DNA from: Ralstonia pickettii DTP0602
GTDB taxonomy: Bacteria > Pseudomonadota > Gammaproteobacteria > Burkholderiales > Burkholderiaceae
Assembly: GCA_000471925.1 (NCBI GenBank)
Contig: CP006668.1
Span: 2,480,001 to 2,544,000 of the forward strand
Direction: 5' to 3'
DNA length: 64,000 bases
This document shows, in pieces, positions 1 to 64,000 of this stretch; positions within the stretch are counted from its first letter, which is position 1, and the number at the start of each line of letters is the position of its first letter. Below the pieces are notes generated by a model. The model searched no databases. It saw only the letters and a program-made list of their open reading frames with translations, and was not told where the DNA came from. Made by a program: the position numbers and the translations under genes.

Positions 1-1259
1 TACGCCAGCCAGTTTTGCAATGCTACTGCGGGCTGGCGGTTCCATTCGGCCACCTGCGCCAGGCGCTCGCGCCACAGCAGGTCGCCGGGCAGCCTGCGCA
101 CTGCGGTCTCGGCCACGCGCTGGGCCTGGTCAAGCTTGCCGGCGGCGAGGAAGACGCGATAGGCGAGGTCATGGTCCTCGGCGTTGAAGGGCTTCTCGGC
201 GGCGGCGCCCTCGGCCTTGTCAGCGGCACTGGCGGCCGCCTTGCGCGTTTGCAGCACGCCGGCGGCCTGCAGCGCATCGCGCAGCGCCAGCCCGCGCGGG
301 CCGTCGAGGAAGACCACCCCTTGCGCGGCCCACGGCTGCGCCGCGGCGAGCATGCGCGCCGCCTGCGCAGCCGGGCGGTGCCGCAACGAAGACAGCTTCA
401 GCAACCGCTCCACGTAGCGGGCGGCCTGCTCCGGCCGGTTGGCCGCCAGCGCCAGCCTGGTCAGGTAGCGCAGCACCTCGGGATCGTCGAGCAGCGGCCC
501 GGCATGGCGTTCGGCTTCGGCCAGTGCCTCGTCCAGCAGGTTGCCGGACTGCAGCGTCTGCACGGCCTTCAGGAACAGCGCGCGCTGCTCGGCCAGCGTG
601 CCGGCGCGGGCCTGGGCCGCGAACAGCGCGCGCGCGGCGTCGCGGTAGTTGCCGCCGGAGACCGCAATCTCGGCCAGTTGGCGATTCCAGAAATCGGCAT
701 GGCCGCGGTCGGCGCGCGCCAGTTCGCGGTAGAAGCCCGCCAGTGCATCGGTCGCGCCGAGCTCGCGTGCCTGCATGGCCAGCCTCTGCAGCTCTGCAAT
801 GGTCCAGCGTCGCGCCGTGGCTTCCTTGAGCAAGGCCTGCGCCTGTGCCAGGAACTGCGCGCGCTCAGGCGTATCGGGCTGCGCCGCCCAGGTACGCTGC
901 TGCGCGATGTCGATGCGCGTGCGCAGGATCGTGGCGGACAAGTCGGCGCGCTGCAGCGCCTGCATGCGCGCCAGCATGGCCTCGGCCTCGTCCAGCCGGC
1001 CGCTGCGCGCGTATTGCTCGGCGAGCACCGCCATGAACCCCGGATCGTCCGGCGCGGCCTTGGACCACGCTTCCAGGTACGCCACGGTCAGGCCGTCCAT
1101 GGTGCGGCCCTGCCCCAGCAAGCGCTCGCGCAGCGTCTCGCGCGGGAACATCAGTGCCAGGCCGACTCCCACCATCGCGGTAAAGGTCAGTACCAGCGCC
1201 GGCGGCAGCAGCCGCTCGCGCTCAGCCGGCGCAGCGGACTTCGACGGCTTGGCTGGCAT
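1..1259 (-). CDS. pelB: PelB-like TPR protein of the Pel exopolysaccharide secretion system (partial, 3' end beyond window)
   Basis: About 419 N-terminal residues are visible and the frame is still open at base 1. The protein begins MPAKPSKSAAP, has one N-terminal membrane segment (about residues 19-40, LLPPALVLTFTAVMVGVGLA) and then continuous alpha-helical, Ala/Leu/Arg-rich repeats that look like TPRs (for example YLEAWSKAAPDDPGFMAVLAEQYARSGRLDEAEAMLARM). In the Pel family PelB combines an inner-membrane anchor, periplasmic TPRs that bind PelA, and a C-terminal outer-membrane barrel that exports the polymer; the barrel would lie left of the window. The start overlaps the end of pelA by 38 bp, which implies translational coupling. 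The assignment rests on the TPR architecture plus the position just after pelA. Confidence 0.8.
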   Translation of the reverse strand, partial: MPAKPSKSAAPAERERLLPPALVLTFTAMVGVGLALMFPRETLRERLLGQGRTMDGLTVAYLEAWSKAAPDDPGFMAVLAEQYARSGRLDEAEAMLARMQALQRADLSATILRTRIDIAQQRTWAAQPDTPERAQFLAQAQALLKEATARRWTIAELQRLAMQARELGATDALAGFYRELARADRGHADFWNRQLAEIAVSGGNYRDAARALFAAQARAGTLAEQRALFLKAVQTLQSGNLLDEALAEAERHAGPLLDDPEVLRYLTRLALAANRPEQAARYVERLLKLSSLRHRPAAQAARMLAAAQPWAAQGVVFLDGPRGLALRDALQAAGVLQTRKAAASAADKAEGAAAEKPFNAEDHDLAYRVFLAAGKLDQAQRVAETAVRRLPGDLLWRERLAQVAEWNRQPAVALQNWLA

Positions 1260-4125
1260 GGTTCAGGTCGGTAAGGGGCGCGGTATCGACGCGCAAGGTA
1301 TCGCGCTCGCGCACACCCTGGACGGTCTTGCCGTCAACGCTCACGCGGCAGTTGGCCGCGCCGGCGAGCCGGAAGAAAGGCTTGTAGTAGCCGCCGAAGG
1401 CAAAGCGCGTGACGCTGCCATCGCGCTGCCAGTTGCGCACGATGCCGTTGGCTTCGGCCAGCTGCGGAGCGCTCGCCACGGCCGGCGCGTCGCGCGTGAC
1501 AAAGCGAACGTCGCCGCCGTCCAGGTGCAGGTAGACGCCTCCGCCCGGCGCCGCCGAGGTACCGGTGACCCCGCGCGCCGAGGCCAGTTCCGGCACGCCG
1601 GCGCCGGTCCAGCGCAGGTTGCGCAGGTTGCCGTCGCCGCGCACGATCCAGGCGCCGGGCTGCGTGCCATCGCCCAGCTCGCGCGCCACCGCCATGTCCT
1701 GCCAGTCCAGCACCTTGCGCACGTAGTCGGTCGAATGCAGCGGCAGCAGCGGCTGCGCCAGCACGTAGTCGTAGACCTTGCGCAGCGCCTTCAGCGACGC
1801 CACCTTGGTGCCCGAATAGCTGTGGTAGTAGATATTGACCGGCTTGAAGCGGTACGGCTTGTCGGTCAGCTCGAAGGTCTCGATCACGCGCTCAAAGCCG
1901 TAGTACGGGCCGTGCCACAGGTTGGTATAGACGTTCTCGTTCTGGTTCGGCGCGAACACCTGGAAAGTGCCGTCCGGCTTGTTGATGCCCAGCGGCGAGA
2001 TCGCGGTCCAGCTCGGGTTGCTGCGCGTGATCATGGTGTCGCCGCCATTCATGTTGAGCACGCGCGCCTGCGCCGCGAGCTTGAGCGCCTGCGCCGGCGG
2101 CTGGCAGTCGCCCGACCACAGCAGCAGCGTGACCGGCTTGCCGGCGGGCGCGAGCTTGCGGTTGATGTAGTCGATCGAACCGCCGATTTCGCGGTTCAGG
2201 TCCATCGTGTAGCCGGGCACCGGCAGGTGGTAGGCCTCTTCTGCCTTGGCCTGCTTGCCCGCGCCGTGCTCGTGGCCGTGATCCTTGCCGGCGGCCTGCG
2301 CCCTTTGTCGGCCCTCGGGCACGGTCAGCGCCCAGGTGAACGGGTGCGAGAAGGTATGGCTGGCCACCTCCACGTACGGCTGCGCGAAGATCTTGCGCGC
2401 GATCGGCTCGAGCTCGGCGCTGAGCTTCGGGTACATGCCGTCGGCGCTGAGCTCGGCCTGAATCACCGACATGGTCATCGGCAGCCGGTAGCGGTCGAAG
2501 ACCTCGCGGAACAGCACCTCGCCCGAGAAGCCGCCGCCCGGCATCTCCGCGCGCGAGGCAAAGCCGTCGCCGTCGATATGGATGGTCAGCAGGCGGCGGC
2601 CGTTCTCGGTAGTGACGTCGGGCACCGGCATCGCCGGCAGCCGCAGCGCCTCGCGCAGGAAGGCCAGCGGCTGCACGATCCAGCGGTCCGGGTCGGTGTT
2701 CTGGATGCCGGTCAAGACCGCGTACGGCCTGATCGCGTAACCGCCCCAGGGCGTGATTGCAGCAGCGTCATAGGTGAGCGTGCCCGAGCGCAGCCGCAGC
2801 AGCGAGCGCGACCCGGCGCCTACCTGCACCGGCACCGCGCGCGAGCGGTCGGGCAATACCGGCGCCTCGAAGCCCATCATCGGGTCTTTCGACACCACCT
2901 GCACCGGCCCCTCGACGCGGCCCCTGGCCAGGCTCAGCCCCAGGCTGTGCGCCATCGTCCCGGTCATGCGCAGCCCGAAGTCGTTCAGGAAGGCCACCGG
3001 GATGCCTTGCTCCACCTGCTTGCCGAGCCACTGACGCAGGCGCCCGGCGGCCGCGTCGTCGACCGGTCCTTCCAGCCAGATCACCACGCCGGCGTAGCGG
3101 TCGACGCCCAGGTCCGGCAGCGGTTCGCCGACGCCGGCGAACTCCACACGGTAGCCCAGGTAGTTGAGCGGCATTGACACGAAGCGCACGCCTTCGGAAT
3201 TGTCGATCGACTCCCCGGGACGCTGATCCTGCAGCACCAGCACGCGGCGCGGCAGCACTTCCACGCTGCCCACGCCCACGGTCTGCAAGGCCGGATCGGC
3301 CACGTACGGCGTGATCCCCAGCGCGCGGATGCGCTGCGCGGTCTCGCGCGCGCAGCGGCGGTCCGCCGGCGCGCAATAGTCGATGGAGATCACCGGCAGC
3401 CGGTATTGCTCGCGGATGGTGCGGGCCTGCGCCAGCAGCCAGTCGCGGTCCGCCTGCGGCACCTCGACATAGCGGCCCTTGCCCTGGTCCCAGCCGCGAA
3501 ACAGCGATTCGAAGGCCACGGCATAGGCCAGCCCATGGACCTGCGGCAGGATCTCGAAGCCACGGTTGAAGACCAGGCGCGCCTCGGGATAGCGCGCCTT
3601 GATGGCCTGGATCACGCGCACCATGCCCGCTTCCTGGCGCGCGCGCTCGGCATCGGTCTTTGCCACCAGCTGGTAGGAGTCGAGCGTATCGAGGAAGAAG
3701 CCGCGGAAGCCGCGCTGCCACAGCGGCGCGATCACCTTGTCGACGTAGAAAGCAGGCCAGCCTTCTGCGGCCTGGTCGACCACGCGCGCGCTCCAGGCGT
3801 CGTTGCGCCCGGTGAGCCAGGCCTGCGGGATGTCCTTGTAGTAGCGGCGGCTTTCCAGGACCTCGCCCACGCTGACATAGGCGAACCAGGCGGTGGCGGG
3901 CGTGGCGGCCTGGCGCGGATCGAAGCCGCTGTCGGGTTCGACCACGGCGATATCGAAGGCCTGCAGCGCATCGACCGGCGGCTTCGCCCCATAGTGGAAG
4001 GCGATTGACGGCATCGGCGCCCCCGGCGCCGGTGCGGCCGCCGTCGCCGCCATCGCCGCATTGACCGATACCAGCGACAGCAGCACCGCCGTGCCTTGCA
4101 CCAACCGTCGCATCGCCACCGCCAT
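1222..4125 (-). CDS. pelA: PelA: periplasmic Pel polysaccharide hydrolase/deacetylase
   Basis: A protein of about 967 residues that trims and deacetylates the galactosamine-rich Pel polymer in the periplasm. From the chosen start it has a signal peptide (MRRLVQGTAVLLSLVSVNAA) cleaved near AMA/ATAA. Next is a TM1410/GH114-type glycoside hydrolase domain (about residues 40-280; IAFHYGAKPP, FRGFFLDTLDSY, VISIDYC), then a reductase-like middle domain, then a polysaccharide deacetylase domain with metal-site motifs HIDGDG (about 516-521) and SHTFSHP (about 589-595). The C-terminus is a beta-rich domain. The length fits the PelA family. The start at 4125 is preferred because it puts the signal peptide at the N-terminus; an in-frame start at 4242 would add an Arg-rich leader. 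First gene of the operon pelA-pelB as far as visible. Confidence 0.9.
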   Translation of the reverse strand: MAVAMRRLVQGTAVLLSLVSVNAAMAATAAAPAPGAPMPSIAFHYGAKPPVDALQAFDIAVVEPDSGFDPRQAATPATAWFAYVSVGEVLESRRYYKDIPQAWLTGRNDAWSARVVDQAAEGWPAFYVDKVIAPLWQRGFRGFFLDTLDSYQLVAKTDAERARQEAGMVRVIQAIKARYPEARLVFNRGFEILPQVHGLAYAVAFESLFRGWDQGKGRYVEVPQADRDWLLAQARTIREQYRLPVISIDYCAPADRRCARETAQRIRALGITPYVADPALQTVGVGSVEVLPRRVLVLQDQRPGESIDNSEGVRFVSMPLNYLGYRVEFAGVGEPLPDLGVDRYAGVVIWLEGPVDDAAAGRLRQWLGKQVEQGIPVAFLNDFGLRMTGTMAHSLGLSLARGRVEGPVQVVSKDPMMGFEAPVLPDRSRAVPVQVGAGSRSLLRLRSGTLTYDAAAITPWGGYAIRPYAVLTGIQNTDPDRWIVQPLAFLREALRLPAMPVPDVTTENGRRLLTIHIDGDGFASRAEMPGGGFSGEVLFREVFDRYRLPMTMSVIQAELSADGMYPKLSAELEPIARKIFAQPYVEVASHTFSHPFTWALTVPEGRQRAQAAGKDHGHEHGAGKQAKAEEAYHLPVPGYTMDLNREIGGSIDYINRKLAPAGKPVTLLLWSGDCQPPAQALKLAAQARVLNMNGGDTMITRSNPSWTAISPLGINKPDGTFQVFAPNQNENVYTNLWHGPYYGFERVIETFELTDKPYRFKPVNIYYHSYSGTKVASLKALRKVYDYVLAQPLLPLHSTDYVRKVLDWQDMAVARELGDGTQPGAWIVRGDGNLRNLRWTGAGVPELASARGVTGTSAAPGGGVYLHLDGGDVRFVTRDAPAVASAPQLAEANGIVRNWQRDGSVTRFAFGGYYKPFFRLAGAANCRVSVDGKTVQGVRERDTLRVDTAPLTDLNHASQAVEVRCAG

Positions 4126-4970
4126 CACCCCGTGCAATCGGGACCGCCTTCGCGCGCCCCGGCTCCCTGCTTCCTCCGACTGCTCCACAGCTAGCTTCCT
4201 CTTTATCTGCGCGCCGCGCCTCATGTGCGCCCGGCACGACATTTTTGGACGGTCGCCGCCGCCTTGCCCGACTTTGTCGGTCGAGCTCGGAAACTTCCGA
4301 TGTTATTTGACCTGCGGATGCTATGACAGACGCCCGAGTCGCACTGTCAACAATTGTTCCGAAATTGAGACATTGTCCCTGCCTACGCGTTAACGCCCGA
4401 CCCACGGCTGCCTTGCCCCCATGCACATAGGGGGCATGTTCATGGACGCGCAGCGCCCTCGCGGCAACGCGTTACGCGGGCACTGGCGACCACCAAGCCC
4501 CGCGGGCACAAACGAATCAACGGAGAACCGACCAGGTCCCGTGCGCGACGTGTCGCGACACTGTCCGCAACGACAATTCCGAACAGCTAGGTTTGAAACG
4601 CCAACATGTTTTCCCGTTCCTGTCTTTTATGTATGGCCTCGCATACAGTCGGCGCGCTCACGTATGTTCATGCATAGGATGACAACACCGACCGGTTTTG
4701 GCTTTATTTTCATAATGATATATCCGGAGCCACGGGCTTCCCCCGATTGCGGTAAGTTACCGCCGTCGTAAGAATTTGTAAAAAAGATGGCCCCACCCTG
4801 CACCGGACGGCAGCCATTATGCACGAGGTCACGGCATGGCGCCCGCTGGCGGTGCATCTGCCCAAGTTAAGCGCATAAAAGAATCAGGGAATTCACTGAA
4901 CCGAATGCGAAGTAGAAAACGCTAATATCTCCTATCGGAACCTCTCATCATGATTAGGCGCTTCGCCTGA
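4126..4970. other. Long non-coding region upstream of pelA and the cold-shock gene
   Basis: No convincing gene is visible; the stretch is clearly more AT-rich than its surroundings, especially 4290-4380 and 4640-4960. It must contain the pelA promoter on the minus strand. Visible structure: an inverted repeat at 4415-4435 (GCCCCC, 9-nt loop, GGGGGC), and a short hairpin AGGCG-CTT-CGCCT at 4956-4968, just left of the cold-shock -35 box. I could not identify a specific regulator site such as a FleQ box or a -24/-12 promoter. Open frames here lack ribosome-binding sites and protein-like composition. Confidence 0.5.
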
Positions 4971-5183
4971 TTGACACATCGGGAAAATTCGGCAGAATGA
5001 TTCCCACTGTGCAGTGTGTCGTTCCGTGACGTTTCGGCCATGCCGTTTTCGGTTGTCACGACAGCGACATATCGAGGTCATATGGATGCAGTAGCGCGTA
5101 ACCAATTAAGACACGCTACATGCGTTGCACACGGTGTATAACGAGCGTTTTCGCTCATTTTGAAATTCAAGGTTGAGATAGAT
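4971..5183 (+). promoter_or_regulatory. Cold-shock gene promoter and long structured leader
   Basis: A perfect -35 TTGACA at 4971-4976 is followed after 16 nt by CAGAAT (4993-4998), a 4/6 match to the -10 box. Transcription from here would leave a leader of about 175 nt before the ATG at 5184. Long leaders are typical of cspA-type mRNAs, where they change fold with temperature. The leader contains a hairpin CACTG-TG-CAGTG near 5006-5017 and a stem GAGCG-TTTT-CGCTC at 5143-5156 followed by ATTTT, close enough to the ribosome site (GAGATAG) to influence translation or cause early termination. The thermosensor role is inference. Confidence 0.5.
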
Positions 5184-5387
5184 ATGGAAACCGGTACCGT
5201 TAAGTGGTTCAACGACGCCAAGGGCTTCGGCTTCATCACGCCGGACGCAGGCGGCAATGACCTGTTCGCGCACTTCTCCGCAATCGAAGGCTCGGGCTTC
5301 AAGTCGTTGAAGGAAGGCCAGAAGGTGCGCTACGTCAAGGCCATGGGCCAGAAGGGCGAGCAAGCCACCAAGATCCAGGCCCTCTGA
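5184..5387 (+). CDS. CspA-family cold-shock protein
   Basis: A 67-residue single cold-shock domain (OB fold) that binds single-stranded nucleic acid and melts RNA structure. The RNP1 motif KGFGFITP and the RNP2-like motif DLFAHFSAI are both present, and the start [10 protein letters not shown] matches the family. An in-frame codon at 5160 would add eight residues not found in the family, so the ATG at 5184 after GAGATAG is chosen. The gene is monocistronic: own promoter and long leader upstream, strong terminator 50 bp downstream. The exact paralogue (cspA, cspD and so on) cannot be decided from the sequence. Confidence 0.96.
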
Positions 5388-5437
5388 TACCGGTTTGAGT
5401 ACCGGGCCGGTCCCCAAGGACTGGCCGGAGCAGGCAA

Positions 5438-5466
5438 GGCCCCGCAGCTTCGGCGCGGGGCCTTTT
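5438..5466 (+). terminator. Rho-independent terminator of the cold-shock gene
   Basis: Perfect 8-bp stem GGCCCCGC/GCGGGGCC (5438-5445 with 5455-5462), 9-nt loop, followed by TTTT and a T-rich tail. Confidence 0.88.
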
Positions 5467-5557
5467 CATTTGTCTTTGCCTTTGACTTTTGTCCCGGAGC
5501 GCATGTCCCATTGCATGGCCCCGCGCTTCCTTGACCCCGCCACCGAGGAGTCTTGCG

Positions 5558-6163
5558 ATGCCTGCCCACCGCCTGCCGCCACTGGCGCCGCTGGTCGCCG
5601 GCGCCCTGGCGCTGGCTGCCATGCCTGCGCCCGCCGCGGACGCCGGGGCCGGAGCCCTGCTCAACCGCGGCAACGACCCCTTCCTGCAGGTGTCCGCGCG
5701 CATCCCGGCATGTCCCGAGCCGGCGGGCCCGCGCATCACCGAGGCGCAATGGCGGCACGATGCGCACCACCGCATCGAACAGGGCAACCATTGCTGGACC
5801 GAGGGGCGCTGCCGCCTGTCCAACGCCTTCCAGTACGACCGCGAGATCGCCGACAGCCTGCGGCGGCGCCTCGAGACGCTGTCGGCCACGCTGCCGGGCT
5901 GGCGCGACAGCTCGCTGTGGATCACCGTCAGCGGGCGTTGGCTGGTGGTGCAGGGCTGCGTCCGGCCGGGATTTGCCGTCGCGCCCTTCCTCGCCGCGCT
6001 GGGCGAGGTGGCCGACGTGGAACGCGTGATCGACCAGACCACCGCCACACCGGCGCGGGGCGTGCCGTACGCGCGCTATGTCGCGCTGCCGGCCGGAACG
6101 CCGGATGCACCCCGGCCTGCGCCTCAGAAATCGCCTGGGAACACGCCCCAGAAGGAGCCCTGA
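5558..6163 (+). CDS. Periplasmic protein with a BON-like domain
   Basis: A 201-residue protein of unassigned function. It starts MPAHRLPPL after a good GAGGAG site and has a signal peptide (LVAGALALAAMPAPAADA), so it is exported. Two cysteine pairs lie in the middle (IPACPEP, NHCWTEGRCRLS). Residues about 110-170 (REIADSLRRRLETL, DSSLWITVSGRWLVVQGCV, ALGEVADVERVID) follow the BON pattern of a helix, two strands and a helix, a domain found in OsmY-type proteins that contact membranes. The C-terminal tail is Pro-rich. It lies between the cold-shock terminator and the hopanoid promoter and is probably transcribed alone. Confidence 0.65.
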   Translation: MPAHRLPPLAPLVAGALALAAMPAPAADAGAGALLNRGNDPFLQVSARIPACPEPAGPRITEAQWRHDAHHRIEQGNHCWTEGRCRLSNAFQYDREIADSLRRRLETLSATLPGWRDSSLWITVSGRWLVVQGCVRPGFAVAPFLAALGEVADVERVIDQTTATPARGVPYARYVALPAGTPDAPRPAPQKSPGNTPQKEP

Positions 6164-6200
6164 CGGCCGAAATGTTACCGGCGAGGTTTCGGACGATGTT

Positions 6201-6208
6201 GCTATAAT
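6201..6208 (+). promoter_or_regulatory. Extended -10 promoter of the hopanoid operon
   Basis: TGCTATAAT (TG at 6199-6201 region, TATAAT at 6203-6208) is a perfect -10 box with the extended TGN element, which can compensate for the lack of a clear -35. It lies about 140 bp upstream of hpnD. Confidence 0.5.
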
Positions 6209-6348
6209 CGGCCGACCCACAACCACCCTCCCGCCACTGGCCGCCCCCATGGCGCCATACGGTTCGCCGTAGCGCGTTCAGTACAGCTGGCAATACAGTT
6301 GGCAATACAGCCATCAGCGGGACGGTTTGCAGCGTGTCGAGGAGTTAC

Positions 6349-7236
6349 GTGGCCGGTACTCAAATCGCAACGCCAGACGCCCCTGCCGCCGCAGCAGCCA
6401 TGCACGGCCCCCATGCCGGACCCGCGGCCTCGGCGGGCAGCTCCTTCCATGCAGCGCTGCGCATCCTGCCGGCAGTGCAGCGCCAGGCCATGTTCGAGAT
6501 CTATGCGTTCTGCCGCGCCGTCGACGATATCGCCGACGGCGACGCGCCGCATGCCCAACGCCTGGCCGCGCTCGAGGCCTGGCGGGGCGACATCGCCGCC
6601 TGCTACGCCGGCACCCCGCCGCCAGCCCTGCAGCCGCTGTGCGCGCAGATCCGCGCCTTCAACCTGCAGCAGCAGGACTTCCTCGCCGTGATCGACGGCA
6701 TGACCATGGACGTCGAGCAAGACATCCGCGCCCCGGATGCCGCCACCCTGGACCTGTATTGCGACCGTGTCGCCAGTGCCGTGGGCCGGCTTGCGGTGCG
6801 CGTGTTCGGGCTGGAAGAAACCTGCGGCATCGCGCTGGCACACCACCTGGGGCGCGCGCTGCAGCTGACCAATATCCTGCGCGATATCGACGAGGACGCC
6901 GCCATTGGCCGGCTGTACCTGCCGGCGCAGGCACTGGCCGCCGCCGGCGTCCCCGCCGGGCTCGCGGCAGACGGGCCGCAGGCGGTGGCGGCGCATCCCG
7001 CGCTCGGGCAGGCCTGCGCCTTGCTAGCGCAGGAAGCGCAGGCGCACTACGACCAGGCCTACGCGGTCATGGCGCGCTGCCCTGCCCGGCAGGTGCGCTC
7101 GCCGCGGATCATGGCCGAGGTCTACCACCGCATCCTGGCGCGCCTGCGCACGCAGGGCTGGCGCGCACCGCGCCAGCGCGTGCGCCTGCCGCGCGCGCAA
7201 CTGCTCTGGATCGTGCTGCGCCACGCCATTGGCTGA
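6349..7236 (+). CDS. hpnD: HpnD: presqualene diphosphate synthase
   Basis: A 295-residue squalene/phytoene synthase-family enzyme that condenses two farnesyl diphosphates to presqualene diphosphate in bacterial squalene synthesis. Both Asp-rich motifs are visible: CRAVDDIADGD and LTNILRDIDEDA, which bind the diphosphate-magnesium groups. HpnD rather than HpnC is chosen from the neighbouring cyclase and the motif style. A GTG start at 6349 sits 5 nt after GAGGAG; the GTG at 6334 lacks such a site. The first 35 residues are Ala-rich and probably disordered. It is the first gene of hpnD-shc-hpnG; hpnC and hpnE, the usual partners, are not in the window. Confidence 0.88.
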   Translation: MAGTQIATPDAPAAAAAMHGPHAGPAASAGSSFHAALRILPAVQRQAMFEIYAFCRAVDDIADGDAPHAQRLAALEAWRGDIAACYAGTPPPALQPLCAQIRAFNLQQQDFLAVIDGMTMDVEQDIRAPDAATLDLYCDRVASAVGRLAVRVFGLEETCGIALAHHLGRALQLTNILRDIDEDAAIGRLYLPAQALAAAGVPAGLAADGPQAVAAHPALGQACALLAQEAQAHYDQAYAVMARCPARQVRSPRIMAEVYHRILARLRTQGWRAPRQRVRLPRAQLLWIVLRHAIG

Positions 7237-7296
7237 GCGCGGCCACCCGATGCATGCCGTGCACGGCGTCGCCGTGCGCCGGCACAAGGAGTTTGC

Positions 7297-9324
7297 ATGT
7301 CGGAGTCTGCATTAAACGAGACCGCCTTCGCCACGGCCGCGCCGCGTGCGGAGCCAGCTGCCGATCCGGCGATGCCCGCGCCGCGCCACGCCGCGCCGGC
7401 GCTCGACCAGGGCATCGGCCGCGCCATCGACGCGCTGCTGCACCATCAGCGTCCCGACGGTCACTGGGTCTACGAACTCGAGGCCGACGCCACCATCCCC
7501 GCCGAATACGTGCTGATGGTGCACTACCTCGGCGAGACCCCGGACCTGGCGCTCGAGGCCCGCATCGCGCGCTACCTGCACCGCATCCAGAACGCCGACG
7601 GCGGCTGGCCGCTGTTCCACGAAGGCCGCTCTGACGTGAGCGCCAGCGTGAAGGCGTATTTCGCGCTGAAGATGGCCGGCGATGATCCGCAGGCCGCGCA
7701 TATGCAGCGCGCGCGCCAGGCCATCCATGCGCTGGGCGGGGCCGAGGCCTGCAATGTCTTCACGCGTACGCTGCTGGCGCTGTACGGCGCGATGCCATGG
7801 TCGGCGGTGCCGATGATGCCGGTGGAAATCATGCTGCTGCCGCAGTGGTTCCCGTTCCACCTGTCCAAGGTCTCGTACTGGGCGCGCACGGTGATCGTGC
7901 CGCTGCTGGTGCTCAACAGCCTGCGCCCGCTGGCGCGCAACCCGCGCGCGGTCGGCATCAACGAACTGTTCGTGGGCCCGTGCCACAACGTGCGGCTGCC
8001 GCGCCGCGCCGCGCACCAGCACGCCGGCTGGTACGCGGCATTCCGCGGTCTGGATGCGCTGATGCGCGTGGCCGAGCCGCTCTTTCCGCGCCTGCTGCGC
8101 CGGCGCGCCATCGACGCCGCGCAGGCCTTCGTGCGCGAGCGGCTCAACGGCGAGGACGGCCTGGGCGCGATCTTCCCGGCGATGGCCAACAGCGTGATGA
8201 TGTTCGACGTGCTGGGCGTGCCGCCCGACGATCCCGCGCGCGCGGTGGCGCGGCGTTCGGTCGAGCGTCTGCTGGTCGAGCACGGCGACGAAGCCTACTG
8301 CCAGCCTTGCCTGTCGCCGGTGTGGGACACCGCACTGGCCGCGCATGCGCTGCTCGAAACCGGCGAGGCACGCGCGGCCGCGGCGGTCGGGCGCGGCCTG
8401 GACTGGCTCAAGCCGCTGCAGGTGCTGGACGTGCGCGGAGACTGGGCGGTGCGCCGCCCGCTGGTACGCCCCGGCGGCTGGGCCTTCCAGTACGCCAACG
8501 ACTATTACCCGGACGTGGACGACACCGCCGTGGTCGCGGCCGCGATGGACCGCTACATGCGCGCGCACGGCGCGCCGGGCCGCTACGACGAAGCGGTGGC
8601 GCGTGCCAGCGAGTGGATCGTCGGCATGCAGAGCGGCAATGGCGGCTGGGGCGCGTTCGAGCCGGAGAACACCCACCTCTACCTGAACAACATCCCCTTC
8701 GCCGACCACGGCGCGCTGCTGGACCCGCCCACCGCCGATGTGTCGGCGCGCTGCCTGTCGATGCTGTGCCAGACCGGCGCCACCCCCGACAAGAGCGAGC
8801 CCGCCGCACGCGCGCTGCGCTACCTGCGGCGCGAACAGATGCCCGACGGCAGCTGGTTCGGCCGCTGGGGCACGAACTATATCTATGGCACCTGGAGCGC
8901 GCTGTGCGCGCTGAATGCCGCCGGCCTGCCGCCGGAGGCGCCGGAGATGCGCCGCGCGGTGGCGTGGCTCGTGCAGATCCAGAACGCGGACGGCGGCTGG
9001 GGCGAGGACGGCAGCAGCTACCGGCTCGACTACCGCGGCTACGAGCCCGCGCCCAGCGTGGCCTCGCAGACCGCATGGGCGCTGCTGGCGCTGATGGCGG
9101 CCGGCGCCGCCCGGCACCCCGCGGTGGCGCGCGGCATCGACTACCTACTGCGCACGCAGCAGTCCGGCGGGCTGTGGCATGAGCCCCGCTTTACCGCGGT
9201 GGGCTTTCCGCGGGTGTTCTACCTGCGCTACCACGGTTATGCGCGCTACTTTCCGTTGTGGGCGCTGGCGCGCTATCGCAACCTGCAGCGTGGCGGCGCT
9301 GGGCACGTGTCGTGGGGCCTGTGA
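7297..9324 (+). CDS. shc: Squalene-hopene cyclase
   Basis: A 675-residue membrane-associated triterpene cyclase that folds squalene into hopene/diplopterol, the core of hopanoids. The catalytic acid motif DVDDTA lies at residues 406-411. Several QW repeats are visible, among them QNADGGWPLF near 104, QSGNGGWGAFE near 446, QMPDGSWFGRWG near 514 and QNADGGWGED near 564. The length matches the family. It starts after AAGGAG and lies 60 bp behind hpnD. The stop codon overlaps the GTG of hpnG (GTGA), so the two are translationally coupled. Confidence 0.97.
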   Translation: MSESALNETAFATAAPRAEPAADPAMPAPRHAAPALDQGIGRAIDALLHHQRPDGHWVYELEADATIPAEYVLMVHYLGETPDLALEARIARYLHRIQNADGGWPLFHEGRSDVSASVKAYFALKMAGDDPQAAHMQRARQAIHALGGAEACNVFTRTLLALYGAMPWSAVPMMPVEIMLLPQWFPFHLSKVSYWARTVIVPLLVLNSLRPLARNPRAVGINELFVGPCHNVRLPRRAAHQHAGWYAAFRGLDALMRVAEPLFPRLLRRRAIDAAQAFVRERLNGEDGLGAIFPAMANSVMMFDVLGVPPDDPARAVARRSVERLLVEHGDEAYCQPCLSPVWDTALAAHALLETGEARAAAAVGRGLDWLKPLQVLDVRGDWAVRRPLVRPGGWAFQYANDYYPDVDDTAVVAAAMDRYMRAHGAPGRYDEAVARASEWIVGMQSGNGGWGAFEPENTHLYLNNIPFADHGALLDPPTADVSARCLSMLCQTGATPDKSEPAARALRYLRREQMPDGSWFGRWGTNYIYGTWSALCALNAAGLPPEAPEMRRAVAWLVQIQNADGGWGEDGSSYRLDYRGYEPAPSVASQTAWALLALMAAGAARHPAVARGIDYLLRTQQSGGLWHEPRFTAVGFPRVFYLRYHGYARYFPLWALARYRNLQRGGAGHVSWGL

Positions 9325-10001
9325 AAGGGCCGTTCGTGCTGGTCGTTGCCGGCATGGAATTCGAGGCGCGCATCGCTGCCGGGCCGCATTGCCGGGTGGT
9401 GCACGGGCTGCGCGGCATTGCGCTGGAACAGGGCGTGTCGGCGCTAGCCAGCCGCGAGTGCGTGGGCATCATCAGTTTCGGCGTTGCCGGCGGGCTCGAT
9501 CCGGCGCTGGCGCCGGGGGATATCGTGATTGCCGACCGGGTCTGCGCGGATGGCGAGCGCTACGACGCCGATTTGTCATGGACACGGGCGATGCATGCGG
9601 CGATGGCGCATGCCAGGGTCGGCACGATCGCGGGGGCTGACCAGCCGGTGCTGACGGTTGCCGGCAAGCAGTTGCTGCGGCAGGCGTGCGGGGCGCTGTG
9701 CGTCGATATGGAATCGCATATCGCCGCGCGCATGGCGGCGGCATGCCGGCTGCCGTTCTCGGCTTGCCGCGTGGTGATCGATCCGGCCGAGCGGGCGGTG
9801 CCCGCGGCGGCCGCTGCCGGCATGGGCGAAGGTGGCAAGACCGATGTGGGGGCGGTGCTGGGCGGGTTGTTGCGGGCGCCGTGGGAACTGCCGGCGCTGT
9901 TCAGGCTGGCGGGCGATGCAGCGGTGGCGCGTGGAGCGCTGCGGGCGGCCAGGCTGGCGCTGGGCGATGAATTCGGGTTGCGGGAAGTGCTGGCGCAGTG
10001 A
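9321..10001 (+). CDS. hpnG: HpnG: hopanoid-pathway nucleoside phosphorylase
   Basis: A 226-residue protein of the purine/uridine phosphorylase superfamily. In hopanoid producers HpnG removes adenine from adenosylhopane to make phosphoribohopane, a step toward bacteriohopanetetrol side chains. Family features are the phosphate/ribose segments FGVAGGLDPALAPGDIVIAD and ALCVDMESHIAARMAA, where the Met-Glu pair binds ribose. The GTG start overlaps the shc stop by 4 nt. HpnH, which makes adenosylhopane, is not in this operon as visible, so extended hopanoids would need genes elsewhere. The distal C-terminus has no known motif. Confidence 0.87.
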   Translation: MKGPFVLVVAGMEFEARIAAGPHCRVVHGLRGIALEQGVSALASRECVGIISFGVAGGLDPALAPGDIVIADRVCADGERYDADLSWTRAMHAAMAHARVGTIAGADQPVLTVAGKQLLRQACGALCVDMESHIAARMAAACRLPFSACRVVIDPAERAVPAAAAAGMGEGGKTDVGAVLGGLLRAPWELPALFRLAGDAAVARGALRAARLALGDEFGLREVLAQ

Positions 10002-10043
10002 GCGTTCCCCGGCGCAAGCTGAGAACCTTGCTGCTTGTGTCCT

Positions 10044-10074
10044 CCCTCTCCCTCAGGGACCCTCAGGGAGAGGG
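10044..10074. repeat. GC-rich intergenic inverted repeat (CCCTCTCCCT type), possible terminator
   Basis: Perfect 10-bp arms CCCTCTCCCT (10044-10053) and AGGGAGAGGG (10065-10074) with an 11-nt loop, between the convergent hpnG and Hsp70-like genes. A second copy of the same core motif lies at 25121-25160. No T-run follows, so it is a dispersed repeat that may act as a weak bidirectional terminator. Confidence 0.65.
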
Positions 10075-10133
10075 TTGGGGAGCGGGCCGGCGTGTCGGCG
10101 GAGTCAGGCGCTGCGGTATGCCACGGCCTGCCC

Positions 10134-11390
10134 TCAACCAAACTTCCGCACCGCGTCCAGCGCCAGCCCGCTACCAATACTCCCGAACCGGTCCCCTTCA
10201 ACGCAGCGCGCCTCCGGCAACAACGCCGCCAGCCGCTGCCGCAGCAACGGCACGCTGCTGGACCCGCCAGTAAAGAAGATGGTGTCGACCGCCGCCCCAT
10301 CCACGCCAGCATCCGCCAGCATCTGCTGCACCGTTTTCTCCGTCTTCGCCACCAGCTTGTCGATCGACTCGTCGAACTCCTCGCGCGTGATCGACAGCGT
10401 CAGCCCCTGCTCCAGCCGATGCAGGTCGACCTCGGTGCTGCCGGCATCCGACAGCGCGATCTTGGCCGCTTCCACCTGGATCGCCAGCCAGTGCCCGGCG
10501 CGCTCGCGGATCAGCCGGACCAGGCGGTCGAGCTTGATGGTGTCGGCCGCGTCGCGGTAGTTGTCCATCACCAGCGACCACGCCTTGCGCGTATAGACTA
10601 GGTTGATGGTGTGCCAGCTGGCCAGGTCGAAATACTGGCTCGACGGCATCGCCTTGCCGTTGCGCAGCTGGCTGCCCAGCCCCAGCAGCGGCATCGCCCG
10701 CGCCAGGCTGAGCGCGCGGTCGAAGTCGGTGCCGCCGATATGGACGCCGCCGTTGGCCAGGATGTCTTCGCGCCGGTCGCTGCGGCGGGCGCGCTCGGGC
10801 GACAGCCGCACCAGTGAGAAGTCCGAGGTGCCGCCGCCGATATCGACCACCAGCACCAGCTCCTCGCGCGAGATCCCGGCCTCGTAGTCAAACGCCGCGG
10901 CGATCGGCTCGTACTGGAAGGCGATCTCGCGAAAGCCCGCGTCGCGCGCGATCCCGGCCAGCGTATCTTCCGCAAGCTGGTCGGCGGCGGGATCCTCGTC
11001 GATAAAGAACACCGGCCGGCCCAGCACCGCGCGCGAGAACTCGGTGCCGGCGGCCTGCTCGGCACGGGTCTTCAGTTCGCCGATGAAATGTGCCAGCAGC
11101 TTGCGGAACGGCATCGCCTGGCCCATCACCTCGGTGCTGTCGTCCATCATCGAGGTGCCGAGCAGGCTCTTGAGCGAGCGCATCAGCCGCCCTTCATAGC
11201 CAGCCAGGTAATCGCCCAGCGCGGCGCGGCCGTAGCTGACCAGCGGGTCTTCGGCGTGGAAGAAGATCACCGAGGGCAGCGTCGCCTTGCCGTCTTCCAG
11301 CGGCAGCAGCGCCGCCGGCCGGTCGGGGCGGCTCCAGCCCACCGTTGAGTTGGACGTGCCGAAGTCCAGGCCGCATGCGTTTGACATCAT
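10134..11390 (-). CDS. YegD-like Hsp70-family protein lacking a substrate-binding domain
   Basis: A 418-residue ATPase-domain protein of the actin/Hsp70 superfamily. Phosphate and adenosine motifs are clear: CGLDFGTSNSTVGW near the N-terminus, LVLVVDIGGGTSDFSLV in the middle and TIFFTGGSSSVPLLRQ near the C-terminus. DnaK proteins are about 640 residues; here the peptide-binding domain and lid are missing, as in E. coli YegD. Its client is unknown. The first codon pair is ATGATG, so the start may be 11390 or 11387. It is transcribed alone, convergent with the hopanoid operon. Confidence 0.88.
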   Translation of the reverse strand: MMSNACGLDFGTSNSTVGWSRPDRPAALLPLEDGKATLPSVIFFHAEDPLVSYGRAALGDYLAGYEGRLMRSLKSLLGTSMMDDSTEVMGQAMPFRKLLAHFIGELKTRAEQAAGTEFSRAVLGRPVFFIDEDPAADQLAEDTLAGIARDAGFREIAFQYEPIAAAFDYEAGISREELVLVVDIGGGTSDFSLVRLSPERARRSDRREDILANGGVHIGGTDFDRALSLARAMPLLGLGSQLRNGKAMPSSQYFDLASWHTINLVYTRKAWSLVMDNYRDAADTIKLDRLVRLIRERAGHWLAIQVEAAKIALSDAGSTEVDLHRLEQGLTLSITREEFDESIDKLVAKTEKTVQQMLADAGVDGAAVDTIFFTGGSSSVPLLRQRLAALLPEARCVEGDRFGSIGSGLALDAVRKFG

Positions 11391-11568
11391 CGAATTCCGT
11401 TTTCCTACACCGCAGAAAGTGGCCCGCGCGGCGCAAAGCCGGCGTGGGCGGGGGCGTCATTGTAGGGCAGTCGCGGGGCCGGTTGCGAGGCGCGGGGCAA
11501 TCGGTGTTGCCTGCGCACCATTCTCAGACGGCGCGCAGCAGCGCAACGTGCCCTGCGCTGAGCGCGGT

Positions 11569-12822
11569 TCAGCCGGCCAGATCGGGCGTCGGCTCGAGCA
11601 GGGACGTGGCCAGCGCGCGCGTGGTCGCCGGCGCCGCCATCGACGACGCCAGCACATAGCGGTCGCGCCCGTGCTCCTTGGCGTGGTAGAGCGCACGGTC
11701 CGCGTCGGCGAACAGCGTGCGCCACAGCCCTTCCTTGTTGCCTGGGCCGCCACGCAGCTGCGCCACGCCGATGCTGACGCTGGCATGGCCCTGCCCGGCC
11801 GGCAGCTCGATCGCGCGCACCTTGCGCAGGATCCGGTTGGCCAGCGCCGAGGCCTGTTGCTCGTCGGTATGCGGGCACAGGATGCAGAACTCCTCGCCGC
11901 CGTAGCGCCCGGCCACGTCCGAGGCGCGACGCGAGTTGTCGAGCGCATGCGCCACCTCGCGCAGCACCGCATCGCCGGCATGGTGGCCGAAGGTGTCGTT
12001 GACCTGCTTGAAATAGTCGATGTCGATCACCAGGCAGGCCAGCGGCGCACCGTCGCGCTGCCAGCGCGCCACCAGCCCGAGTGCCGACATCTCCAGCGCG
12101 CCGCGATTGAGCAACCCGGTCAGCGCATCGACGCGCGCGCCGCTTTCGTTGTGCGCGACGATCTGCTCCATCGCCATCACGGTAAAGCCGAACAGGCCCA
12201 GCAGCGTGGCGATCAGCGGCGCCAGCACCCAGCCCGAGCCGGCCGGGTTGGCGAAGAACAGCGTCACGGGGGCGGCGCCCAGCGCAGGGAGGCTCATGGC
12301 ATGGCTGAAGCCGGCCAGCTGCGTGGCCAGCTGCACCAGGCTCGCCACCAGCACCAGCGGCGCGCCAATGCTGCGGCGCCCGCGTCCGGCACGCGCCAGC
12401 GTGGCGAAGGTCGCCAGCGACACCAGCGCCAGCACGCCGTAGACGACGCGCAGCGTGATCTGCGGCCCGTCGGGCAGGCCGGTGGTGCTCACCATCAGCC
12501 CCAGCACGATCACGCCCGCGCCCGCCAGCGCGCCGGGGTGTGCCGGCACGCCGTAGTACACCCGCACGCCGCGGTAGATCACCAGCCAGCCGGCGACGAA
12601 CGCCGCCGCGCCGAACGTGCCCAGATGGCCCGAGCCACCGGCGGCGCCGGCCGCGCTGAGCGCCAGCGCCAGCCCCGCGGCGGACACCAGCACATGCCCG
12701 AAGGCCCACAGCCGCCCCGCCTCGCTCGCGCGCAGCGCGAACACCAGCCCCGCCGCAATGATCAGCGTGCTGCAAAAAAACACCATCATGACGACCGCAA
12801 TGGTCTGCTGGTCCAGGTGCAC
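11569..12822 (-). CDS. Membrane diguanylate cyclase (GGDEF domain)
   Basis: A 417-residue enzyme that makes cyclic di-GMP from two GTP. The N-terminal half has about seven hydrophobic segments (for example VVMMVFFCSTLIIAAGLVFAL, LAPLIATLLGLFGFTVMAM) and probably senses a membrane or soluble signal. The C-terminal GGDEF domain has DALTGLLNR, the substrate loop RYGGEEF and FADADRALYHAKEHGRDR. The signature GGEEF is an active variant, and RASD five residues before it is the product-inhibition I-site. A GTG start after GAGGA is chosen. A link to Pel, which c-di-GMP activates in other bacteria, is possible because pelA is 7 kb away, but that is inference. Confidence 0.92.
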   Translation of the reverse strand: MHLDQQTIAVVMMVFFCSTLIIAAGLVFALRASEAGRLWAFGHVLVSAAGLALALSAAGAAGGSGHLGTFGAAAFVAGWLVIYRGVRVYYGVPAHPGALAGAGVIVLGLMVSTTGLPDGPQITLRVVYGVLALVSLATFATLARAGRGRRSIGAPLVLVASLVQLATQLAGFSHAMSLPALGAAPVTLFFANPAGSGWVLAPLIATLLGLFGFTVMAMEQIVAHNESGARVDALTGLLNRGALEMSALGLVARWQRDGAPLACLVIDIDYFKQVNDTFGHHAGDAVLREVAHALDNSRRASDVAGRYGGEEFCILCPHTDEQQASALANRILRKVRAIELPAGQGHASVSIGVAQLRGGPGNKEGLWRTLFADADRALYHAKEHGRDRYVLASSMAAPATTRALATSLLEPTPDLAG

Positions 12823-13385
12823 GGGGATTCCTCAAGGAGGCCGTCCGCCCTGCCGTCAATATCGATCGGCGGGCATCGGGTCACAGGGGCTGTCGTAAAG
12901 CGCGGGTTGCGCGCGACATCGCGCATGATAGCCCGCGCGTACTGCCCGGTGGCACCCCCGACAAGCCGGGTCGGGTATACGCCGCAAGACTTGCCGTCGT
13001 GCCCTGCGAAAGCAGTACTGTCCGGCAACACGCCGCTCCCCATGTCGGCGTCAGAGCATGTGCTCTATAAATCATATCGGCCTGCGCCCCTTCATCGCAG
13101 GGCGCCGCACAGTCGAAGTGATCTACGCGTTGATTGCACGTTGGCGTTTTTCTGCAACACCTTGGCGGGCTGCGGAGCGGCAGCAAGCGCCTTCGCCTTC
13201 CCACGCTGGAACCGATGCGCCACATTGCGTGCGCGTATTCGCCACTCTGCCCCTGGTTGGCCGATCTGGCGCGGAATTAGAGGGGAAGTACCCCGCTTTT
13301 GGTTAAGCAGCCACTGCACGGCGTGGATAGAATCATGCGTTGCCTATCGTCGCAATGTTTTAAAGCCGTGCTATCCCAACCTGGT
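12823..13385. other. Non-coding stretch without recognised features
   Basis: I see no gene, hairpin of note or clear promoter between the diguanylate cyclase start and the small gene at 13386. Frames here lack ribosome sites. It should contain the cyclase promoter on the minus strand. Confidence 0.4.
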
Positions 13386-13619
13386 ATGACCGTTCCCCTT
13401 CTCTCGCTTGGCGCCATCCTGGATGACTTGCGCAGCGCTCCGCGCCCGCTGACTTCCGCCGAGTATGCGTACCTTGCCCACCTGCGGCAACGTATCGTCA
13501 CGGGCGACGCCGACCTGTGGACCACGCTCGAGACCGCGGGCGTGCCCTGCAGCGAGCGCCGTCTGTCACCCGAGGTGGTGCAGGCGCTGACGGCCATCGG
13601 ACAGTTGCCGATGCACTGA
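13386..13619 (+). CDS. Small hypothetical protein
   Basis: A 77-residue acidic-to-neutral soluble protein (MTVPLLSLGAILDDLRSAPRPL ... ALTAIGQLPMH, middle omitted). It is not recognised. It is rich in helix formers and has one cysteine. Codon use is GC3-rich like a real gene, and a perfect GC hairpin follows 9 bp after the stop. The start is uncertain: ATG codons at 13335 and 13386 both lack a strong Shine-Dalgarno, and TTG at 13299 is also in frame. The predicted fold gives no function. Confidence 0.45.
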   Translation: MTVPLLSLGAILDDLRSAPRPLTSAEYAYLAHLRQRIVTGDADLWTTLETAGVPCSERRLSPEVVQALTAIGQLPMH

Positions 13620-13627
13620 CCGCATCG

Positions 13628-13645
13628 GCGCCCGGCAACGGGCGC
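13628..13645 (+). terminator. GC hairpin after the small gene
   Basis: Perfect 7-bp stem GCGCCCG/CGGGCGC with a GCAA tetraloop. No T-run follows, so termination is plausible but not certain. Confidence 0.45.
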
Positions 13646-13807
13646 GCCTGATTGCGGACAATTCACCAGACCAACTCAGAAACAGATCGCTACAAGCCAC
13701 CTGGTGCCACCGCTACGATCGCTTCACTTCGATCCGCCGGGTGACGGTCCAGCGTGGCCAGCGCGCATGCGCATGGTGCAGCCGCCCGCCCCGGCAAGGG
13801 CAAAGGC

Positions 13808-14173
13808 ATGGCTTTCCATCTCAACAACAGGCGCGTCAGCTTCCTGTCGTTGCGCGCATTCATCGCACTGATGCAGCACCGTGACACCACCCGCGCCGCG
13901 CGCGCGCTGGGCATCCAGTCACAAAGACTCCTTTACCAGATCCGTGGCCTCGAGACCGCGCTCGGCACGCTGCTGTTCCGCGTGGGCAGTCCGGCCTGGC
14001 TGCCTACGCCCATCGGCGTGAACGCGCTGCCCAAGGTGATCGCCATGCTCGCCATCTGGGACCAGCTGGAACCGGCGACATGTGCCCGCCAGCACGACAC
14101 CGCGGCGCCGCCGGCGGTCAACGACAGCGGGCGCGACGGCCTGGGGTTCTGGGTGCGCCAGTCGACCATGTAG
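13808..14173 (+). CDS. Stand-alone LysR-type HTH protein
   Basis: A 121-residue protein that is essentially only the winged-helix DNA-binding part of a LysR regulator: SLRAFIALMQHRDTTRAARALGIQSQRLLYQIRGLETALGTLLF has the family's scanning helix and recognition helix (internal gap of longer text omitted by position: residues about 11-54). The roughly 200-residue effector domain is absent and there is no sign of a broken remainder downstream, since the convergent methyltransferase gene begins 5 bp after the stop. The start follows GGGCAAAGG. It could act as a small DNA-binding antagonist or be a decayed regulator. Confidence 0.6.
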   Translation: MAFHLNNRRVSFLSLRAFIALMQHRDTTRAARALGIQSQRLLYQIRGLETALGTLLFRVGSPAWLPTPIGVNALPKVIAMLAIWDQLEPATCARQHDTAAPPAVNDSGRDGLGFWVRQSTM

Positions 14174-14177
14174 CGGC

Positions 14178-14948
14178 TCAGGCCAGCCGTTCGCAGCTGT
14201 ACGCTTCAGTCCGGTAGGGAAAGGCAACCTCCGCGCGGCCGGCCAGTGCCGCATGGCCGTCGATGAGCGCCTGCAGCCGTACCCGCACCCGAGCCTGTTC
14301 TGCTGCCGGCAGCGCGGCGATGAAGCTGACCGACATCACCCGGTCCACGATTACCTGCTGCGGCGGGCCGACATGCGCATAGGGCAGGCTCGCCAACGCC
14401 AGCGGCCCGAAGCCCGCGGCAGGAAAGACGCGCTTCCAGTCGCCCTTGTAGAAGCGCGGCGCGTCGCCCTCATACGGCGTCATGATCGCCGTCAGCCGCG
14501 CGATCCAGTCCACGCGTTCATCGCGCACGTTCCACACCAGCCCGAGCCGGCCGCCGGGGCGCAGCACGCGGCGGATCTCGGCCATCGCTCTGGCATTGGC
14601 AAACCAGTGGAAGGCCTGCGCGCAGGCCACGGCATCGACGCTGGCGTCGGGCAGCGGGATCGATTCGGCACTGCCTTCCAGCGCCTGCACTGCAGGCAGC
14701 GCGCTGGCGAGTTGTGCGCGCATCTGCGCGACCGGTTCCACCGCGATCACGGTGGCGCCGGTCCCGGCCAGCCGGCGCGTGAACTTGCCGGTGCCCGCGC
14801 CCAGGTCGAGCACGGTGCGGCCGGCGCGCAGGCCGAGCGTGTCGCGCAGCCAGATATCGATTTCAGCGGGATAGTCGGGGCGTCCGCGCGCGTAGGTATC
14901 GGCCTGGCTGGCGAATCCCTGCGCGGCGGCTTCGTGGATGGCGGTCAT
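14178..14948 (-). CDS. SAM-dependent class I methyltransferase
   Basis: A 256-residue Methyltransf_11-type enzyme. Motif I is TVLDLGAGTGKFTRRLAG, binding S-adenosylmethionine, followed by the acidic loop VIAVEP, then DAVACAQAFHWF and LRPGGRLGLVWN, all typical of UbiE/yeast Crg1-like methyltransferases. The substrate cannot be read from the sequence. It is the last gene of the minus-strand sulfur operon, 59 bp behind the ABC permease, and may simply share its transcript. The frame stays open upstream into the permease gene, but ATG at 14948 is the natural start. Confidence 0.85.
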   Translation of the reverse strand: MTAIHEAAAQGFASQADTYARGRPDYPAEIDIWLRDTLGLRAGRTVLDLGAGTGKFTRRLAGTGATVIAVEPVAQMRAQLASALPAVQALEGSAESIPLPDASVDAVACAQAFHWFANARAMAEIRRVLRPGGRLGLVWNVRDERVDWIARLTAIMTPYEGDAPRFYKGDWKRVFPAAGFGPLALASLPYAHVGPPQQVIVDRVMSVSFIAALPAAEQARVRVRLQALIDGHAALAGRAEVAFPYRTEAYSCERLA

Positions 14949-15007
14949 GGGGGCTCCGGTTGCGTACCGGTGCGGTAGCCTACTCCGCATGACCGCAGGC
15001 GGCAAGC

Positions 15008-15889
15008 CTACTGCTGCATGCCCCAGCGGCGCACCGTCAGCCGTTCGAGCGTGGTGAACACCAGCCCCTCCACCAGCAGCCCGATCAGGATCACCGCGGC
15101 CAGCCCGGCGAAAACGCGGTCGGTGTAGAGCTCGTTGCGGTTCTGGAAGATAAACCAGCCCAGCCCGCCCTGCCCCGACGACGCGCCGAACACCAGCTCG
15201 GCCGCGATCAGTGTGCGCCAGGCAAAGGCCCAGCCGATCTTCAGCCCGGACAGGATCGCCGGCAACGCCGCCGGCACCAGCACCAACGCGACATAGCGCA
15301 GCCCGCGCAGGCCGTAGTTGCGCCCGGCCATGCGCAGCGTCGGCGGCACCCCCCGGAAGCCCGCGTACATGTTCAGCGCCAGCGGCCACAGCACCGAATG
15401 GACCAGCACGAACACCAGGCTCTTGGTGCCAAGCCCGAACCACAGCAGCGCCAGCGGCAGCAGCGCGATCGCGGGCAGCGGGTTGAACATGGCGGTGAGC
15501 GTGTCCAGCACATCGCGGCCGAAGCGGGTGGACACCGCCAGCGAAGTCAGCGCGAACGCCAGCACGATGCCCAGCGCATAGCCGCGCAGCAGCACGGAGA
15601 TCGACAGCGCCGCCTTGCCAGGCAGCTCGCCACTGGCAACCGCGTCGGCGAAGGCGCGCAGCGTGGCCAGGCACGAGGGCAGCAGCAGGTCGTTGTCCTG
15701 CACGCGCGCCACCACTTCCCACACCAGCGCGAGCGCCAGCAGGATCACCGCCTTGCGCAGCCAGCCATGCTGCCACAGCTGTTGGTGCCACGGCAGCGCG
15801 CGTGCCAGCGGCGCTTCGGTAAAGGGTTCGGGCTCGCGTTCGTATTCGGGGCGAAGCACGTCGGCGAACGCCACGGTCGGTTGCGTCAT
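15008..15889 (-). CDS. SsuC/TauC-type ABC transporter permease
   Basis: A 293-residue inner-membrane permease of the nitrate/sulfonate/taurine family, with an N-terminal cytoplasmic extension and about six membrane segments. The BPD_transp_1 coupling loop is seen in YAGFRGVPPTLRMAGRNYGL followed by RYVALVLVPAALPAILSGLKIGWAFAW. The ATG follows GAAGGAA. It lies 31 bp behind the ATPase gene and forms one transporter with it and the binding protein. Substrate inferred as an organic sulfonate or sulfate ester because a TauD-like dioxygenase leads the operon. Confidence 0.9.
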   Translation of the reverse strand: MTQPTVAFADVLRPEYEREPEPFTEAPLARALPWHQQLWQHGWLRKAVILLALALVWEVVARVQDNDLLLPSCLATLRAFADAVASGELPGKAALSISVLLRGYALGIVLAFALTSLAVSTRFGRDVLDTLTAMFNPLPAIALLPLALLWFGLGTKSLVFVLVHSVLWPLALNMYAGFRGVPPTLRMAGRNYGLRGLRYVALVLVPAALPAILSGLKIGWAFAWRTLIAAELVFGASSGQGGLGWFIFQNRNELYTDRVFAGLAAVILIGLLVEGLVFTTLERLTVRRWGMQQ

Positions 15890-15920
15890 GATGCGGTTCC
15901 TTCAGGTTCAGCGGCCAAAT

Positions 15921-16760
15921 TCAGCGACCCACAGCGCTGCGCGCGCGCTGTGGCTGCGCGTCGGCGGCGGGGGCGCCGAACAGCAAGGTGTGGATGCGTT
16001 GCGCGGCGGCCTGGAACTCGGTGCCGCCCTGGCTGGCCAGGGTGAACTGCTGGCTGTTGAGCTCGGCGCGCACGCGGCCCGGATGCGGCGACAACAGCAG
16101 GATGCGGCTGCCCACCACCAGCGCCTCTTTGATCGAATGCGTGACGAACAGCAGCGTAAAGCCCGCGTCGTCCCACAACGCCAGCAGCTCTTCCTGCATG
16201 CGCCGGCGCGTCAGTGCGTCGAGCGCGGCGAAGGGCTCGTCCATCAGCAGCACCTTGGGGCGCATCGCCAGCGCACGCGCAATCGCCACGCGCTGCTTCA
16301 TGCCGCCCGACAGCGTGTGCGGGTAGGCATCGGCAAAGTCGGCCAGCCCCACTTTCTCCAGGCTGTCCATGGCACGCTCGCGCGCCTCGGCCCGCGACAG
16401 CCCGCGCGCCTGGCGCAGCGGGAACATCACGTTCTGCACCACGGTCTTCCACGGCGGCAGCTGGTCAAACTCCTGGAACACCACGATGCGGTCCGGGCCG
16501 GGCTGCTGCACGCGCCGGCCTTCCAGCCGGATCTCGCCTTCGCAGGGCGGCACGAAGCCGGCCACGGCCTTCAGCAGCGTGGACTTGCCGCAGCCGGACG
16601 GCCCCAGCAGCACGAAGCGGTCGCCCGCATGCACGTCGAAGCTGACGCGATGGGTGGCGCGCACGATGCGCTCGGGCGTGCGGTACTCCAGTGACACCCC
16701 ATCGACCTGCAGCAACGGGGCAACGCGGTCGGACACCACGCGCAGGTTGTGCGTCGCCAT
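15921..16760 (-). CDS. ABC transporter ATPase (SsuB/TauB type)
   Basis: A 279-residue ATP-binding subunit. Walker A GPSGCGKS lies at residues 53-60, the Q-loop is FQEFDQLPPW, the signature LSGGMKQRV, Walker B VLLMDEP, and the switch His is in FVTHSIKEA. The 20-residue tail ends Arg-rich. The start is 2 nt after the binding-protein stop codon and the Shine-Dalgarno GGGGAG lies within that gene, so translation is coupled. It powers the permease encoded next. Confidence 0.93.
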   Translation of the reverse strand: MATHNLRVVSDRVAPLLQVDGVSLEYRTPERIVRATHRVSFDVHAGDRFVLLGPSGCGKSTLLKAVAGFVPPCEGEIRLEGRRVQQPGPDRIVVFQEFDQLPPWKTVVQNVMFPLRQARGLSRAEARERAMDSLEKVGLADFADAYPHTLSGGMKQRVAIARALAMRPKVLLMDEPFAALDALTRRRMQEELLALWDDAGFTLLFVTHSIKEALVVGSRILLLSPHPGRVRAELNSQQFTLASQGGTEFQAAAQRIHTLLFGAPAADAQPQRARSAVGR

Positions 16761-16762
16761 GA

Positions 16763-17773
16763 TCAGCTCCCCTGCGCGGTGACGGGGTCATGGAAGAAGT
16801 AGTCCTGCCAGGACTTGGGCTGGTTGCGGATCGCGCCCACGCGGTGCATGAAGGCGGCCAGCGCAAAGGTGTTCTGCGGCGCCACGCGGAACTGCACCTG
16901 CGGGTTCTTCAGCACGCGCAGCAGCAGCGCGCGGTCGGTCCTGGCCTTGCTCTGGCGCAGGTAGATGTCCGCCGCAGCTTCCGGATTGGCGGTGGCGAAG
17001 ACAGCGGCTTCGGCCAGCGCATCGACGAAGGCACGATAGGTCTTGGGGTTGTCGTTGCGGAACTTCTCGGTCGCGTACAGCACGGTGGACGAGCTGGGGC
17101 CGCCGAGCACGTCATACGAATTCAGCACGATGCGCGCGTTCGGGTTGCCGGCCAGTTCCTGCTCCTGGAACGGCGGGTTGCCGAAGTGGCCGGTGATCTC
17201 GGTGCCGCCGGCGATGATCGCGGCCGCCGCATCGGGATGGGGTATCGCGACGGTCCACTTGTCGAGCCGGTTGTATTCCTTGTCGCCCCATTGCTTGGCG
17301 GCGGCGAGCTGCAGCACGCGCGACTGCACCGACACGCCCACTGCCGGCAGCGCAATGCGGTCCTTCTCGGTGAAGTCGGCAATCGACTTGACCTTGGGGT
17401 TGTTGCTGACCAGGTAGTACGGGAAGTTGCCCAGCGATGCCACGCCACGCACGTTCTGCTTGCCGTGGGTACGGTCCCACAGCGTCAGCAGCGGGCCGAC
17501 GCCGGCGCCGGCGATATCGATGGCCCCCGACAGCAGCGCATCATTGACCGCGGCACCGCCGGACAGCTGCGTCCATTCGACCTTGATGTCGACGCCCTGC
17601 TGCTTGCCGTGCTTTTCGATCAGTTGCTGATCGCGTGCCACATTGAGCAGCAGGTAGACCACGCCGAACTGCTCGGCGATGCGCAGCTTGCCTTCGGCAT
17701 GTGCCGCGCCGGAAACAGCCAGCCCTGCGCTCAGTACGAGCAGGCCGATCTTGCGGGAAAAACGAGAGAACAT
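16763..17773 (-). CDS. Periplasmic binding protein of a sulfonate-type ABC transporter
   Basis: A 336-residue NMT1/SsuA-like solute-binding protein with signal peptide MFSRFSRKIGLLVLSAGLAVSGAAHAEG (length 28, quoted by position 1-28 in two parts: MFSRFSRKIG and LLVLSAGLAVSGAAHA). Family features include the early strand KLRIAEQFGVVY and the ligand-loop region SGAIDIAGAGVGP. It lacks a lipobox, so it should be free in the periplasm. It follows the dioxygenase gene by 90 bp and precedes the ATPase by 2 bp. The ligand is not determined by sequence; taurine, alkanesulfonates or sulfate esters are the obvious candidates. Confidence 0.88.
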   Translation of the reverse strand: MFSRFSRKIGLLVLSAGLAVSGAAHAEGKLRIAEQFGVVYLLLNVARDQQLIEKHGKQQGVDIKVEWTQLSGGAAVNDALLSGAIDIAGAGVGPLLTLWDRTHGKQNVRGVASLGNFPYYLVSNNPKVKSIADFTEKDRIALPAVGVSVQSRVLQLAAAKQWGDKEYNRLDKWTVAIPHPDAAAAIIAGGTEITGHFGNPPFQEQELAGNPNARIVLNSYDVLGGPSSSTVLYATEKFRNDNPKTYRAFVDALAEAAVFATANPEAAADIYLRQSKARTDRALLLRVLKNPQVQFRVAPQNTFALAAFMHRVGAIRNQPKSWQDYFFHDPVTAQGS

Positions 17774-17863
17774 GGTCGAAACTCCGGGGAATACGTTGGA
17801 CCGGCGCTCGCCGATGCGGGCGCCTTGTGTATGACTTGCATGACTTGCGCAAGCGTTTCCGCT

Positions 17864-18784
17864 TCAGCGCGGCACGTCGCCTTCGATGGTGGTGCGGTAC
17901 ATCACGCGCCGCAGCTCGGGCGGACAGCCTGCGGCCAGGTGCAGCAGCGAGCGGTTGTCCCAGAACACCAGGTCGTGCGGCTGCCACTGGTGGCGATAGA
18001 TATGCTCAGGCCTGGTGCTGTGCGCGAACAGCTGGTCGAGCAGGTCGCGGCTTTCATCCTCGGGCAGGCCGACGATGCGCGTGGTGAAGTGCTCGCTGAC
18101 GAAGATCGCCTTGCGGCCTGTTTCCGGATGGGTGCGGACCACCGGTTGCAGCACCGGCTTGACCTGTGCGATCTGGTCGGGCGTCAGGTTCGGCCGCCAC
18201 GGGCTGCGCTGCTGCAGCTCGGCATAGCGCGCCAGGTAGGTGTGCTCGGCCTGCAGGCCGTCCACCGCCTTCTGCAGCGCAGGCGGCAGCGTGTCCCATG
18301 CGAGGTGCATGTTGGCGAACAGCGTATCGCCGCCTTCGGCGGGCAGTTCGCGCGCATGCAGCAGTGAGCCGAGGCTCGGCTTTTCCTTGTACGACAGGTC
18401 CGAATGCCAGAAGTGGCCGGCATCGCCCAGCCCGATCGGCTTGCCGTTCTCGACCACGTTGGACACCACCAGCACTTCCGGGTGGCCCGGCAGCTGGAAC
18501 TGGTGCAGCACGTGGATCTGCAGCGGCCCGAAGCGGCGGCTGAATGCGATCTGCTGCGCGGGCGTGATCTGCTGGTCGCGGAACACCACCACGTGATAGT
18601 CCAGGTGCGCGCGATGGATGCGGGCGAAGTCCGCATCGGACAGCGGTTGCGACAGGTCGAGCCCGATCACCTCGGCGCCCAGCGGGGCATCGAGCGGGCG
18701 GATTTCGAAAGCCTCGGCGAAGGTCGTGGAAGGCGGTGCGCTCTGGTGGCGCGAAACACTGGCGTGGGCAGTTGCGGTCGTCAT
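17864..18784 (-). CDS. TauD/TfdA-family 2-oxoglutarate-dependent dioxygenase
   Basis: A 306-residue Fe(II)/2-oxoglutarate oxygenase. The iron-binding HxD is HSD in HFWHSDLSYKEKPS, the distal His is in FWDNRSLLHLAAG, and the 2-oxoglutarate Arg is in PPELRRVMYRTTIEGD. TauD and AtsK in this family release sulfite or sulfate from taurine or alkyl sulfates, and TfdA attacks an ether; the adjoining transporter favours a sulfur substrate. Start ATG at 18784 is chosen to match the family N-terminus; an in-frame ATG at 18799 is possible. It heads the minus-strand operon and diverges from a second sulfur operon. Confidence 0.9.
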   Translation of the reverse strand: MTTATAHASVSRHQSAPPSTTFAEAFEIRPLDAPLGAEVIGLDLSQPLSDADFARIHRAHLDYHVVVFRDQQITPAQQIAFSRRFGPLQIHVLHQFQLPGHPEVLVVSNVVENGKPIGLGDAGHFWHSDLSYKEKPSLGSLLHARELPAEGGDTLFANMHLAWDTLPPALQKAVDGLQAEHTYLARYAELQQRSPWRPNLTPDQIAQVKPVLQPVVRTHPETGRKAIFVSEHFTTRIVGLPEDESRDLLDQLFAHSTRPEHIYRHQWQPHDLVFWDNRSLLHLAAGCPPELRRVMYRTTIEGDVPR

Positions 18785-19119
18785 GGCAAGCGATGGCATA
18801 CGGGGGAGGCCGGTGCGGCTCCCGTGACAACTGTCCCGGGATGCCGCGTACAAGCTTGCACTGTAGGGAGCCGGCCAGCGCACCGTCAACGAATCAAATC
18901 GCTGGCCCTTATCCGCTTATCGCATATCCATGTCTGGACATTGGTGCGAGTGCGCCCATGGCTTGCCCTTGCCGGCACTGTGGTGCGCTGCAGGACGCCA
19001 CGCACGCGCAGTGAGGCCATATGCGCAAAGCCGATAACCAATGCCGCAATCATTCGTTCAGGTACGGCTGCGGCGCCGCTTATCGTGGAGCCGTTCTCCA
19101 CTCCGACAAGGCCTGCACG
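18785..19119. promoter_or_regulatory. Divergent control region between two sulfur-acquisition operons
   Basis: This 335-bp gap separates two outward-facing operons and must contain both promoters. The most AT-rich part, about 18890-18945, has repeated TTATC/GATA-like words (CTTATCCGCTTATCGCATATCC broken as CTTATC at 18907, CTTATC at 18914 and CATATCC), which is the kind of sequence CysB/Cbl/SsuR regulators use. I cannot define an exact operator or -35/-10 pair. Confidence 0.4.
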
Positions 19120-20253
19120 ATGAAGCCCCAGCGTCGCCCCGCTGCCCATGCCCCGCACACGCTGAACCGCCGCGACATGCTGCGCTGTGTGGCCTGGTCC
19201 GGGCTCGGCCTGGCCGCGTCGCTGTCGCCGCTGCCCGCATTCAGCGCCAGCGCCTCCGCCCGCCCTGACGTGATCCACATCGGCGTGGCGCAGCCAGCCA
19301 CCGGCACGCCGCCGAGCTTCGCCGGCAGTTCGCTGGCGATCGCCCATGCGCGCGGCTGGCTGGAGGAATCGTTCAAGCCCAGCGGTACGCGCGTCGAGTG
19401 GTTCTTCTTCAAGGGCGCGGGCCCGGCCGTCAACGAGGCGCTGGCCAATCGCCAGCTCGACTTCGCATTGCAGGGCGACCTGCCTTCCATCGTGGCACGT
19501 GCCGCAGGCCTGAAGACGCGGCTGGTGCTGGCCACCGGCGTGCGCGCCAATATCTACGTGGGCGTGCCACCCGACTCGCCGCTGAAGACGGTTGCCGACC
19601 TGCGCGGCAAGCGCGTGTCGCTGTTCAAAGGCACCAACATGCATCTGCCCGCGCTGCGCCTGCTCGAAGCCAACGGGCTGACCGACAAGGACCTGCGCCT
19701 TCTGAACCTCGATACGGCCGGCTACCTCGCCGCATTGTCCACACGCGATATCGACGCAGCCATCGGCGCCATGGACATCCTGCGCCTGCGCGACAAGGGC
19801 GCGGTGCGCATCTTGTATTCGAGCAAGAACCAGTCGCCGATCTACACGCGGCAAAGCCATGTGCTGGTGACCGATGACTTCGCCACGCGCTATCCGGAAG
19901 CGACACAGCACCTGGTCAAGGCCGCGGTCGAGACCGCGCGCTGGGCCTCCGACGAAAGCCATCGCGAAGACGTGCTGCGCACCTGGGCGCGCGCCGGTAC
20001 GCCCTACGACCACTGGAAGGAAGACTTCGACGGCGAGCCGCTGCGCGTGCGCCTGAATCCGAACTTCGATCCCTTCCTGGTCAGCCGCTACAAGGATGCC
20101 ACCGAGCAGGCCTATCGCTTCCGGCTGAGCCGCGCGCGCTTCGACGTCGACCAGTGGATCGACCAGCGCTTCCTGAAGGCCGCGCTCACCGAGCTAAGCC
20201 TGCAAAGCTATTGGCCCATCTACCAGCCCAACGGCAAGATCCTCGGAGCCTGA
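19120..20253 (+). CDS. AtsR/SsuA-like periplasmic binding protein with twin-arginine-like signal
   Basis: A 377-residue solute-binding protein of the sulfonate/sulfate-ester family. The N-terminus has NRRDMLR followed by a hydrophobic stretch (CVAWSGLGLAASLSPLPAFSA), resembling a Tat signal. The mature protein has the family pattern VIHIGVAQPA, FFKGAGPAVNEALANRQLDFALQGD and the cleft segment KTVADLRGKRVSLFKGTN. ATG at 19120 is chosen because upstream in-frame codons would bury the signal. It is the first gene of a six-gene plus-strand operon and lies 4 bp before the permease gene. Confidence 0.88.
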   Translation: MKPQRRPAAHAPHTLNRRDMLRCVAWSGLGLAASLSPLPAFSASASARPDVIHIGVAQPATGTPPSFAGSSLAIAHARGWLEESFKPSGTRVEWFFFKGAGPAVNEALANRQLDFALQGDLPSIVARAAGLKTRLVLATGVRANIYVGVPPDSPLKTVADLRGKRVSLFKGTNMHLPALRLLEANGLTDKDLRLLNLDTAGYLAALSTRDIDAAIGAMDILRLRDKGAVRILYSSKNQSPIYTRQSHVLVTDDFATRYPEATQHLVKAAVETARWASDESHREDVLRTWARAGTPYDHWKEDFDGEPLRVRLNPNFDPFLVSRYKDATEQAYRFRLSRARFDVDQWIDQRFLKAALTELSLQSYWPIYQPNGKILGA

Positions 20254-20257
20254 CACC

Positions 20258-21094
20258 ATGTCCGCCGCCGATTCGCTCTCACTTCCCGCCGCCGCTGCCC
20301 CGCGCGCGGCTTCTCCCCGCAGGACACCAGGCTGGCAACACGCCACGCGCTGGCTGCTGGCCTGGCCGGTACCGCTGACGCTGCTGCTGATCTGGTACGT
20401 CGCGGCCCGCAATGCATGGATCCCGCCGCAGGTACTGCCCGCGCCCGAAGACGTGGCCCGCACGCTGGCCGACTTGTGGCAAAGCGGCGAGCTGCAGGCC
20501 AACCTGGCGATCAGCGCGCTGCGCGTGGCCGGCGGATTTGCCGTGGGCCTGGCCGGTGGGCTGGCGCTGGGCGCGGCGATGGGACTGTCGCCGGCCCTGC
20601 GCGACTACGTTTATCCGACCTTCAAGGCCTTCAGCCAGGTGCCGGTGCTGGGCTGGCTGCCGCTGCTGATGCTGCTGGTCGGCATCGATGAAGCGCTCAA
20701 GGTGATCCTGATCGCCAAGGCCGCCTTCGTTCCTGTTGCGCTGAACACGTACAAGGGCATCGGCAGCGTTCCCGTGCGCTACCTGGAAGTGGCGCGCGTT
20801 CTGCGGCTCACGCGCTGGCAGACGCTGTCGCGCGTGGTGCTGCCCGCGGCGGCCGCGCCGGTGTGGAACGGCGTGCGCTACGGGCTCACGCATGCGTGGC
20901 TGGCGCTGGTGGTGGTGGAGTTGCTGGCCTCGTCCGAGGGGCTGGGCTACATGATCGTCTACGGCCGCCAGCTGTTCCAGCTCGATATGGTGATCGCCGC
21001 GGTGGTGGTGGTGGGCGTGGTCGGCTTTACGCTCGACAAGGCGCTCGCGCTGGCCGAGGGCGCGGTGCTGCGCTGGCGCAAGCCGGGCTTCTGA
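20258..21094 (+). CDS. ABC permease 1 of the plus-strand sulfur operon
   Basis: A 278-residue SsuC-type membrane permease: six predicted segments, coupling loop NTYKGIGSVPVRYLEVARVL followed by RVVLPAAAAPVWNGVRYGL. It lies 4 bp after the binding-protein gene and 12 bp before a second, different permease. Two adjacent permeases suggest a heterodimeric channel, whereas most SsuC transporters are homodimers; AtsB of Pseudomonas putida is known as a fused double permease, a parallel for this layout. Confidence 0.9.
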   Translation: MSAADSLSLPAAAAPRAASPRRTPGWQHATRWLLAWPVPLTLLLIWYVAARNAWIPPQVLPAPEDVARTLADLWQSGELQANLAISALRVAGGFAVGLAGGLALGAAMGLSPALRDYVYPTFKAFSQVPVLGWLPLLMLLVGIDEALKVILIAKAAFVPVALNTYKGIGSVPVRYLEVARVLRLTRWQTLSRVVLPAAAAPVWNGVRYGLTHAWLALVVVELLASSEGLGYMIVYGRQLFQLDMVIAAVVVVGVVGFTLDKALALAEGAVLRWRKPGF

Positions 21095-21106
21095 GGCGAG
21101 GCAGCG

Positions 21107-21907
21107 ATGACGATTTCCGCAAACTCCGTGCGCCGACTCTCTGTGCCCCGCGCCTTGCGCGGCTGGGTCCTGCCGCTCGCGCTGCTCGCGTTGTGGTGGG
21201 CCGCCGTGCGCTTCAACTGGACCACCTCGCCGCTGCTGGTGCCGGTCTCCAGCGTCTGGGACGCCGCCGTGCGCCAGGTGCAGAGCGGCGCGCTGTTCGT
21301 GTCGCTGTCCGCCAGCCTGTGGCGCGACCTGGCTGGCTTTGCCATCGGCGCCACCGTGGGGCTGGTGTTCGGCGCGGCGCTGGGGCTGTCGCGGCTGTTC
21401 GAGCGGCTGGCGGGCCCGAGCTTCCACACCGTCAAGCAGATCTCGCTGTTCGCGTGGATTCCGCTGATCTCGGTCTGGTTCGGGCTGGGCGATGCCGCCA
21501 AGGTGGTGTTCCTGTCGCTGGCGGCGTTCTTCCCGGTGGTGCTCAATACCTTCGAAGGCATCCGCGCCGTGCCCGCCGACCTGCTGGAAGTGGCGCGCGT
21601 GCTGCGCTTTACCCGTGTGCAGGTGCTGTGGCGCGTGGTGCTGCCATCGGCGGCGCCGTCGATCTTCGCCGGCATCCACCTGGGGCTGATCTATGCATGG
21701 CTGGCGACGCTGGGCGCGGAGTACCTGCTGGTCTCGGGCAAGGGCATCGGCAACACCATGGTCGACGGGCGCGAGAACTTCTGGATGGACCTGGTGATCT
21801 TCGGCGTGATCGTGGTCGGCCTGGTCGGCTTCACGCTGAACTGGATCGCCAGCCGTATCGAACGACGGTTGCTGGCGTGGCGCGGACGCTCGGTAGCGGC
21901 CGGCTGA
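21107..21907 (+). CDS. ABC permease 2 of the plus-strand sulfur operon
   Basis: A 266-residue SsuC/TauC-type permease with the coupling loop NTFEGIRAVPADLLEVARVL and RVVLPSAAPSIFAGIHLGL. It is clearly related to the preceding permease, so the pair probably arose by duplication and builds a two-subunit channel served by the single ATPase that follows 25 bp later. Hydrophobic segments include VLPLALLALWWAAVRF and LVIFGVIVVGLVGFTLNWI. Confidence 0.9.
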   Translation: MTISANSVRRLSVPRALRGWVLPLALLALWWAAVRFNWTTSPLLVPVSSVWDAAVRQVQSGALFVSLSASLWRDLAGFAIGATVGLVFGAALGLSRLFERLAGPSFHTVKQISLFAWIPLISVWFGLGDAAKVVFLSLAAFFPVVLNTFEGIRAVPADLLEVARVLRFTRVQVLWRVVLPSAAPSIFAGIHLGLIYAWLATLGAEYLLVSGKGIGNTMVDGRENFWMDLVIFGVIVVGLVGFTLNWIASRIERRLLAWRGRSVAAG

Positions 21908-21932
21908 TCTAACCTGACTGACGGAGAACCCC

Positions 21933-22721
21933 ATGCCACATGCCGGCACGCTCAGCATCGCGCACCTGCACAAGCAATACGAAGTCAAGGGCCGGGCCCT
22001 GCCCGTGCTCGAGGACATCACCCTGACCATCGCTCCCGGCGAGTTCGTCAGCATCGTCGGCGCCAGCGGTTGCGGCAAGTCGACCTTGCTGCGGCTGGTG
22101 GTGGGGCTGGAGGAAGACTACCGCGGCGAGATCCTGCTCGACGGCAAGCGCGTGGCCGGCACCAGCCTGCAGCGCGGCATCGTGTTCCAGGAGCACCGGC
22201 TGTTCCCGTGGCTGACGGTGGAACAGAACATCCGGCTGGCGCTGCTCAACCTGCCGGGCAGCACCGCCGAGAAGGAACGCAGCGTCGCCGAGCATATCGC
22301 GCTGGTCGGCCTGCGCGGCTTCGAGCAGGCGTATCCGCACCAGCTCTCCGGTGGCATGTCGCAGCGCGTGGCGATTGCGCGCGCGCTGGTGACGCGCCCG
22401 GAAATCCTGCTGCTCGACGAACCCTTCGGCGCGCTCGATGCAATGACCCGCGCCTACCTGCAGCAGGAGCTGCACCGCATCTGGCAGGCCGAAGGCATCA
22501 CCATGATCCTGGTCACGCACGACGTGGAGGAAGCCGTCTTCCTCGGCGGCCGCGTGGTGGTGATGGAGCCGCGCCCCGGCCGCATCCGCCGCATCGTGCC
22601 GGTCGACCTGCCGCATCCGCGCGAGCGCGCGGGGCCGCCCTTCGCCGGCGTGCGCGATGCCGTGCTGCGCGAGTTCGCCGGGCAGGTGCCGACGGAGCAG
22701 CCCGAACTCGCACCCGCCTGA
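21933..22721 (+). CDS. ABC transporter ATPase of the plus-strand sulfur operon
   Basis: A 262-residue ATP-binding subunit: Walker A GASGCGKS at residues 43-50, Q-loop [10 protein letters not shown], signature LSGGMSQRV, Walker [13 protein letters not shown] and switch His in VTHDVEEA. Start follows a GGAG site in CTGACGGAGAACCCC. It energises the two permeases upstream. The C-terminal tail is short and has no regulatory domain. Confidence 0.93.
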
Positions 22722-22752
22722 CCCAATCCTCTTTCCTCCCCGGAGCCTCGTG

Positions 22753-23715
22753 ATGACACAAGCCAATACCCCGCAAGACCAACCGGTCCAGCTCGACATC
22801 CACCCGGTCGCCGGCCGCATCGGCGCCGAAGTGCGCGGCGTCGCACTGCACGGCGACCTGCATCCCGCTACCTTCGCGGCGATTCGCGCCGCGCTGCTCA
22901 GGCACAAGGTGCTGTTCTTCCGCGACCAGGTGCACCTGGACGATGCGGCGCAGCAGCGCTTTGCCGGCCAGTTCGGCGACACCGTGCCGCACCCGACCGT
23001 GCCGTCGCGCGACGGCACGCAGCTTCTCGAACTCGATTCCGAGCACGGCGGGCGCGCCAACTCCTGGCATACGGACGTGACCTTCGACCTGGCCTATCCG
23101 GCCGTGTCGGTGCTGCGCGCGGTGACCATCCCCGCCGCCGGCGGCGACACGGTGTGGGCCAACACCGCCGCAGCCTACCAGGACCTGCCTGAGCCGCTGC
23201 GCGAGCTCGCGGACAAGCTGTGGGCGCTGCATACCAACGACTACGACTACGCCGCCAGCCACGTCAATGCCAACAGCGCCAGCCTCAGGCGCTACCGTGA
23301 ACTGTTCACCTCGGCGCTCTACGAGACCGAGCACCCGGTGGTGCGCGTGCATCCCGAAACCGGCGAACGCACGCTGGTGCTGGGACATTTCGTCAAGAAG
23401 CTGCTGGGCTACTCCGCGACGGATTCCGCGCACCTGGTGTCGGTGCTGCAAGGCCACGTGCACCGGCTCGAGAACACCGTGCGCTGGCGCTGGCGCACCG
23501 GCGACGTTGCCATCTGGGACAACCGCGCCACCCAGCACTACGCCATCAACGACTACGGCGATGCGCACCGCGTGGTGCGCCGTGCGACGGTTGCCGGTGA
23601 CGTGCCGGTCAGCGTGGACGGCCGCCGCAGCGTGGCGGTCAAGGCGGGCGTGCGCCGCGAGGGCAGCGCGCCGGCCAACCAGTCCGCCGACGCCGCGCAG
23701 CAGCGCGCCGCCTGA
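22753..23715 (+). CDS. TauD/AtsK-like 2-oxoglutarate-dependent dioxygenase
   Basis: A 320-residue Fe(II)/2-oxoglutarate oxygenase. The iron site is HTD in [11 protein letters not shown], the second His lies in [14 protein letters not shown], and the Arg is in [14 protein letters not shown]. The segment [11 protein letters not shown] and the following [10 protein letters not shown] match the alkylsulfatase AtsK better than taurine enzymes, so a sulfate ester or longer sulfonate substrate is a reasonable guess. ATG at 22753 follows GGAGCCTC. It is the fifth gene of the operon. Confidence 0.9.
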
Positions 23716-23739
23716 CCCGGCCAGCCACGGAGGGCATCC

Positions 23740-25102
23740 ATGTCACAGCACAAGCCGCCGCGCCAGCTGCATCTCGGCGCCTTTGTCCAGGTCACCGGGC
23801 ATCACGTCGCCGGCTGGCGCCATCCCGGCGCGCAGGCCGACGCCGGCCGTAACCTGGCGCACTACGTGGCGCTCGCGCAGCGCGCCGAGGCCGCGGGCTT
23901 CGACGCGCTGTTCCTCGCCGACGGCGTGGCCATCCGCGGCATGGACGAAGCCACGCTGCCGCGCACCGCGCGCGCCGCAACCTTCGAGCCGCTGACGCTG
24001 CTGTCGGCGCTGGCGGCGGTGACGCATCGCATCGGCCTGGTGGCGACCGCCTCCACCACCTACAACGAGCCCTATCACGTGGCGCGCAAGTTCGCCTCGC
24101 TCGACCACCTCAGCGGCGGCCGCGCGGGCTGGAACGTGGTGACGTCGGTCAGACGCCGAGGCGCACAATTTCAGCCTGGAGCGCCATCCCGCGCATGCCG
24201 ACCGCTATGCGCGCGCCGAAGAATTCGTCGACGTGGTCACCGGGCTGTGGGACACCTGGGAGGACGACGCCTTTCTCTACGACAAGGACAGCGGCCTGCA
24301 TTTCGATGCGGACAAGCTGCACGCGCTCGACCATCGCGGCGCGCATTTCCAGGTGCGCGGACCCCTCAACGTCGCACGTCCGCCGCAGGGCCATCCCGTG
24401 ATCGTGCAGGCGGGTTCTTCCGAGGCCGGGCAGGAACTGGCCGCGCGCACCGCCGAAGTCATCTTCACCGCGCAGCAGTCGCTGGCCGAGGCGCAGGCCT
24501 TCTACCGCGGCCTGAAAGGCAGGCTGGCGCGCTACGGGCGCTCGCCGGACCAGCTCAAGATCCTGCCGGGCGTGTTCCCGGTAGTGGGACGCAGCGAGGC
24601 CGAGGCGCAGGAGAAGTTCGAAGCGCTGCAAAGCCTGATCCATCCGAGCGTGGGACTGGCGCTGCTGTCGCAGCATCTGGGCGGGATCGACCTGAGCGCC
24701 TATCCGCTGGACGGCCCGCTGCCTGAAAACCTGGTGGAACCCAACGGTGCCAAGAGCCGCTTCCAGCTGGTCACCGGACTGGCGCGGCGCGAGGGGCTGA
24801 CCATCCGCCAGCTGTGCCTGCGCGTGGCCACCGCACGCGGCCACTGGTCGATCCACGGGACGCCGCAATCCATCGCCGACCAGTTGCAGGCGTGGTTCGA
24901 AAACGAAGCGGCCGACGGCTTCAACGTGATGCCGCCATGGCTGCCGGGCGGACTCGATGACTTTATCGAGCTGGTGGTGCCGGAGCTGCAACGCCGCGGC
25001 CTGTTCCGCGAGCGCTATACGGGCACCACGCTGCGCGAACATCTTGGCCTGCGCCGGCCGGAAAACCTGCGCTGGCGCCAGCCGGTGGCGGTCGGGGCCT
25101 GA
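23740..25102 (+). pseudogene. Frameshifted LLM-class FMN-dependent monooxygenase
   Basis: The N-terminal part (MSQHKPPRQLHLGAFVQ to GRAGWNVVTSV) and the remainder (DAEAHNFSLERHPAHADRY to RWRQPVAVGA) are consecutive parts of one NtaA/SnaA/DszA-type enzyme of about 454 residues, but lie in different frames. The break is at 24150-24152: the family has NVVTSVSDAEAHNFS, whereas here GTC is followed by a single A and then GACGCCGAG, as if two bases of an AGC codon were lost. The enzyme would use FMNH2 to cleave C-S or C-N bonds, fitting sulfur release from a larger molecule. Unless the frame is a sequencing error, the enzyme is not made intact. Start follows AGG at 23730. Confidence 0.85.
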
Positions 25103-25120
25103 CGGCACGGCCTGCTTGCT

Positions 25121-25160
25121 CCCCTCTCCCGCGTGCCGGAGAGGGGGCCGGGGGAGAGGG
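25121..25160. repeat. GC-rich intergenic inverted repeat, second copy of the CCCTCTCC type
   Basis: Arms CCCCTCTCC (25121-25129) and GGAGAGGGG (25138-25146) with an 8-nt loop, followed by a second partial arm GGGGGAGAGGG at 25150-25160. It shares its core with the repeat at 10044 and, like it, sits between convergent genes just after an operon end. Confidence 0.65.
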
Positions 25161-25208
25161 CAGGAGGCTCAAGGGCTGAGGGCGGCGGGTTAATACCGTT
25201 GGCTTCGC

Positions 25209-26180
25209 TCAGTCTGTTTCCTGTCGGCCACCCTCCCGCTTCCCCCGCGCCTCCAGCAAGAAATATCCCACCGAACCCACCACCAGCGGAATCAGGTAAT
25301 ACAACGCCCGGTACGCAATCAGCGCCGCCACCAACAGCGCATGCGGCACCTGGTCCCCCAGCATCGCAAAGAACACCGTCTCGATCACGCCAAGGCCGCC
25401 CGGCACGCGGACCACGACGCCCGCGAGGCCGGAGGCCAGCAGCACCCCGAGCACCGTGAAGTAGTCCGCATGCGTATGCAGCAGCGCATGCATGATTCCG
25501 GCCACGGCCATCCAGTTGCCGGCCGACACCAGAATCTGCAGCGCGGCAAAGCCGACCGACGGCACATAGATGTCATGGTCGCGCACAGTGCGATGCCGGC
25601 CGTGCCATACCGCACAGGCGGCCATGTAGCCCGCGGGCGCGGCCAGCATCAGCGCACCCAGCAGGCGCGTCGCCACCGGCGGAATGCCCCACTCCGGCGG
25701 CAGCACCACCAACTGCCCGGCCAATATGGTCCCCGCCAGCAGCGCATAGCCGAGCCAGTTGCTGGTCACCGCCACCGCGAACACGCTCCAGACCTGCGGC
25801 GCGCTGAGTCCCGCGCGCGAATACAGGCGATAGCGCACGCCCGCGCCGCCGAGCGTCGCCCCGAGGTTGAGGCTGAGCGTGTAGCTGACATAGGCGATCG
25901 CCATCGTGCGGCGCACCGGCAGCGGGTGTCCGGCATAGCGCACGCCGAGCACGTCGAACTGGCTGTACAGCAGCCCGGTGAGCGCGACGCAGCCGACGGC
26001 CGGCAGCAGCGTACGGCGATCGAAGCCGCGCAGCGCGGTGATCACCGCATCCCAGTCGATGGTCCCAAGCTTGCGTGCGATCAGCGCCACCACCGCGGCA
26101 ATGAACACGATGCCGATGGCACGCCGCCACATCGGCCAGCGCGCATGCTGCCGGATTGCGGAGATGGCTTGCGCGACCAC
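25209..26180 (-). CDS. YbhN/UPF0104-family membrane protein (lysylphosphatidylglycerol synthase TM-like)
   Basis: A 323-residue integral membrane protein with about eight hydrophobic segments. Family marks are SLNLGATLGGAGVRYRLYSRAGLS and VRVPGGLGVIETVFFAMLG, which correspond to the flippase-like part of MprF proteins; the soluble aminoacyl-transfer domain is absent. Such proteins are found next to clsB in many Proteobacteria and probably act on phospholipids, though the reaction is unproven. The GTG start overlaps the clsB stop by 1 nt (TAGTG), so translation is coupled. Confidence 0.85.
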   Translation of the reverse strand: MVAQAISAIRQHARWPMWRRAIGIVFIAAVVALIARKLGTIDWDAVITALRGFDRRTLLPAVGCVALTGLLYSQFDVLGVRYAGHPLPVRRTMAIAYVSYTLSLNLGATLGGAGVRYRLYSRAGLSAPQVWSVFAVAVTSNWLGYALLAGTILAGQLVVLPPEWGIPPVATRLLGALMLAAPAGYMAACAVWHGRHRTVRDHDIYVPSVGFAALQILVSAGNWMAVAGIMHALLHTHADYFTVLGVLLASGLAGVVVRVPGGLGVIETVFFAMLGDQVPHALLVAALIAYRALYYLIPLVVGSVGYFLLEARGKREGGRQETD

Positions 26181-27397
26181 TATTCAGCCTCCCCTTCCAG
26201 CACGATCACGCGGCCACGGCGGCGCGGATCGCCCTCGCGCGGTGCCACCAGCCGCGGCGTATGCGCGGGCAGCCAGCCCGCCCATGCCGGGAAGCGGCGC
26301 AGGAAGTGGAACATCAGCGTGGATCCGGCGGCGTCGAGCAGGGTGCGGTCGTGCTTGCGCGCCGGCACTTCGCGGCAGCGCTCGGCGATCAGGGCCTGCA
26401 GCCGTGCGCGCAGCAGGCGCGCAAACCCGGGCTCGCGGATCACCAGGTTGGCCTCCAGGTTCAGCGACAGGCTGAGCGGGTCGAGATTGCTCGAGCCCAC
26501 GGTGGCCCAGGCGTCGTCGACCACGGCCACCTTGCCGTGGAAGGGACGCTCGACGTATTCCAGGATCTGCACGCCGGCGTCCTGCAGGTGGCTGTACAGC
26601 AGGCCACCCGCGCGCGCCACCCATGGCATGTCGGGCTTGCCCTGCAGCAGCAGGCGCACCTGCACGCCGCGCTGCGCGGCTTCGCACAGGGCATGCAGCA
26701 GCCGGTAGCCCGGCAGGAAGTAGGCATTGGCGATCACCACCTCGCGCCGCGCGGCGCGGATCGCATCGAGGTAGGCGAACTCGATATCGTTGCGATGGCG
26801 GTGGTTGTCGCGCGTCACCAGGCGCACCGTGGTGGGCGCAGCCGGGGCGGCGCGGCCGTGTACGCGCGGCGGCGGCGGGCCGGGGCAGGCCTCGGGCATT
26901 GCGCGCAGCAGGAAGTCCTGCACCTGCCGGGCCGCGGGGCCGCGGATCTCCACCGCATAGTCCTGCTTGGCCCGCGGACCGAAGTCATACAGGTGCTGGG
27001 CCGAGAAGTTGATGCCGCCGACGAAGGCCACCTCGCCGTCGATGGCGACCAGCTTGCGGTGCATGCGCCGGAAGATATGCGTGCGCACGCCGAACAACCG
27101 CCGCCGCGGCGAGAAAGTGCAGAAGTGCACGCCCGCCCTGACCAGTTCGGCGACGAAGCCGGGCGGCAGGTCGTGCGAGCCGAAGCCGTCCACTGTGAGG
27201 GCCACGCGCACGCCGCGGCGTGCGGCGTCCAGCAGTGCCGCTTGCAATTTCTTTCCTACCTCGTCGTCGAAGAGGATAAAAGTTTCCAATAGCACGCTTT
27301 CACGCGCGCGCGAAATCGCGTCGAACACGCGCGGAAAGTACTCTTCGCCGTTCTCTAGCAGGCGAATGCTGGCGGGGGCGGACGGCAGCGGTGTCAT
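26180..27397 (-). CDS. clsB: ClsB-type cardiolipin synthase
   Basis: A 405-residue phospholipase-D-superfamily enzyme that makes cardiolipin by phosphatidyl transfer at the membrane. Two HKD motifs are visible: HRKLVAIDGEVAFVGGIN and HGKVAVVDDAWATVGSSN. It has no N-terminal membrane segments, as in ClsB rather than ClsA. A natural ATG lies at 27397 although the frame extends far upstream. The linker between the two catalytic halves contains a Pro/Arg-rich stretch. It is the middle gene of a three-gene minus-strand operon with the small membrane protein upstream and the ybhN-like gene downstream. Confidence 0.92.
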   Translation of the reverse strand: MTPLPSAPASIRLLENGEEYFPRVFDAISRARESVLLETFILFDDEVGKKLQAALLDAARRGVRVALTVDGFGSHDLPPGFVAELVRAGVHFCTFSPRRRLFGVRTHIFRRMHRKLVAIDGEVAFVGGINFSAQHLYDFGPRAKQDYAVEIRGPAARQVQDFLLRAMPEACPGPPPPRVHGRAAPAAPTTVRLVTRDNHRHRNDIEFAYLDAIRAARREVVIANAYFLPGYRLLHALCEAAQRGVQVRLLLQGKPDMPWVARAGGLLYSHLQDAGVQILEYVERPFHGKVAVVDDAWATVGSSNLDPLSLSLNLEANLVIREPGFARLLRARLQALIAERCREVPARKHDRTLLDAAGSTLMFHFLRRFPAWAGWLPAHTPRLVAPREGDPRRRGRVIVLEGEAE

Positions 27398-27465
27398 GGC
27401 CGGAGTGGAGCCGCAAACACCGTGCCAGCGCCGGCATGACACCGTGGGCTCCCCGGCAAGTGTGG

Positions 27466-27810
27466 CTATTGACGCCACCGGCCGTGGCGCCAGCGCGCCA
27501 GCAATGCCGCCAGCAGCACCCCGGCCAGCAGTCCGGCCAGCGCCGCCACCACCACTGCCATCGACGGCGCATCGGCCTGCCGCGCGCCTGCCAGCGGGCC
27601 CAGCGCCTGCCAGTCCGCGGGCGTGATCTGCGTCATCGCCGCGGCGCCGTCCAGCCCGTAGACGCAGATCTCGCCGCCGGGCAGCTGGCAGAAGCGCTCG
27701 CGCGGGCAGCTCTTCAGGATCTGCTGCGGCGCGCCCTCGCCACAGCGGGCGCCGGCGCTGCGCAAGACCTGGATCGTGACTTCCGGATGCCGGGTGAGTT
27801 GCTCGGGCAT
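27466..27810 (-). CDS. Small single-pass membrane protein, unknown
   Basis: A 114-residue protein with a soluble N-terminal part containing four cysteines (GARCGEG, KSCPRERFCQLPGGEICVYG), suggesting disulphides or metal binding, and one C-terminal membrane helix (MAVVVAALAGLLAGVLLAAL) followed by Arg-rich residues. Tail-anchored topology with the Cys-rich part on the far side of the basic end is likely. A good GAGG site precedes ATG 27810. The pairing with clsB suggests a membrane-lipid role, but no family is recognised. Confidence 0.65.
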   Translation of the reverse strand: MPEQLTRHPEVTIQVLRSAGARCGEGAPQQILKSCPRERFCQLPGGEICVYGLDGAAAMTQITPADWQALGPLAGARQADAPSMAVVVAALAGLLAGVLLAALLARWRHGRWRQ

Positions 27811-27961
27811 GTCGGCCTCGCATCGGGGTGGCGATGGGATCCAGCGTAGTGCAACGGTACCGCGCGCGGCAGGTCGCCCGGCCGGCGCCAGCAGGCGCTT
27901 GTGCGCAGCACGACAATCGCCCCCGCCATCCCGCGGCAAATGCCCTACACTCGACTACACA

Positions 27962-27990
27962 CCCGGGCACGCCCACAAGGCACGCCCGGG
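27962..27990 (+). promoter_or_regulatory. Inverted repeat in the leader of the dehydrogenase operon
   Basis: Arms CCCGGGC (27962-27968) and GCCCGGG (27984-27990), extendable with two mismatches into ACGCC/GGCAC. It ends 34 bp before the E1alpha start, so it could be a leader hairpin or a regulator site. Confidence 0.35.
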
Positions 27991-28024
27991 ACCACAACAC
28001 GACACGCGCATCGAGAGACCTGCC

Positions 28025-29110
28025 ATGTCCACGGTTGCGAGCTTCGAGATCGGCTACACCCGTTATCTCGCCCCGCCAGGCGACACGTCTTCCCCCACTT
28101 CCCCTCCCCCACCCCTTGCCCGCGATCCTGACGCGCTGGTGACGCTGTACCAGGCGATGGTGCTGACGCGCCAGTTCGACCTGAAGGCGATCGCGCTGCA
28201 GCGCACCGGCAAGATCGGCACCTTTGCCTCGGCGCTGGGCCAGGAAGCCATCGGCGTGGGCGTGGCGCATGCGATGCGACCGGAGGACGTGCTGGTGCCG
28301 TCGTACCGCGACCACGCCGCACAGTTTGTGCGGGGCGTCACGATGACCGAGAGCCTGCTCTACTGGGGCGGCGACGAGCGCGGCAGCGGCTTTGCCGCAG
28401 CGCCGCATGACTTTGCCAACTGCGTGCCGATCGGCACCCAGGTATGCCACGCGGCCGGCGCCGCGTATGCGTTCCAGCTGCGCGGCGAGCCGCGCGTGGC
28501 GGTCTGCCTGCTGGGCGACGGCGGCACCTCCAAGGGCGACTTCTATGAAGGCATGAACATGGCCGGCGCGTGGCACGCGCCGCTGGTGATCGTGGTGAAC
28601 AACAACCAGTGGGCGATCTCGATGCCGCGCAGCAAGCAGACCGCGGCGCAGACGCTGGCGCAGAAGGCCATCGCGGCGGGCATCCCGGGCGAGCAGATCG
28701 ACGGCAACGACATCGTCGCGGTGCGCCACCGTGTCGGCGAGGCGATCGAACGCGCCCGCGCAGGCGGCGGGCCCGCACTGATCGAGGCCATCACCTATCG
28801 CCTGGGCGACCACACCACGGCCGACGACGCCTCGCGCTACCGCGACGAGGCCACCGTCAAGGCGCACTGGGAGGAAGAACCGTTGCTGCGGCTGCGCACC
28901 CACCTGCTGGCGCTGCAAGCGTGGGACGCCGCACGCGAAGAGGCACTGGTCAAGGCGTGCTCGCAGAAGGTCGCGCAGGCGGTGGAAGCCTACCTGGCGC
29001 TGCCGCCGCCGGACCCCGCGGCGATGTTCGACTGCCTGTACGCGACCATGCCGGCCGAACTGCAGGCGCAGCTGGAGACGGCACGGCGCTTCGCGGCGCC
29101 GCACGGATAG
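28025..29110 (+). CDS. pdhA: 2-oxoacid (pyruvate-type) dehydrogenase E1 component, alpha subunit
   Basis: A 361-residue thiamine-diphosphate enzyme subunit that decarboxylates a 2-oxoacid and passes the acyl group to lipoyl-E2. The ThDP motif starts at GDGGTSKGDFYEGMN and ends with VVNNNQWAIS; the phosphorylation-loop region YRLGDHTTADDASRYRD is also typical. The annotation as pyruvate-specific follows the closest subfamily by eye; branched-chain or acetoin specificity cannot be excluded. First gene of E1alpha-E1beta-E2; no E3 gene lies in the window, so lipoamide dehydrogenase must come from elsewhere. The N-terminal 35 residues are Pro-rich. Confidence 0.88.
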   Translation: MSTVASFEIGYTRYLAPPGDTSSPTSPPPPLARDPDALVTLYQAMVLTRQFDLKAIALQRTGKIGTFASALGQEAIGVGVAHAMRPEDVLVPSYRDHAAQFVRGVTMTESLLYWGGDERGSGFAAAPHDFANCVPIGTQVCHAAGAAYAFQLRGEPRVAVCLLGDGGTSKGDFYEGMNMAGAWHAPLVIVVNNNQWAISMPRSKQTAAQTLAQKAIAAGIPGEQIDGNDIVAVRHRVGEAIERARAGGGPALIEAITYRLGDHTTADDASRYRDEATVKAHWEEEPLLRLRTHLLALQAWDAAREEALVKACSQKVAQAVEAYLALPPPDPAAMFDCLYATMPAELQAQLETARRFAAPHG

Positions 29111-29165
29111 CGAGGCACTGCAGCGTACGGCCCGAACGATCCTCACGCGACATAGCGAGCGAACC

Positions 29166-30143
29166 ATGGCGGAAGTCAATCTGGTCGAAGCGGTCAACCT
29201 GGCGCTGGCCCACGCGCTGGCCAACGATCCCGACGTGCTGCTGCTGGGCGAGGACATCGGCGTCAACGGCGGCGTGTTCCGCGCCACCGTGGGCCTGCAG
29301 GCGCGCTTCGGCGCGGCGCGGGTCATGGACACGCCGCTGGCCGAAGGCGGCATCGTCGGCGCGGCCATCGGCATGGCGGCGATGGGGCTGAAGCCCGTGG
29401 CCGAGATCCAGTTCACCGGCTTTATCTATCCGACGGTCGACCACATCATCAACCATGCCGGGCGCATGCGGCACCGTACCCGCGGGCGCTTGTCCTGTCC
29501 GATGGTGGTGCGCTCGCCGTTCGGCGCCGGCATCCATGCGCCCGAGCATCATTCGGAGAGCCCGGAGGCGATGTTCGCGCATATGCCGGGCCTGCGCGTG
29601 GTCGTGCCGTCGTCCCCGGCGCGTGCTTACGGCCTGCTGCTGGCCGCCATCGCCGATCCCGACCCCGTCATCTTCCTGGAGCCCACGCGGCTGTACCGGC
29701 TGTTCCGCCAGGAGGTGGCCGACGACGGCGCGGCGCTGCCGCTGGACACCTGCTTCACGCTGCGCGAAGGCAACGACATCACGCTGGTGAGTTGGGGCGC
29801 GATGATGCAGGAAACGCTCGCCGCGGCCGACGAACTGGCCGCCGAAGGCGTGACCGCCACGGTGATCGACGTGGCCACGCTCAAGCCGCTGGACCTGCAG
29901 ACCATCCTGGATTCGGTGGCGCGCACCGGGCGCTGCGTGATCGTGCACGAGGCGCCCCGCACCGCCGGCTTTGGCGCCGAGATCGCTGCGGGGCTGGCCG
30001 ACGCGGGGCTCTATTCGCTGGCCGCGCCGGTGCAGCGCGTGACGGGCTTCGATACCGTGGTGCCGCTGGCGCGGCTGGAATATACCTACCTGCCCAGCGT
30101 CGCGCGCATCGTCGACGCGGCGCGCAAGGCCATGGCGGCATGA
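29166..30143 (+). CDS. pdhB: 2-oxoacid dehydrogenase E1 component, beta subunit
   Basis: A 325-residue partner of the alpha subunit; together they form an alpha2beta2 tetramer in the cytoplasm. The Transket_pyr domain shows LLLGEDIGVNGGVFRAT and DTPLAEGGIVGAAIGMA, and the C-terminal transketolase-like half has GNDITLVSWGAMM and VIDVATLKPLD. It follows E1alpha by 55 bp and precedes E2 by 35 bp. The length and motifs are complete. Confidence 0.92.
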   Translation: MAEVNLVEAVNLALAHALANDPDVLLLGEDIGVNGGVFRATVGLQARFGAARVMDTPLAEGGIVGAAIGMAAMGLKPVAEIQFTGFIYPTVDHIINHAGRMRHRTRGRLSCPMVVRSPFGAGIHAPEHHSESPEAMFAHMPGLRVVVPSSPARAYGLLLAAIADPDPVIFLEPTRLYRLFRQEVADDGAALPLDTCFTLREGNDITLVSWGAMMQETLAAADELAAEGVTATVIDVATLKPLDLQTILDSVARTGRCVIVHEAPRTAGFGAEIAAGLADAGLYSLAAPVQRVTGFDTVVPLARLEYTYLPSVARIVDAARKAMAA

Positions 30144-30178
30144 GCTGAATGATTGGCAAGGGTGGGCAAGGAGTGACG

Positions 30179-31297
30179 ATGAGAGTCTTCAAGCTGCCCG
30201 ACCTGGGCGAAGGCCTGCAAGAGGCCGAGATCGTGACCTGGCATGTCAAGGCAGGAGATACCGTGGCCGCGGACCAGCCGCTCCTGTCGGTGGAGACGGC
30301 CAAGGCCATCGTCGAGATCCCGTCGCCCTATGCGGGCACCATCGGCAAGCTGTTTGCGGAGCCGGGCGATATCGTGCACCTGGGCGCGCCGTTGGTGGCC
30401 TTCGAGGGCGCGGGCGAGGATGCCGATGCGGGCACGGTGGTGGGCTCGGTACAGGTCGGCACGCGCGTGGTCAATGAAGCCGGGCCGCCGGGTGCGGCGG
30501 CGCCCGTGGCCGGCATGGCGGCGCGCGTCAAGGCCGCGCCGGCGGTGCGCGTGCTGGCACGGCGCCTCGGCGTGGACCTGGCGATGGCGACCGCCTCCGG
30601 TCCCGAAGGCGTGATCACCGCCGACGACGTGGAGCGCGTGGCGGCCACACTGGCAGAACTCGGCGCGCCGGAAGTACTGCGGGGCGTGCGCCGCGCGATG
30701 GCGCAGAACATGGCGCGCGCGCAGAACGAAGTGGCCGCGGCCACGGTGATGGACGATGCCGATATCCATGCCTGGCAAGCCGGCGCCGATGTCACCATCC
30801 GGCTGGTGCGCGCGCTGGTTGCCGGCTGCCGCGCGGAGCCCGGACTCAATGCCTGGTACGAAGGCCAGACCGGGCGCCGCCATGTGCTGAAGAAGATCGA
30901 CGTCGGCATCGCCGCCGACCTGCCCGAAGGCCTGTTCGTGCCGGTGCTGCGCGACGTGGGCAACCGCGACCCGGGCGACCTGCGCAAGGGCCTGGATCGC
31001 ATGCGCACCGATATCCGCGCGCGCACCATCGCACCGGAGGAGATGCGCGGCAACACCATCACGCTGTCCAACTTCGGCATGATCGCGGGCCGCTATGCCG
31101 CACCGATCGTGGTGCCGCCTACGGTGGCGATCCTGGGGGCGGGCCGCGTGCGGGAAGAAGTGGTGGCGGCGAAAGGCGTGCCGGCCGTGCATCGGGTGAT
31201 GCCGCTCAGCCTGACCTTTGACCATCGGGTGGTGACCGGTGGCGAGGCGGCGCGGTTCCTGGCGGCGGTGATTGCGGACCTGGAGCTGGCGACGTAG
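30179..31297 (+). CDS. pdhC: Dihydrolipoamide acyltransferase E2 with a variant active-site motif
   Basis: A 372-residue E2. One N-terminal lipoyl domain (residues 1-76) carries the lipoylation lysine K42 in VETAKAIVE. A peripheral subunit-binding domain follows (VRVLARRLGVDLAMATASG), then the catalytic domain. The family motif HxxxDG, seen as HRVVDGA in most E2 proteins, reads DHRVVTGGEAARF here, so the Asp is Thr while the catalytic His remains. The catalytic domain is otherwise full length. Start ATG follows AAGGAG with 5-nt spacing. It closes the dehydrogenase operon. Confidence 0.9.
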   Translation: MRVFKLPDLGEGLQEAEIVTWHVKAGDTVAADQPLLSVETAKAIVEIPSPYAGTIGKLFAEPGDIVHLGAPLVAFEGAGEDADAGTVVGSVQVGTRVVNEAGPPGAAAPVAGMAARVKAAPAVRVLARRLGVDLAMATASGPEGVITADDVERVAATLAELGAPEVLRGVRRAMAQNMARAQNEVAAATVMDDADIHAWQAGADVTIRLVRALVAGCRAEPGLNAWYEGQTGRRHVLKKIDVGIAADLPEGLFVPVLRDVGNRDPGDLRKGLDRMRTDIRARTIAPEEMRGNTITLSNFGMIAGRYAAPIVVPPTVAILGAGRVREEVVAAKGVPAVHRVMPLSLTFDHRVVTGGEAARFLAAVIADLELAT

Positions 31298-31387
31298 CAG
31301 GACTTCGCAGGGACTCACAGTACGGGAGCGTCTGGAAAACGCTGCCACCCCTGGCGAACAGAGAAAACTGTCGGGCTTCGGAGCTGG

Positions 31388-31415
31388 TTGGCGCTGCAAA
31401 TACGCTGTATATAAT
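31388..31415 (+). promoter_or_regulatory. Sigma-70-like promoter of the RHH gene
   Basis: -35 TTGGCG (31388-31393), 16-nt spacer, perfect -10 TATAAT (31410-31415). Predicted start of transcription is about 45 nt before the ATG at 31468. Confidence 0.6.
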
Positions 31416-31467
31416 GCGATTCCAATTGCCGCCGCCGTCACCCAGCCGGGACCGCCTGACACCCCTC

Positions 31468-31662
31468 ATGGAATCCAAAACCGCCCGCCTCACCATCCTG
31501 ATCGATCCGGACAAGAAGAAGGCCTTCGAAACCCTGTGCGCCTCGCAGGACCTGACGCCCTCGCAGGTGGTGCGCCAGCTGATCCGCGACTACCTGGCGC
31601 AGCATGGCGTGGAATACGCCACCAAGGCACGACCGGCGGGCAATACCCGGCCGAAGAAGTAA
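31468..31662 (+). CDS. Ribbon-helix-helix (CopG/Arc-type) small DNA-binding protein
   Basis: A 64-residue protein: a beta strand (TARLTILIDPD), helix A (KKKAFETLCASQ), a turn and helix B (TPSQVVRQLIRDYLAQHG), the RHH fold used by CopG, Arc and antitoxins, which bind DNA as dimers. The Lys/Arg-rich tail may add DNA affinity. No toxin gene adjoins it: the next gene is the convergent SulP transporter 21 bp away. It has its own strong promoter, suggesting autoregulation. Confidence 0.78.
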   Translation: MESKTARLTILIDPDKKKAFETLCASQDLTPSQVVRQLIRDYLAQHGVEYATKARPAGNTRPKK

Positions 31663-31683
31663 GCCAGCGCAAGGCCTCGCCCA

Positions 31684-33360
31684 CTAGATTCCCGCATCTC
31701 CCGCCAGCACGCTGCAGCGCCTTGCCGCGTCCGCCAGCGAATCCGCGTAGTTCTCCTCGCCCAGCACCGCCATCACCCCCGCGCGCGCCAGTTTCTGCCG
31801 GACGCGCCCGTTGGCTTCGGCCAGCACCACCGCCACGCCACGCTTGCGCAGCGTGCCGATCACCGCTTCCAGCGTCTGCAAGCCGGTCATGTCCATGAAG
31901 GGCACGCGCCCCAACCTGATCAGCAGCACGCGTGGATCGGTATGCGTCTGCACCAGCGCGCGCTCGCAGGTCTCCACCGCGCCAAAGAAGAACGGGCCCT
32001 CGATCGAGTAGACCATCACGCCCGGCGACATCCGCATGGGCAGGCCGCCCTGGTCGCCACCGGCCGTGCCCAGTTCGCGCTCGATCTCCAGCGCATCCTG
32101 GTGCGCCACTTCCACCGAGGCCGACATGCGGCGCAGGAACTGCAGCATGGCCAGGATCACGCCGATATTGACCGCCACCACCAGGTCGGTCAGCACGGTC
32201 AGCGTGAAGGTGATCAGCAGGATGGCCACGTCGGCACGCGGCGCCCGGCGCACCATGCGCGCGAAGTGGCGCACCTCGCTCATGTTGTACGCCACCACGA
32301 ACAGGATCGCCGCGAGCGTGGGCAGCGGCACGCTCGCCGCCAGTGGCGCCAGGAACAGCAGCACCATCACCAGTGTCAGCGCATGGACCACGCCAGCCAG
32401 CGGGCTGTTGCCGCCGTTGCGGACATTGGTGGCCGTGCGCGCGATCGCGCCGGTGGCAGCAAACCCGCCAAAGAGCGGCGCCAGGATATTGGCGATGCCC
32501 TGGCCCACCAGCTCCTGGTTGGAATCGTGCCGCGTGCCGGCCATGCCGTCGGCCACCACCGCCGACAGCAGCGATTCGATCGCGCCCAGCATGGCGATGG
32601 TGAACGCGGGCCCGGCCAGCTCGATCACGCGCGCCAGCGTGACCTCCGGCAGGGTTGGCGCCGGCAGCCCGCGCGGCAGCCCGCCAAAGGCACTGCCGAT
32701 GGTGGCCACGCCGTCGAAGCCGAACAGCGCCTGCACCGCGGTCGCCACCACCAGCGCCACCAGCGGACCGGGGATGCGGTGCAGCCAGCGCACCCGCGGC
32801 GCGCCCACCACCAGCAGCAGGCTGCCGAGCGCCAGCGCGGTGGTGGCCGGATGCCACTGCGGCAGGGCCTGCAGCAGGTGCCAGAATTTTTCGTGGAAAT
32901 GCTCGCCAGCCACCGCAGGCAGGCCGAAGAAATCCCGCCACTGCCCGACGAAGATGATGACGCCGATGCCCGCGGTAAAGCCGACGATCACCGGCGCCGG
33001 GATAAACCGGATCACACTGCCCAGCCGCGTCAGGCCCATCGCCAGCAGGATCAGCCCGGCCATCAGCGTGGCGATCTGCAGGCCGTCGATGCCGTAGCGC
33101 GCGGTGATCGCGGACAGCACCACGATGAAGGCGCCTGTGGGGCCCGCAATCTGCAGCCGGCTGCCGCCGAACAGCGACACCGCCAGCCCGGCGACGATGG
33201 CCGTGTACAGGCCCTGCTCCGGCTTGGCCCCGGAAGCGATCGCGAACGCCATCGCCAGCGGCAGCGCCACCACCCCGACGATCACGCCCGAGACGAGGTT
33301 AGGCAGCCAGTTGCCGCGCCGGAACAGCCCGGCCAGCCATGCTTCGCGCAGCGCGATCAT
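31684..33360 (-). CDS. SulP-family anion transporter with STAS domain
   Basis: A 558-residue inner-membrane transporter of the SLC26/SulP family. About 11-12 hydrophobic segments are visible, with the family signature region GLYTAIVAGLAVSLFGGSRLQIAGPTGAF and TRTATNVRNGGNSPLAG-type loop (split by position, residues about 55-85 and 300-320). A cytoplasmic STAS domain follows (about 440-550; VLLIRLGRVPFMDMTGLQTLEAV). Substrates in the family are sulfate, bicarbonate or dicarboxylates and cannot be told apart here. ATG 33360 with AAAGGGA upstream is chosen over longer frames. Confidence 0.9.
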   Translation of the reverse strand: MIALREAWLAGLFRRGNWLPNLVSGVIVGVVALPLAMAFAIASGAKPEQGLYTAIVAGLAVSLFGGSRLQIAGPTGAFIVVLSAITARYGIDGLQIATLMAGLILLAMGLTRLGSVIRFIPAPVIVGFTAGIGVIIFVGQWRDFFGLPAVAGEHFHEKFWHLLQALPQWHPATTALALGSLLLVVGAPRVRWLHRIPGPLVALVVATAVQALFGFDGVATIGSAFGGLPRGLPAPTLPEVTLARVIELAGPAFTIAMLGAIESLLSAVVADGMAGTRHDSNQELVGQGIANILAPLFGGFAATGAIARTATNVRNGGNSPLAGVVHALTLVMVLLFLAPLAASVPLPTLAAILFVVAYNMSEVRHFARMVRRAPRADVAILLITFTLTVLTDLVVAVNIGVILAMLQFLRRMSASVEVAHQDALEIERELGTAGGDQGGLPMRMSPGVMVYSIEGPFFFGAVETCERALVQTHTDPRVLLIRLGRVPFMDMTGLQTLEAVIGTLRKRGVAVVLAEANGRVRQKLARAGVMAVLGEENYADSLADAARRCSVLAGDAGI

Positions 33361-33424
33361 GCGTAGATCCCTTTCAGTCGTGGGGTGGGCGTGAAGGAGT
33401 GCGGGTGCATCGGATGATAACAGT

Positions 33425-33443
33425 ATGTTAATTCCCATAACAT
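33425..33443. promoter_or_regulatory. Inverted repeat upstream of the SulP gene
   Basis: Perfect arms ATGTTA and TAACAT with a 7-nt spacer in the AT-rich part of the divergent region between sulP and the uspA-like gene, 65 bp before the sulP start; a candidate operator. Confidence 0.4.
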
Positions 33444-33635
33444 GCCGGCCCGGCACTTGCGGCTTGCGCCGCGGGGCGCAAGGACCTGGCATGAAGGCGT
33501 GCAAAAAGCGCGCCGGCACGCCCGCGTCACCCTGTCGCTATCAGCGCCCAATTCCTATACTGGATGGGCTCGCCCGGCAGTCCGGGGGACGGGCCAGGCG
33601 GAGGCGGTAAATTATTTCGCAATCGGAGGCCCACC

Positions 33636-34073
33636 ATGTTCAAGCACCTCCTTGTCCCCACCGACGGTTCGCCGCGCGCCGAAGCCATGGCGGCCCGCGC
33701 CATGACGTTTGCCAGCCGCATCGAGGCCCGCGTGACCGGCCTGCATGTGATTCCCGAGTACCACATCCTGACCTACCGGCTGACCAGCCTGCAGGACACC
33801 AAGGACACCTTCGCCGCCGAAGCCGCGCGCCACGCGGACACCTTTCTCGCCGCGCTCAGCCGCGCCGCGGGGCAGGCCGGCGTGCCCTGTGAAACCGTCA
33901 CCGCCACCGACGACCATCCCTGGCAGGCCATCATCCAGTGCGCGGAGCAGCGCGGCTGCGACCTGATCGTGATGTCCTCGCACGGCCGGCGCGGGTTGCA
34001 GGCACTGCTGATCGGCAGCGAAACGCAAAAGGTCCTGACACACAGCGCGATACCGGTACTGGTATTCCGCTAG
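33636..34073 (+). CDS. Universal stress protein (UspA family)
   Basis: A 145-residue cytoplasmic protein. It starts MFKHLLVPTDGSPRAEAMA and ends with the nucleotide-binding pattern MSSHGRRGLQALLIGSETQKVL followed by PVLVF, so it probably binds ATP. Such proteins support survival under stress. ATG follows GGAGG. It diverges from sulP and lies 77 bp before the peroxiredoxin gene, so the two stress genes may share a transcript. Confidence 0.93.
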   Translation: MFKHLLVPTDGSPRAEAMAARAMTFASRIEARVTGLHVIPEYHILTYRLTSLQDTKDTFAAEAARHADTFLAALSRAAGQAGVPCETVTATDDHPWQAIIQCAEQRGCDLIVMSSHGRRGLQALLIGSETQKVLTHSAIPVLVFR

Positions 34074-34150
34074 GCGCCAAGGCAACAGCGAGCGTCGCCG
34101 GCCGGCGACGCGCTTTTCCACCCCAATGCCAACTTGCAAGGAGCGCAACC

Positions 34151-34807
34151 ATGGCGATTAGACTGGGCGAACAAGCCCCCGACTTCACCGCCGACACCAC
34201 CGAGGGAAAGATCAATTTCCATGAGTGGATCGGCGACGGCTGGGCCATCCTGTTCTCGCATCCCAAGGACTTCACGCCGGTATGCACCACCGAACTGGGC
34301 TATATGGCCGGGCTCAAGCCCGAGTTCGACAAGCGCAATACCAAGATCATCGGCCTGAGCGTCGACCCGGTCAGCGACCACCAGCGCTGGGCCAAGGACA
34401 TCGAGGAAACGCAGGGCCATGCCGTCAACTACCCGATGATCGGCGATGCCGACCTGACCGTGGCCAAGCTCTACGACATGATCCACCCCGAGGCCAGCGG
34501 CAGCGGCCCGCGCACGGCGGTCGACAACGCGACCGTCCGCTCGGTGTTCCTCATCGGTCCGGACAAGAAGGTCAAGGCCATGCTGGTGTACCCGATGAGC
34601 GCCGGGCGCAATTTCGATGAAGTGCTGCGGCTGCTGGATTCGCTGCAGCTCAACGCCAAGCACACCGTGGCCACGCCGGTGAACTGGAAGCCGGGCGAGG
34701 ACGTCATCATTCCGACATCGGTTTCGGACGAAGATGCCAAGAAAAAATACCCGCAAGGCTTCAAGACCCTGAAGCCTTACCTGCGCACGGTGGAACAGCC
34801 CAAGTAA
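34151..34807 (+). CDS. 1-Cys peroxiredoxin (Prx6 type)
   Basis: A 218-residue peroxidase that reduces hydrogen peroxide and organic peroxides. The peroxidatic Cys is C45 in DFTPVCTTELG and it is the only cysteine in the protein, so a resolving Cys is absent and an external thiol is needed. The C-terminal dimer domain (VATPVNWKPGEDVIIP) is typical of the Prx6 group. A strong AAGGAG precedes the start, and a perfect hairpin follows 75 bp after the stop. Confidence 0.95.
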   Translation: MAIRLGEQAPDFTADTTEGKINFHEWIGDGWAILFSHPKDFTPVCTTELGYMAGLKPEFDKRNTKIIGLSVDPVSDHQRWAKDIEETQGHAVNYPMIGDADLTVAKLYDMIHPEASGSGPRTAVDNATVRSVFLIGPDKKVKAMLVYPMSAGRNFDEVLRLLDSLQLNAKHTVATPVNWKPGEDVIIPTSVSDEDAKKKYPQGFKTLKPYLRTVEQPK

Positions 34808-34882
34808 TCGGGGAGCCAGGAAAGGGAGAGCGAGCGACAGGGAGCGCAGCAAGAGCGTGGAGGTCACGCAAGACCGCAGGCA

Positions 34883-34913
34883 GGCGTCCCGGAGCAGTAC
34901 CGGCCGGGACGCC
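34883..34913 (+). terminator. Hairpin terminator after the peroxiredoxin gene
   Basis: Perfect 10-bp stem GGCGTCCCGG/CCGGGACGCC with an 11-nt loop; no T-run, but strong and correctly placed. Confidence 0.6.
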
Positions 34914-34932
34914 CTGACTTGTCCACAGCATC

Positions 34933-34953
34933 TATCCACAGGTTCAGTGGATA
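34933..34953. repeat. ATCCAC-N7-GTGGAT inverted repeat, copy 1
   Basis: TATCCAC (34933-34939), 7-nt spacer, GTGGATA (34947-34953), in the 389-bp gap between the peroxiredoxin gene and cheV, with a TTGTCCACA word just to the left (34919-34927). The same arms with the same 7-nt spacing recur at 52716-52734. The half-sites resemble DnaA boxes (TTATCCACA). Confidence 0.55.
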
Positions 34954-35100
34954 TCCCCCCTCTTGACAACCGCAAAGGGCGCGCCGGCGCTGGAACGCAC
35001 TGGAGTGCCCGTTTTATAGGCAACCTGTTTACGTACGGGAATGCTTGCGGCCGCTTGCATTTTGTGCCTATTGCTGCCTGCCGGGCCGGCAGCGAGGGCA

Positions 35101-35129
35101 GCAATAAAAATGGCGGCACGATGGCCGCC
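35101..35129 (-). terminator. Rho-independent terminator of cheV (minus strand)
   Basis: Read on the minus strand: stem GGCGGC (35129-35124), 6-nt loop, GCCGCC (35117-35112), followed by ATTTTTATTG. It lies 68 bp beyond the cheV stop codon. Confidence 0.8.
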
Positions 35130-35196
35130 GTTCGATGATTTTGTGACGATTCCAAGTCAAGGCCGCAATGACCGTCGGGAAACCGTCACCGAGTGC

Positions 35197-36153
35197 TCAA
35201 CGCGTCAGCACATCGCGGATGGTATCCGCCAGTTCCTTCGCAACAAACTTCGCCACATAGGCGTCCGCGCCCACCTTGCGCACATGCTCCTCGCTGGCCT
35301 CGCCCGACAGTGACGAGTGAATCACCACCGGCAACTGCTTCAGCCGGCTGTCCGCCTTGATCTTGCGCGTCAGTGTAAAGCCGTCCATCTCCGGCATTTC
35401 CAGGTCGGTCAGCACCAGCGCCACCTCGTCGTGCACGGACTTGCCATGGCTGGCGGCCTCGGCAGCGATCTTGTCGAGCAGGTCCCAGGCCTCCTTGCCC
35501 GACTTGGTCATCACCACCGGGGCGCCCAGGGCCTTCAGCCCCTGCTCGATCAGCCCACGCGCCAGGGCCGAATCGTCGGCGGCAATCACCTTGGCCCCCG
35601 GCCGCAGGTTCAGTTGCGGTCCGACCGCGCCCGGGTCGACGTCCGGCTGGCGCTTCGGCAGCACGTCGCGCAGGATCTGCTCCACGTCCAGCACCTGCAC
35701 CAGCCGCGCGTTGTCCGTGCCCGCATCGAGCTTGGCGATGCTGGTCACATGGCCGGTGCGCACGCTCGCCTCGGCCGAATGCACCTGGTTCCACTCCAGG
35801 CGCACGATTTCCTCCACCGCCTCCACCGCAAAGCCCTGCGTCGAGCGCGCGTACTCCGTCACCAGCAGGATGCCCAGCCCGCTGCGCGGCTTGCAGCCAA
35901 CCAGCCTGGGCAGGTCGATCACCGGAATCACCTGGCCGCGGATGTCGGACATGCCCAGGATCGACGGATCGGCGCCGACCACCGTGGTCACCGGCGGCAT
36001 CACCAGGATCTCGCGCACCTTGAACACGTTGATGCCGAACAGCTCCGACTGGCCGGACTGCTCCGCGTCGCCGAGCCGGAACAGCAGCAGCTCGAACTGG
36101 TTGTTGTTGGTGAGGTTCGTCCGTTCGTCGATGTCCCTCATGGAACTGCTCAT
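35197..36153 (-). CDS. cheV: CheV-type chemotaxis coupling protein with receiver domain
   Basis: A 318-residue cytoplasmic protein. The N-terminal CheW-like domain (about 15-165; LFGINVFKVREILVMP, GMSDIRGQVIPVIDLPRLVG) couples receptors to CheA. The C-terminal receiver domain (about 185-318) has the acidic pair AADDS, the phosphorylated Asp in LVLTDLEMPEMDGF, and the Lys in YVAKF. Phosphorylation of CheV tunes adaptation. ATG 36153 follows GGGAG; another ATG four codons later is possible. It is isolated from other chemotaxis genes and ends at a clear terminator. Confidence 0.93.
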   Translation of the reverse strand: MSSSMRDIDERTNLTNNNQFELLLFRLGDAEQSGQSELFGINVFKVREILVMPPVTTVVGADPSILGMSDIRGQVIPVIDLPRLVGCKPRSGLGILLVTEYARSTQGFAVEAVEEIVRLEWNQVHSAEASVRTGHVTSIAKLDAGTDNARLVQVLDVEQILRDVLPKRQPDVDPGAVGPQLNLRPGAKVIAADDSALARGLIEQGLKALGAPVVMTKSGKEAWDLLDKIAAEAASHGKSVHDEVALVLTDLEMPEMDGFTLTRKIKADSRLKQLPVVIHSSLSGEASEEHVRKVGADAYVAKFVAKELADTIRDVLTR

Positions 36154-36420
36154 GCGTCGCTCCCGTGCCTGCGTTGGATGGTGTTTCCCGCCGTCGTTGT
36201 CCTGTGCCTGCGGCCGCGGCGGATGGCGGGCGGCAGGGGTCATGACTGGATATCGGCCTGGGGAATGGAGAGTTGAGGGACGCAGCGCGACGGGCTGCGC
36301 GGCGCAGCGGTCCGGGGCACGCCATCACAAGGCGGCACGCCGCGGGGGCGTGCCGCAAGCTCGGATTTCGTCGTTGGATATCCGGATTGCTTCGTTCCGT
36401 CGCGACAGGGTCGTCCATAT
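36154..36420. other. Intergenic region between cheV and the GntR operon
   Basis: No gene is visible. It must hold the cheV promoter on the minus strand and the distal part of the gntR promoter; I could not identify -35/-10 boxes with confidence. Confidence 0.4.
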
Positions 36421-36446
36421 AGTTGTTTCCAACTTGTCATAACAAG
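36421..36446 (+). promoter_or_regulatory. Two overlapping palindromes before gntR: probable GntR operator
   Basis: AGTTG-TTTC-CAACT (36421-36434) and CTTGT-CATA-ACAAG (36433-36446) are both perfect 5-bp arms with 4-nt spacers and share two bases. The second fits the GntR/HutC operator pattern GT-N-TA-AC. They end 11 bp before the regulator's ATG, where bound protein would block transcription or initiation, so autoregulation of the operon is likely. Confidence 0.6.
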
Positions 36447-36457
36447 ATGTCGATCCG

Positions 36458-37333
36458 ATGACGACCCGGACCAACGCGGAACCCACACCCGAAACAGCGG
36501 AACTGTCCGAAGCGACACCGATCCCGCTGCCGCTCTACACCCAGATCAAGGACGCCCTGCGTGCCCGCATCCTCGACGGCACCTATCCGCCGCATCACCA
36601 GATGCCATCGGAAAGCGAGCTGGGCGAGCGCTTCTCCGCCAGCCGCATCACCGTGCGGCAGGCACTGGGCGACCTGCAGAAAGAGGGCCTGATCTTCAAG
36701 ATCCACGGCAAGGGCACGTTCGTCTCCAAACCCCGCGCCTTCCAGAACATCACCTCCCTGCAAGGCTTTGCCGAGGCGATGTCGAGCATGGGCTACGAGA
36801 TCCTCAACCAGGTGCGCAGCTGCAAATGCGTGCCGGCCAGCCGCCACGTTGCCGCGCAATTGCGGCTGCGCGAGGGCGATCCGGTGGTGGAGATCAGGCG
36901 GGTGCGCCTGCTCAACCGCGAACCGGTGTCGCTGGAGCTGACCTGGGTGCCCGAGGCCGTCGGCAAGCGGCTGGTCACGGCCGACCTGGCCACGCGCGAC
37001 ATCTTCCTGATCCTGGAGAACGACTGCGGCGTAAAGCTCGGCCATGCCGACCTCAGCGTCGATGCGATCCTCGCCGACGAAGACCTGACCCAGGCCCTGC
37101 GCATCCAGGAAGGCGCGCCGGTGCTGCGCATCGAACGCCTGACCCACGATGCGCAGGGCACGCCGATCGATTACGAGTTTCTCTACTTCCGCGGCGACGC
37201 GTTCCAGTACCGGCTGCGCGTCGACCGGCACAAGGCTGCACCCGCGACCGTGGCGCCAGCCACAACCTCCACCAAGGCCGCAGGCCCGGCCCGGCCTCGC
37301 AACCCTGCCAGCAAGGGGAAGTCCTCCGCATGA
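36458..37333 (+). CDS. GntR-family (HutC subfamily) transcriptional regulator
   Basis: A 291-residue regulator. The winged-helix domain (residues about 24-92) shows PLYTQIKDALRARIL, MPSESELGERFSASRITVRQAL and GKGTFV. The UTRA effector domain follows (about 105-255; YEILNQVRSC, EPVSLELTWVPEAV, DYEFLYFRGDAF). HutC relatives sense small metabolites, so it probably responds to the substrate of the flavoprotein operon. The C-terminal 35 residues are Ala/Lys/Pro-rich and disordered. Its stop overlaps the flavoprotein start (ATGA), placing the regulator at the head of the operon it probably controls. Confidence 0.93.
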   Translation: MTTRTNAEPTPETAELSEATPIPLPLYTQIKDALRARILDGTYPPHHQMPSESELGERFSASRITVRQALGDLQKEGLIFKIHGKGTFVSKPRAFQNITSLQGFAEAMSSMGYEILNQVRSCKCVPASRHVAAQLRLREGDPVVEIRRVRLLNREPVSLELTWVPEAVGKRLVTADLATRDIFLILENDCGVKLGHADLSVDAILADEDLTQALRIQEGAPVLRIERLTHDAQGTPIDYEFLYFRGDAFQYRLRVDRHKAAPATVAPATTSTKAAGPARPRNPASKGKSSA

Positions 37334-39102
37334 ACACCCTGACTCACGAATACGACATCGTTGTCGTCGGCGGCGGCACCGCCGGTCCGATGGCCGCGAT
37401 CAAGGCCAAGGAGCGCAACCCCGCGCTGCGCGTGCTGCTGCTCGACAAGGCGCACGTCAAGCGCAGCGGCGCCATCTCGATGGGCATGGACGGCCTGAAC
37501 AATGCCGTGATCCCCGGCCATGCCACGCCCGAGCAGTACACCCGCGAGATCACCGTGGCCAACGACGGCATCGTCGACCAGTCGACCGTCTACGCCTACG
37601 CGCGCCACAGCTTCACCACCATCGAGCAGCTCGACCGCTGGGGCGTCAGGTTCGAGAAGGACGAGACCGGCGACTACGCGGTGAAGAAGGTCCATCACAT
37701 GGGCTCTTATGTCCTGCCGATGCCGGAAGGGCACAACGTCAAGAAGGTGCTCTACCGCCAGCTCAAGCGCGCCCGGGTGGAGATCACCAACCGCATCGTC
37801 GCCACCCGCGTGCTGACCGATGCCAACGCCGGCGCCTGCGGCGTGATGGGATTCGACTGCCGCACCGCGGACTTCCACGTGATCCGCGCGCGCGCCGTGA
37901 TCCTGTGCTGCGGTGCCGCCGGCCGCCTTGGCCTGCCCGCCTCCGGCTACCTGATGGGCACCTACGAGAACCCGACCAATGCCGGCGACGGCTATGCCAT
38001 GGCGTATCACGCCGGTGCGGCGCTGGCGAATCTCGAATGCTTCCAGATCAATCCGCTGATCAAGGATTACAACGGGCCGGCGTGCGCCTATGTAACCGGA
38101 CCGCTGGGAGGCTATACCGCCAACGGCAAGGGCGAGCGCTTTATCGAATGCGATTACTGGAGCGGCCAGATGATGTGGGAGTTCTATCAGGAGCTCCAGG
38201 GCGGCAACGGCCCCGTCTTCCTGAAGCTCGACCATCTCGCGGAAGAGACTATCCAGACCATCGAGACCATTCTCCACACCAACGAACGGCCCAGCCGCGG
38301 ACAGTTCCACGCCGGCCGCGGCACCGACTACCGCAAGCAGATGGTGGAGATGCATATCTCGGAGATCGGCTTCTGCAGCGGCCACAGCGCCTCCGGCGTG
38401 CATGTGAACGAACGCGCCGAGACCACCGTGCCGGGCCTGTATGCCGCCGGCGACATGGCCGCGGTGCCGCACAACTACATGCTGGGTGCCTTCACCTATG
38501 GCTGGTTTGCCGGGCAGAACGCGGCCGAGTATGTCGTTGGCCGCAGCCTGCCCGAAGCCGATGCGGCCCAGGTGGAGGCGGAGCGTGCCCGCGTGCTAGC
38601 GCCGCTCGCGCGCGAGCACGGCCTGCCCCCGGCCCAGGTGGAATACAAGCTGCGCCGCATGGTCAACGACTACCTGCAGCCGCCCAAGGTCACGCGCAAG
38701 ATGGAAATTGGCCTGCAGCGTTTCGACGCCATCGCTGAGGATATCGACCAGATCCGCGCCGCCAATCCGCACGAATTGATGCGCGCGGTGGAGGTGATGG
38801 CGATCCGCGACTGCGCGGAAATGGCGGCACGTGCCTCGTTGTTCCGCACCGAGAGCCGATGGGGTCTCTATCACCACCGCGTGGACTATCCGCAGCGCAA
38901 TGATGCGGAATGGTTCTGCCATGCCCACCTGAGCAAGGACGCATCCGGGCGCATGGTCAGCCACAAGCGCGCGATCGAACCGTACATCGTCCCGGTGGAT
39001 GGCGACGACGCCACCGCCTACCAGCGGCTGCGCGTCAGCCGCGGTGAATCCGCAACGTCAGCCACCGCCACTGCCAAAGCCACCACCCTGGCCGCCGCCT
39101 GA
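37330..39102 (+). CDS. AprA-like FAD-dependent oxidoreductase (fumarate reductase/succinate dehydrogenase flavoprotein family)
   Basis: A 590-residue flavoprotein. The FAD-binding motif VVVGGGTAGPMAA begins at residue 11, the segment KRSGAISMGMDGLN resembles the AprA stretch that holds the flavin, and the C-terminal FAD contact is TTVPGLYAAGDMAAVPH. Its partner, encoded next, is a small 2[4Fe-4S] protein like AprB, so the pair resembles adenylylsulfate reductase AprAB. There is no sat, qmo or dsr gene nearby, so APS as substrate is doubtful. It could oxidise or reduce an organosulfur or other imported compound delivered by the adjoining ABC system. The chemistry is unknown. Confidence 0.75.
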   Translation: MNTLTHEYDIVVVGGGTAGPMAAIKAKERNPALRVLLLDKAHVKRSGAISMGMDGLNNAVIPGHATPEQYTREITVANDGIVDQSTVYAYARHSFTTIEQLDRWGVRFEKDETGDYAVKKVHHMGSYVLPMPEGHNVKKVLYRQLKRARVEITNRIVATRVLTDANAGACGVMGFDCRTADFHVIRARAVILCCGAAGRLGLPASGYLMGTYENPTNAGDGYAMAYHAGAALANLECFQINPLIKDYNGPACAYVTGPLGGYTANGKGERFIECDYWSGQMMWEFYQELQGGNGPVFLKLDHLAEETIQTIETILHTNERPSRGQFHAGRGTDYRKQMVEMHISEIGFCSGHSASGVHVNERAETTVPGLYAAGDMAAVPHNYMLGAFTYGWFAGQNAAEYVVGRSLPEADAAQVEAERARVLAPLAREHGLPPAQVEYKLRRMVNDYLQPPKVTRKMEIGLQRFDAIAEDIDQIRAANPHELMRAVEVMAIRDCAEMAARASLFRTESRWGLYHHRVDYPQRNDAEWFCHAHLSKDASGRMVSHKRAIEPYIVPVDGDDATAYQRLRVSRGESATSATATAKATTLAAA

Positions 39103-39115
39103 AGGAAACACTGCC

Positions 39116-39361
39116 ATGGCCTACACACCGCATGAGATCGCCCAGCGCAGCAGCGCGCCGGTCACCATCGATGAAGACAAGTGCATTGCCGACAAGGGCT
39201 GCACCGTCTGCGTCGATGTCTGCCCGATGGACCTGCTGGCCATCGACCTGACCAAGGGCAAGGCTTACATGCAGTTCGACGAATGCTGGTATTGCATGCC
39301 CTGCGAGAAGGATTGCCCCACCGGCGCGGTCCGGGTCGAGATCCCGTACCTGCTGCGCTGA
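39116..39361 (+). CDS. AprB-like 2[4Fe-4S] ferredoxin subunit
   Basis: An 81-residue iron-sulfur protein. One cluster motif is CIADKGCTVCVDVCP (C-x5-C-x2-C-x3-C) and the other is CWYCMPCEKDCP (C-x2-C-x2-C-x3-C). The spacing in the first motif and the Trp next to the second cluster recall AprB, though the long C-terminal tail of AprB that wraps around AprA is missing. It should carry electrons to or from the flavoprotein. Start ATG 39116 follows AAGGAAA, 13 bp after the flavoprotein stop. Confidence 0.88.
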   Translation: MAYTPHEIAQRSSAPVTIDEDKCIADKGCTVCVDVCPMDLLAIDLTKGKAYMQFDECWYCMPCEKDCPTGAVRVEIPYLLR

Positions 39362-39494
39362 CGCGCTTCGTTTTCCTGATTCTCCGGAATTCCGCGCAAG
39401 CCCGATGCGCCCTGCTTTCCCTGCCCGACAAGCCCCCCTTAGCCCGCGCGTGCATGCGTCCGCCAAAGACAACAGAACAGATCAGAGGAAACCC

Positions 39495-40919
39495 ATGAAA
39501 GCATCCACCAGCACCATCCGCCTGCTCCTTGCGCTGGCTGCCGCCAGCTTGGCCGGGCCGGCCAGCGCGGAAGCCATCCGCGTCGCCATCGGCACGCAGG
39601 ACACCACCATCAACTGCGCCACCGGCGGCCTGCTGATTCGCGAGCTCAAGCTGCTCGACAAGTACCTGCCGCGCACCGGCAAGTACAAGGACGTCAGCTA
39701 CGACGTGCAATGGAAGAACTTCACCTCCGGCCCGCCGCTGACCAACGAGATGGTGGCGGACAAGCTGGACCTCGGCGCGATGGCGGATTTCCCCGGCTCG
39801 CTGAATGCCGCGGCCTTCCAGAAGGCCGGCAAGAAGAGCCTGTTTATCGCCCCGCTGTCCGGCAATGCGATCGGCACCGGCAATGGCATCGTGGTGCCGG
39901 CGGACTCTCCTGTCCAGTCGCTGGCGGAACTCAAGGGCAAGACCATTTCGGTGCCCTTCGGCTCCACCGCGCACGGCATGCTGCTGCGCGCGATCAAGCG
40001 GCAGGGCTGGGACCCGGACAAGGACGTGACACTGGTCTCGCAATCGCCTGAAGTCGGCGGCTCGGCGCTGCAGGCGCGCAAGGTGGACGGGCATGCCAAC
40101 TTTGTGCCGTTCCCGGAGCTGTTCGCCTTCCGCGGCTTTGCCCGCAAGATCTATGACGGCGCCCAGGCCGAGGCACCCACCTTCCACGGCGCGCTGGTGA
40201 ACGCGGAATACGCGCAGAAGTACCCGGAGATCGTGGTGGCCTACCTGCGTGCCGCGATCGAGGCCGACCGCCTGATGGCAGCGGAGCCCGAGAAATACAG
40301 CGAGCTGATCGCGAAGGTGACCGGCATCGACGCCGAGGTGGACTACCTGTTCCACGGCCCGCTCGGCCTGCAGAACCGCGACTACACCTGGAAGCCGGAG
40401 TATCGCCAGGCGCTGCAGACCTCGATCGAGACGCTGAAGCTGCTCAAGCGCACCGATGCCGACCTCAGCGCCGATAGCGTGATCGACGACCGCTATATCC
40501 GCGAAGCCTTCCGGCTGGAAGGGCTGGATTACGCCGCGCGCCTGAAGTCTTACGACAAACAGCCGCTGGCGGCCAAGGACGCCGCCACAGGCAAACCGAT
40601 CGCCGATCCGAAACTGGCCGCACAGCTGTGGCTGCAGGGCGAGCCGAAGGTGCGCGCCTATGCCTCGCCGGCGGCGGCGTTCGCGGCGCTCAGGCAGGCC
40701 GGCAAGGATGGCAAGAAGGCGCGTGTGCTGTATGTGCATGACCGCAACACCGGCCTGAAGCTGCTGGCCGACAAGGCGTGGTACGTGCAGGACGGCAAGG
40801 GACAGGTGAGCGCCTTCCTGCTCAAGGGCTCGGCCGATAGCTGGGCCAGCAGCCATGGCGGCAACGTGCGTGACTTTGCCGCGGTCAGCGGCAGCGCTGT
40901 CGCCGTGGCCAGCCACTGA
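39495..40919 (+). CDS. ABC transporter binding protein with a NosL-like C-terminal extension
   Basis: A 474-residue exported protein. Signal peptide residues 1-25 (IRLLLALAAASLAGPASA) precede a NitT/TauT-type binding domain of normal length (to about 330; AIRVAIGTQDTTINC, TEMVADK-like NEMVADKLDLGAMADFPG). About 90 further residues follow, with KARVLYVHDRNTGLKL, KAWYVQDGKGQVSAFL and the motif GSADSWASSHGGNV, which resembles the FxxxxxAxxFAxxHGG region of the copper-binding NosL family. If real, the fusion would combine substrate binding and metal or cofactor binding. The ligand is unknown. It lies 133 bp behind the ferredoxin. Confidence 0.8.
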   Translation: MKASTSTIRLLLALAAASLAGPASAEAIRVAIGTQDTTINCATGGLLIRELKLLDKYLPRTGKYKDVSYDVQWKNFTSGPPLTNEMVADKLDLGAMADFPGSLNAAAFQKAGKKSLFIAPLSGNAIGTGNGIVVPADSPVQSLAELKGKTISVPFGSTAHGMLLRAIKRQGWDPDKDVTLVSQSPEVGGSALQARKVDGHANFVPFPELFAFRGFARKIYDGAQAEAPTFHGALVNAEYAQKYPEIVVAYLRAAIEADRLMAAEPEKYSELIAKVTGIDAEVDYLFHGPLGLQNRDYTWKPEYRQALQTSIETLKLLKRTDADLSADSVIDDRYIREAFRLEGLDYAARLKSYDKQPLAAKDAATGKPIADPKLAAQLWLQGEPKVRAYASPAAAFAALRQAGKDGKKARVLYVHDRNTGLKLLADKAWYVQDGKGQVSAFLLKGSADSWASSHGGNVRDFAAVSGSAVAVASH

Positions 40920-40933
40920 AGCGGAGCGCAGCG

Positions 40934-41394
40934 ATGACCTCGATCTCTCTTGAAGCGGCGGCGCCCCCGGCTGCGCCCGCCCCGGCGGGCTTGGCCCGGG
41001 TGCGGCTGGCCCGCTGGCTGGTGCGCGTCGCCGCCTTGGCGAGCTGCATCGCGCTGTGGCAACTGGCTTCGTCGCACCGGGCCCACCTTGGCATCGTCAC
41101 CTTCGCCAACGTGCCGGCGCCCAGCGACGTGGTGCCCGCGGCCTGGCAGCTGCTGCAGTCGCCCAAGCTGGTGCTGCACCTGGGCAACAGCTTGTACCGC
41201 GTGTTCGCCGGCTTCGGCGCGGCGGCGCTGACGGGTATCGTGCTCGGCATGGCGATCGGCCGCTCGCGCTGGCTGGAGGACCTGCTGCTGCCGCCGCTGG
41301 AGGTGCTGCGGCCGATCCCGGGCGTGGCGTGGATTCCGCTGGCGATCCTGATGTTCCCCTCTTCGGAACTGAGCATGATCTTCATCACCTTTAT
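40934..41394 (+). pseudogene. 5' part of an ABC permease gene interrupted by an insertion sequence
   Basis: Codons 1-153 of an SsuC-type permease (MTSISLEAAAPPAAP ... VLRPIPGVAWIPLAILM ... MIFITF). The coding sequence stops matching at the TTTAT target site; reading runs on into the insertion for 33 codons to a stop at 41494. The missing part resumes in the right phase at 43364: joined without one TTTAT copy, the two pieces give an uninterrupted 281-residue permease (ITFIGALFPILLNTI across the junction). This truncated product would lack the coupling loop. Confidence 0.9.
41390..41394 (+). repeat. Target site duplication, left copy (TTTAT)
   Basis: TTTAT directly left of the insertion sequence, repeated at 43359-43363. 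A 6-bp reading (TTTATC) is possible if the element is taken to begin one base later. Confidence 0.85.
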
Positions 41395-41507
41395 CCGAAG
41401 TTCCATGGTGACGCCGCCGCTGCGGCGTCGCGAAGCCCTTTTCCTGATTGAGGAATCGGCTCATCGGGGGGCGTTCGATGCCCTCATTTTGTAGTCACTA
41501 AAAGTTC

Positions 41508-41535
41508 TTGACATTGGCGGGTTTTCTCCTATTCT
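41508..41535 (+). promoter_or_regulatory. Transposase promoter (predicts a leaderless mRNA)
   Basis: -35 TTGACA (41508-41513), 16-nt spacer, -10 TATTCT (41530-41535). The start codon at 41543 lies only 7 bp after the -10 box, exactly where transcription should start, and no Shine-Dalgarno is present. Confidence 0.6.
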
Positions 41536-41542
41536 TCTGGCT

Positions 41543-43279
41543 ATGCCAGCACGAAACGGAACCGCTCACGTCGTTACGACGACCCGCAAGTACAAGGACC
41601 AGATCTATCGCACCCACCTGTTGCGGCGCAGTTACCGCGAGGACGGCGTGGTCAAGAACGAGACGCTGGGCAACCTGTCCCACTTGCCCGAGGCACTGAT
41701 CGAGATCATCCGCCGCTCACTCAAGGGCGAGACCTTCGTGCCGCTGGGCGAGGCGTTCGAGGTGACACGCTCGCGCGCTCACGGCCACGTGCAGGCGGTG
41801 GCCACGGCCATGCAGCGTCTGGGCTTTGCCTCGCTGATCGCCTCCAAGCCTTCGCGCGAGCGCGACCTGGTGCTGGCGATGGTGGCCGCGCGCATCGCGG
41901 CGCCGCACACGAAGCTGGCCACCACGCGCTGGTGGCACACCAGCACCCTGGCGGAGGACTTCGGCGTGACCGAGGCCAACGAGAACGACCTGTACGCGAC
42001 AATGGACTGGCTGCTCGCGCGCCAGGGCACAATCCAGAAGAAGCTCGCCGCGCGCCACTTGAGCGCCGGTGGCCTGGTGCTGTATGACCTGAGCTCCAGC
42101 TACTTCGAGGGCAACACCTGCCCGCTGGCCAAGCTTGGCTACAGCCGCGATGGCAAGAAGGGGCTGCTACAGGTCAACTACGGCTTGCTCACCGATGCGC
42201 GCGGCTGCCCAGTGGCGGTGTCGGTGCATGAGGGCAACGTGGCCGACAGCCAGACCTTCATGCCCGAGGTGCGGCGCCTGCAAGAGGAATTTGGTCTCTC
42301 CCGATTGGTCATGGTGGGCGATCGCGGCATGATCTCCAGCAAGGCCATCGACCAGATGCGTGAAGGCGGTGACCTGGGCTGGATCACCGCGCTCAAGAGC
42401 GCCTCGATCCGCCCGCTGCTCGAGCAAGGGCAACTGCAGCTTGGCCTGTTCGACGAGCGCAATCTGCTGGAGCTGAGTTCACCGGACTATCCGGGCGAGC
42501 GGCTGGTGGCGTGCCGCAATCCGGAACTGGCCAGGCTACGTGCCCACAAGCGAGAAGAGTTGCTGGCGGCCACCGAGGCGTGCCTGCAGCCGATCGTTGC
42601 CCGCGTGCAGGCGGGCAAGCTTGCCGGGCGCGATCAGATCGGCCTGCGCGTGGGCAAGGTGATCGACAAGTACAAGGTGGCCAAGCACTTTGCGCTGAGT
42701 ATCGACGACGCGGCCTTCACGTTCAGCCGCAACAGCGAGGGCATCGCCCGCGAGGCGGCGCTCGACGGCCTCTACATCATCCGCACTTCGGTGAGTGCGG
42801 CGCAGATGGACTCGGCCGAGTGCGTGCGCAACTACAAGGCGCTGGCCAACGTGGAGCGCGCGTTCCGTTCGCTAAAAACGGTGGACCTGAAGGTGCGGCC
42901 AATCCATCACCGCACGGCCGATCGGGTGCGTGCGCATATCCTGCTGTGCATGCTGGCCTACTACGTCGAATGGCACATGCGTGAGGCTTGGCGCGAACTG
43001 ATGTTCGCCGACCCGGATCAGGCCGCCAAGGCCACGCGTGATCCGGTGGCGCCTGCCGTGCGCTCTGCGGCAGCGCTGGCCAAGGCGGCGCGCCACACAC
43101 TTGACGACGGCACGCCCGTGCACAGCTTCTCGAGCTTGATGGCCGAACTCGCCACGATCGTGCGTAACACCTGCCGCACACCCAGCGCTGGCGCTGAAGT
43201 GCCGACGTTCGAACTCGTCACCACGGCAAACGCGAAACAGAAGCAGGCTCTGGAATTGCTTCAGCAAATCCGCGTGTAG
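41543..43279 (+). CDS. IS1634-family transposase
   Basis: A 578-residue DDE transposase of the COG5421/IS1634 group. Likely catalytic acids: Asp in LVLYDLSSSYFEG (about residue 180), Asp in LVMVGDRGMIS (about 258) and Glu in NYKALANVERAFRSLK (about 440), which together form the DDE site within an RNase H-like fold. The length is within the family range and the frame is intact. The N-terminal 140 residues probably bind the terminal repeats. There is no cargo gene in the element. Confidence 0.93.
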   Translation: MPARNGTAHVVTTTRKYKDQIYRTHLLRRSYREDGVVKNETLGNLSHLPEALIEIIRRSLKGETFVPLGEAFEVTRSRAHGHVQAVATAMQRLGFASLIASKPSRERDLVLAMVAARIAAPHTKLATTRWWHTSTLAEDFGVTEANENDLYATMDWLLARQGTIQKKLAARHLSAGGLVLYDLSSSYFEGNTCPLAKLGYSRDGKKGLLQVNYGLLTDARGCPVAVSVHEGNVADSQTFMPEVRRLQEEFGLSRLVMVGDRGMISSKAIDQMREGGDLGWITALKSASIRPLLEQGQLQLGLFDERNLLELSSPDYPGERLVACRNPELARLRAHKREELLAATEACLQPIVARVQAGKLAGRDQIGLRVGKVIDKYKVAKHFALSIDDAAFTFSRNSEGIAREAALDGLYIIRTSVSAAQMDSAECVRNYKALANVERAFRSLKTVDLKVRPIHHRTADRVRAHILLCMLAYYVEWHMREAWRELMFADPDQAAKATRDPVAPAVRSAAALAKAARHTLDDGTPVHSFSSLMAELATIVRNTCRTPSAGAEVPTFELVTTANAKQKQALELLQQIRV

Positions 43280-43358
43280 ACAGAAACTGGAACCCGGGAA
43301 TCACGACAAGTGCCTGTCGCAAAAGGGGAAACTCGCCCAGGCGGCTGGTGAACTTCGG

Positions 43359-43363
43359 TTTAT
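43359..43363 (+). repeat. Target site duplication, right copy (TTTAT)
   Basis: Second TTTAT copy, immediately after the right terminal repeat of the insertion sequence. Confidence 0.85.
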
Positions 43364-43748
43364 CGGCGCGCTCTTCCCCATCCTGCTCAACACCATCCAC
43401 GGCGTGGAGCGTACCGATCCCCGCCTGGTTGCCACCGCACGCAGCCTGGGCGCGGGGCGCTGGACCGTCTTCCCCGAGGTGCTGCTGCCCGCCGCGCTCC
43501 CCAGCATCGTCACCGGACTGGCAATCGGCATGGGCACGTCCTGGTTCTGCCTGGTCACCGCCGAGATGATTGCCGGGCAGTACGGCATCGGCTACTACAC
43601 CTGGGAGGCGTACAACCTGCAGAACTATGCGGATATCGTCGTCGGCATGCTGCTGATCGGTGCCTTCGGCATGGGCAGCAGCGCGCTGATCAAGCGCGTC
43701 GGCGCCTGGCTGATGCCGTGGACCCGCCTGCAGGAGGTGCGCGCATGA
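43364..43748 (+). pseudogene. 3' part of the interrupted ABC permease gene
   Basis: Encodes the remaining 128 residues of the SsuC-type permease: GALFPILLNTIHGVERTDPR is the coupling-loop region, followed by RSLGAGRWTVFPEVLLPAALPSI and two membrane segments. It has no start codon with a ribosome site, so it should not be translated as a useful protein. The stop overlaps the ATG of the ATPase gene (ATGA), so loss of translation here may also reduce ATPase expression. Confidence 0.9.
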
Positions 43749-44590
43749 CCGGGACCAGCCAGAACATCCGCGCGGGCCGCCTGCAGGTGCGCGGCCTTGA
43801 CGTGGCGCTGGGCAACGGCGATGCAGGTTTTACCGCCGTGCACCAGCTTTCCATCGATATCCCGGCGGGGCAGTTCGTCTGCATCCTCGGGCCCTCCGGC
43901 TGCGGCAAGTCCACGCTGCTGGGCACCATCGCCGGCCACCTGCCGGCCGCGGCCGGCGAGATCCTGCTCGACGGCGTGCCGGTGCGCGGCCCTGCCCCGG
44001 AGCGTGGGCTCGTGTTCCAGCAACACTCGCTGTTTCCCTGGAAGCGCGTGCTCGACAACGTCGGCTTCGGCCTCAAGATGCAGGGCGTGCCCGCCGCGGA
44101 GCGCAGGCGCGAGGCGCAGGCCCTGCTCGACCTCGTCGGCCTGGGCAGCTTCGCGCAGCGCTACCCCGCCCAGCTCTCGGGCGGCATGCAACAGCGCGTG
44201 GAGATTGCGCGCGTGCTGATCAACCGGCCGCGGGTGCTGCTGATGGACGAGCCGTTCGGCGCACTGGATGCACAGACCCGCGCCTATATGCAGGCGCTGC
44301 TGCTCGACGTCTGGGCGCAGATGCGCACCACCGTGGTCTTCGTCACCCATGACATCGACGAGGCGCTGTTCCTGGCCGACCGCGTGCTGGTGATGTCGCA
44401 CCGGCCCGGCCGCATCCTTGAAGACATCCTCGTTCCGTTCGACCGGCCTCGCGATGGCGACCTGCTGACCGATGACGGCTTTATCCGTCTCAAGCGCCAC
44501 TGCCGCGAGCTGCTGCACGAGCACTACCGGGGCGGCCCGCTCCAGGGCGTGCCCGCTCCCATCCAAAGCGCGCTGGCGACTGCCGCCTGA
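43745..44590 (+). CDS. ABC transporter ATPase of the AprA-like operon
   Basis: A 281-residue ATP-binding subunit of the nitrate/sulfonate type. Walker A GPSGCGKS is at residues 49-56, the Q-loop is [10 protein letters not shown], the signature LSGGMQQRV, Walker [13 protein letters not shown] and the switch His is in VTHDIDEA. It belongs with the binding protein at 39495 and the permease now split by the insertion; without the permease it has no obvious job. The start overlaps the permease stop by 4 nt. Confidence 0.93.
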
Positions 44591-44610
44591 CTGCCCTATT
44601 GCCCCGACTT

Positions 44611-45609
44611 ATGCCGCACGTTTTCGCCTTGCCCGACGATTCCCTGTTTGACCTTCATCCCGCCATTGGCGCACTGGCGCCACGCCTGGCCGACCCCGAC
44701 CCGGCGATTCGCCGGGTGGCGGTGCTCCAGTTGGCCGACCTCGAAGATGAAGCCGGTGTGCCCCTGCTGCTGCAACGCCTGCAAACCGATCCGGCCGAGA
44801 CCGTGCGCGCCGAGGCCGCGCGCACGCTGGCCAGCTGGGAGCTGGAAGCGGTCGTGCCGGCGCTGGCGGCGGCGCTGGCCGACCCCTGCCGCGACGTAGC
44901 CGAGGCTGCGGCCCAGGGCCTGTCGGAACTGAAGGATCCCGCCTCCGGCGCCGCCTTGCTGCCATGGGTGTCGCACGACGATCCCTTTGTCCGCGCGGCC
45001 GCCTGGCGCGGCCTGCGCGAGCTGCGCTACGCAGCGGGATTCGATGCGGCGATGGCCGCACTGTCCGACGCGGCGGCCTCAGTGCGGCGCGAAGCGGTGA
45101 CTGTGCTGGGCTGGCTCAAACGCAGCGAAGCCCTGCCCGCGCTGGCCCAGGTCGCCGCCAGCGATGCCGACACCGAAGTCAGGCGGGCCGCCGCGGGCGC
45201 GCTCGGCCTGGCAGCGGACCCGTCAGCGCGCGACGCCCTGCTCTCCGCCTTGCGCGACGGCGCCTGGCAGGTGCGGGAAGAAGCCGCGCAGACGCTGGGA
45301 AAGCTGAAATTCCCCGAAGCCGTGCGTCCGCTGATCGATGCACTGGAAGATCCCTACTGGCAGGTCCGGCTGCAGGCTGCGAGAGCCCTCGGCAAGCTGC
45401 GTGACCGCGCGGCGCTGGTGCCGCTGACGGCGCAGCTTGTTCATTCGATCAGCAACCTGCGCAAGGAAGCTGCCCTGTCGCTGGGAAGCCTGCAGGACGC
45501 TGCGGCGCTGCCGGCGCTGGCCGCCGCGGCGAACGACGCGGATCCGGAGGTACGCAAGGCGGTATGGATTGCGCTGGCACAGATCGGCCAACCGCAGGGT
45601 GAGGCATGA
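44611..45609 (+). CDS. HEAT/PBS-lyase-like repeat protein
   Basis: A 332-residue soluble protein made of about nine helical repeats of roughly 31 residues, such as DPDPAIRRVAVLQLADLED, DTEVRRAAAGALGLAAD, DGAWQVREEAAQTLGKLK and DPYWQVRLQAARALGKLRD. Such repeats form a curved solenoid for protein binding; related repeats occur in phycobilin lyases and in scaffolds for metal-cofactor enzymes. It has no cysteine, so it should not hold a cluster itself. Its place between the ATPase and DUF971 genes suggests a chaperone or docking role for the flavoprotein-ferredoxin pair. ATG 44611 is chosen over TTG 44599. Stop overlaps the next start (ATGA). Confidence 0.87.
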   Translation: MPHVFALPDDSLFDLHPAIGALAPRLADPDPAIRRVAVLQLADLEDEAGVPLLLQRLQTDPAETVRAEAARTLASWELEAVVPALAAALADPCRDVAEAAAQGLSELKDPASGAALLPWVSHDDPFVRAAAWRGLRELRYAAGFDAAMAALSDAAASVRREAVTVLGWLKRSEALPALAQVAASDADTEVRRAAAGALGLAADPSARDALLSALRDGAWQVREEAAQTLGKLKFPEAVRPLIDALEDPYWQVRLQAARALGKLRDRAALVPLTAQLVHSISNLRKEAALSLGSLQDAAALPALAAAANDADPEVRKAVWIALAQIGQPQGEA

Positions 45610-45884
45610 GCGGCGGCATGGTTGTACCCACGCGCCTGGAGCTTGCGCCCGCCGAAGGCAGGCTGCGCATCTGGTGGCCGGACGGACAGTGCCAGTCACT
45701 GGACCATGCCCGCTTGCGCGCGGCATGCCGATGCGCCGCCTGCCGCAGCCTGCCTTCTGAAGAAGGGGCAGCGCAGGCGGTGCGCATCACTGCCCTGGAG
45801 GAAATGGGCTACGGCATCCAGATCGTGTTCAGCGACGGACATGACCGCGGCATCTACCCCTGGCCGTATCTGCAGGCGCTGTAG
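45606..45884 (+). CDS. DUF971 (GBBH-like N-terminal domain) protein
   Basis: A 92-residue single-domain protein. The family core is visible: LRIWWPDGQCQSLDHARLRAAC, the cysteine motif CRCAACR, and the end VFSDGHDRGIYPWPYL. The same domain forms the N-terminus of gamma-butyrobetaine hydroxylase, where the Cys/His set binds zinc, and stand-alone forms often sit near iron-sulfur assembly factors. Here it may help mature the iron-sulfur ferredoxin, which is inference from location. The start overlaps the HEAT gene by 4 nt, and it ends the operon. Confidence 0.88.
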   Translation: MSGGMVVPTRLELAPAEGRLRIWWPDGQCQSLDHARLRAACRCAACRSLPSEEGAAQAVRITALEEMGYGIQIVFSDGHDRGIYPWPYLQAL

Positions 45885-45892
45885 GCGGGCAT

Positions 45893-46153
45893 CTACCCTC
45901 CCGCCAGCGCCTGCAGGATATGCACCTCGTCCGTCTCCTTCAGCGCCGCATCCAGCCGCATCAGCTGCGTACGGTTCACGAACACGCGGATATACGGCCG
46001 CAGCTTGCCCTGCTCGTCGACGATGCGAAAGCGCATGCCCGGAAACTGCCGGTCGAGATCCTCGAGCAGTTCGCCGATGCTGGCACCATGGGCTTCGACG
46101 TACTCCCGCTGCCCGGTGTAGGAGAAGAGCGGCGTCGCGATGCGGACCTGCAT
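45893..46153 (-). CDS. MoaD/ThiS-family ubiquitin-like sulfur carrier
   Basis: An 86-residue beta-grasp protein. The fold is suggested by VRIATPLFSYTGQREY, SIGELLEDLDRQFPG, YIRVFVNRTQLMRL and DEVHILQALAGG, and the protein ends in Gly-Gly, the feature needed for adenylation and thiocarboxylate formation. No MoaE or ThiG gene is nearby, so it is not a normal cofactor-synthesis gene. It follows a BNR-repeat gene by 29 bp on the same strand. It is convergent with the AprA-like operon, 8 bp from its end. Confidence 0.87.
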   Translation of the reverse strand: MQVRIATPLFSYTGQREYVEAHGASIGELLEDLDRQFPGMRFRIVDEQGKLRPYIRVFVNRTQLMRLDAALKETDEVHILQALAGG

Positions 46154-46182
46154 GGATGTTCTCCGGATCGACTGTTGCTTCG

Positions 46183-47334
46183 TTACGCGGGCCGCGCCAC
46201 GGTGACGGCGTACACCTGCGGCAGATGGCTGGCGAGGCATTGCCATGAATCGCCCTCATCGCCGCTGGCCCAGATCTCGCCGCCAGTGGTGCCGAAGTAC
46301 ACGCCTACCGGCGCATGGCCGTCGGTGGCCATGGCCTGGCGCTTGACGGTGAACCAACCCTGTTCGGGCGGCAGGCCGCGGTCCTGGCGCTGCCAGCTTT
46401 CGCCGCCGTCGCGCGTGACGTAGGCCGCCGGGCGGCCGCCGGGGCTGACGCGGGGCCAGACGTCGCTGCCATCCATCGGGAAGACCCAGACGGTGCGCGC
46501 ATCGCGCGGGTGGGCGACGATGGGAAAGCCGATGTCGCCGACCTCGGCCGGCATGGCTTCACCGATGCGCTTCCACACGCCTTCACGCCGGTTCATGCGG
46601 TAGATGCCGCAGTGGTTCTGCTGGTACAGGATGTCGGGCGCGGCGGGGTGTTGCAGCACGCAGTGCGGATCCTGGCCGTATTCCGGGTTGGGATCGGGCA
46701 GGAAGGTGGCGAGGCTGCCGCGGTTCAGCGGCTGCCAGTCGGCGCCGCCGTCGGTGCTCTCGAACACGCCGCCGCTGGACATGCCGATATAGAGATGCCG
46801 CGCATCGCGCGGATCGACCAGCACGGAATGCATCTTGGGGCCGTCGGGCGTGCCGTCCTGCTCGCCGCCGGTCCATTCGCGCCATTTCGGATGATCGTTG
46901 AAGCCGGTCACCGGTTCCCAGGTCGCGCCGTGGTCCGTGCTGTGGAACAGGCCTTGCGGCGAGGTGCCGGCGTACCAGGTGCCGGGCTCGCTGGCGTGGC
47001 CGGGTGTGAGCCAGAACACGTGGTCGACGACGCGGCCGGTTTCACCTTCCGGCACTTTGTCGAAGCCGGGCGGGCGCGTGGCTTCGGTCCAGTTGCGGCC
47101 ACCGTCGGGGGAGCGGAACACGGTCGGGCCAAGGTGGCCGGTGCGCGCGGCCATCAGCATGCGCAACGGTTCGCGCGGGTCCTGCACGATGTGGTGGATG
47201 GTGTGGCCGAGGAACGTCGGGCCCTGGATCTGCCAGTCGCGCCGCGTGGCGTCGCTGGTCAGGAACCAGGCGCCCTTGGTCGTGGCGACCAGCAACATCA
47301 CGGGGCCGGTGTCGGGGGCAGTGGAAGTCGTCAT
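46183..47334 (-). CDS. BNR/sialidase-like beta-propeller protein
   Basis: A 383-residue protein with several Asp-box (SxDxGxTW) repeats: RSPDGGRNWTE, HSTDHGATWEP, ESTDGGADWQP, VTRDGGESWQR and ASGDEGDSWQC. These mark the turns of a sialidase-like propeller. No signal peptide is seen, so it is probably cytoplasmic, unlike true sialidases, and the catalytic Arg triad is not evident. The function is unknown; the adjoining MoaD-like gene, 29 bp downstream, suggests that the two proteins work together. ATG 47334 follows GGAG in CAGGAGCCAAG. Confidence 0.85.
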   Translation of the reverse strand: MTTSTAPDTGPVMLLVATTKGAWFLTSDATRRDWQIQGPTFLGHTIHHIVQDPREPLRMLMAARTGHLGPTVFRSPDGGRNWTEATRPPGFDKVPEGETGRVVDHVFWLTPGHASEPGTWYAGTSPQGLFHSTDHGATWEPVTGFNDHPKWREWTGGEQDGTPDGPKMHSVLVDPRDARHLYIGMSSGGVFESTDGGADWQPLNRGSLATFLPDPNPEYGQDPHCVLQHPAAPDILYQQNHCGIYRMNRREGVWKRIGEAMPAEVGDIGFPIVAHPRDARTVWVFPMDGSDVWPRVSPGGRPAAYVTRDGGESWQRQDRGLPPEQGWFTVKRQAMATDGHAPVGVYFGTTGGEIWASGDEGDSWQCLASHLPQVYAVTVARPA

Positions 47335-47811
47335 CTTGGCTCCTGCAATAAGGCCGTCGAACGATGTTTCCGAGTCTAGTACATGTAGACAGTGTTCACA
47401 ATTGACGCTTGAGCCGATCTGCGTGGGCGGCTGCAAGCTCCCGCGAACCGGCCGCGAAGTAGTACGGAGTTAAAAGAGGATATCCGCAGGTTGGGTAGAC
47501 ATTGCCGCTCATGTATGGCATAAGCAATGTTCCTTCCGACATCGCCGCCCCGACGACCATGTTCCGCCCCGTCCGCTTCGCCGCACTGAACCGCCCGGCC
47601 CTGCCGGCGGCAGGCGTGCGCGCGGGCACCGCGCAGCGTCCGGGCGTTGCCATCGACCAGGCCGCCATCGGCCAGGTCCGCCGCGCCGTGCTTTTCCTGG
47701 CCGTGCGGGCAGCTCGGGGCACCACCCTCCAACCCTGAGCTTTCCCGCACGGCCCATGTCGCGGATGCCATCCGGTATCCGCCCGAACATGCAGCCAGGA
47801 GAAAGCCAGTC
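47335..47811. other. Gap between the BNR gene and the GNAT region
   Basis: The left 150 bp are AT-richer and should hold the BNR-gene promoter on the minus strand. A frame at 47559-47738 encodes about 59 Arg/Ala-rich residues but has no ribosome site, and I do not call it. No strong hairpin is visible. Confidence 0.4.
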
Positions 47812-47886
47812 ATGCCACCGCTCTACCGCCATACCGTTTGCGCCATGGTGGCGCTTGCCGCCCTCTACCTGATCCTCAATCCCTGA
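47812..47886 (+). CDS. Possible 24-residue membrane peptide
   Basis: A short frame encoding MPPLYRHTVCAMVALAALYLILNP, split as MPPLYRHTVC and AMVALAALYLILNP: one hydrophobic helix with a basic N-terminus. It has a plausible Shine-Dalgarno (AGGAGAAAG, 9 nt spacing) and lies 18 bp before the GNAT-like gene. It may be a genuine small protein, a leader peptide for the next gene, or chance. Confidence 0.35.
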   Translation: MPPLYRHTVCAMVALAALYLILNP

Positions 47887-47904
47887 GCCGGGTGGAGTGC
47901 AGCC

Positions 47905-48537
47905 ATGTTGAACCGCCATGCCCTGCGCCTACCGGTGCAGGCCTTCTCACCGCTCGCGCGCGCGCTCGAACTGCGCATCGACGTAGACCTCGCCCCAGGT
48001 GACATCGAGCGCGAGCTCGGCGCCCTGCACGACCGCATCGGCCGGCCCGGCGACCGGCTGCACGCGATGCCGTCCTTGCCGGCGGGCGCGCCAGGCCTGC
48101 GCCTGCGCTACCGCGAGGCGGACGGCGAGTATTACGTGTATGTGGAAGACGTAATGCAGCGCCGGCTGGCGGGCTATACCGTCTTCAACCGGCTGATCGA
48201 GGTCGGCCGCCGGGCCGATCCCTGGGTGCGCGCGCCGCATACGAAGTTTGCACCCGCTTACCAGCGCCGCGGCCTGGCCACGGCGCTGTACCGCTGGGCG
48301 CTGGATGGCGGGCTGTGCCTGCTGAGCGGCGCGCGGCAGTCGGCTGGCGCCAATGCGCTATGGCAGGCGCTGGGCAGCGACTATGCCGCCGGCTATGTGG
48401 ACTTGCGCCACAAGACGCTGACGTGGCTTGGCGAGACGGTCAGCGCCGGGGTCCGGGATGGGCTGCACACGCGGATGCTGCTGCTCGGGCAGGGCTGGAC
48501 GCTGCAGGCGTTCATGGACCGCACCGGCATGTACTGA
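47905..48537 (+). CDS. GNAT-like N-acetyltransferase domain protein
   Basis: A 210-residue protein. The C-terminal half has the acetyl-CoA-binding pattern KFAPAYQRRGLATALYRWALDGG (quoted by position, residues about 113-135: Q-R-R-G-L-A core), followed by SGARQSAGANALWQALG and DLRHKTLTWLGE. The N-terminal half shows VEDVMQRRLAGYTVFN. The acceptor substrate is unknown. GGTGGAG precedes the start. It is convergent with a small gene at 48561. Confidence 0.7.
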   Translation: MLNRHALRLPVQAFSPLARALELRIDVDLAPGDIERELGALHDRIGRPGDRLHAMPSLPAGAPGLRLRYREADGEYYVYVEDVMQRRLAGYTVFNRLIEVGRRADPWVRAPHTKFAPAYQRRGLATALYRWALDGGLCLLSGARQSAGANALWQALGSDYAAGYVDLRHKTLTWLGETVSAGVRDGLHTRMLLLGQGWTLQAFMDRTGMY

Positions 48538-48560
48538 CGGGAAAAAGGACAGTGTTCAGT

Positions 48561-48758
48561 TCAGAGATGCGTGATGGGCGCGGCGTCGCGGGCATTGCCC
48601 AGGTACAGCGTCCAGCCGCGGGCGAACCAGTCGCGCACGCGCGCCGCCAGCGAGCGGCCGGAACCCATGCGGGCGTAGCAAGCGATGTCGCGGGCGGCCG
48701 CCGGCCGGGACTTGGACTGGACGGGCTGGCGATAGAGCGTGTCGGCGAGCACTTGCAT
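48561..48758 (-). CDS. Small basic protein, unknown
   Basis: A 65-residue Arg-rich protein beginning MQVLADTLYRQPVQS and ending GNARDAAPITHL. The second half (SLAARVRDWFARGWTLYLG) could form an amphipathic helix, giving a DUF1127-like look without a firm match. A strong site GGAAAGGAAACC before ATG 48758 supports it as a real gene. It lies alone on the minus strand between the GNAT-like gene and a 465-bp control region. Confidence 0.55.
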   Translation of the reverse strand: MQVLADTLYRQPVQSKSRPAAARDIACYARMGSGRSLAARVRDWFARGWTLYLGNARDAAPITHL

Positions 48759-49223
48759 TGTGGTTTCCTTTCCGGACGGAGGGGATAGACAGGGGCCTCA
48801 TGCTGCACACCAAGCCATCGCATGGCCGGCCGAATGAGGCGATTCAGGGTTATCCCTAGTATAGAGAAGTTACGCCCGAATCATCCGGGTCTGCCCCTAT
48901 AGGCCCTATATCAGTCGCGTGATAACGCCAGGCCGTCCAAAGCGCACTTGGGAAAGATCTCCCGTCTCAAGAGGCTGATTGCTCACATTCGATATTCCCC
49001 CCGGCACATGCCGCGCATTTTCCGGCCGTTATGACGGAATCCGCGCGGTCACCTAGCCTTCAGCCTTGCCCAGATCACGCCCGCACAGAAGGCACCGACA
49101 AGCCGGCACACCGATAAAAGAGGGTCGGCCAGGTTCCGGCCCGATACCCAGAACCAAGTGAGACAAAGCCTGACGACGATCCGTACGACGGACGTTGCAG
49201 CGCCCGCAAGGAGACAGATCACC
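48759..49223. promoter_or_regulatory. Divergent control region upstream of the purine permease
   Basis: A 465-bp gap with AT-rich patches at 48840-48880 and 48895-48925. A 13-bp palindrome TATAGG-C-CCTATA lies at 48898-48910 and could be a regulator site for either gene. No purine riboswitch is recognisable, and no clear promoter boxes were fixed. Confidence 0.35.
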
Positions 49224-50627
49224 ATGATCGAACAGCCCTATCCGTCGTCGGTGACGGAAGCCGATGCCACACGCCCCCAGGTCCCCCAAGTCCCGGAAGT
49301 CAGGAACCGGCTCGATGCCTATTTCCAGATCACCGCGCGCGGCAGCACCCAGCGGCGCGAAGTGGTGGCCGGCGTCACCACCTTCATGGCGATGGTCTAC
49401 GCGGTGTTCGTCGTGCCCGGCATGCTGGGCAAGGCGGGCTTTGACACCAGCGCGGTATTCGTCGCCGTATGCCTGACCACCGCGTTCGGTTCGCTGCTGA
49501 TGGGACTGTGGGCCAAGTTGCCGATTGCGATCGGCTGCGCGATTTCGCTGACCGCGTTCATGGCCTTCGGGCTGGTGCTGGGGCAGGGCCTGTCGCCGGC
49601 CGTCGCGCTGGGCGCCGTGTTCCTGATGGGCGTGGTCTTCACCGCGATCTCGGTCACCGGCGTGCGCTCCTGGATTCTGCGCAACCTGCCGGCCGGCGTG
49701 GCGCACGGCACCGGTATCGGCATCGGCCTGTTCCTGCTGCTGATCGCCTCGAACGAGGTCGGCCTGGTGGTCAAGAACGCCCACGCCGGCCTGCCGGTGT
49801 CGCTGGGCAAGATCACCTCGTTCCCGGTGGTGATGTCGGTGCTGGGCCTGGCCGCGATCTTTGGCCTGGAGCGCCGCAAGGTGCCGGGCGGCATCCTGCT
49901 GGTGATCATCGCGATCTCGGCGCTGGGCCTGGCCTTCGATCCGGCGGTAAAGTTCACCGGCGTGTTCGCGCTGCCGTCACTGAGCGCGCCGGGCCATCAG
50001 TCGCTGATCGGCGCCATGGACGTGCGCGGCGCGCTGTCGGCGGCGGTGCTGCCGAGCGTGCTGGCGCTGGTGATGACCGCAGTGTTTGACGCTACCGGCA
50101 CCATCCGTGCCGTCGCCGGACAAGCCGGACAGCTCAATGCCGCCGGCCATATCCACAACGGCGGGCGCGCACTGACCGCGGACTCGGTCAGCTCGATCTT
50201 CTCGGCAATGTTCGGCGGCGCCCCGGCCGCGGCCTATATCGAATCGACCGTGGGCGTGGCCGCCGGCGCCAAGACCGGCCTGACCGCGGTGGTGGTGGGC
50301 CTGCTGTTCGTGGCGGTGATGTTCTTCTCGCCGCTGGCCGCGCTGGTGCCGTCGTACGCCACCGCGCCGGCGCTGATGTACGTGGGCCTGCTGATGCTGT
50401 CCAGCGTCAGCCGCCTGCATATGGACGACCTGGTCGATGCGCTCGCGGGCCTGGTTTGCGCCGTATTTATCGTGCTCACCTGCAATATCGTCACCGGCAT
50501 CATGCTGGGTTTCTGCACCCTGGTGGTGGGCCGCGTGGTCGCCGGCGAATGGCGCAAGCTCAATCTCGGCACGGTTGCCATCGCCATCGTGCTGGCCGCG
50601 TTCTATGCCGGTGGCTGGGCGATCTGA
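49224..50627 (+). CDS. AzgA/PbuG-type hypoxanthine-guanine permease (NCS2 family)
   Basis: A 467-residue inner-membrane proton symporter for purine bases. Family marks are [19 protein letters not shown] after the N-terminal tail, [19 protein letters not shown], and [14 protein letters not shown] with [20 protein letters not shown] (the last two are the substrate-site helices). About 12-13 hydrophobic segments are present. Start ATG 49224 follows AAGGAG with a 10-nt spacing, slightly long. It is transcribed alone and ends at a strong terminator. Specificity within purines is inferred. Confidence 0.9.
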
Positions 50628-50639
50628 CCGATGCCTGCC

Positions 50640-50666
50640 GCGTCCCGGGCACCGTGCCCGGGACGC
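50640..50666. repeat. Long GC inverted repeat after the purine permease
   Basis: Arms GCGTCCCGGGCAC (50640-50652) and GTGCCCGGGACGC (50654-50666) with one spacer base; folded, an 11-bp stem is realistic. It lies 13 bp beyond the stop codon and may be an mRNA-stabilising hairpin. Confidence 0.6.
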
Positions 50667-50708
50667 TGACAACGAGTTGTCTCCTCCACCGTGATCCTGG
50701 TGGATTTC

Positions 50709-50744
50709 AAGCCCGGGCTTCCTGCTTTCCCGGGCTTTTTTTTT
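50709..50744 (+). terminator. Rho-independent terminator of the purine permease gene
   Basis: Stem AAGCCCGGG/CCCGGGCTT (50709-50717 with 50729-50737), 11-nt loop, then a run of nine T (50736-50744). Confidence 0.93.
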
Positions 50745-50810
50745 GCCTGTCGGTTTATTCAGCCGCTGGCGAAATAACGCTTCGCCAAATCCCGCCTCAC
50801 TGCGCCGGAC

Positions 50811-51233
50811 TCACTGGGATTCCGCGCTCGCGTTCTGCATCGCGGCCATATCCATGTACACCAGTTCCCAGACGTGCCCATCCAGGTCCTGGAAGCCGTG
50901 GCCGTACATGAATCCCAAATCCATCGGCGGCTTGTAAGTATTGCCGCCCGCCGCCACCGCATCGCTCACCATTTGATCGACGCGCGCACGGGTTTCCATC
51001 GACAGGCAAACCAGTACCTCGGTGAATTTGCGCGCATCGCAGATGTCGTTGGGCGAGAAGCTGCGGAACTTCGCTTCGGTCAGAAGCATGACGAAAATGT
51101 TCTCGCCCACGATCATGCAGGTGGCGGTCTCGTCGGTGAATTGCGGATTGAAGGAAAAGCCGAGCCGGGTAAAGAAGGCGATCGACTTTTGCAGGTCGCG
51201 GACGGGCAAATTGACAAAGATCTGCTGGTTCAT
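50811..51233 (-). CDS. VOC-family (glyoxalase/bleomycin-resistance-like) protein
   Basis: A 140-residue protein with two beta-alpha-beta-beta-beta modules: IFVNLPVRDLQKSIAFFTRLGF in the first and GFMYGHGFQDLDGHVWELVYMD in the second (each shown only in part by position). Metal-ligand candidates are His in GHGFQDLDGHVWE and Glu in the same segment. This variant, with the N-terminal MNQQIFVNL, is a common stand-alone VOC group of unknown substrate. ATG 51233 is the natural start. It is convergent with the purine-permease terminator. Confidence 0.85.
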   Translation of the reverse strand: MNQQIFVNLPVRDLQKSIAFFTRLGFSFNPQFTDETATCMIVGENIFVMLLTEAKFRSFSPNDICDARKFTEVLVCLSMETRARVDQMVSDAVAAGGNTYKPPMDLGFMYGHGFQDLDGHVWELVYMDMAAMQNASAESQ

Positions 51234-51430
51234 CGGGGGCTCCGGTAGTCGTGTCGGACGCTGCGCGGCGCGCAGACAAACAGTCTAGGCGCTAAACCCC
51301 CCGGATGCGCGATTTTGATTGCCGTTAAAACGAGGGCAAACCCGGGCATTGAACCAGGCAATGCGGACCGCATTGTGTGGTGTGAAACGATCGATTCGGG
51401 CCGGCAATCAATCTGTCCGTGCATTCTCCG

Positions 51431-51514
51431 TTATTTTTTGTAAAATTTTTTATGTCAACCGCCAACGCAATTTCTAGTACCATGCAGCGGCCTATTTGCA
51501 GAAAGGGGATATAA
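51431..51514 (+). promoter_or_regulatory. AT-rich promoter region of the H-NS-like gene
   Basis: TTATTTTTTGTAAAATTTTTT (split: TTATTTTTTG and TAAAATTTTTT) at about 51431-51451 is the most AT-rich tract in the neighbourhood; such tracts are bound by H-NS itself, so autoregulation is plausible. AAAGGGGAT gives a good ribosome site at 51504. Confidence 0.45.
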
Positions 51515-51823
51515 ATGGCGACATACAAGCAACTCCTGGCTGAGAAGGAAGCGCTGGAAGCCAAGCTGAATGAAGTGCGCGCATCGGAAGTGGCCGGCGT
51601 GATCGACAAAATCCGCGAGCTGATGACCGAATATGGCCTGACCGCTGAAGACATCCTGCCCCGGCGCAAGCGTGGCCGCCCGGCCGGCACGGCCAGCAGG
51701 AAGGCGGCCTCGGGACTGCCTCCCAAGTATATGGATCCCAAGACCGGCAAGACCTGGTCGGGTCGCGGCCGTGCCCCGGCCTGGCTGGGCAAGCGCCCGG
51801 AACGCTTCCTGATCGAGCAATAA
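51515..51823 (+). CDS. H-NS-family nucleoid protein
   Basis: A 102-residue protein: an N-terminal coiled-coil dimer region (YKQLLAEKEALEAKLNEVRASEV, residues about 4-28), a basic linker (LPRRKRGRPAGTASRKA) and the C-terminal DNA-binding motif KTGKTWSGRGRAPAWL. It silences AT-rich, often acquired, DNA. The size matches the short beta-proteobacterial H-NS group. It is transcribed alone. The RKRGRPAG linker contains an extra AT-hook-like GRP core. Confidence 0.95.
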   Translation: MATYKQLLAEKEALEAKLNEVRASEVAGVIDKIRELMTEYGLTAEDILPRRKRGRPAGTASRKAASGLPPKYMDPKTGKTWSGRGRAPAWLGKRPERFLIEQ

Positions 51824-51913
51824 ACCAAGGCTGGCGATTAAGAGGACGGGCGCGCTGAAACGCCCGTATTAATCGCCGGATCCCGATCGCCAGCGCCGAT
51901 CGCCAGCGCGCTG

Positions 51914-52498
51914 TCACAGCGCCTGGCAGACATACTCCTTGCGCAGCGCCCTGAAGCCCTGCTGGGTTGGCTCGCTGGTGAGGCGCGCGCCCCCGTCCGC
52001 GAGCGGCTGCATGCGCAATACCTGCGCCGAGCACTGGCTCGCCGTCTCGTCCCGCTGATAGCGGATCTCATATTGGCTGCCGGCCTGCGGCACGAACGAC
52101 ACGCCCGCGGCACAGCGCATCTCCGGCAACGGGGGCGCCGCGGCCGACGTCGCCGCCAGGTAGATGCGTCGCCCGGCCTCGACCAGCCGCTCACGCGTGC
52201 GCGCGGGCGGCTCAGGCGAGCGCCCTGGCATGTCCAGGCCACGATCCCGTCCCATCGCCGACAACTGCTTGCCCATCCCCGCCAGGACCAGCGGCCGGGC
52301 CGGCACCGGGCATTTGGCCGGATCGACCACGGTGAACGAGGTGTTGTCGTCGGTGCTGGTCAGCAGGCGCACGCTCGCGGTGGGGGCGCCGGACGGCACG
52401 CGGTACTGGGCCACGCAGCCGGGCAGTGCCACGGCGGCGGCGAGCAGCGGCAACAAGACAAGGCGGGGCGGGACTGCGGACGACCGGTCATGGCGCAT
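51914..52498 (-). CDS. Predicted lipoprotein, unknown
   Basis: A 194-residue envelope protein. The signal ends in a lipobox-like LPGC with the acylated Cys at position 28 (LVLLPLLAAAVALPGC). The mature part has three more Cys pairs candidates (DPAKCPVPA, EMRCAAG, SQCSAQV, YVCQAL), suggesting disulphides, and otherwise no known domain. The residue after Cys is Val, so outer-membrane sorting is likely. It is alone on the minus strand, divergent from the AraC gene. Confidence 0.7.
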   Translation of the reverse strand: MRHDRSSAVPPRLVLLPLLAAAVALPGCVAQYRVPSGAPTASVRLLTSTDDNTSFTVVDPAKCPVPARPLVLAGMGKQLSAMGRDRGLDMPGRSPEPPARTRERLVEAGRRIYLAATSAAAPPLPEMRCAAGVSFVPQAGSQYEIRYQRDETASQCSAQVLRMQPLADGGARLTSEPTQQGFRALRKEYVCQAL

Positions 52499-52952
52499 GG
52501 CGGCAGGCAGGTGGAGTCGCGGTTAGGCCAACCAGGTTGGCCGCAGTATGGCGGCAGAAGCCGCACAGATGGCGCACGATGGCGGCACGACGCCAACCCA
52601 TCGAAGGCACGGGCGACGTCGGGCGCGACCGGCATGCACCAGAGCCCGCCAAGCATAACGGTTTACGCCGCGTCGCGGCAGCCGCACAAACCCATGTTGA
52701 AAACCCCGACGTGATATCCACAGAATCTGTGGATATCCTCCCCCACACCAGCCCGGAAAGCCCAGTCTGTGCGCCAACGCACCGGACCGCACAAATTTTA
52801 GGCAACGGGTTGCATCCCACTCCCGGCCCGGCTCTGCGCGGCCTCGCACGCATTCGCCCCTTTGCTTAGCCGGCTAGGCCACACTCCGACACGCCTTGTG
52901 CCCTTGAAGGCGCGCATGGCACCGCGTAATCTTTTTGTTACCGGGGGCTGCA
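52499..52952. other. Divergent gap between lipoprotein and AraC genes
   Basis: It holds the promoters of both genes and the ATCCAC-N7-GTGGAT palindrome described separately. I see no gene. No -35/-10 pair could be fixed. Confidence 0.45.
52713..52737. repeat. ATCCAC-N7-GTGGAT inverted repeat, copy 2
   Basis: Perfect 11-bp arms GATATCCACAG (52713-52723) and CTGTGGATATC (52727-52737) with a 3-nt centre (AAT). The inner core has the same ATCCAC-N7-GTGGAT spacing as the copy at 34933, 18 kb away. It could be an operator of a common regulator or paired DnaA-like boxes. Confidence 0.6.
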
Positions 52953-53993
52953 ATGGCGCTTGTTGCGCCGACCAGCCAGACAATGACAATGACAATACAA
53001 GAGCCCAACCAAACCGGGCCGTTGCCTCGTGACCTGCTGCACGCGCTGCGTGAAGGCGGTTACGACGTTTCGGCACTCGCGCCCGCCCCGGAATCCGATA
53101 CCGACTTCCCGTCCGCCGCGCCGGCGGCCGGCCCCCAACAGGCCAGCCATCTGCTGTGCGCCGTCTACCAGGCCACCGGCGACCCGGCCATCGGCCTGTG
53201 GCTGGGCAGCCGGATGCAGCCCGACCTGCTCGGCCTGGCCGGCTTGCCCGCCATGGCCGGCCCGTCGCTGGGCACCGCGCTGCGGCGCATCGCGCGCTAC
53301 CAGCGGCTGATGTCGGGCGACCGCATCGAACTGCGCCGCCAGGGCGACGAGGCCTGGGTCTGCATCTGCCCGAGCGAGCCCGAAGCGCCCGACACCCGCC
53401 CGCGCATCGACATGGAACTGTGTTCGCTGCTGGCCTTCGGGCGCCAGTTCACGCGCAAGCCGCTGCATCCGCTGCGCGTGTCGCTGCGCATCGGCCAGCC
53501 GGACTGGCACCTGCGCTATACCGAGGCGTTCGATTGCCCGGTGCGCTTCGGCGAGCCGGAGGACGCGATCGTGTTCGGCCGCCGCGACCTGGCGCTGCGG
53601 CTGATGGCACGCGCCCGCCCCAGCCCGTCGACACAGTCGGCCACGGGCGAGCCGCGGCCGTCGGCGGCGTCGCTGGACGATGTCCGCGCCGCCCTGCAAC
53701 AGCTCGCGGGCGAACGCGCGCTGAGCCTGGCCGCGGTGGCACGCCACCTCGACGTCAGCGAACGCACGCTGCAGCGCCGGCTGATGGCCGCGGGCACGGG
53801 CTTCCGGGCGCTGTGCGAGGAAGCGCGCCGCGACCTGGCCGGCCGCTTCCTGACCGAGGGCGCGATGTCGCTGGGAGAGATCGCGTTCCGGCTAGGCTTT
53901 GACGATGCCAACTCGTTTTTCCGCGCCTTCCGCCGCTGGACCGGCATGACGCCGGGCGACTACCGGCGCGCGGCGGCGCACCCGCCCGGCTAG
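52953..53993 (+). CDS. AraC-family transcriptional regulator (OruR/ArgR-like)
   Basis: A 346-residue regulator. The N-terminal domain (about 30-215; LWLGSRMQPDLLGLAGLPAM, LRRIARYQRLM) is the Arabinose_bd type found in OruR and similar proteins. The C-terminal double-HTH shows LSLAAVARHLDVSERTLQRRL (part) and SLGEIAFRLGFDDANSFFRAF (part) and ends with GMTPGDYRR. Start ATG 52953 follows CGGGGGCTG; other in-frame ATGs at 52983 and 52989 are possible. Targets are unknown; it diverges from the lipoprotein gene. Confidence 0.9.
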   Translation: MALVAPTSQTMTMTIQEPNQTGPLPRDLLHALREGGYDVSALAPAPESDTDFPSAAPAAGPQQASHLLCAVYQATGDPAIGLWLGSRMQPDLLGLAGLPAMAGPSLGTALRRIARYQRLMSGDRIELRRQGDEAWVCICPSEPEAPDTRPRIDMELCSLLAFGRQFTRKPLHPLRVSLRIGQPDWHLRYTEAFDCPVRFGEPEDAIVFGRRDLALRLMARARPSPSTQSATGEPRPSAASLDDVRAALQQLAGERALSLAAVARHLDVSERTLQRRLMAAGTGFRALCEEARRDLAGRFLTEGAMSLGEIAFRLGFDDANSFFRAFRRWTGMTPGDYRRAAAHPPG

Positions 53994-54005
53994 CGCGGAG
54001 AGCGG

Positions 54006-54028
54006 GGCCGGCGCCTTACGCGCCGGCC
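54006..54028. terminator. Bidirectional hairpin between convergent AraC and LysR genes
   Basis: Perfect 9-bp stem GGCCGGCGC/GCGCCGGCC with a 5-nt loop in the 37-bp gap between the two stop codons. It lacks T-runs. Confidence 0.6.
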
Positions 54029-54030
54029 GC

Positions 54031-54927
<897 letters not shown>

Positions 54928-55036
54928 GATTATCAAAATTCCATTGAAACTGATTATGGATCATGCCGGTTTTTGCTGAAGACGGAAAGGCGCAGACTGC
55001 GGCCTTCCTTTCCTCGCCGACCGTTCCTTCAGAAAA

Positions 55037-56293
55037 ATGGCCTCCCCAGTTTCCGCCCCCGCCTCATCAGGCACCACCCCCGCCGGCGCCCCGCCCGCCC
55101 GCGGCCGGTTGCCCGTCGCGCTCTATGCCCTGACCGCCGGCTCGTTCGGCATCGGCTGCGCCGAGTTCGTCATCATGGGCCTGCTGCTGCAGGTCGCCGC
55201 CGACCTGCAGGTGACCATCGCCGCGGCCGGCATGCTGGTGTCCGGCTATGCGCTGGGCGTATTCGCCGGCGCGCCGGTGCTGACGCTGCTGACGCGGCGC
55301 ATGCCGCGCAAGGCCGTGCTGCTGGCGCTGATGGTGATCTACACCATCGGCAATGCGGCCTGCGCGCTGGCGCCGGACTACACCACGCTGATGATCGCGC
55401 GCGTGCTGACCTCGCTCACGCACGGCACCTTCTTCGGCGTCGGCGCCGTGGTGGCGACCGGGCTGGTGCCGGAAGACCGCCGCGCCTCCGCGATCTCGGT
55501 GATGTTCTCCGGCCTGACGCTCGCGACGCTGCTGGGCATGCCCGCCGGCGCCTGGCTGGGCCTGCACCTGGGCTGGCGCGCGACCTTCTGGGCGATGACA
55601 CTGATCGGGCTGCTGTCGCTGGCGGTGATCGCGCTGCTGGTGAAGAAGAGCCGCGACCACAGCGCACCGGTGGCGCTGCGCGACGAGTTGGCCACCATCG
55701 GCCGCCCGCAGGTGCTGCTGGGCCTGCTGATGACGGTGCTGCAGTCGATGGGGATCTTTGCGGTGATCACCTACGTGCAGCCGCTGCTGACGCGGGTGTC
55801 CGGCTTTGGCGAAGCGGCAGTGTCACCGATCCTGCTGCTGTTCGGTGCCGGCATGATCATCGGCAATATCCTTGGCGGCCGCTTTGCCGATCGCACGCCG
55901 ACCCGCGCGGTGCTGGCGACGCTGGCCACGCTGACGCTGGTGCTGGCGGCGATGACCCTGGCGATCCACAGCCAGGTGATGGTGGTGGCGTTCGTCGGCA
56001 TCCTCGGCATTGCCGCCTTTGCCACCGTCTCGCCGCTGCAACTGCGAGTGCTGCGCCACGCCCGGGGTGCCGGCGAGAACCTGGCGTCAAGCTTCAACAT
56101 CGCCGCCTTCAACCTCGGCAATGGCATTGGCGCATGGCTGGGCGGCGTGGTGGTTGATCACGGCCCGGGGCTGACAGCATTGCCGTGGGTGGCCGCGCTG
56201 GCACCGCTGGCTGCGCTCGCGGTGGCATGGCTCAGCGTGAGGTTGGAAAACGGCAGCCGCGCCGCCGTGCCCGTGGCGCAAGCCTGCCCCTGA
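55037..56293 (+). CDS. MFS exporter (DHA1/AraJ-like)
   Basis: A 418-residue proton-coupled efflux protein with 12 predicted membrane segments. The motif LTRRMPRKAVLLALMV between segments 2 and 3 and GTFFGVGAVVATGLVP are typical of the AraJ/PbuE branch, whose members export sugars, purines or drugs. The substrate is unknown. Regulation by the divergent LysR protein is likely. The 3' end is convergent with nnrS, 9 bp away. Confidence 0.9.
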   Translation: MASPVSAPASSGTTPAGAPPARGRLPVALYALTAGSFGIGCAEFVIMGLLLQVAADLQVTIAAAGMLVSGYALGVFAGAPVLTLLTRRMPRKAVLLALMVIYTIGNAACALAPDYTTLMIARVLTSLTHGTFFGVGAVVATGLVPEDRRASAISVMFSGLTLATLLGMPAGAWLGLHLGWRATFWAMTLIGLLSLAVIALLVKKSRDHSAPVALRDELATIGRPQVLLGLLMTVLQSMGIFAVITYVQPLLTRVSGFGEAAVSPILLLFGAGMIIGNILGGRFADRTPTRAVLATLATLTLVLAAMTLAIHSQVMVVAFVGILGIAAFATVSPLQLRVLRHARGAGENLASSFNIAAFNLGNGIGAWLGGVVVDHGPGLTALPWVAALAPLAALAVAWLSVRLENGSRAAVPVAQACP

Positions 56294-56302
56294 CCCCGCA
56301 CC

Positions 56303-57529
56303 TCAGCCCGGCTTGCCGTCCACCCGCGGGCGCATGAGCCGCGCCGCATAGGTCAGCGCGTAGAGCGCAAACCCCGCCACCCAGCACGCGCCCGCACCCC
56401 AGACCCAGTGCAAATACCCGGCCGGCCATAGCATCGGCCCGAACACCCGCAGCACCGCGGCGGCAGCCACCAGCCAGTACGCCGCGGTTTCCGCGCGGCC
56501 CGCTGCCAGCATGCGTCCGGTGTGGCCCAACGCGGTGCGCGTGATCATGGCGATGATCGCCACGCCGAGCACGCCGACGGTGAAGGCATGCGTCGCCAGC
56601 CCGGCCATCACCAGTCCGAGCGCGCCCAGTGCCTGCAATGCCAGCGCCACCGGCAGCCACGCATAGGCCAGGTGCAGCACCCACAGCAGCGGCCGGTTGC
56701 CCACCGCGTAGCCGCGCCAGCCTGCCACGCGCACGGCCAGCACCGCGGCCGCCAGCAACGACAGCGCCGCCGCCAGCCAGCCCGGCAGGGGCAGCAGCCC
56801 AGAGGCCAACCCCAGCACCGCCGCCGGCACCACCATGCGGTCCACCTGCCGGTATTGCCGCAGGCGGAATCCCGGGATCGCATTGGTCGTGAACATCGGG
56901 ATCACGCGGCCGCCGATCACCACCACGAACAGCGTTACCAGCGCGACGCCGGCGCGGCACGCCTGCATCGCCGCGCCATCCTGGCCGCGCGCCTGCAGCC
57001 ACAGGCTGGCGATGTCAGCGACGGCAAGCAGCCACAGCGCCAGCGCAAGCGGATAGTTGCGGCGGTTGCCGGCCTTTGCCAGCGTGCGCGTGAAGGCCAG
57101 CGCCGCCAGCGGCAGGAACGCGCCCTCGATCACGAAGGCCGCGATGCCCGGCGCCACCCACATGCCCACGCGCCCCGCCAGCCACAGCAGGAACAGCACC
57201 GCCAGCGCGGCGCCGGTCGGTGTGGGCTGCCCTGTCCATGCGCGCCCCGCGGTGAACAGGAAGCCGACCACGATGGCAGCGGCGAAGCCAAACACCATCT
57301 CGTGCGCATGCCAGAACATCGCCGGGATCGCGGCTGCCGGACCGACCGCATTTACACCCGCCAGCATCGCCGACCATGCCGCGATCGCCAGCGCGGCGAA
57401 CACCGCCCCGCCCAGGTAGAACGGCCGGAACCCCAGCGCAAACAGGGCAAAGCCGCGCGGCGGCGGCCCGGCGGGCGTCTTGCCGGATGGCGACGGGCGC
57501 CGGGCGGGAAGGATCGGGATGGTTTCCAT
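56303..57529 (-). CDS. nnrS: NnrS-family membrane protein
   Basis: A 408-residue haem- and copper-containing membrane protein type linked to nitric oxide resistance. About 12 hydrophobic segments are present; family marks include FALGFRPFYLGGAVFA, PAMFWHAHEMVFGFAAAIV (part) and GGRVIPMFTTNAIPGFR. His residues in FWHAHEM and in the loop with RVIPMFTTN could bind metal. NnrS protects cells during nitrate and nitrite respiration, which fits its position divergent from narK1-narK2-narG, so a shared nitrate/NO-responsive control region is likely. Confidence 0.93.
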   Translation of the reverse strand: METIPILPARRPSPSGKTPAGPPPRGFALFALGFRPFYLGGAVFAALAIAAWSAMLAGVNAVGPAAAIPAMFWHAHEMVFGFAAAIVVGFLFTAGRAWTGQPTPTGAALAVLFLLWLAGRVGMWVAPGIAAFVIEGAFLPLAALAFTRTLAKAGNRRNYPLALALWLLAVADIASLWLQARGQDGAAMQACRAGVALVTLFVVVIGGRVIPMFTTNAIPGFRLRQYRQVDRMVVPAAVLGLASGLLPLPGWLAAALSLLAAAVLAVRVAGWRGYAVGNRPLLWVLHLAYAWLPVALALQALGALGLVMAGLATHAFTVGVLGVAIIAMITRTALGHTGRMLAAGRAETAAYWLVAAAAVLRVFGPMLWPAGYLHWVWGAGACWVAGFALYALTYAARLMRPRVDGKPG

Positions 57530-57800
57530 GGCGGAAGAAAGAAGTCAGGTAGACCGGCAGCGCCGGTGCGGTGCGCGCCGGATTCTTGATCCAGCGCAGC
57601 ATTGCCGCATGCACACGAACGGATGCGTCGGTGCTGCAAGCACGATAGCACCGCCGCCGCGCCGATGGCCTCCGTCGGTAGAACTACCTCCAAAGGCAGA
57701 TCGCTCCCTCGCCTGCGCTGTGCTGCCGGCGAATAGGCAGCGCAGGTGACCGCCCCTACTCTGGCATCACCCCCGCCAAAGTTGACACAGGAGCATGGCC
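57530..57800. promoter_or_regulatory. Divergent nnrS/narK1 control region
   Basis: Contains the promoters of both genes. A small palindrome GGTAG-AA-CTACC lies at 57677-57688. I looked for a TTGAT-N4-ATCAA Anr/Fnr box and for a 7-2-7 NarL arrangement and did not find either, so control by NarXL or Fnr is not shown by sequence. Confidence 0.4.
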
Positions 57801-59081
57801 ATGGCCACCCAACCACGCGCGCCGGAGCCCGTACCGCCCGGTGCCGCAATCACGCTGGCGTCGAGCACTTTCGCCTTCACCATCTGCTTTGCCGTCTGGA
57901 TGCTGTTCGCCGTCCTCGGTATTCCGCTCAAGCAGGAACTCGGCCTCAACGACACCGAATTCGGGCTGCTGGCGGCAACCCCCGTGCTGAGCGGCTCGCT
58001 GATCCGCGTGCCGCTTGGCATCTGGACCGACCGCTACGGCGGCCGTATCGTCTTCTTCGTGCTGATGCTGGCCACGGTGATCCCGATCTGGCTGATCTCG
58101 TACGCGCACAGCCTGTGGCAGCTGCTGGTGCTGGGCCTGTTCGTCGGGCTGGCCGGCGGTTCGTTCTCGGTCGGCACGCCCTATGTGGCGCGCTGGTTCC
58201 CGCGCTCGCGCCAGGGCCTGGCGATGGGCATCTTCGGCGCCGGCAACTCGGGCGCGGCGCTGACCAAGTTCGTCGCGCCGGCGATGATCCTGGCCGCCGG
58301 CACCTGGGCCGCGGTGCCGCGCGTGTACTCGGTGGCGATGCTCATCACCGCCGTGCTGTTCTGGGTGTTCTCGCGCAGCAATCCGGCCCACCTGGTGAAG
58401 TCCAGCGTCGGCTGGCGCGAGCAGCTCGCCGTGATGCGCGACCCGCGCGTATGGCGCTACTCGCAGTACTACTCGGTGGTCTTCGGCGGCTATGTCGGCC
58501 TGTCGTTGTGGATGACCAAGTACTACATCGGCGAATACGGCTTCGACATCAAGACCGCCGCCTTCCTGGCCGCGTGCTTCTCGCTGCCCGGCGGCGTGCT
58601 GCGCGCCATCGGCGGCTGGATCTCCGACCGCTACGGCGCACACCGCACCACCTGGTGGGTGATGTGGGTGAGCTGGGTCGGCTTCTTCCTGCTGAGCTAT
58701 CCGCAGACGGATTTCATCATCCAGACCATCAGCGGCCCGCAGGCCTTCCGCATCGCGCTGACGCCCACCGTCTTCACCTTCCTGCTGTTCGTGGTCGGCA
58801 TCGCCTTCGCCATCGGCAAGGCCTCGGTCTTCAAGTTCATCTCCAACGACTTCACGCACAACATCGGCGCGGTCTCGGGCGTGGTCGGCCTGGCCGGCGG
58901 GCTGGGCGGCTTCGTGCTGCCGATCCTGTTCGGCATGCTGGCCGACCTGACCGGCGTGCGCAGCAGCTGCTTCATGCTGATGTACGGCACCGTATGCGTG
59001 AGCCTGGTGTGGATGCACTACAGCCAGCGCGGCGAGCGCCGGCGCAAAGAACAGGCCGTCGGCCTCACCCAGGCCGCCTGA
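57801..59081 (+). CDS. narK1: NarK1-type nitrate transporter (MFS)
   Basis: A 426-residue MFS protein with 12 segments. Nitrate-porter signatures are GTPYVARWFPRSRQGLAMGIFGAGNSGAAL (quoted in part) and VVGLAGGLGGFVLPILFG; the conserved Arg residues in LIRVPLGIW and in RWFPRSRQG line the nitrate site. This group is thought to run as proton/nitrate symport, bringing in nitrate at the start of respiration. GGAG at 57791 favours ATG 57801 over 57795. It precedes narK2 by 36 bp. Confidence 0.93.
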   Translation: MATQPRAPEPVPPGAAITLASSTFAFTICFAVWMLFAVLGIPLKQELGLNDTEFGLLAATPVLSGSLIRVPLGIWTDRYGGRIVFFVLMLATVIPIWLISYAHSLWQLLVLGLFVGLAGGSFSVGTPYVARWFPRSRQGLAMGIFGAGNSGAALTKFVAPAMILAAGTWAAVPRVYSVAMLITAVLFWVFSRSNPAHLVKSSVGWREQLAVMRDPRVWRYSQYYSVVFGGYVGLSLWMTKYYIGEYGFDIKTAAFLAACFSLPGGVLRAIGGWISDRYGAHRTTWWVMWVSWVGFFLLSYPQTDFIIQTISGPQAFRIALTPTVFTFLLFVVGIAFAIGKASVFKFISNDFTHNIGAVSGVVGLAGGLGGFVLPILFGMLADLTGVRSSCFMLMYGTVCVSLVWMHYSQRGERRRKEQAVGLTQAA

Positions 59082-59117
59082 CGGCCCCTGTCACGCAAAC
59101 AACCAAGGCACACTGTC

Positions 59118-60503
59118 ATGTCATCTTCCGTACTCACCCGCTGGGAGCCAGAGAACAAGGCCTTCTGGCAAAGCCAGGGCGAACGCATCGCCTACCGCAA
59201 CCTGTGGATCTCGATCCCGGCGCTGATGCTGGCCTTCGTGGTCTGGATGCTGTGGAGCGTGGTGGCGGTCAACCTCGACCGCGCCGGCTTCCAGTTCACC
59301 AAGAACCAGCTGTTCTGGCTGACCGCGCTGCCGGCGCTGTCCGGCGCCACGCTGCGCATCTTCTATTCCTTCCTGGTGCCGGTCTTCGGCGGGCGCCGCT
59401 TCACCGCGATCTCCACCGCGCTGCTGCTGATCCCGGCGCTGGGCATGGGCTTCGCGCTGCACGACCCGTCCAGCGGCTATCCGACGCTGCTGGTGCTGGC
59501 GCTGCTGTGCGGGCTGGGCGGGGCCAACTTCAGTTCGTCGATGGCCAATATCAGCTTCTTCTTCCCCAAGGCGAAGAAGGGGCTGGCCACGGGCCTGAAT
59601 GCTGGCATTGGCAACCTGGGCGTGTCGGTGGTGCAGTTCGTCACGCCGCTGGTGGTGTCCGTGGCGGTGTTCGGCGCGCTCGGCGGCGAGCCCCAGCAGT
59701 ACCAGGCCAACGGCGCCACGCAAGACCTGTGGCTGCAGAACGCCGGCTTTATCTGGGTGCCGTTCATCATCGTCTCGGCGCTGGCGGCGTGGTTCGGCAT
59801 GCATGACATCGCGGATGCGAAGGCATCGTTTGCCGAGCAGGCCGTGATCTTCAAGCGCAAGCACAACTGGCTGATGTGCTGGCTGTACGTGGGCACCTTT
59901 GGCTCGTTCATCGGCTTCTCGGCGGGGCTGGCGCTACTGACCAAGTCGCAGTTCCCGGGCGTGAACCCGACCGCCTATGCCTTCCTGGGGCCGCTGGTGG
60001 GTGCGCTGACGCGGCCGGTAGGTGGCTGGATCTCCGACAAGCTCGGCGGTGCGCGCGTCACGCTGTGGACCTTCGTCGGCATGATCGCGGCAGTGTTCGC
60101 GGTGCTGGCGGCGCTGCCGCATGACGGCGCCGGCGGCAACTTCACCTTTTTCCTGGCCGCCTTTATCGCGTTGTTCGCGCTGACCGGCATCGGCAATGGC
60201 TCGACCTTCCGCATGATCCCGGTGATCTTCCTGACGGAGCGCCAGCGCGCTGCCGCAGGCAAGGGCGATGCCGCGCAGCGGCAGGCGCTGCAGGAGGCCG
60301 GCAAGGAATCCGCGGCGGTGCTGGGCTTCTCCGGCGCGATCGGCGCGTACGGCGGCTTCTTCATCCCCAAGAGCTTCGGCACCTCGCTGGAGCTGACCGG
60401 CGCACCGGATGCCGCGCTGTACTGCTTTATCGCCTTCTATGTCAGCTGCATGCTGGTGACGTGGTGGCACTACGCGCGCCGCAACGCCCCCATGCCCTGC
60501 TGA
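59118..60503 (+). CDS. narK2: NarK2-type nitrate/nitrite antiporter (MFS)
   Basis: A 461-residue MFS protein. The N-terminus (MSSSVLTRWEPENKAFWQSQG) and the signatures ANFSSSMANISFFFPKAKKG and GTGLNAGIGNLGVSVVQF-like GLATGLNAGIGNLGVSV are typical of the second NarK domain, which exchanges nitrate for nitrite once respiration runs. Paired NarK1-NarK2 genes are common in beta- and gamma-proteobacteria, in some species fused. A palindrome (60518-60541) separates it from narG. Confidence 0.94.
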   Translation: MSSSVLTRWEPENKAFWQSQGERIAYRNLWISIPALMLAFVVWMLWSVVAVNLDRAGFQFTKNQLFWLTALPALSGATLRIFYSFLVPVFGGRRFTAISTALLLIPALGMGFALHDPSSGYPTLLVLALLCGLGGANFSSSMANISFFFPKAKKGLATGLNAGIGNLGVSVVQFVTPLVVSVAVFGALGGEPQQYQANGATQDLWLQNAGFIWVPFIIVSALAAWFGMHDIADAKASFAEQAVIFKRKHNWLMCWLYVGTFGSFIGFSAGLALLTKSQFPGVNPTAYAFLGPLVGALTRPVGGWISDKLGGARVTLWTFVGMIAAVFAVLAALPHDGAGGNFTFFLAAFIALFALTGIGNGSTFRMIPVIFLTERQRAAAGKGDAAQRQALQEAGKESAAVLGFSGAIGAYGGFFIPKSFGTSLELTGAPDAALYCFIAFYVSCMLVTWWHYARRNAPMPC

Positions 60504-60517
60504 CCGTCTTGCCGGCC

Positions 60518-60541
60518 GGACTAGTTCTGTCGAACTAGTCC
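60518..60541. promoter_or_regulatory. Perfect palindrome between narK2 and narG
   Basis: Arms GGACTAGTTC (60518-60527) and GAACTAGTCC (60532-60541) with a TGTC loop; 15 bp after the narK2 stop and 151 bp before narG. It may be an attenuating or processing hairpin, or an operator; no T-run follows. Confidence 0.6.
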
Positions 60542-60692
60542 CGCGCGCGGCACCTAGCCCGATCGCCATGCGGCGGCTGTTCCACCAGCGAATTGGCTGC
60601 CGCCCTCCTCCCCCATAAGCTGAGGGTGTCCCTGCAAGCGCTCCCGCAACAGCCGGAGCGCCCGCAGAAAAGCACTCGCGGAGAACAAAGCA

Positions 60693-63600
60693 ATGAGTCA
60701 TTTCCTGGATCGACTGAAGTTCATGTCGCGCGTCAAGTCCACCTATGCGGACGGCCACGGCGCGGTGGTGAACGAAGACCGCAAGTGGGAAGACGGCTAT
60801 CGCAGCCGCTGGCAGCACGACAAGATCGTGCGCTCGACCCACGGCGTGAACTGCACCGGCTCCTGCTCCTGGAAGGTCTACGTGAAGAACGGCCTGATCA
60901 CGTGGGAAACCCAGCAGACCGACTATCCGCGCACGCGTCCGGACCTGCCCAACCATGAGCCGCGCGGCTGCCCGCGCGGCGCCTCGTACAGCTGGTACGT
61001 CTACTCCGCGCAACGCGTCAAGTACCCGATGATCCGCGGCCGGCTGATGGAGATGTGGCGCGAGGCCCGCAAGACCATGGACGCGATCGCCGCCTGGGAA
61101 TCGATCAGCCAGGATCCGAAGAAGGCCGCGCGCTACAAGAGCGTGCGCGGCCAGGGCGGCTTTGTGCGCGCCGACTGGAACACGGCCACCGAGATCATCG
61201 CCGCGGCCAATGCCTTTACCGTGAAGAAGTTCGGCCCGGACCGCGTGATCGGCTTCTCGCCGATCCCGGCCATGTCGATGGTGTCGTATGCCGCGGGCGC
61301 GCGCTACCTGAGCCTGCTGGGCGGCGCCTGCCTGTCCTTCTACGACTGGTACTGCGACCTGCCGCCGGCCAGCCCGCAGGTCTGGGGCGAACAGACCGAC
61401 GTGCCGGAATCGGCCGACTGGTACAACTCCACCTACCTGATGGTGTGGGGCTCGAACGTGCCGCAGACCCGCACGCCCGACGCGCACTTCTACACCGAGG
61501 TCCGCTACAAGGGCACCAAGACCGTGGCGGTGTCGTCCGACTTCGGCGAGATGGTCAAGTTCGGCGACATCTGGCTGGCGCCGAAGCAAGGCACCGACGC
61601 CGCGCTGGCGATGGCCATGGGCCACGTGGTGCTGAAGGAATTCCACGCCAGCGGCAGGTCCGCCTACTTCCGCGACTACGTGAAGCAGTACACCGACATG
61701 CCAATGCTGGTGCTGCTGCGTGACAACCAGGGCACGCTGGTGCCCGACCACTTCCTGCGCGCCTCGCACCTGGCCGATAACCTCGGCGAAGCCAACCATC
61801 CCGAGTGGAAGACCCTGCTGGTCGACGACGCCACCGGCGAGATCGTCGCGCCCAATGGCTCGATCGGCTTCCGTTGGGGCGAAGGCGCACACAACGGCGG
61901 CGAGAAGGTCGGTCGCTGGAACCTGGAGATGAAGGACGGCGGCAGCGGCCGCGCGGTCGAGCCGCGCCTGTCGCTGCTCGGCAAGGAAGACGAGGTGGTA
62001 GAAGTGGGCTTCCCCTATTTCGGCGGCGAACACGACGAACTCCTGCGCCGCCGCGTGCCGGCCCGCCGGCTGACGCTGGCTGACGGCAGCACCGCGCTGG
62101 TGGCCACCGTGTACGACCTGCAGATGGCCAACTACGGCGTGGATCAGGGACTCGGCGGCCCGAACGTTGCCGCTTCGTACGACGATGACGTGCCCTACAC
62201 CCCCGCCTGGCAGGAAAAGCACACCTCCGTCCCGGCCCGGCTGGTGACGCAGGTAGCGCGCGAATTCGCTGACAACGCCGACCGCACGCAGGGCAAGAGC
62301 ATGGTCATCGTCGGTGCCGCGCTCAACCACTGGTACCACAACGACATGATCTACCGCGGCATCATCAACCTGCTGATGATGTGCGGCTGCATCGGCAAGA
62401 GCGGCGGCGGCTGGGCCCACTACGTCGGCCAGGAGAAGCTGCGCCCGCAGTTCGGCTGGGCCCCGCTGGCCTTCGGCCTGGACTGGTCGCGCCCACCGCG
62501 CCAGATGAACGGCACTTCGTTCTTCTACAACCATACCAGCCAGTGGCGCCACGAGAAGCTGGGCGTCGACGAGATCCTGTCGCCGACCGCCGACCGCAAG
62601 CGCTACGACGGCCTTTCGCTGCTGGACCTGAACGCGCGCTCGGAACGCATGGGCTGGCTGCCGTCGGCGCCGCAGCTCGGCACCAACCCGCTCGACGTGG
62701 TCGATGCGGCCGAGCGCGCCGGGCAGGACCCGGTCGCCTACACGGTCGAGCAACTGAAGTCCGGCAAGCTGCAGTTCGCCTGCGACGATCCCGACAACCC
62801 GGCCAACTTCCCGCGCAATATGTTCGTGTGGCGCTCCAACATCCTGGGCAGCTCGGGCAAGGGGCATGAGTACTTCCTGAAGTACCTGCTGGGCACGCAG
62901 AACGCCGTGTTCGGCGACGAGGATGATGCGATCAAGCCGAGCGAAGTCAACGTGCGCCCGGCCGCCGAAGGCAAGCTGGACCTGCTGACCGTGCTGGATT
63001 TCCGCATGAGCACCACCTGCCTGTACGGCGACATCGTGCTGCCCACCGCCACCTGGTACGAGAAGGACGACCTCAATACGTCCGACATGCACCCCTTTAT
63101 CCACCCCCTGTCCGAAGCGGTGCAGCCTCTGTGGGAAAGCAAGACCGACTGGGAGATCTACAAGGCCATCGCCAAGAAATTCAGCGAGATCGCCGGGCCC
63201 TACCTCGGCACGCGCAAGGACCTGGTTTGCACGCCGCTGCTGCACGACACCCCGGGCGAGCTCGGCCAGCCGTTCGAGCCGAAGGACTGGAAGGCCGGCG
63301 AGTGCGACCTGATCCCCGGCAAGACCGCGCCGTCGATGACCGTGGTGGAGCGCAACTACGCGGACATCTACAAGAAGTTCACCTCGATCGGGCCGCTGCT
63401 GGACAAGCTCGGCAACGGCGGCAAGGGCATCAACTGGAACACGCAGCATGAAGTCAAGGAGATCGGCCAGCTCAGCCATACCGTGAAGGAGCCCGGCGTC
63501 AGCCAGGGCCGCCCGCGGCTGGAAAGCGCGATCGACGCCGCCGAGATGATCCTGACCTTCGCGCCCGAGACCAACGGCCATGTCGCCGTCAAGGCATGGG

Positions 63601-64000
63601 AAGCGCTGTCGAAGATCACCGGCCGCGACCACACCCACCTGGCCGAGGGCCGCGAGCACGACAAGATCCGCTTCCGCGACGTGCAGGCGCAGCCGCGCAA
63701 GATCATCTCCGCGCCGACCTGGTCGGGCCTGGAATCGGAAGAGGTCAGCTACAACGCCGGCTACACCAACGTGCATGAGCTGATCCCCTGGCGCACCCTG
63801 ACCGGCCGCCAGCAGTTCTGGCAGGACCACCGCTGGATGCTGGACTTTGGCGAAGGCGCGTGCGTGTACAAGCCGGCCATCGACACCAAGACCGTGGCGC
63901 CGATGCTGGGCAAGAAGCCCAACGGCAACCCGGAGCTGGTGCTGAACTGGATCACGCCACACCAGAAGTGGGGCATCCACTCCACCTACTCGGACAACCT
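60693..64000 (+). CDS. narG: Respiratory nitrate reductase alpha subunit NarG (partial, 3' end beyond window)
   Basis: About 1102 of roughly 1250 residues are present. NarG reduces nitrate to nitrite on the cytoplasmic side of the membrane using a molybdenum bis-MGD centre. The FS0 [4Fe-4S] ligands are H50 (STHGVN), C54, C58 (NCTGSC) and C93 (RGCPRGAS); the molybdenum-binding Asp is D222 in DWYCDLPPAS. Other landmarks are GSNVPQTRTPDAHF and NHWYHNDMIYR. The N-terminus MSHFLDRLKF is the usual one, and no Tat signal is used. GGAGAACAAAG precedes ATG 60693. narH, narJ and narI should follow to the right. Confidence 0.97.
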   Translation, partial: MSHFLDRLKFMSRVKSTYADGHGAVVNEDRKWEDGYRSRWQHDKIVRSTHGVNCTGSCSWKVYVKNGLITWETQQTDYPRTRPDLPNHEPRGCPRGASYSWYVYSAQRVKYPMIRGRLMEMWREARKTMDAIAAWESISQDPKKAARYKSVRGQGGFVRADWNTATEIIAAANAFTVKKFGPDRVIGFSPIPAMSMVSYAAGARYLSLLGGACLSFYDWYCDLPPASPQVWGEQTDVPESADWYNSTYLMVWGSNVPQTRTPDAHFYTEVRYKGTKTVAVSSDFGEMVKFGDIWLAPKQGTDAALAMAMGHVVLKEFHASGRSAYFRDYVKQYTDMPMLVLLRDNQGTLVPDHFLRASHLADNLGEANHPEWKTLLVDDATGEIVAPNGSIGFRWGEGAHNGGEKVGRWNLEMKDGGSGRAVEPRLSLLGKEDEVVEVGFPYFGGEHDELLRRRVPARRLTLADGSTALVATVYDLQMANYGVDQGLGGPNVAASYDDDVPYTPAWQEKHTSVPARLVTQVAREFADNADRTQGKSMVIVGAALNHWYHNDMIYRGIINLLMMCGCIGKSGGGWAHYVGQEKLRPQFGWAPLAFGLDWSRPPRQMNGTSFFYNHTSQWRHEKLGVDEILSPTADRKRYDGLSLLDLNARSERMGWLPSAPQLGTNPLDVVDAAERAGQDPVAYTVEQLKSGKLQFACDDPDNPANFPRNMFVWRSNILGSSGKGHEYFLKYLLGTQNAVFGDEDDAIKPSEVNVRPAAEGKLDLLTVLDFRMSTTCLYGDIVLPTATWYEKDDLNTSDMHPFIHPLSEAVQPLWESKTDWEIYKAIAKKFSEIAGPYLGTRKDLVCTPLLHDTPGELGQPFEPKDWKAGECDLIPGKTAPSMTVVERNYADIYKKFTSIGPLLDKLGNGGKGINWNTQHEVKEIGQLSHTVKEPGVSQGRPRLESAIDAAEMILTFAPETNGHVAVKAWEALSKITGRDHTHLAEGREHDKIRFRDVQAQPRKIISAPTWSGLESEEVSYNAGYTNVHELIPWRTLTGRQQFWQDHRWMLDFGEGACVYKPAIDTKTVAPMLGKKPNGNPELVLNWITPHQKWGIHSTYSDN

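Follow-up and report, generated by a model that had tools for sequence, protein, structure and literature searches.

We analysed a 64,000-nucleotide window of the Ralstonia pickettii DTP0602 genome (contig CP006668.1, positions 2,480,001 to 2,544,000), in which a GntR/UTRA regulator gene is followed by genes for an AprA-class FAD flavoprotein, a two-cluster ferredoxin, an ABC importer, a HEAT-repeat protein and a DUF971 protein (Table 1; window coordinates). The operon is real: all of the genes named in the initial annotation were found between 36458 and 45884, in the claimed order and all on the + strand. The reported overlap of gntR with the flavoprotein gene is there and measures 4 nt, and the HEAT and DUF971 genes overlap by 4 nt as well. 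Ferredoxin and binding protein are not tightly packed; a gap of 133 nt lies between their genes.

Table 1. Features of the operon in the window
Feature	Coordinates	Strand	Evidence
Palindrome CTTGTCATAACAAG, proposed GntR operator	36433..36446	.	site counts across genomes
gntR, GntR/UTRA (HutC-type) regulator	36458..37333	+	Pfam GntR 3.8e-20, UTRA 6.3e-39
AprA-class FAD flavoprotein, 590 aa, NF006131/PRK08275 family	37330..39102	+	NF006131, tree, active-site columns
2x[4Fe-4S] ferredoxin, short AprB-like, 81 aa	39116..39361	+	8 Cys + W58 invariant
TauA/SsuA-type substrate-binding protein, C-terminal NosL-like domain	39495..40919	+	PDB profiles, Foldseek
ABC permease 5' part (interrupted)	40934..41394	+	SsuC/NtrB/TauC-like, below cut-offs
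IS1634-family insertion element	41395..43358 (about)	+	transposase ORF 41543-43279; NF033559
ABC permease 3' part (interrupted)	43359..43748	+	BPD_transp_1 1.6e-16
ABC ATPase (TauB-like)	43745..44590	+	ABC_tran 2.2e-33
HEAT-repeat protein	44611..45609	+	HEAT_2 3.9e-54; NF010374 C-terminal part 3.7e-32
DUF971 (GBBH-like_N) protein with CRCAAC motif	45606..45884	+	PF06155 2.3e-22; motif read directly

The interrupted importer

Eight working products had been proposed, but the permease gene is split by an IS1634-family element, which leaves seven uninterrupted genes and one broken gene. Homology of the permease to intact relatives ends at 41395 and resumes at 43359. The transposase scores 324.5 bits against NF033559 (cut-off 100), the element ends in repeats of 9 nt and has duplicated 5-6 bp of its target, TTTAT(C), and the genome holds seven full-length copies, including that in the operon, which are 97-100% identical. 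Since the permease is broken, uptake by this route has probably been lost in DTP0602, unless another importer serves. Relatives such as Cupriavidus alkaliphilus and Pseudomonas koreensis have the operon in uninterrupted form.

The binding protein is nearest to TauA and SsuA in both sequence and fold, in agreement with the organosulfur-type importer proposed earlier. Its PDB profile matches include 6ssy (1.1e-25) and 2x26 (4.7e-23), and the leading solved relatives by sequence and by fold, the latter compared with Foldseek on a model of mean pLDDT 74, are 6ssy, 2x26, 3ksx, 3ksj, 3e4r and 3uif. The best permease model is SsuC/NtrB and the best ATPase model is the taurine ATPase, which further likens the system to TauABC and SsuABC. 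It differs from both in that the binding protein has an extra C-terminal NosL-like domain (PDB profile match to NosL 7og7, 1.5e-4) and in that NCBIfam cut-offs are missed: the binding protein reaches 122.8 bits against SsuA_fam TIGR01728 (cut-off 163.5), the ATPase 251 bits against the taurine model (cut-off 357), and the permease likewise falls short. The NMT1-like superfamily to which the binding protein belongs also covers nitrate, thiamine precursors and other ligands. Copper handling by the NosL-like domain was considered and rejected, as that part of the protein holds no invariant or near-invariant Cys or Met.

The flavoprotein and its partner proteins

The flavoprotein is a clear member of NF006131 (PRK08275), scoring 1145.8 bits against a cut-off of 587, and 6417 of 7999 scored candidates are homologues at E<=1e-100. 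NF006131 and NF010374 (PRK13800), the latter being the flavoprotein form with HEAT repeats, carry names of the fumarate reductase/succinate dehydrogenase kind. A functional study of either was not found in the literature searched, and the label "fumarate reductase" is without support found here. The score against the succinate dehydrogenase/fumarate reductase model TIGR01812 is 165.3 bits (cut-off 567.3), and that against aprA (TIGR02061) is 179.4 bits (cut-off 641.75). In our tree, the flavoprotein forms its own clade beside AprA and the archaeal PAPS reductase and away from SdhA and NadB. The earlier view of an AprAB-like pair outside the characterised groups is thereby borne out for the groups included in the tree. 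The closest solved sequence is the Methanothermococcus enzyme MtPAPSR (8a8o; 202 bits with a single sequence, 285 bits with a profile), in which an AprA architecture serves assimilation; with long branches as a caveat, MtPAPSR joins AprA with support of 100/99 and leaves the flavoprotein family outside.

The residues draw the same line. The AprA substrate-site residues Arg (R265 of A. fulgidus), Trp (W234), Asn (N74) and His (H398) were compared column by column. Arg is present in 15/15 AprA rows and in MtPAPSR, whereas the flavoprotein family has Leu in all 133 rows of one set and all 18 of another; the Trp column, again uniform in the 15 AprA rows and MtPAPSR, is Tyr in 18/18 family rows. 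Asn and His are kept throughout, in every AprA row, in MtPAPSR, and in all rows of both the 18-row and the 133-row family sets. This invariance across phyla suggests that the columns form a site for a substrate and that the protein does more than carry electrons. Family position 124 faces a gap in AprA, and its pairing with AprA Glu141 is alignment-dependent. Against the active-site columns H242, R286 and R399 of E. coli SdhA, 18/18 family rows have Asn for His242, Gln for Arg286 and a gap at Arg399. On the strength of residues and tree, we rejected fumarate reductase, AprAB proper and PAPS reductase as identities. An AlphaFold model of the flavoprotein built from 25 sequences has a mean pLDDT of 49. 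For FAD proteins of A. caldus (1153 aa) and Nostoc (769 aa), the comparison gave no significant similarity.

The likeness to AprAB (PDB 2fja, 3gyx) lies in the pairing of a FAD subunit with a two-[4Fe-4S] ferredoxin subunit and in the common Asn and His. Besides the two substitutions in the substrate site, the operon differs from AprAB in adding HEAT, DUF971 and importer genes, in scores below the curated cut-offs, and in the size of the ferredoxin, which has 81 aa against 150 aa in AprB of A. fulgidus. The ferredoxin was correctly read as a two-cluster protein, with eight Cys and an AprB-like Trp (W58) in 123/123 rows, and it scores 40.8 bits against the aprB model (cut-off 135.65).

A role of the HEAT and DUF971 proteins as assembly or scaffold proteins, as suggested initially, is favoured by two arrangements: HEAT is fused to the flavoprotein in Tsukamurella, and an Mrp/NBP35 iron-sulfur carrier occupies the place of DUF971 in all three cyanobacterial loci viewed. 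The best PDB match of the DUF971 protein is 3luu, itself uncharacterised, and PMC7980591 describes what DUF971 does in HCF101 as elusive.

Conservation, control and genomic neighbourhood

The flavoprotein occurs in 72 of 200 genomes of the host's family, DTP0602 included. We further collected 118 loci flanked on each side by 7.5 kb or more, mostly from Proteobacteria and some of them the same genome reached twice; parts were counted by tblastn, and neighbouring genes were predicted with an in-house program that overlooks small ones. The ferredoxin is present at 117 of these loci, HEAT at 116 (plus one fused), DUF971 at 95 and the binding protein at 89. Because the flavoprotein is found in only 72/200 genomes while ferredoxin and HEAT stay with it almost everywhere, the association is not chance. 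The expectation that other genomes would keep the gene set together holds for the ferredoxin and only partly for the importer, which is not an obligate part: the binding protein is absent near 29 of the 118 cores, and 40 of the 72 flavoprotein-positive family genomes lack it at E<=1e-80. Conversely, the binding protein turns up in 34 family genomes, and 32 of these carry the flavoprotein too, as compared with 72 of all 200. The gene set spans Proteobacteria, cyanobacteria and Actinomycetota and is often plasmid-borne. It is widespread and apparently unstudied: among the titles and abstracts listed by searches of the open PMC literature, none describes the set or its chemistry.

Local, substrate-responsive control, another element of the initial annotation, fits the distribution of the palindrome. 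In the DTP0602 genome (8.1 Mb), CTTGTNATRACAAG has a single exact site. Of 19 genomes searched, 16 hold one site each and the other three none; in all 16 site-bearing genomes it lies about 772-897 bp upstream of the flavoprotein. The looser form CTTGTn4ACAAG stands upstream of gntR at 50/110 loci, against a mean of 0.015 in base shuffles. In two cyanobacteria, a LysR regulator is fused to a relative of the binding protein, which also speaks for substrate-responsive control. Of the 25 NCBIfam families listed, none matches the GntR/UTRA regulator itself above its cut-off.

Sulfur genes are modestly enriched near the operon (10/50 windows against 5/80 matched, p=0.024), a comparison in which the query panel was picked after the neighbourhoods had been seen and the loci are not independent. 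One of the two matched sets (set A) gives 3/20 against 3/40 (p=0.39), with no sulfur enrichment, and 40 of the 50 operon windows carry none of the panel genes. TauE/SafE and YeiH adjoin the operon in cyanobacteria, two of which have sulfite/sulfate exporter-type genes directly after it; TauE lies nearby in Aquabacterium, and metX, sulfhydrylase and YeeE genes in Nostoc. Other sulfur neighbours are encapsulin-cysteine desulfurase-CysE, TauD and DmoA-type genes. The gene tables of the 14 regions viewed, which are incomplete, show neither a Qmo complex nor Sat. An FNR-like cluster accompanies 11/134 loci and an FdxA cluster seven; Methylobacterium has such a neighbour.

Proposed function and competing explanations

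Sulfonates and sulfate esters are the major forms of organic sulfur in soil (PMC4267179). We propose, at roughly even confidence, that the operon serves substrate-induced organosulfonate assimilation through a ferredoxin-dependent AprA-class flavoenzyme that would release sulfite. The observations behind this are the gene set and its conservation, the separate clade, the loss of the AprA substrate Arg and the single operator; the link to sulfur comes from the importer type, the AprA class and the modest neighbourhood enrichment, and the direction of the reaction is taken solely from the FNR and FdxA neighbours, found at a minority of loci. Judging by family and fold, the TauA/SsuA-type importer would take up a sulfonate-type anion, organosulfonate being the most likely class of organosulfur substrate. 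The flavoenzyme and its own short AprB-like ferredoxin may then act on this anion without adenylation, with low-potential electrons most likely supplied by an NADPH to FNR/ferredoxin chain; an S-X bond would be cleaved and sulfite passed to normal cysteine synthesis. HEAT and DUF971 would mature or assemble the flavoprotein-ferredoxin unit, as the fusion and the iron-sulfur carrier replacement suggest, and GntR/UTRA, presumably answering to a ligand, would bind the one palindrome and control this operon only.

More tentatively, and with the balance leaning against it, we consider that the enzyme could be an oxygen-independent reductive desulfonase which no longer recognises a nucleotide and uses electrons from ferredoxin to cut sulfite directly from sulfonates, sulfate esters or sulfamates that the cell has imported, served by its own Fe-S maturation set. 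We know of no precedent for a flavin that cleaves an ordinary C-S bond reductively. Assimilatory use of an AprA-type enzyme does have one (PMC10322725), and release of sulfonate sulfur is described as oxygenase-dependent in PMC4267179. If the proposal is right, a common accessory operon with flavin/ferredoxin sulfur release would add a third branch to the AprA family, thousands of proteins called fumarate reductase or left unnamed would gain a function, and the roles of DUF971 and HEAT for iron-sulfur enzymes could be put to a specific test.

The nearest published analogue is the asf arylsulfonate system. As described in PMC4267179, asfRABC comprises a binding protein, an ABC transporter, a reductase/ferredoxin and a LysR regulator; use of aromatic sulfonates depends on it, that of aliphatic ones does not. 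By this analogy, the flavoprotein and ferredoxin would be only an electron-transfer pair for a separate SsuD-like oxygenase that cuts the C-S bond, a reading that we hold to be unlikely, even though the parts list is the same, the genera overlap, and two cyanobacterial versions have LysR regulators. The regulator of asf is of LysR type, that of the DTP0602 operon of GntR type. The conserved core contains no oxygenase, and the invariant AprA-site columns suggest that the flavoprotein has a substrate site of its own. The C. metallidurans CH34 replicon that is said in PMC2864759 to carry asfRAB has no member of this flavoprotein family; its best match is 28% over 266 residues (E=1.4e-14). Among possible candidates for asfAB in CH34, neither a TcuA/TcuB pair nor a flavoprotein beside dicarboxylate-type transporters (type judged by eye) belongs to the family.

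An ordinary APS/PAPS reductase of assimilatory sulfate reduction is very improbable. The pair is of AprA class, and a PAPS reductase built in this way is known (PMC10322725), yet every row has Leu for the substrate Arg, the family falls outside the clade of AprA and PAPS reductase, the aprA and aprB cut-offs are missed, and APS would need no importer. There is little probability, too, that the enzyme runs oxidatively, dehydrogenating an imported (sulfo)carboxylate or sulfonate in the manner of succinate dehydrogenase and sending electrons through ferredoxin to NADP+; the superfamily fold would allow it and FNR neighbours could work both ways, but the three SdhA residues are replaced or, for Arg399, lie in a stretch absent from the family, and no conserved downstream enzyme would free the sulfur. 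Of comparably small likelihood is a sulfur-free anion of nitrate, pyrimidine or carboxylate type with incidental sulfur neighbours. NMT1-like proteins bind many ligands and the neighbourhood statistics are weak; however, TauA and SsuA are the best matches in sequence and in fold, the enzyme is of AprA class, and exporter-type genes for sulfite/sulfate stand right behind the operon in two cyanobacteria.

Operon layout, control and a disrupted permease

The genome comprises 8.1 Mb in three contigs, the second of which contains the window. Genes for a GntR/UTRA regulator, a flavoprotein, an 81-aa ferredoxin, a binding protein, a permease, an ATPase, a HEAT protein and a DUF971 protein follow one another in this order on the plus strand; the gntR/flavoprotein, permease/ATPase and HEAT/DUF971 pairs each overlap by 4 nt. 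The gene set proposed in the initial annotation is thus present in full; its view of eight products as one unit agrees with the gene set and overlaps but fails at the permease, which is interrupted by an IS1634-family element. Terminal repeats of 9 nt and a target duplication, TTTAT(C), mark the element, which is one of seven full-length copies in the genome (97–100% identical), a sequence pattern that fits recent entry into the permease. We infer that uptake by the window's own importer has been lost.

Coordinates of the operon and associated features (window positions unless a contig or locus is named; C2, second contig of the genome; L099 and L103, cyanobacterial operon loci)
Feature	Position	Strand	Remark
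1-Cys peroxiredoxin-like gene	34151-34807		directly upstream of operon; named by eye
CheV-like gene	35197-36141		directly upstream of operon; named by eye
CTTGTNATRACAAG	36433-36446		proposed operator
Operon genes	36458-45884	+
Binding-protein gene	39495-40919	+	sulfonate-type; C-terminal third an added NosL-like domain without conserved Cys/Met
IS1634-family element	41395-43358		permease homology to five intact relative loci breaks off at 41395, picks up at 43359
Identical IS copy	C2:2462732-2464694		100% identical; ~57 kb upstream of window copy
MoaD/ThiS-like and repeat-propeller (BNR/sialidase-like) genes	45893-47436	-	convergent with operon; named by eye
LysR–TauA-like fusion	L099:9379-11415		sensor copying importer
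LysR–TauA-like fusion	L103:9661-11676		sensor copying importer

Of 110 loci, 50 have the palindrome CTTGTn4ACAAG ahead of gntR, against a mean of 0.015 in base shuffles. In 16 of 19 whole genomes searched, this one included, its window form, CTTGTNATRACAAG, is present as a single exact copy, always ~772–897 bp 5' of the flavoprotein gene; the remaining three contain no exact copy. One site per genome in these 16, invariably before this gene, marks the GntR protein as a putative single-target regulator. Fifteen loci have a Crp/Fnr-type gene (cluster 9); Methylobacterium, Sinorhizobium, Bradyrhizobium, Mesorhizobium and Rhizobium are represented among them. MoaD/ThiS-like and propeller gene clusters also lie downstream of the operon in L076, L078, L079, L080 and L112 (L080 and L112 being one genome).

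Placement of the flavoprotein

The closest named relatives of the flavoprotein are from Cupriavidus. It clears the NF006131/PRK08275 cut-off of 587 with 1145.8 bits and stays far under those for aprA, SDH and FRD; the nearest solved structure is the alpha subunit of the Methanothermococcus PAPS reductase (MtPAPSR; 8a8o), followed by the APS reductase subunit AprA and then the succinate dehydrogenase flavoprotein SdhA. The tree called for by the initial annotation, with 39 rows (18 family members, 15 AprA, MtPAPSR and 5 SDH/NadB-type), places the family in a group of its own (91/96), outside both MtPAPSR with AprA (100/99) and the SDH/NadB-type rows (100/100); long branches were flagged, including MtPAPSR and several SDH-type rows, and the joining order is provisional.

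In the alignment of the tree proteins, the AprA substrate Arg and the AprA Trp are retained in 15/15 AprA and in MtPAPSR, whereas the family has Leu and Tyr (each 18/18); the AprA-site Asn and His columns are common to all three. Leu, Tyr, Asn and His occupy these four positions in 133/133 gene-called family rows, which include some genomes reached twice. The E. coli SdhA columns His242, Arg286 and Arg399 read Asn, Gln and a gap in the family. Judged by these columns, the flavoprotein is not an APS reductase, nor is it a fumarate reductase. The account of MtPAPSR shows that an AprA-type enzyme with a changed substrate can serve assimilation, and proposes that FAD N5 attacks the sulfur atom (PMC10322725). 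The flavoprotein gene is decayed or partial in a Caballeronia locus (L096) and on two Mesorhizobium plasmids (H50, H51).

Partner genes, importer and a candidate reaction

The initial annotation asked whether the gene set co-occurs elsewhere. Across 118 loci flanked by 7.5 kb or more on each side this holds for the ferredoxin (117) and HEAT gene (116) and partly for DUF971 (95) and the binding protein (89), with GntR in 100, the ATPase in 99 and the permease in 88. Two loci lack a stand-alone HEAT gene: one, from Tsukamurella, encodes a fusion whose flavoprotein part (58% identical over 561 aa) is followed by HEAT repeats, and the other is the decayed L096. The eight Cys and W58 of the ferredoxin are kept in 123/123 rows; matched by motif rather than structure, W58 would be the counterpart of an MtPAPSR Trp proposed to act in electron transfer (PMC10322725). 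In all three cyanobacterial loci viewed, out of four with H44, an Mrp/NBP35 iron-sulfur carrier, its domains confirmed for one of the three, is the next listed gene after HEAT, replacing DUF971. In the iron-sulfur protein HCF101, DUF971 makes up the C-terminal domain and is described as having a CxCxxC motif and unknown function (PMC7980591); the window protein carries CRCAAC, and the motif is missing from two other operon DUF971 proteins (L065, L108) though the gene remains with the operon. From the Tsukamurella fusion, the Mrp/NBP35 replacement and HCF101, we infer that HEAT and DUF971 proteins are assembly factors.

A profile of 12 binding proteins best matches TauA (1.1e-25) and SsuA (4.7e-23), its C-terminus matching NosL (1.5e-4), and the top eight fold matches of the predicted model (mean pLDDT 74) are TauA and SsuA chains, including SsuA with MOPS and MES. 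Among 200 genomes of the same bacterial family, own one included, 72 have the flavoprotein (E≤1e-60) and 34 the binding protein (E≤1e-80), 32 of them with both; the other two carry a 45% paralogue. Because the binding protein was not found at E≤1e-80 in 40 of the 72, the enzyme can probably be supplied in another way. In two cyanobacterial loci, opposite-strand LysR regulators have a C-terminal domain 32–34% identical to the window binding protein, so that the regulator there probably senses the very compound that the importer binds.

Sulfur genes lie near some loci: TauE/SafE and YeiH-type exporter genes continue two cyanobacterial loci; metX, O-acetylhomoserine sulfhydrylase and YeeE lie near a Nostoc locus, TauE near an Aquabacterium one, and TauD or SsuA genes near some Pseudomonas and other loci; genes for a family 2A encapsulin shell, a cysteine desulfurase cargo protein and a CysE-like protein adjoin L116, L117, L118, L152 and L166 (Paraburkholderia, other Burkholderiales). 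At least one match to 17 sulfur-gene queries, each query's source locus excluded, occurs in 37/133 loci. Against same-genome control windows, sulfur genes appear in 10/50 operon windows versus 5/80 controls (Fisher p=0.024; set A 3/20 versus 3/40, p=0.39; set B 7/30 versus 2/40, p=0.03, its operon windows being 1.7 kb longer than controls where the contig permits). The queries were chosen after viewing neighbourhoods, the loci are related by descent, sets A and B have at least one genome in common (L085, L189), and set B operon windows are longer; for these reasons the enrichment is support for a sulfur role, not proof. Ferredoxin-NADP reductase-like and FdxA-type genes near 11 and 7 of 134 loci favour a reductive direction.

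The core comprises one enzyme, the ferredoxin and the putative assembly factors, with the importer added in three quarters of loci. On the simplest reading, the flavoprotein itself would act on a sulfonate-type substrate and free usable sulfur from it, most likely as sulfite; its electrons would come from NADPH by way of ferredoxin. To our knowledge, it would be unusual for a flavin to reduce a C–S bond; S–O, S–N or S–S bonds (sulfate ester, sulfamate, S-sulfo compound) would be easier targets chemically, and the substrate bond may be one of these instead.

Related systems and distribution

By parts, the closest described system is asfRABC for arylsulfonate desulfurisation (PMC4267179, PMC9694294). 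Cupriavidus metallidurans CH34 is reported to carry asfRAB on its second replicon (PMC2864759), but the flavoprotein family is absent from the whole of that replicon; judged from this replicon, the operon is probably not asf. Titles and abstracts listed from the open PMC library yielded no description of the gene set or its chemistry.

The flavoprotein occurs in 51 of 72,556 plasmid records (E≤1e-100; Paraburkholderia, Rhizobium, Sinorhizobium, Acinetobacter, Acidithiobacillus, Methylobacterium, cyanobacteria, actinobacteria and others) and in 21 of 398 phylum genomes, which shows the operon to be an accessory trait. Its hosts are presumably mostly aerobic bacteria. Four operon-bearing 'plasmid' records (H13–H15, H47) are of chromosome size, 3.7–11.9 Mb.
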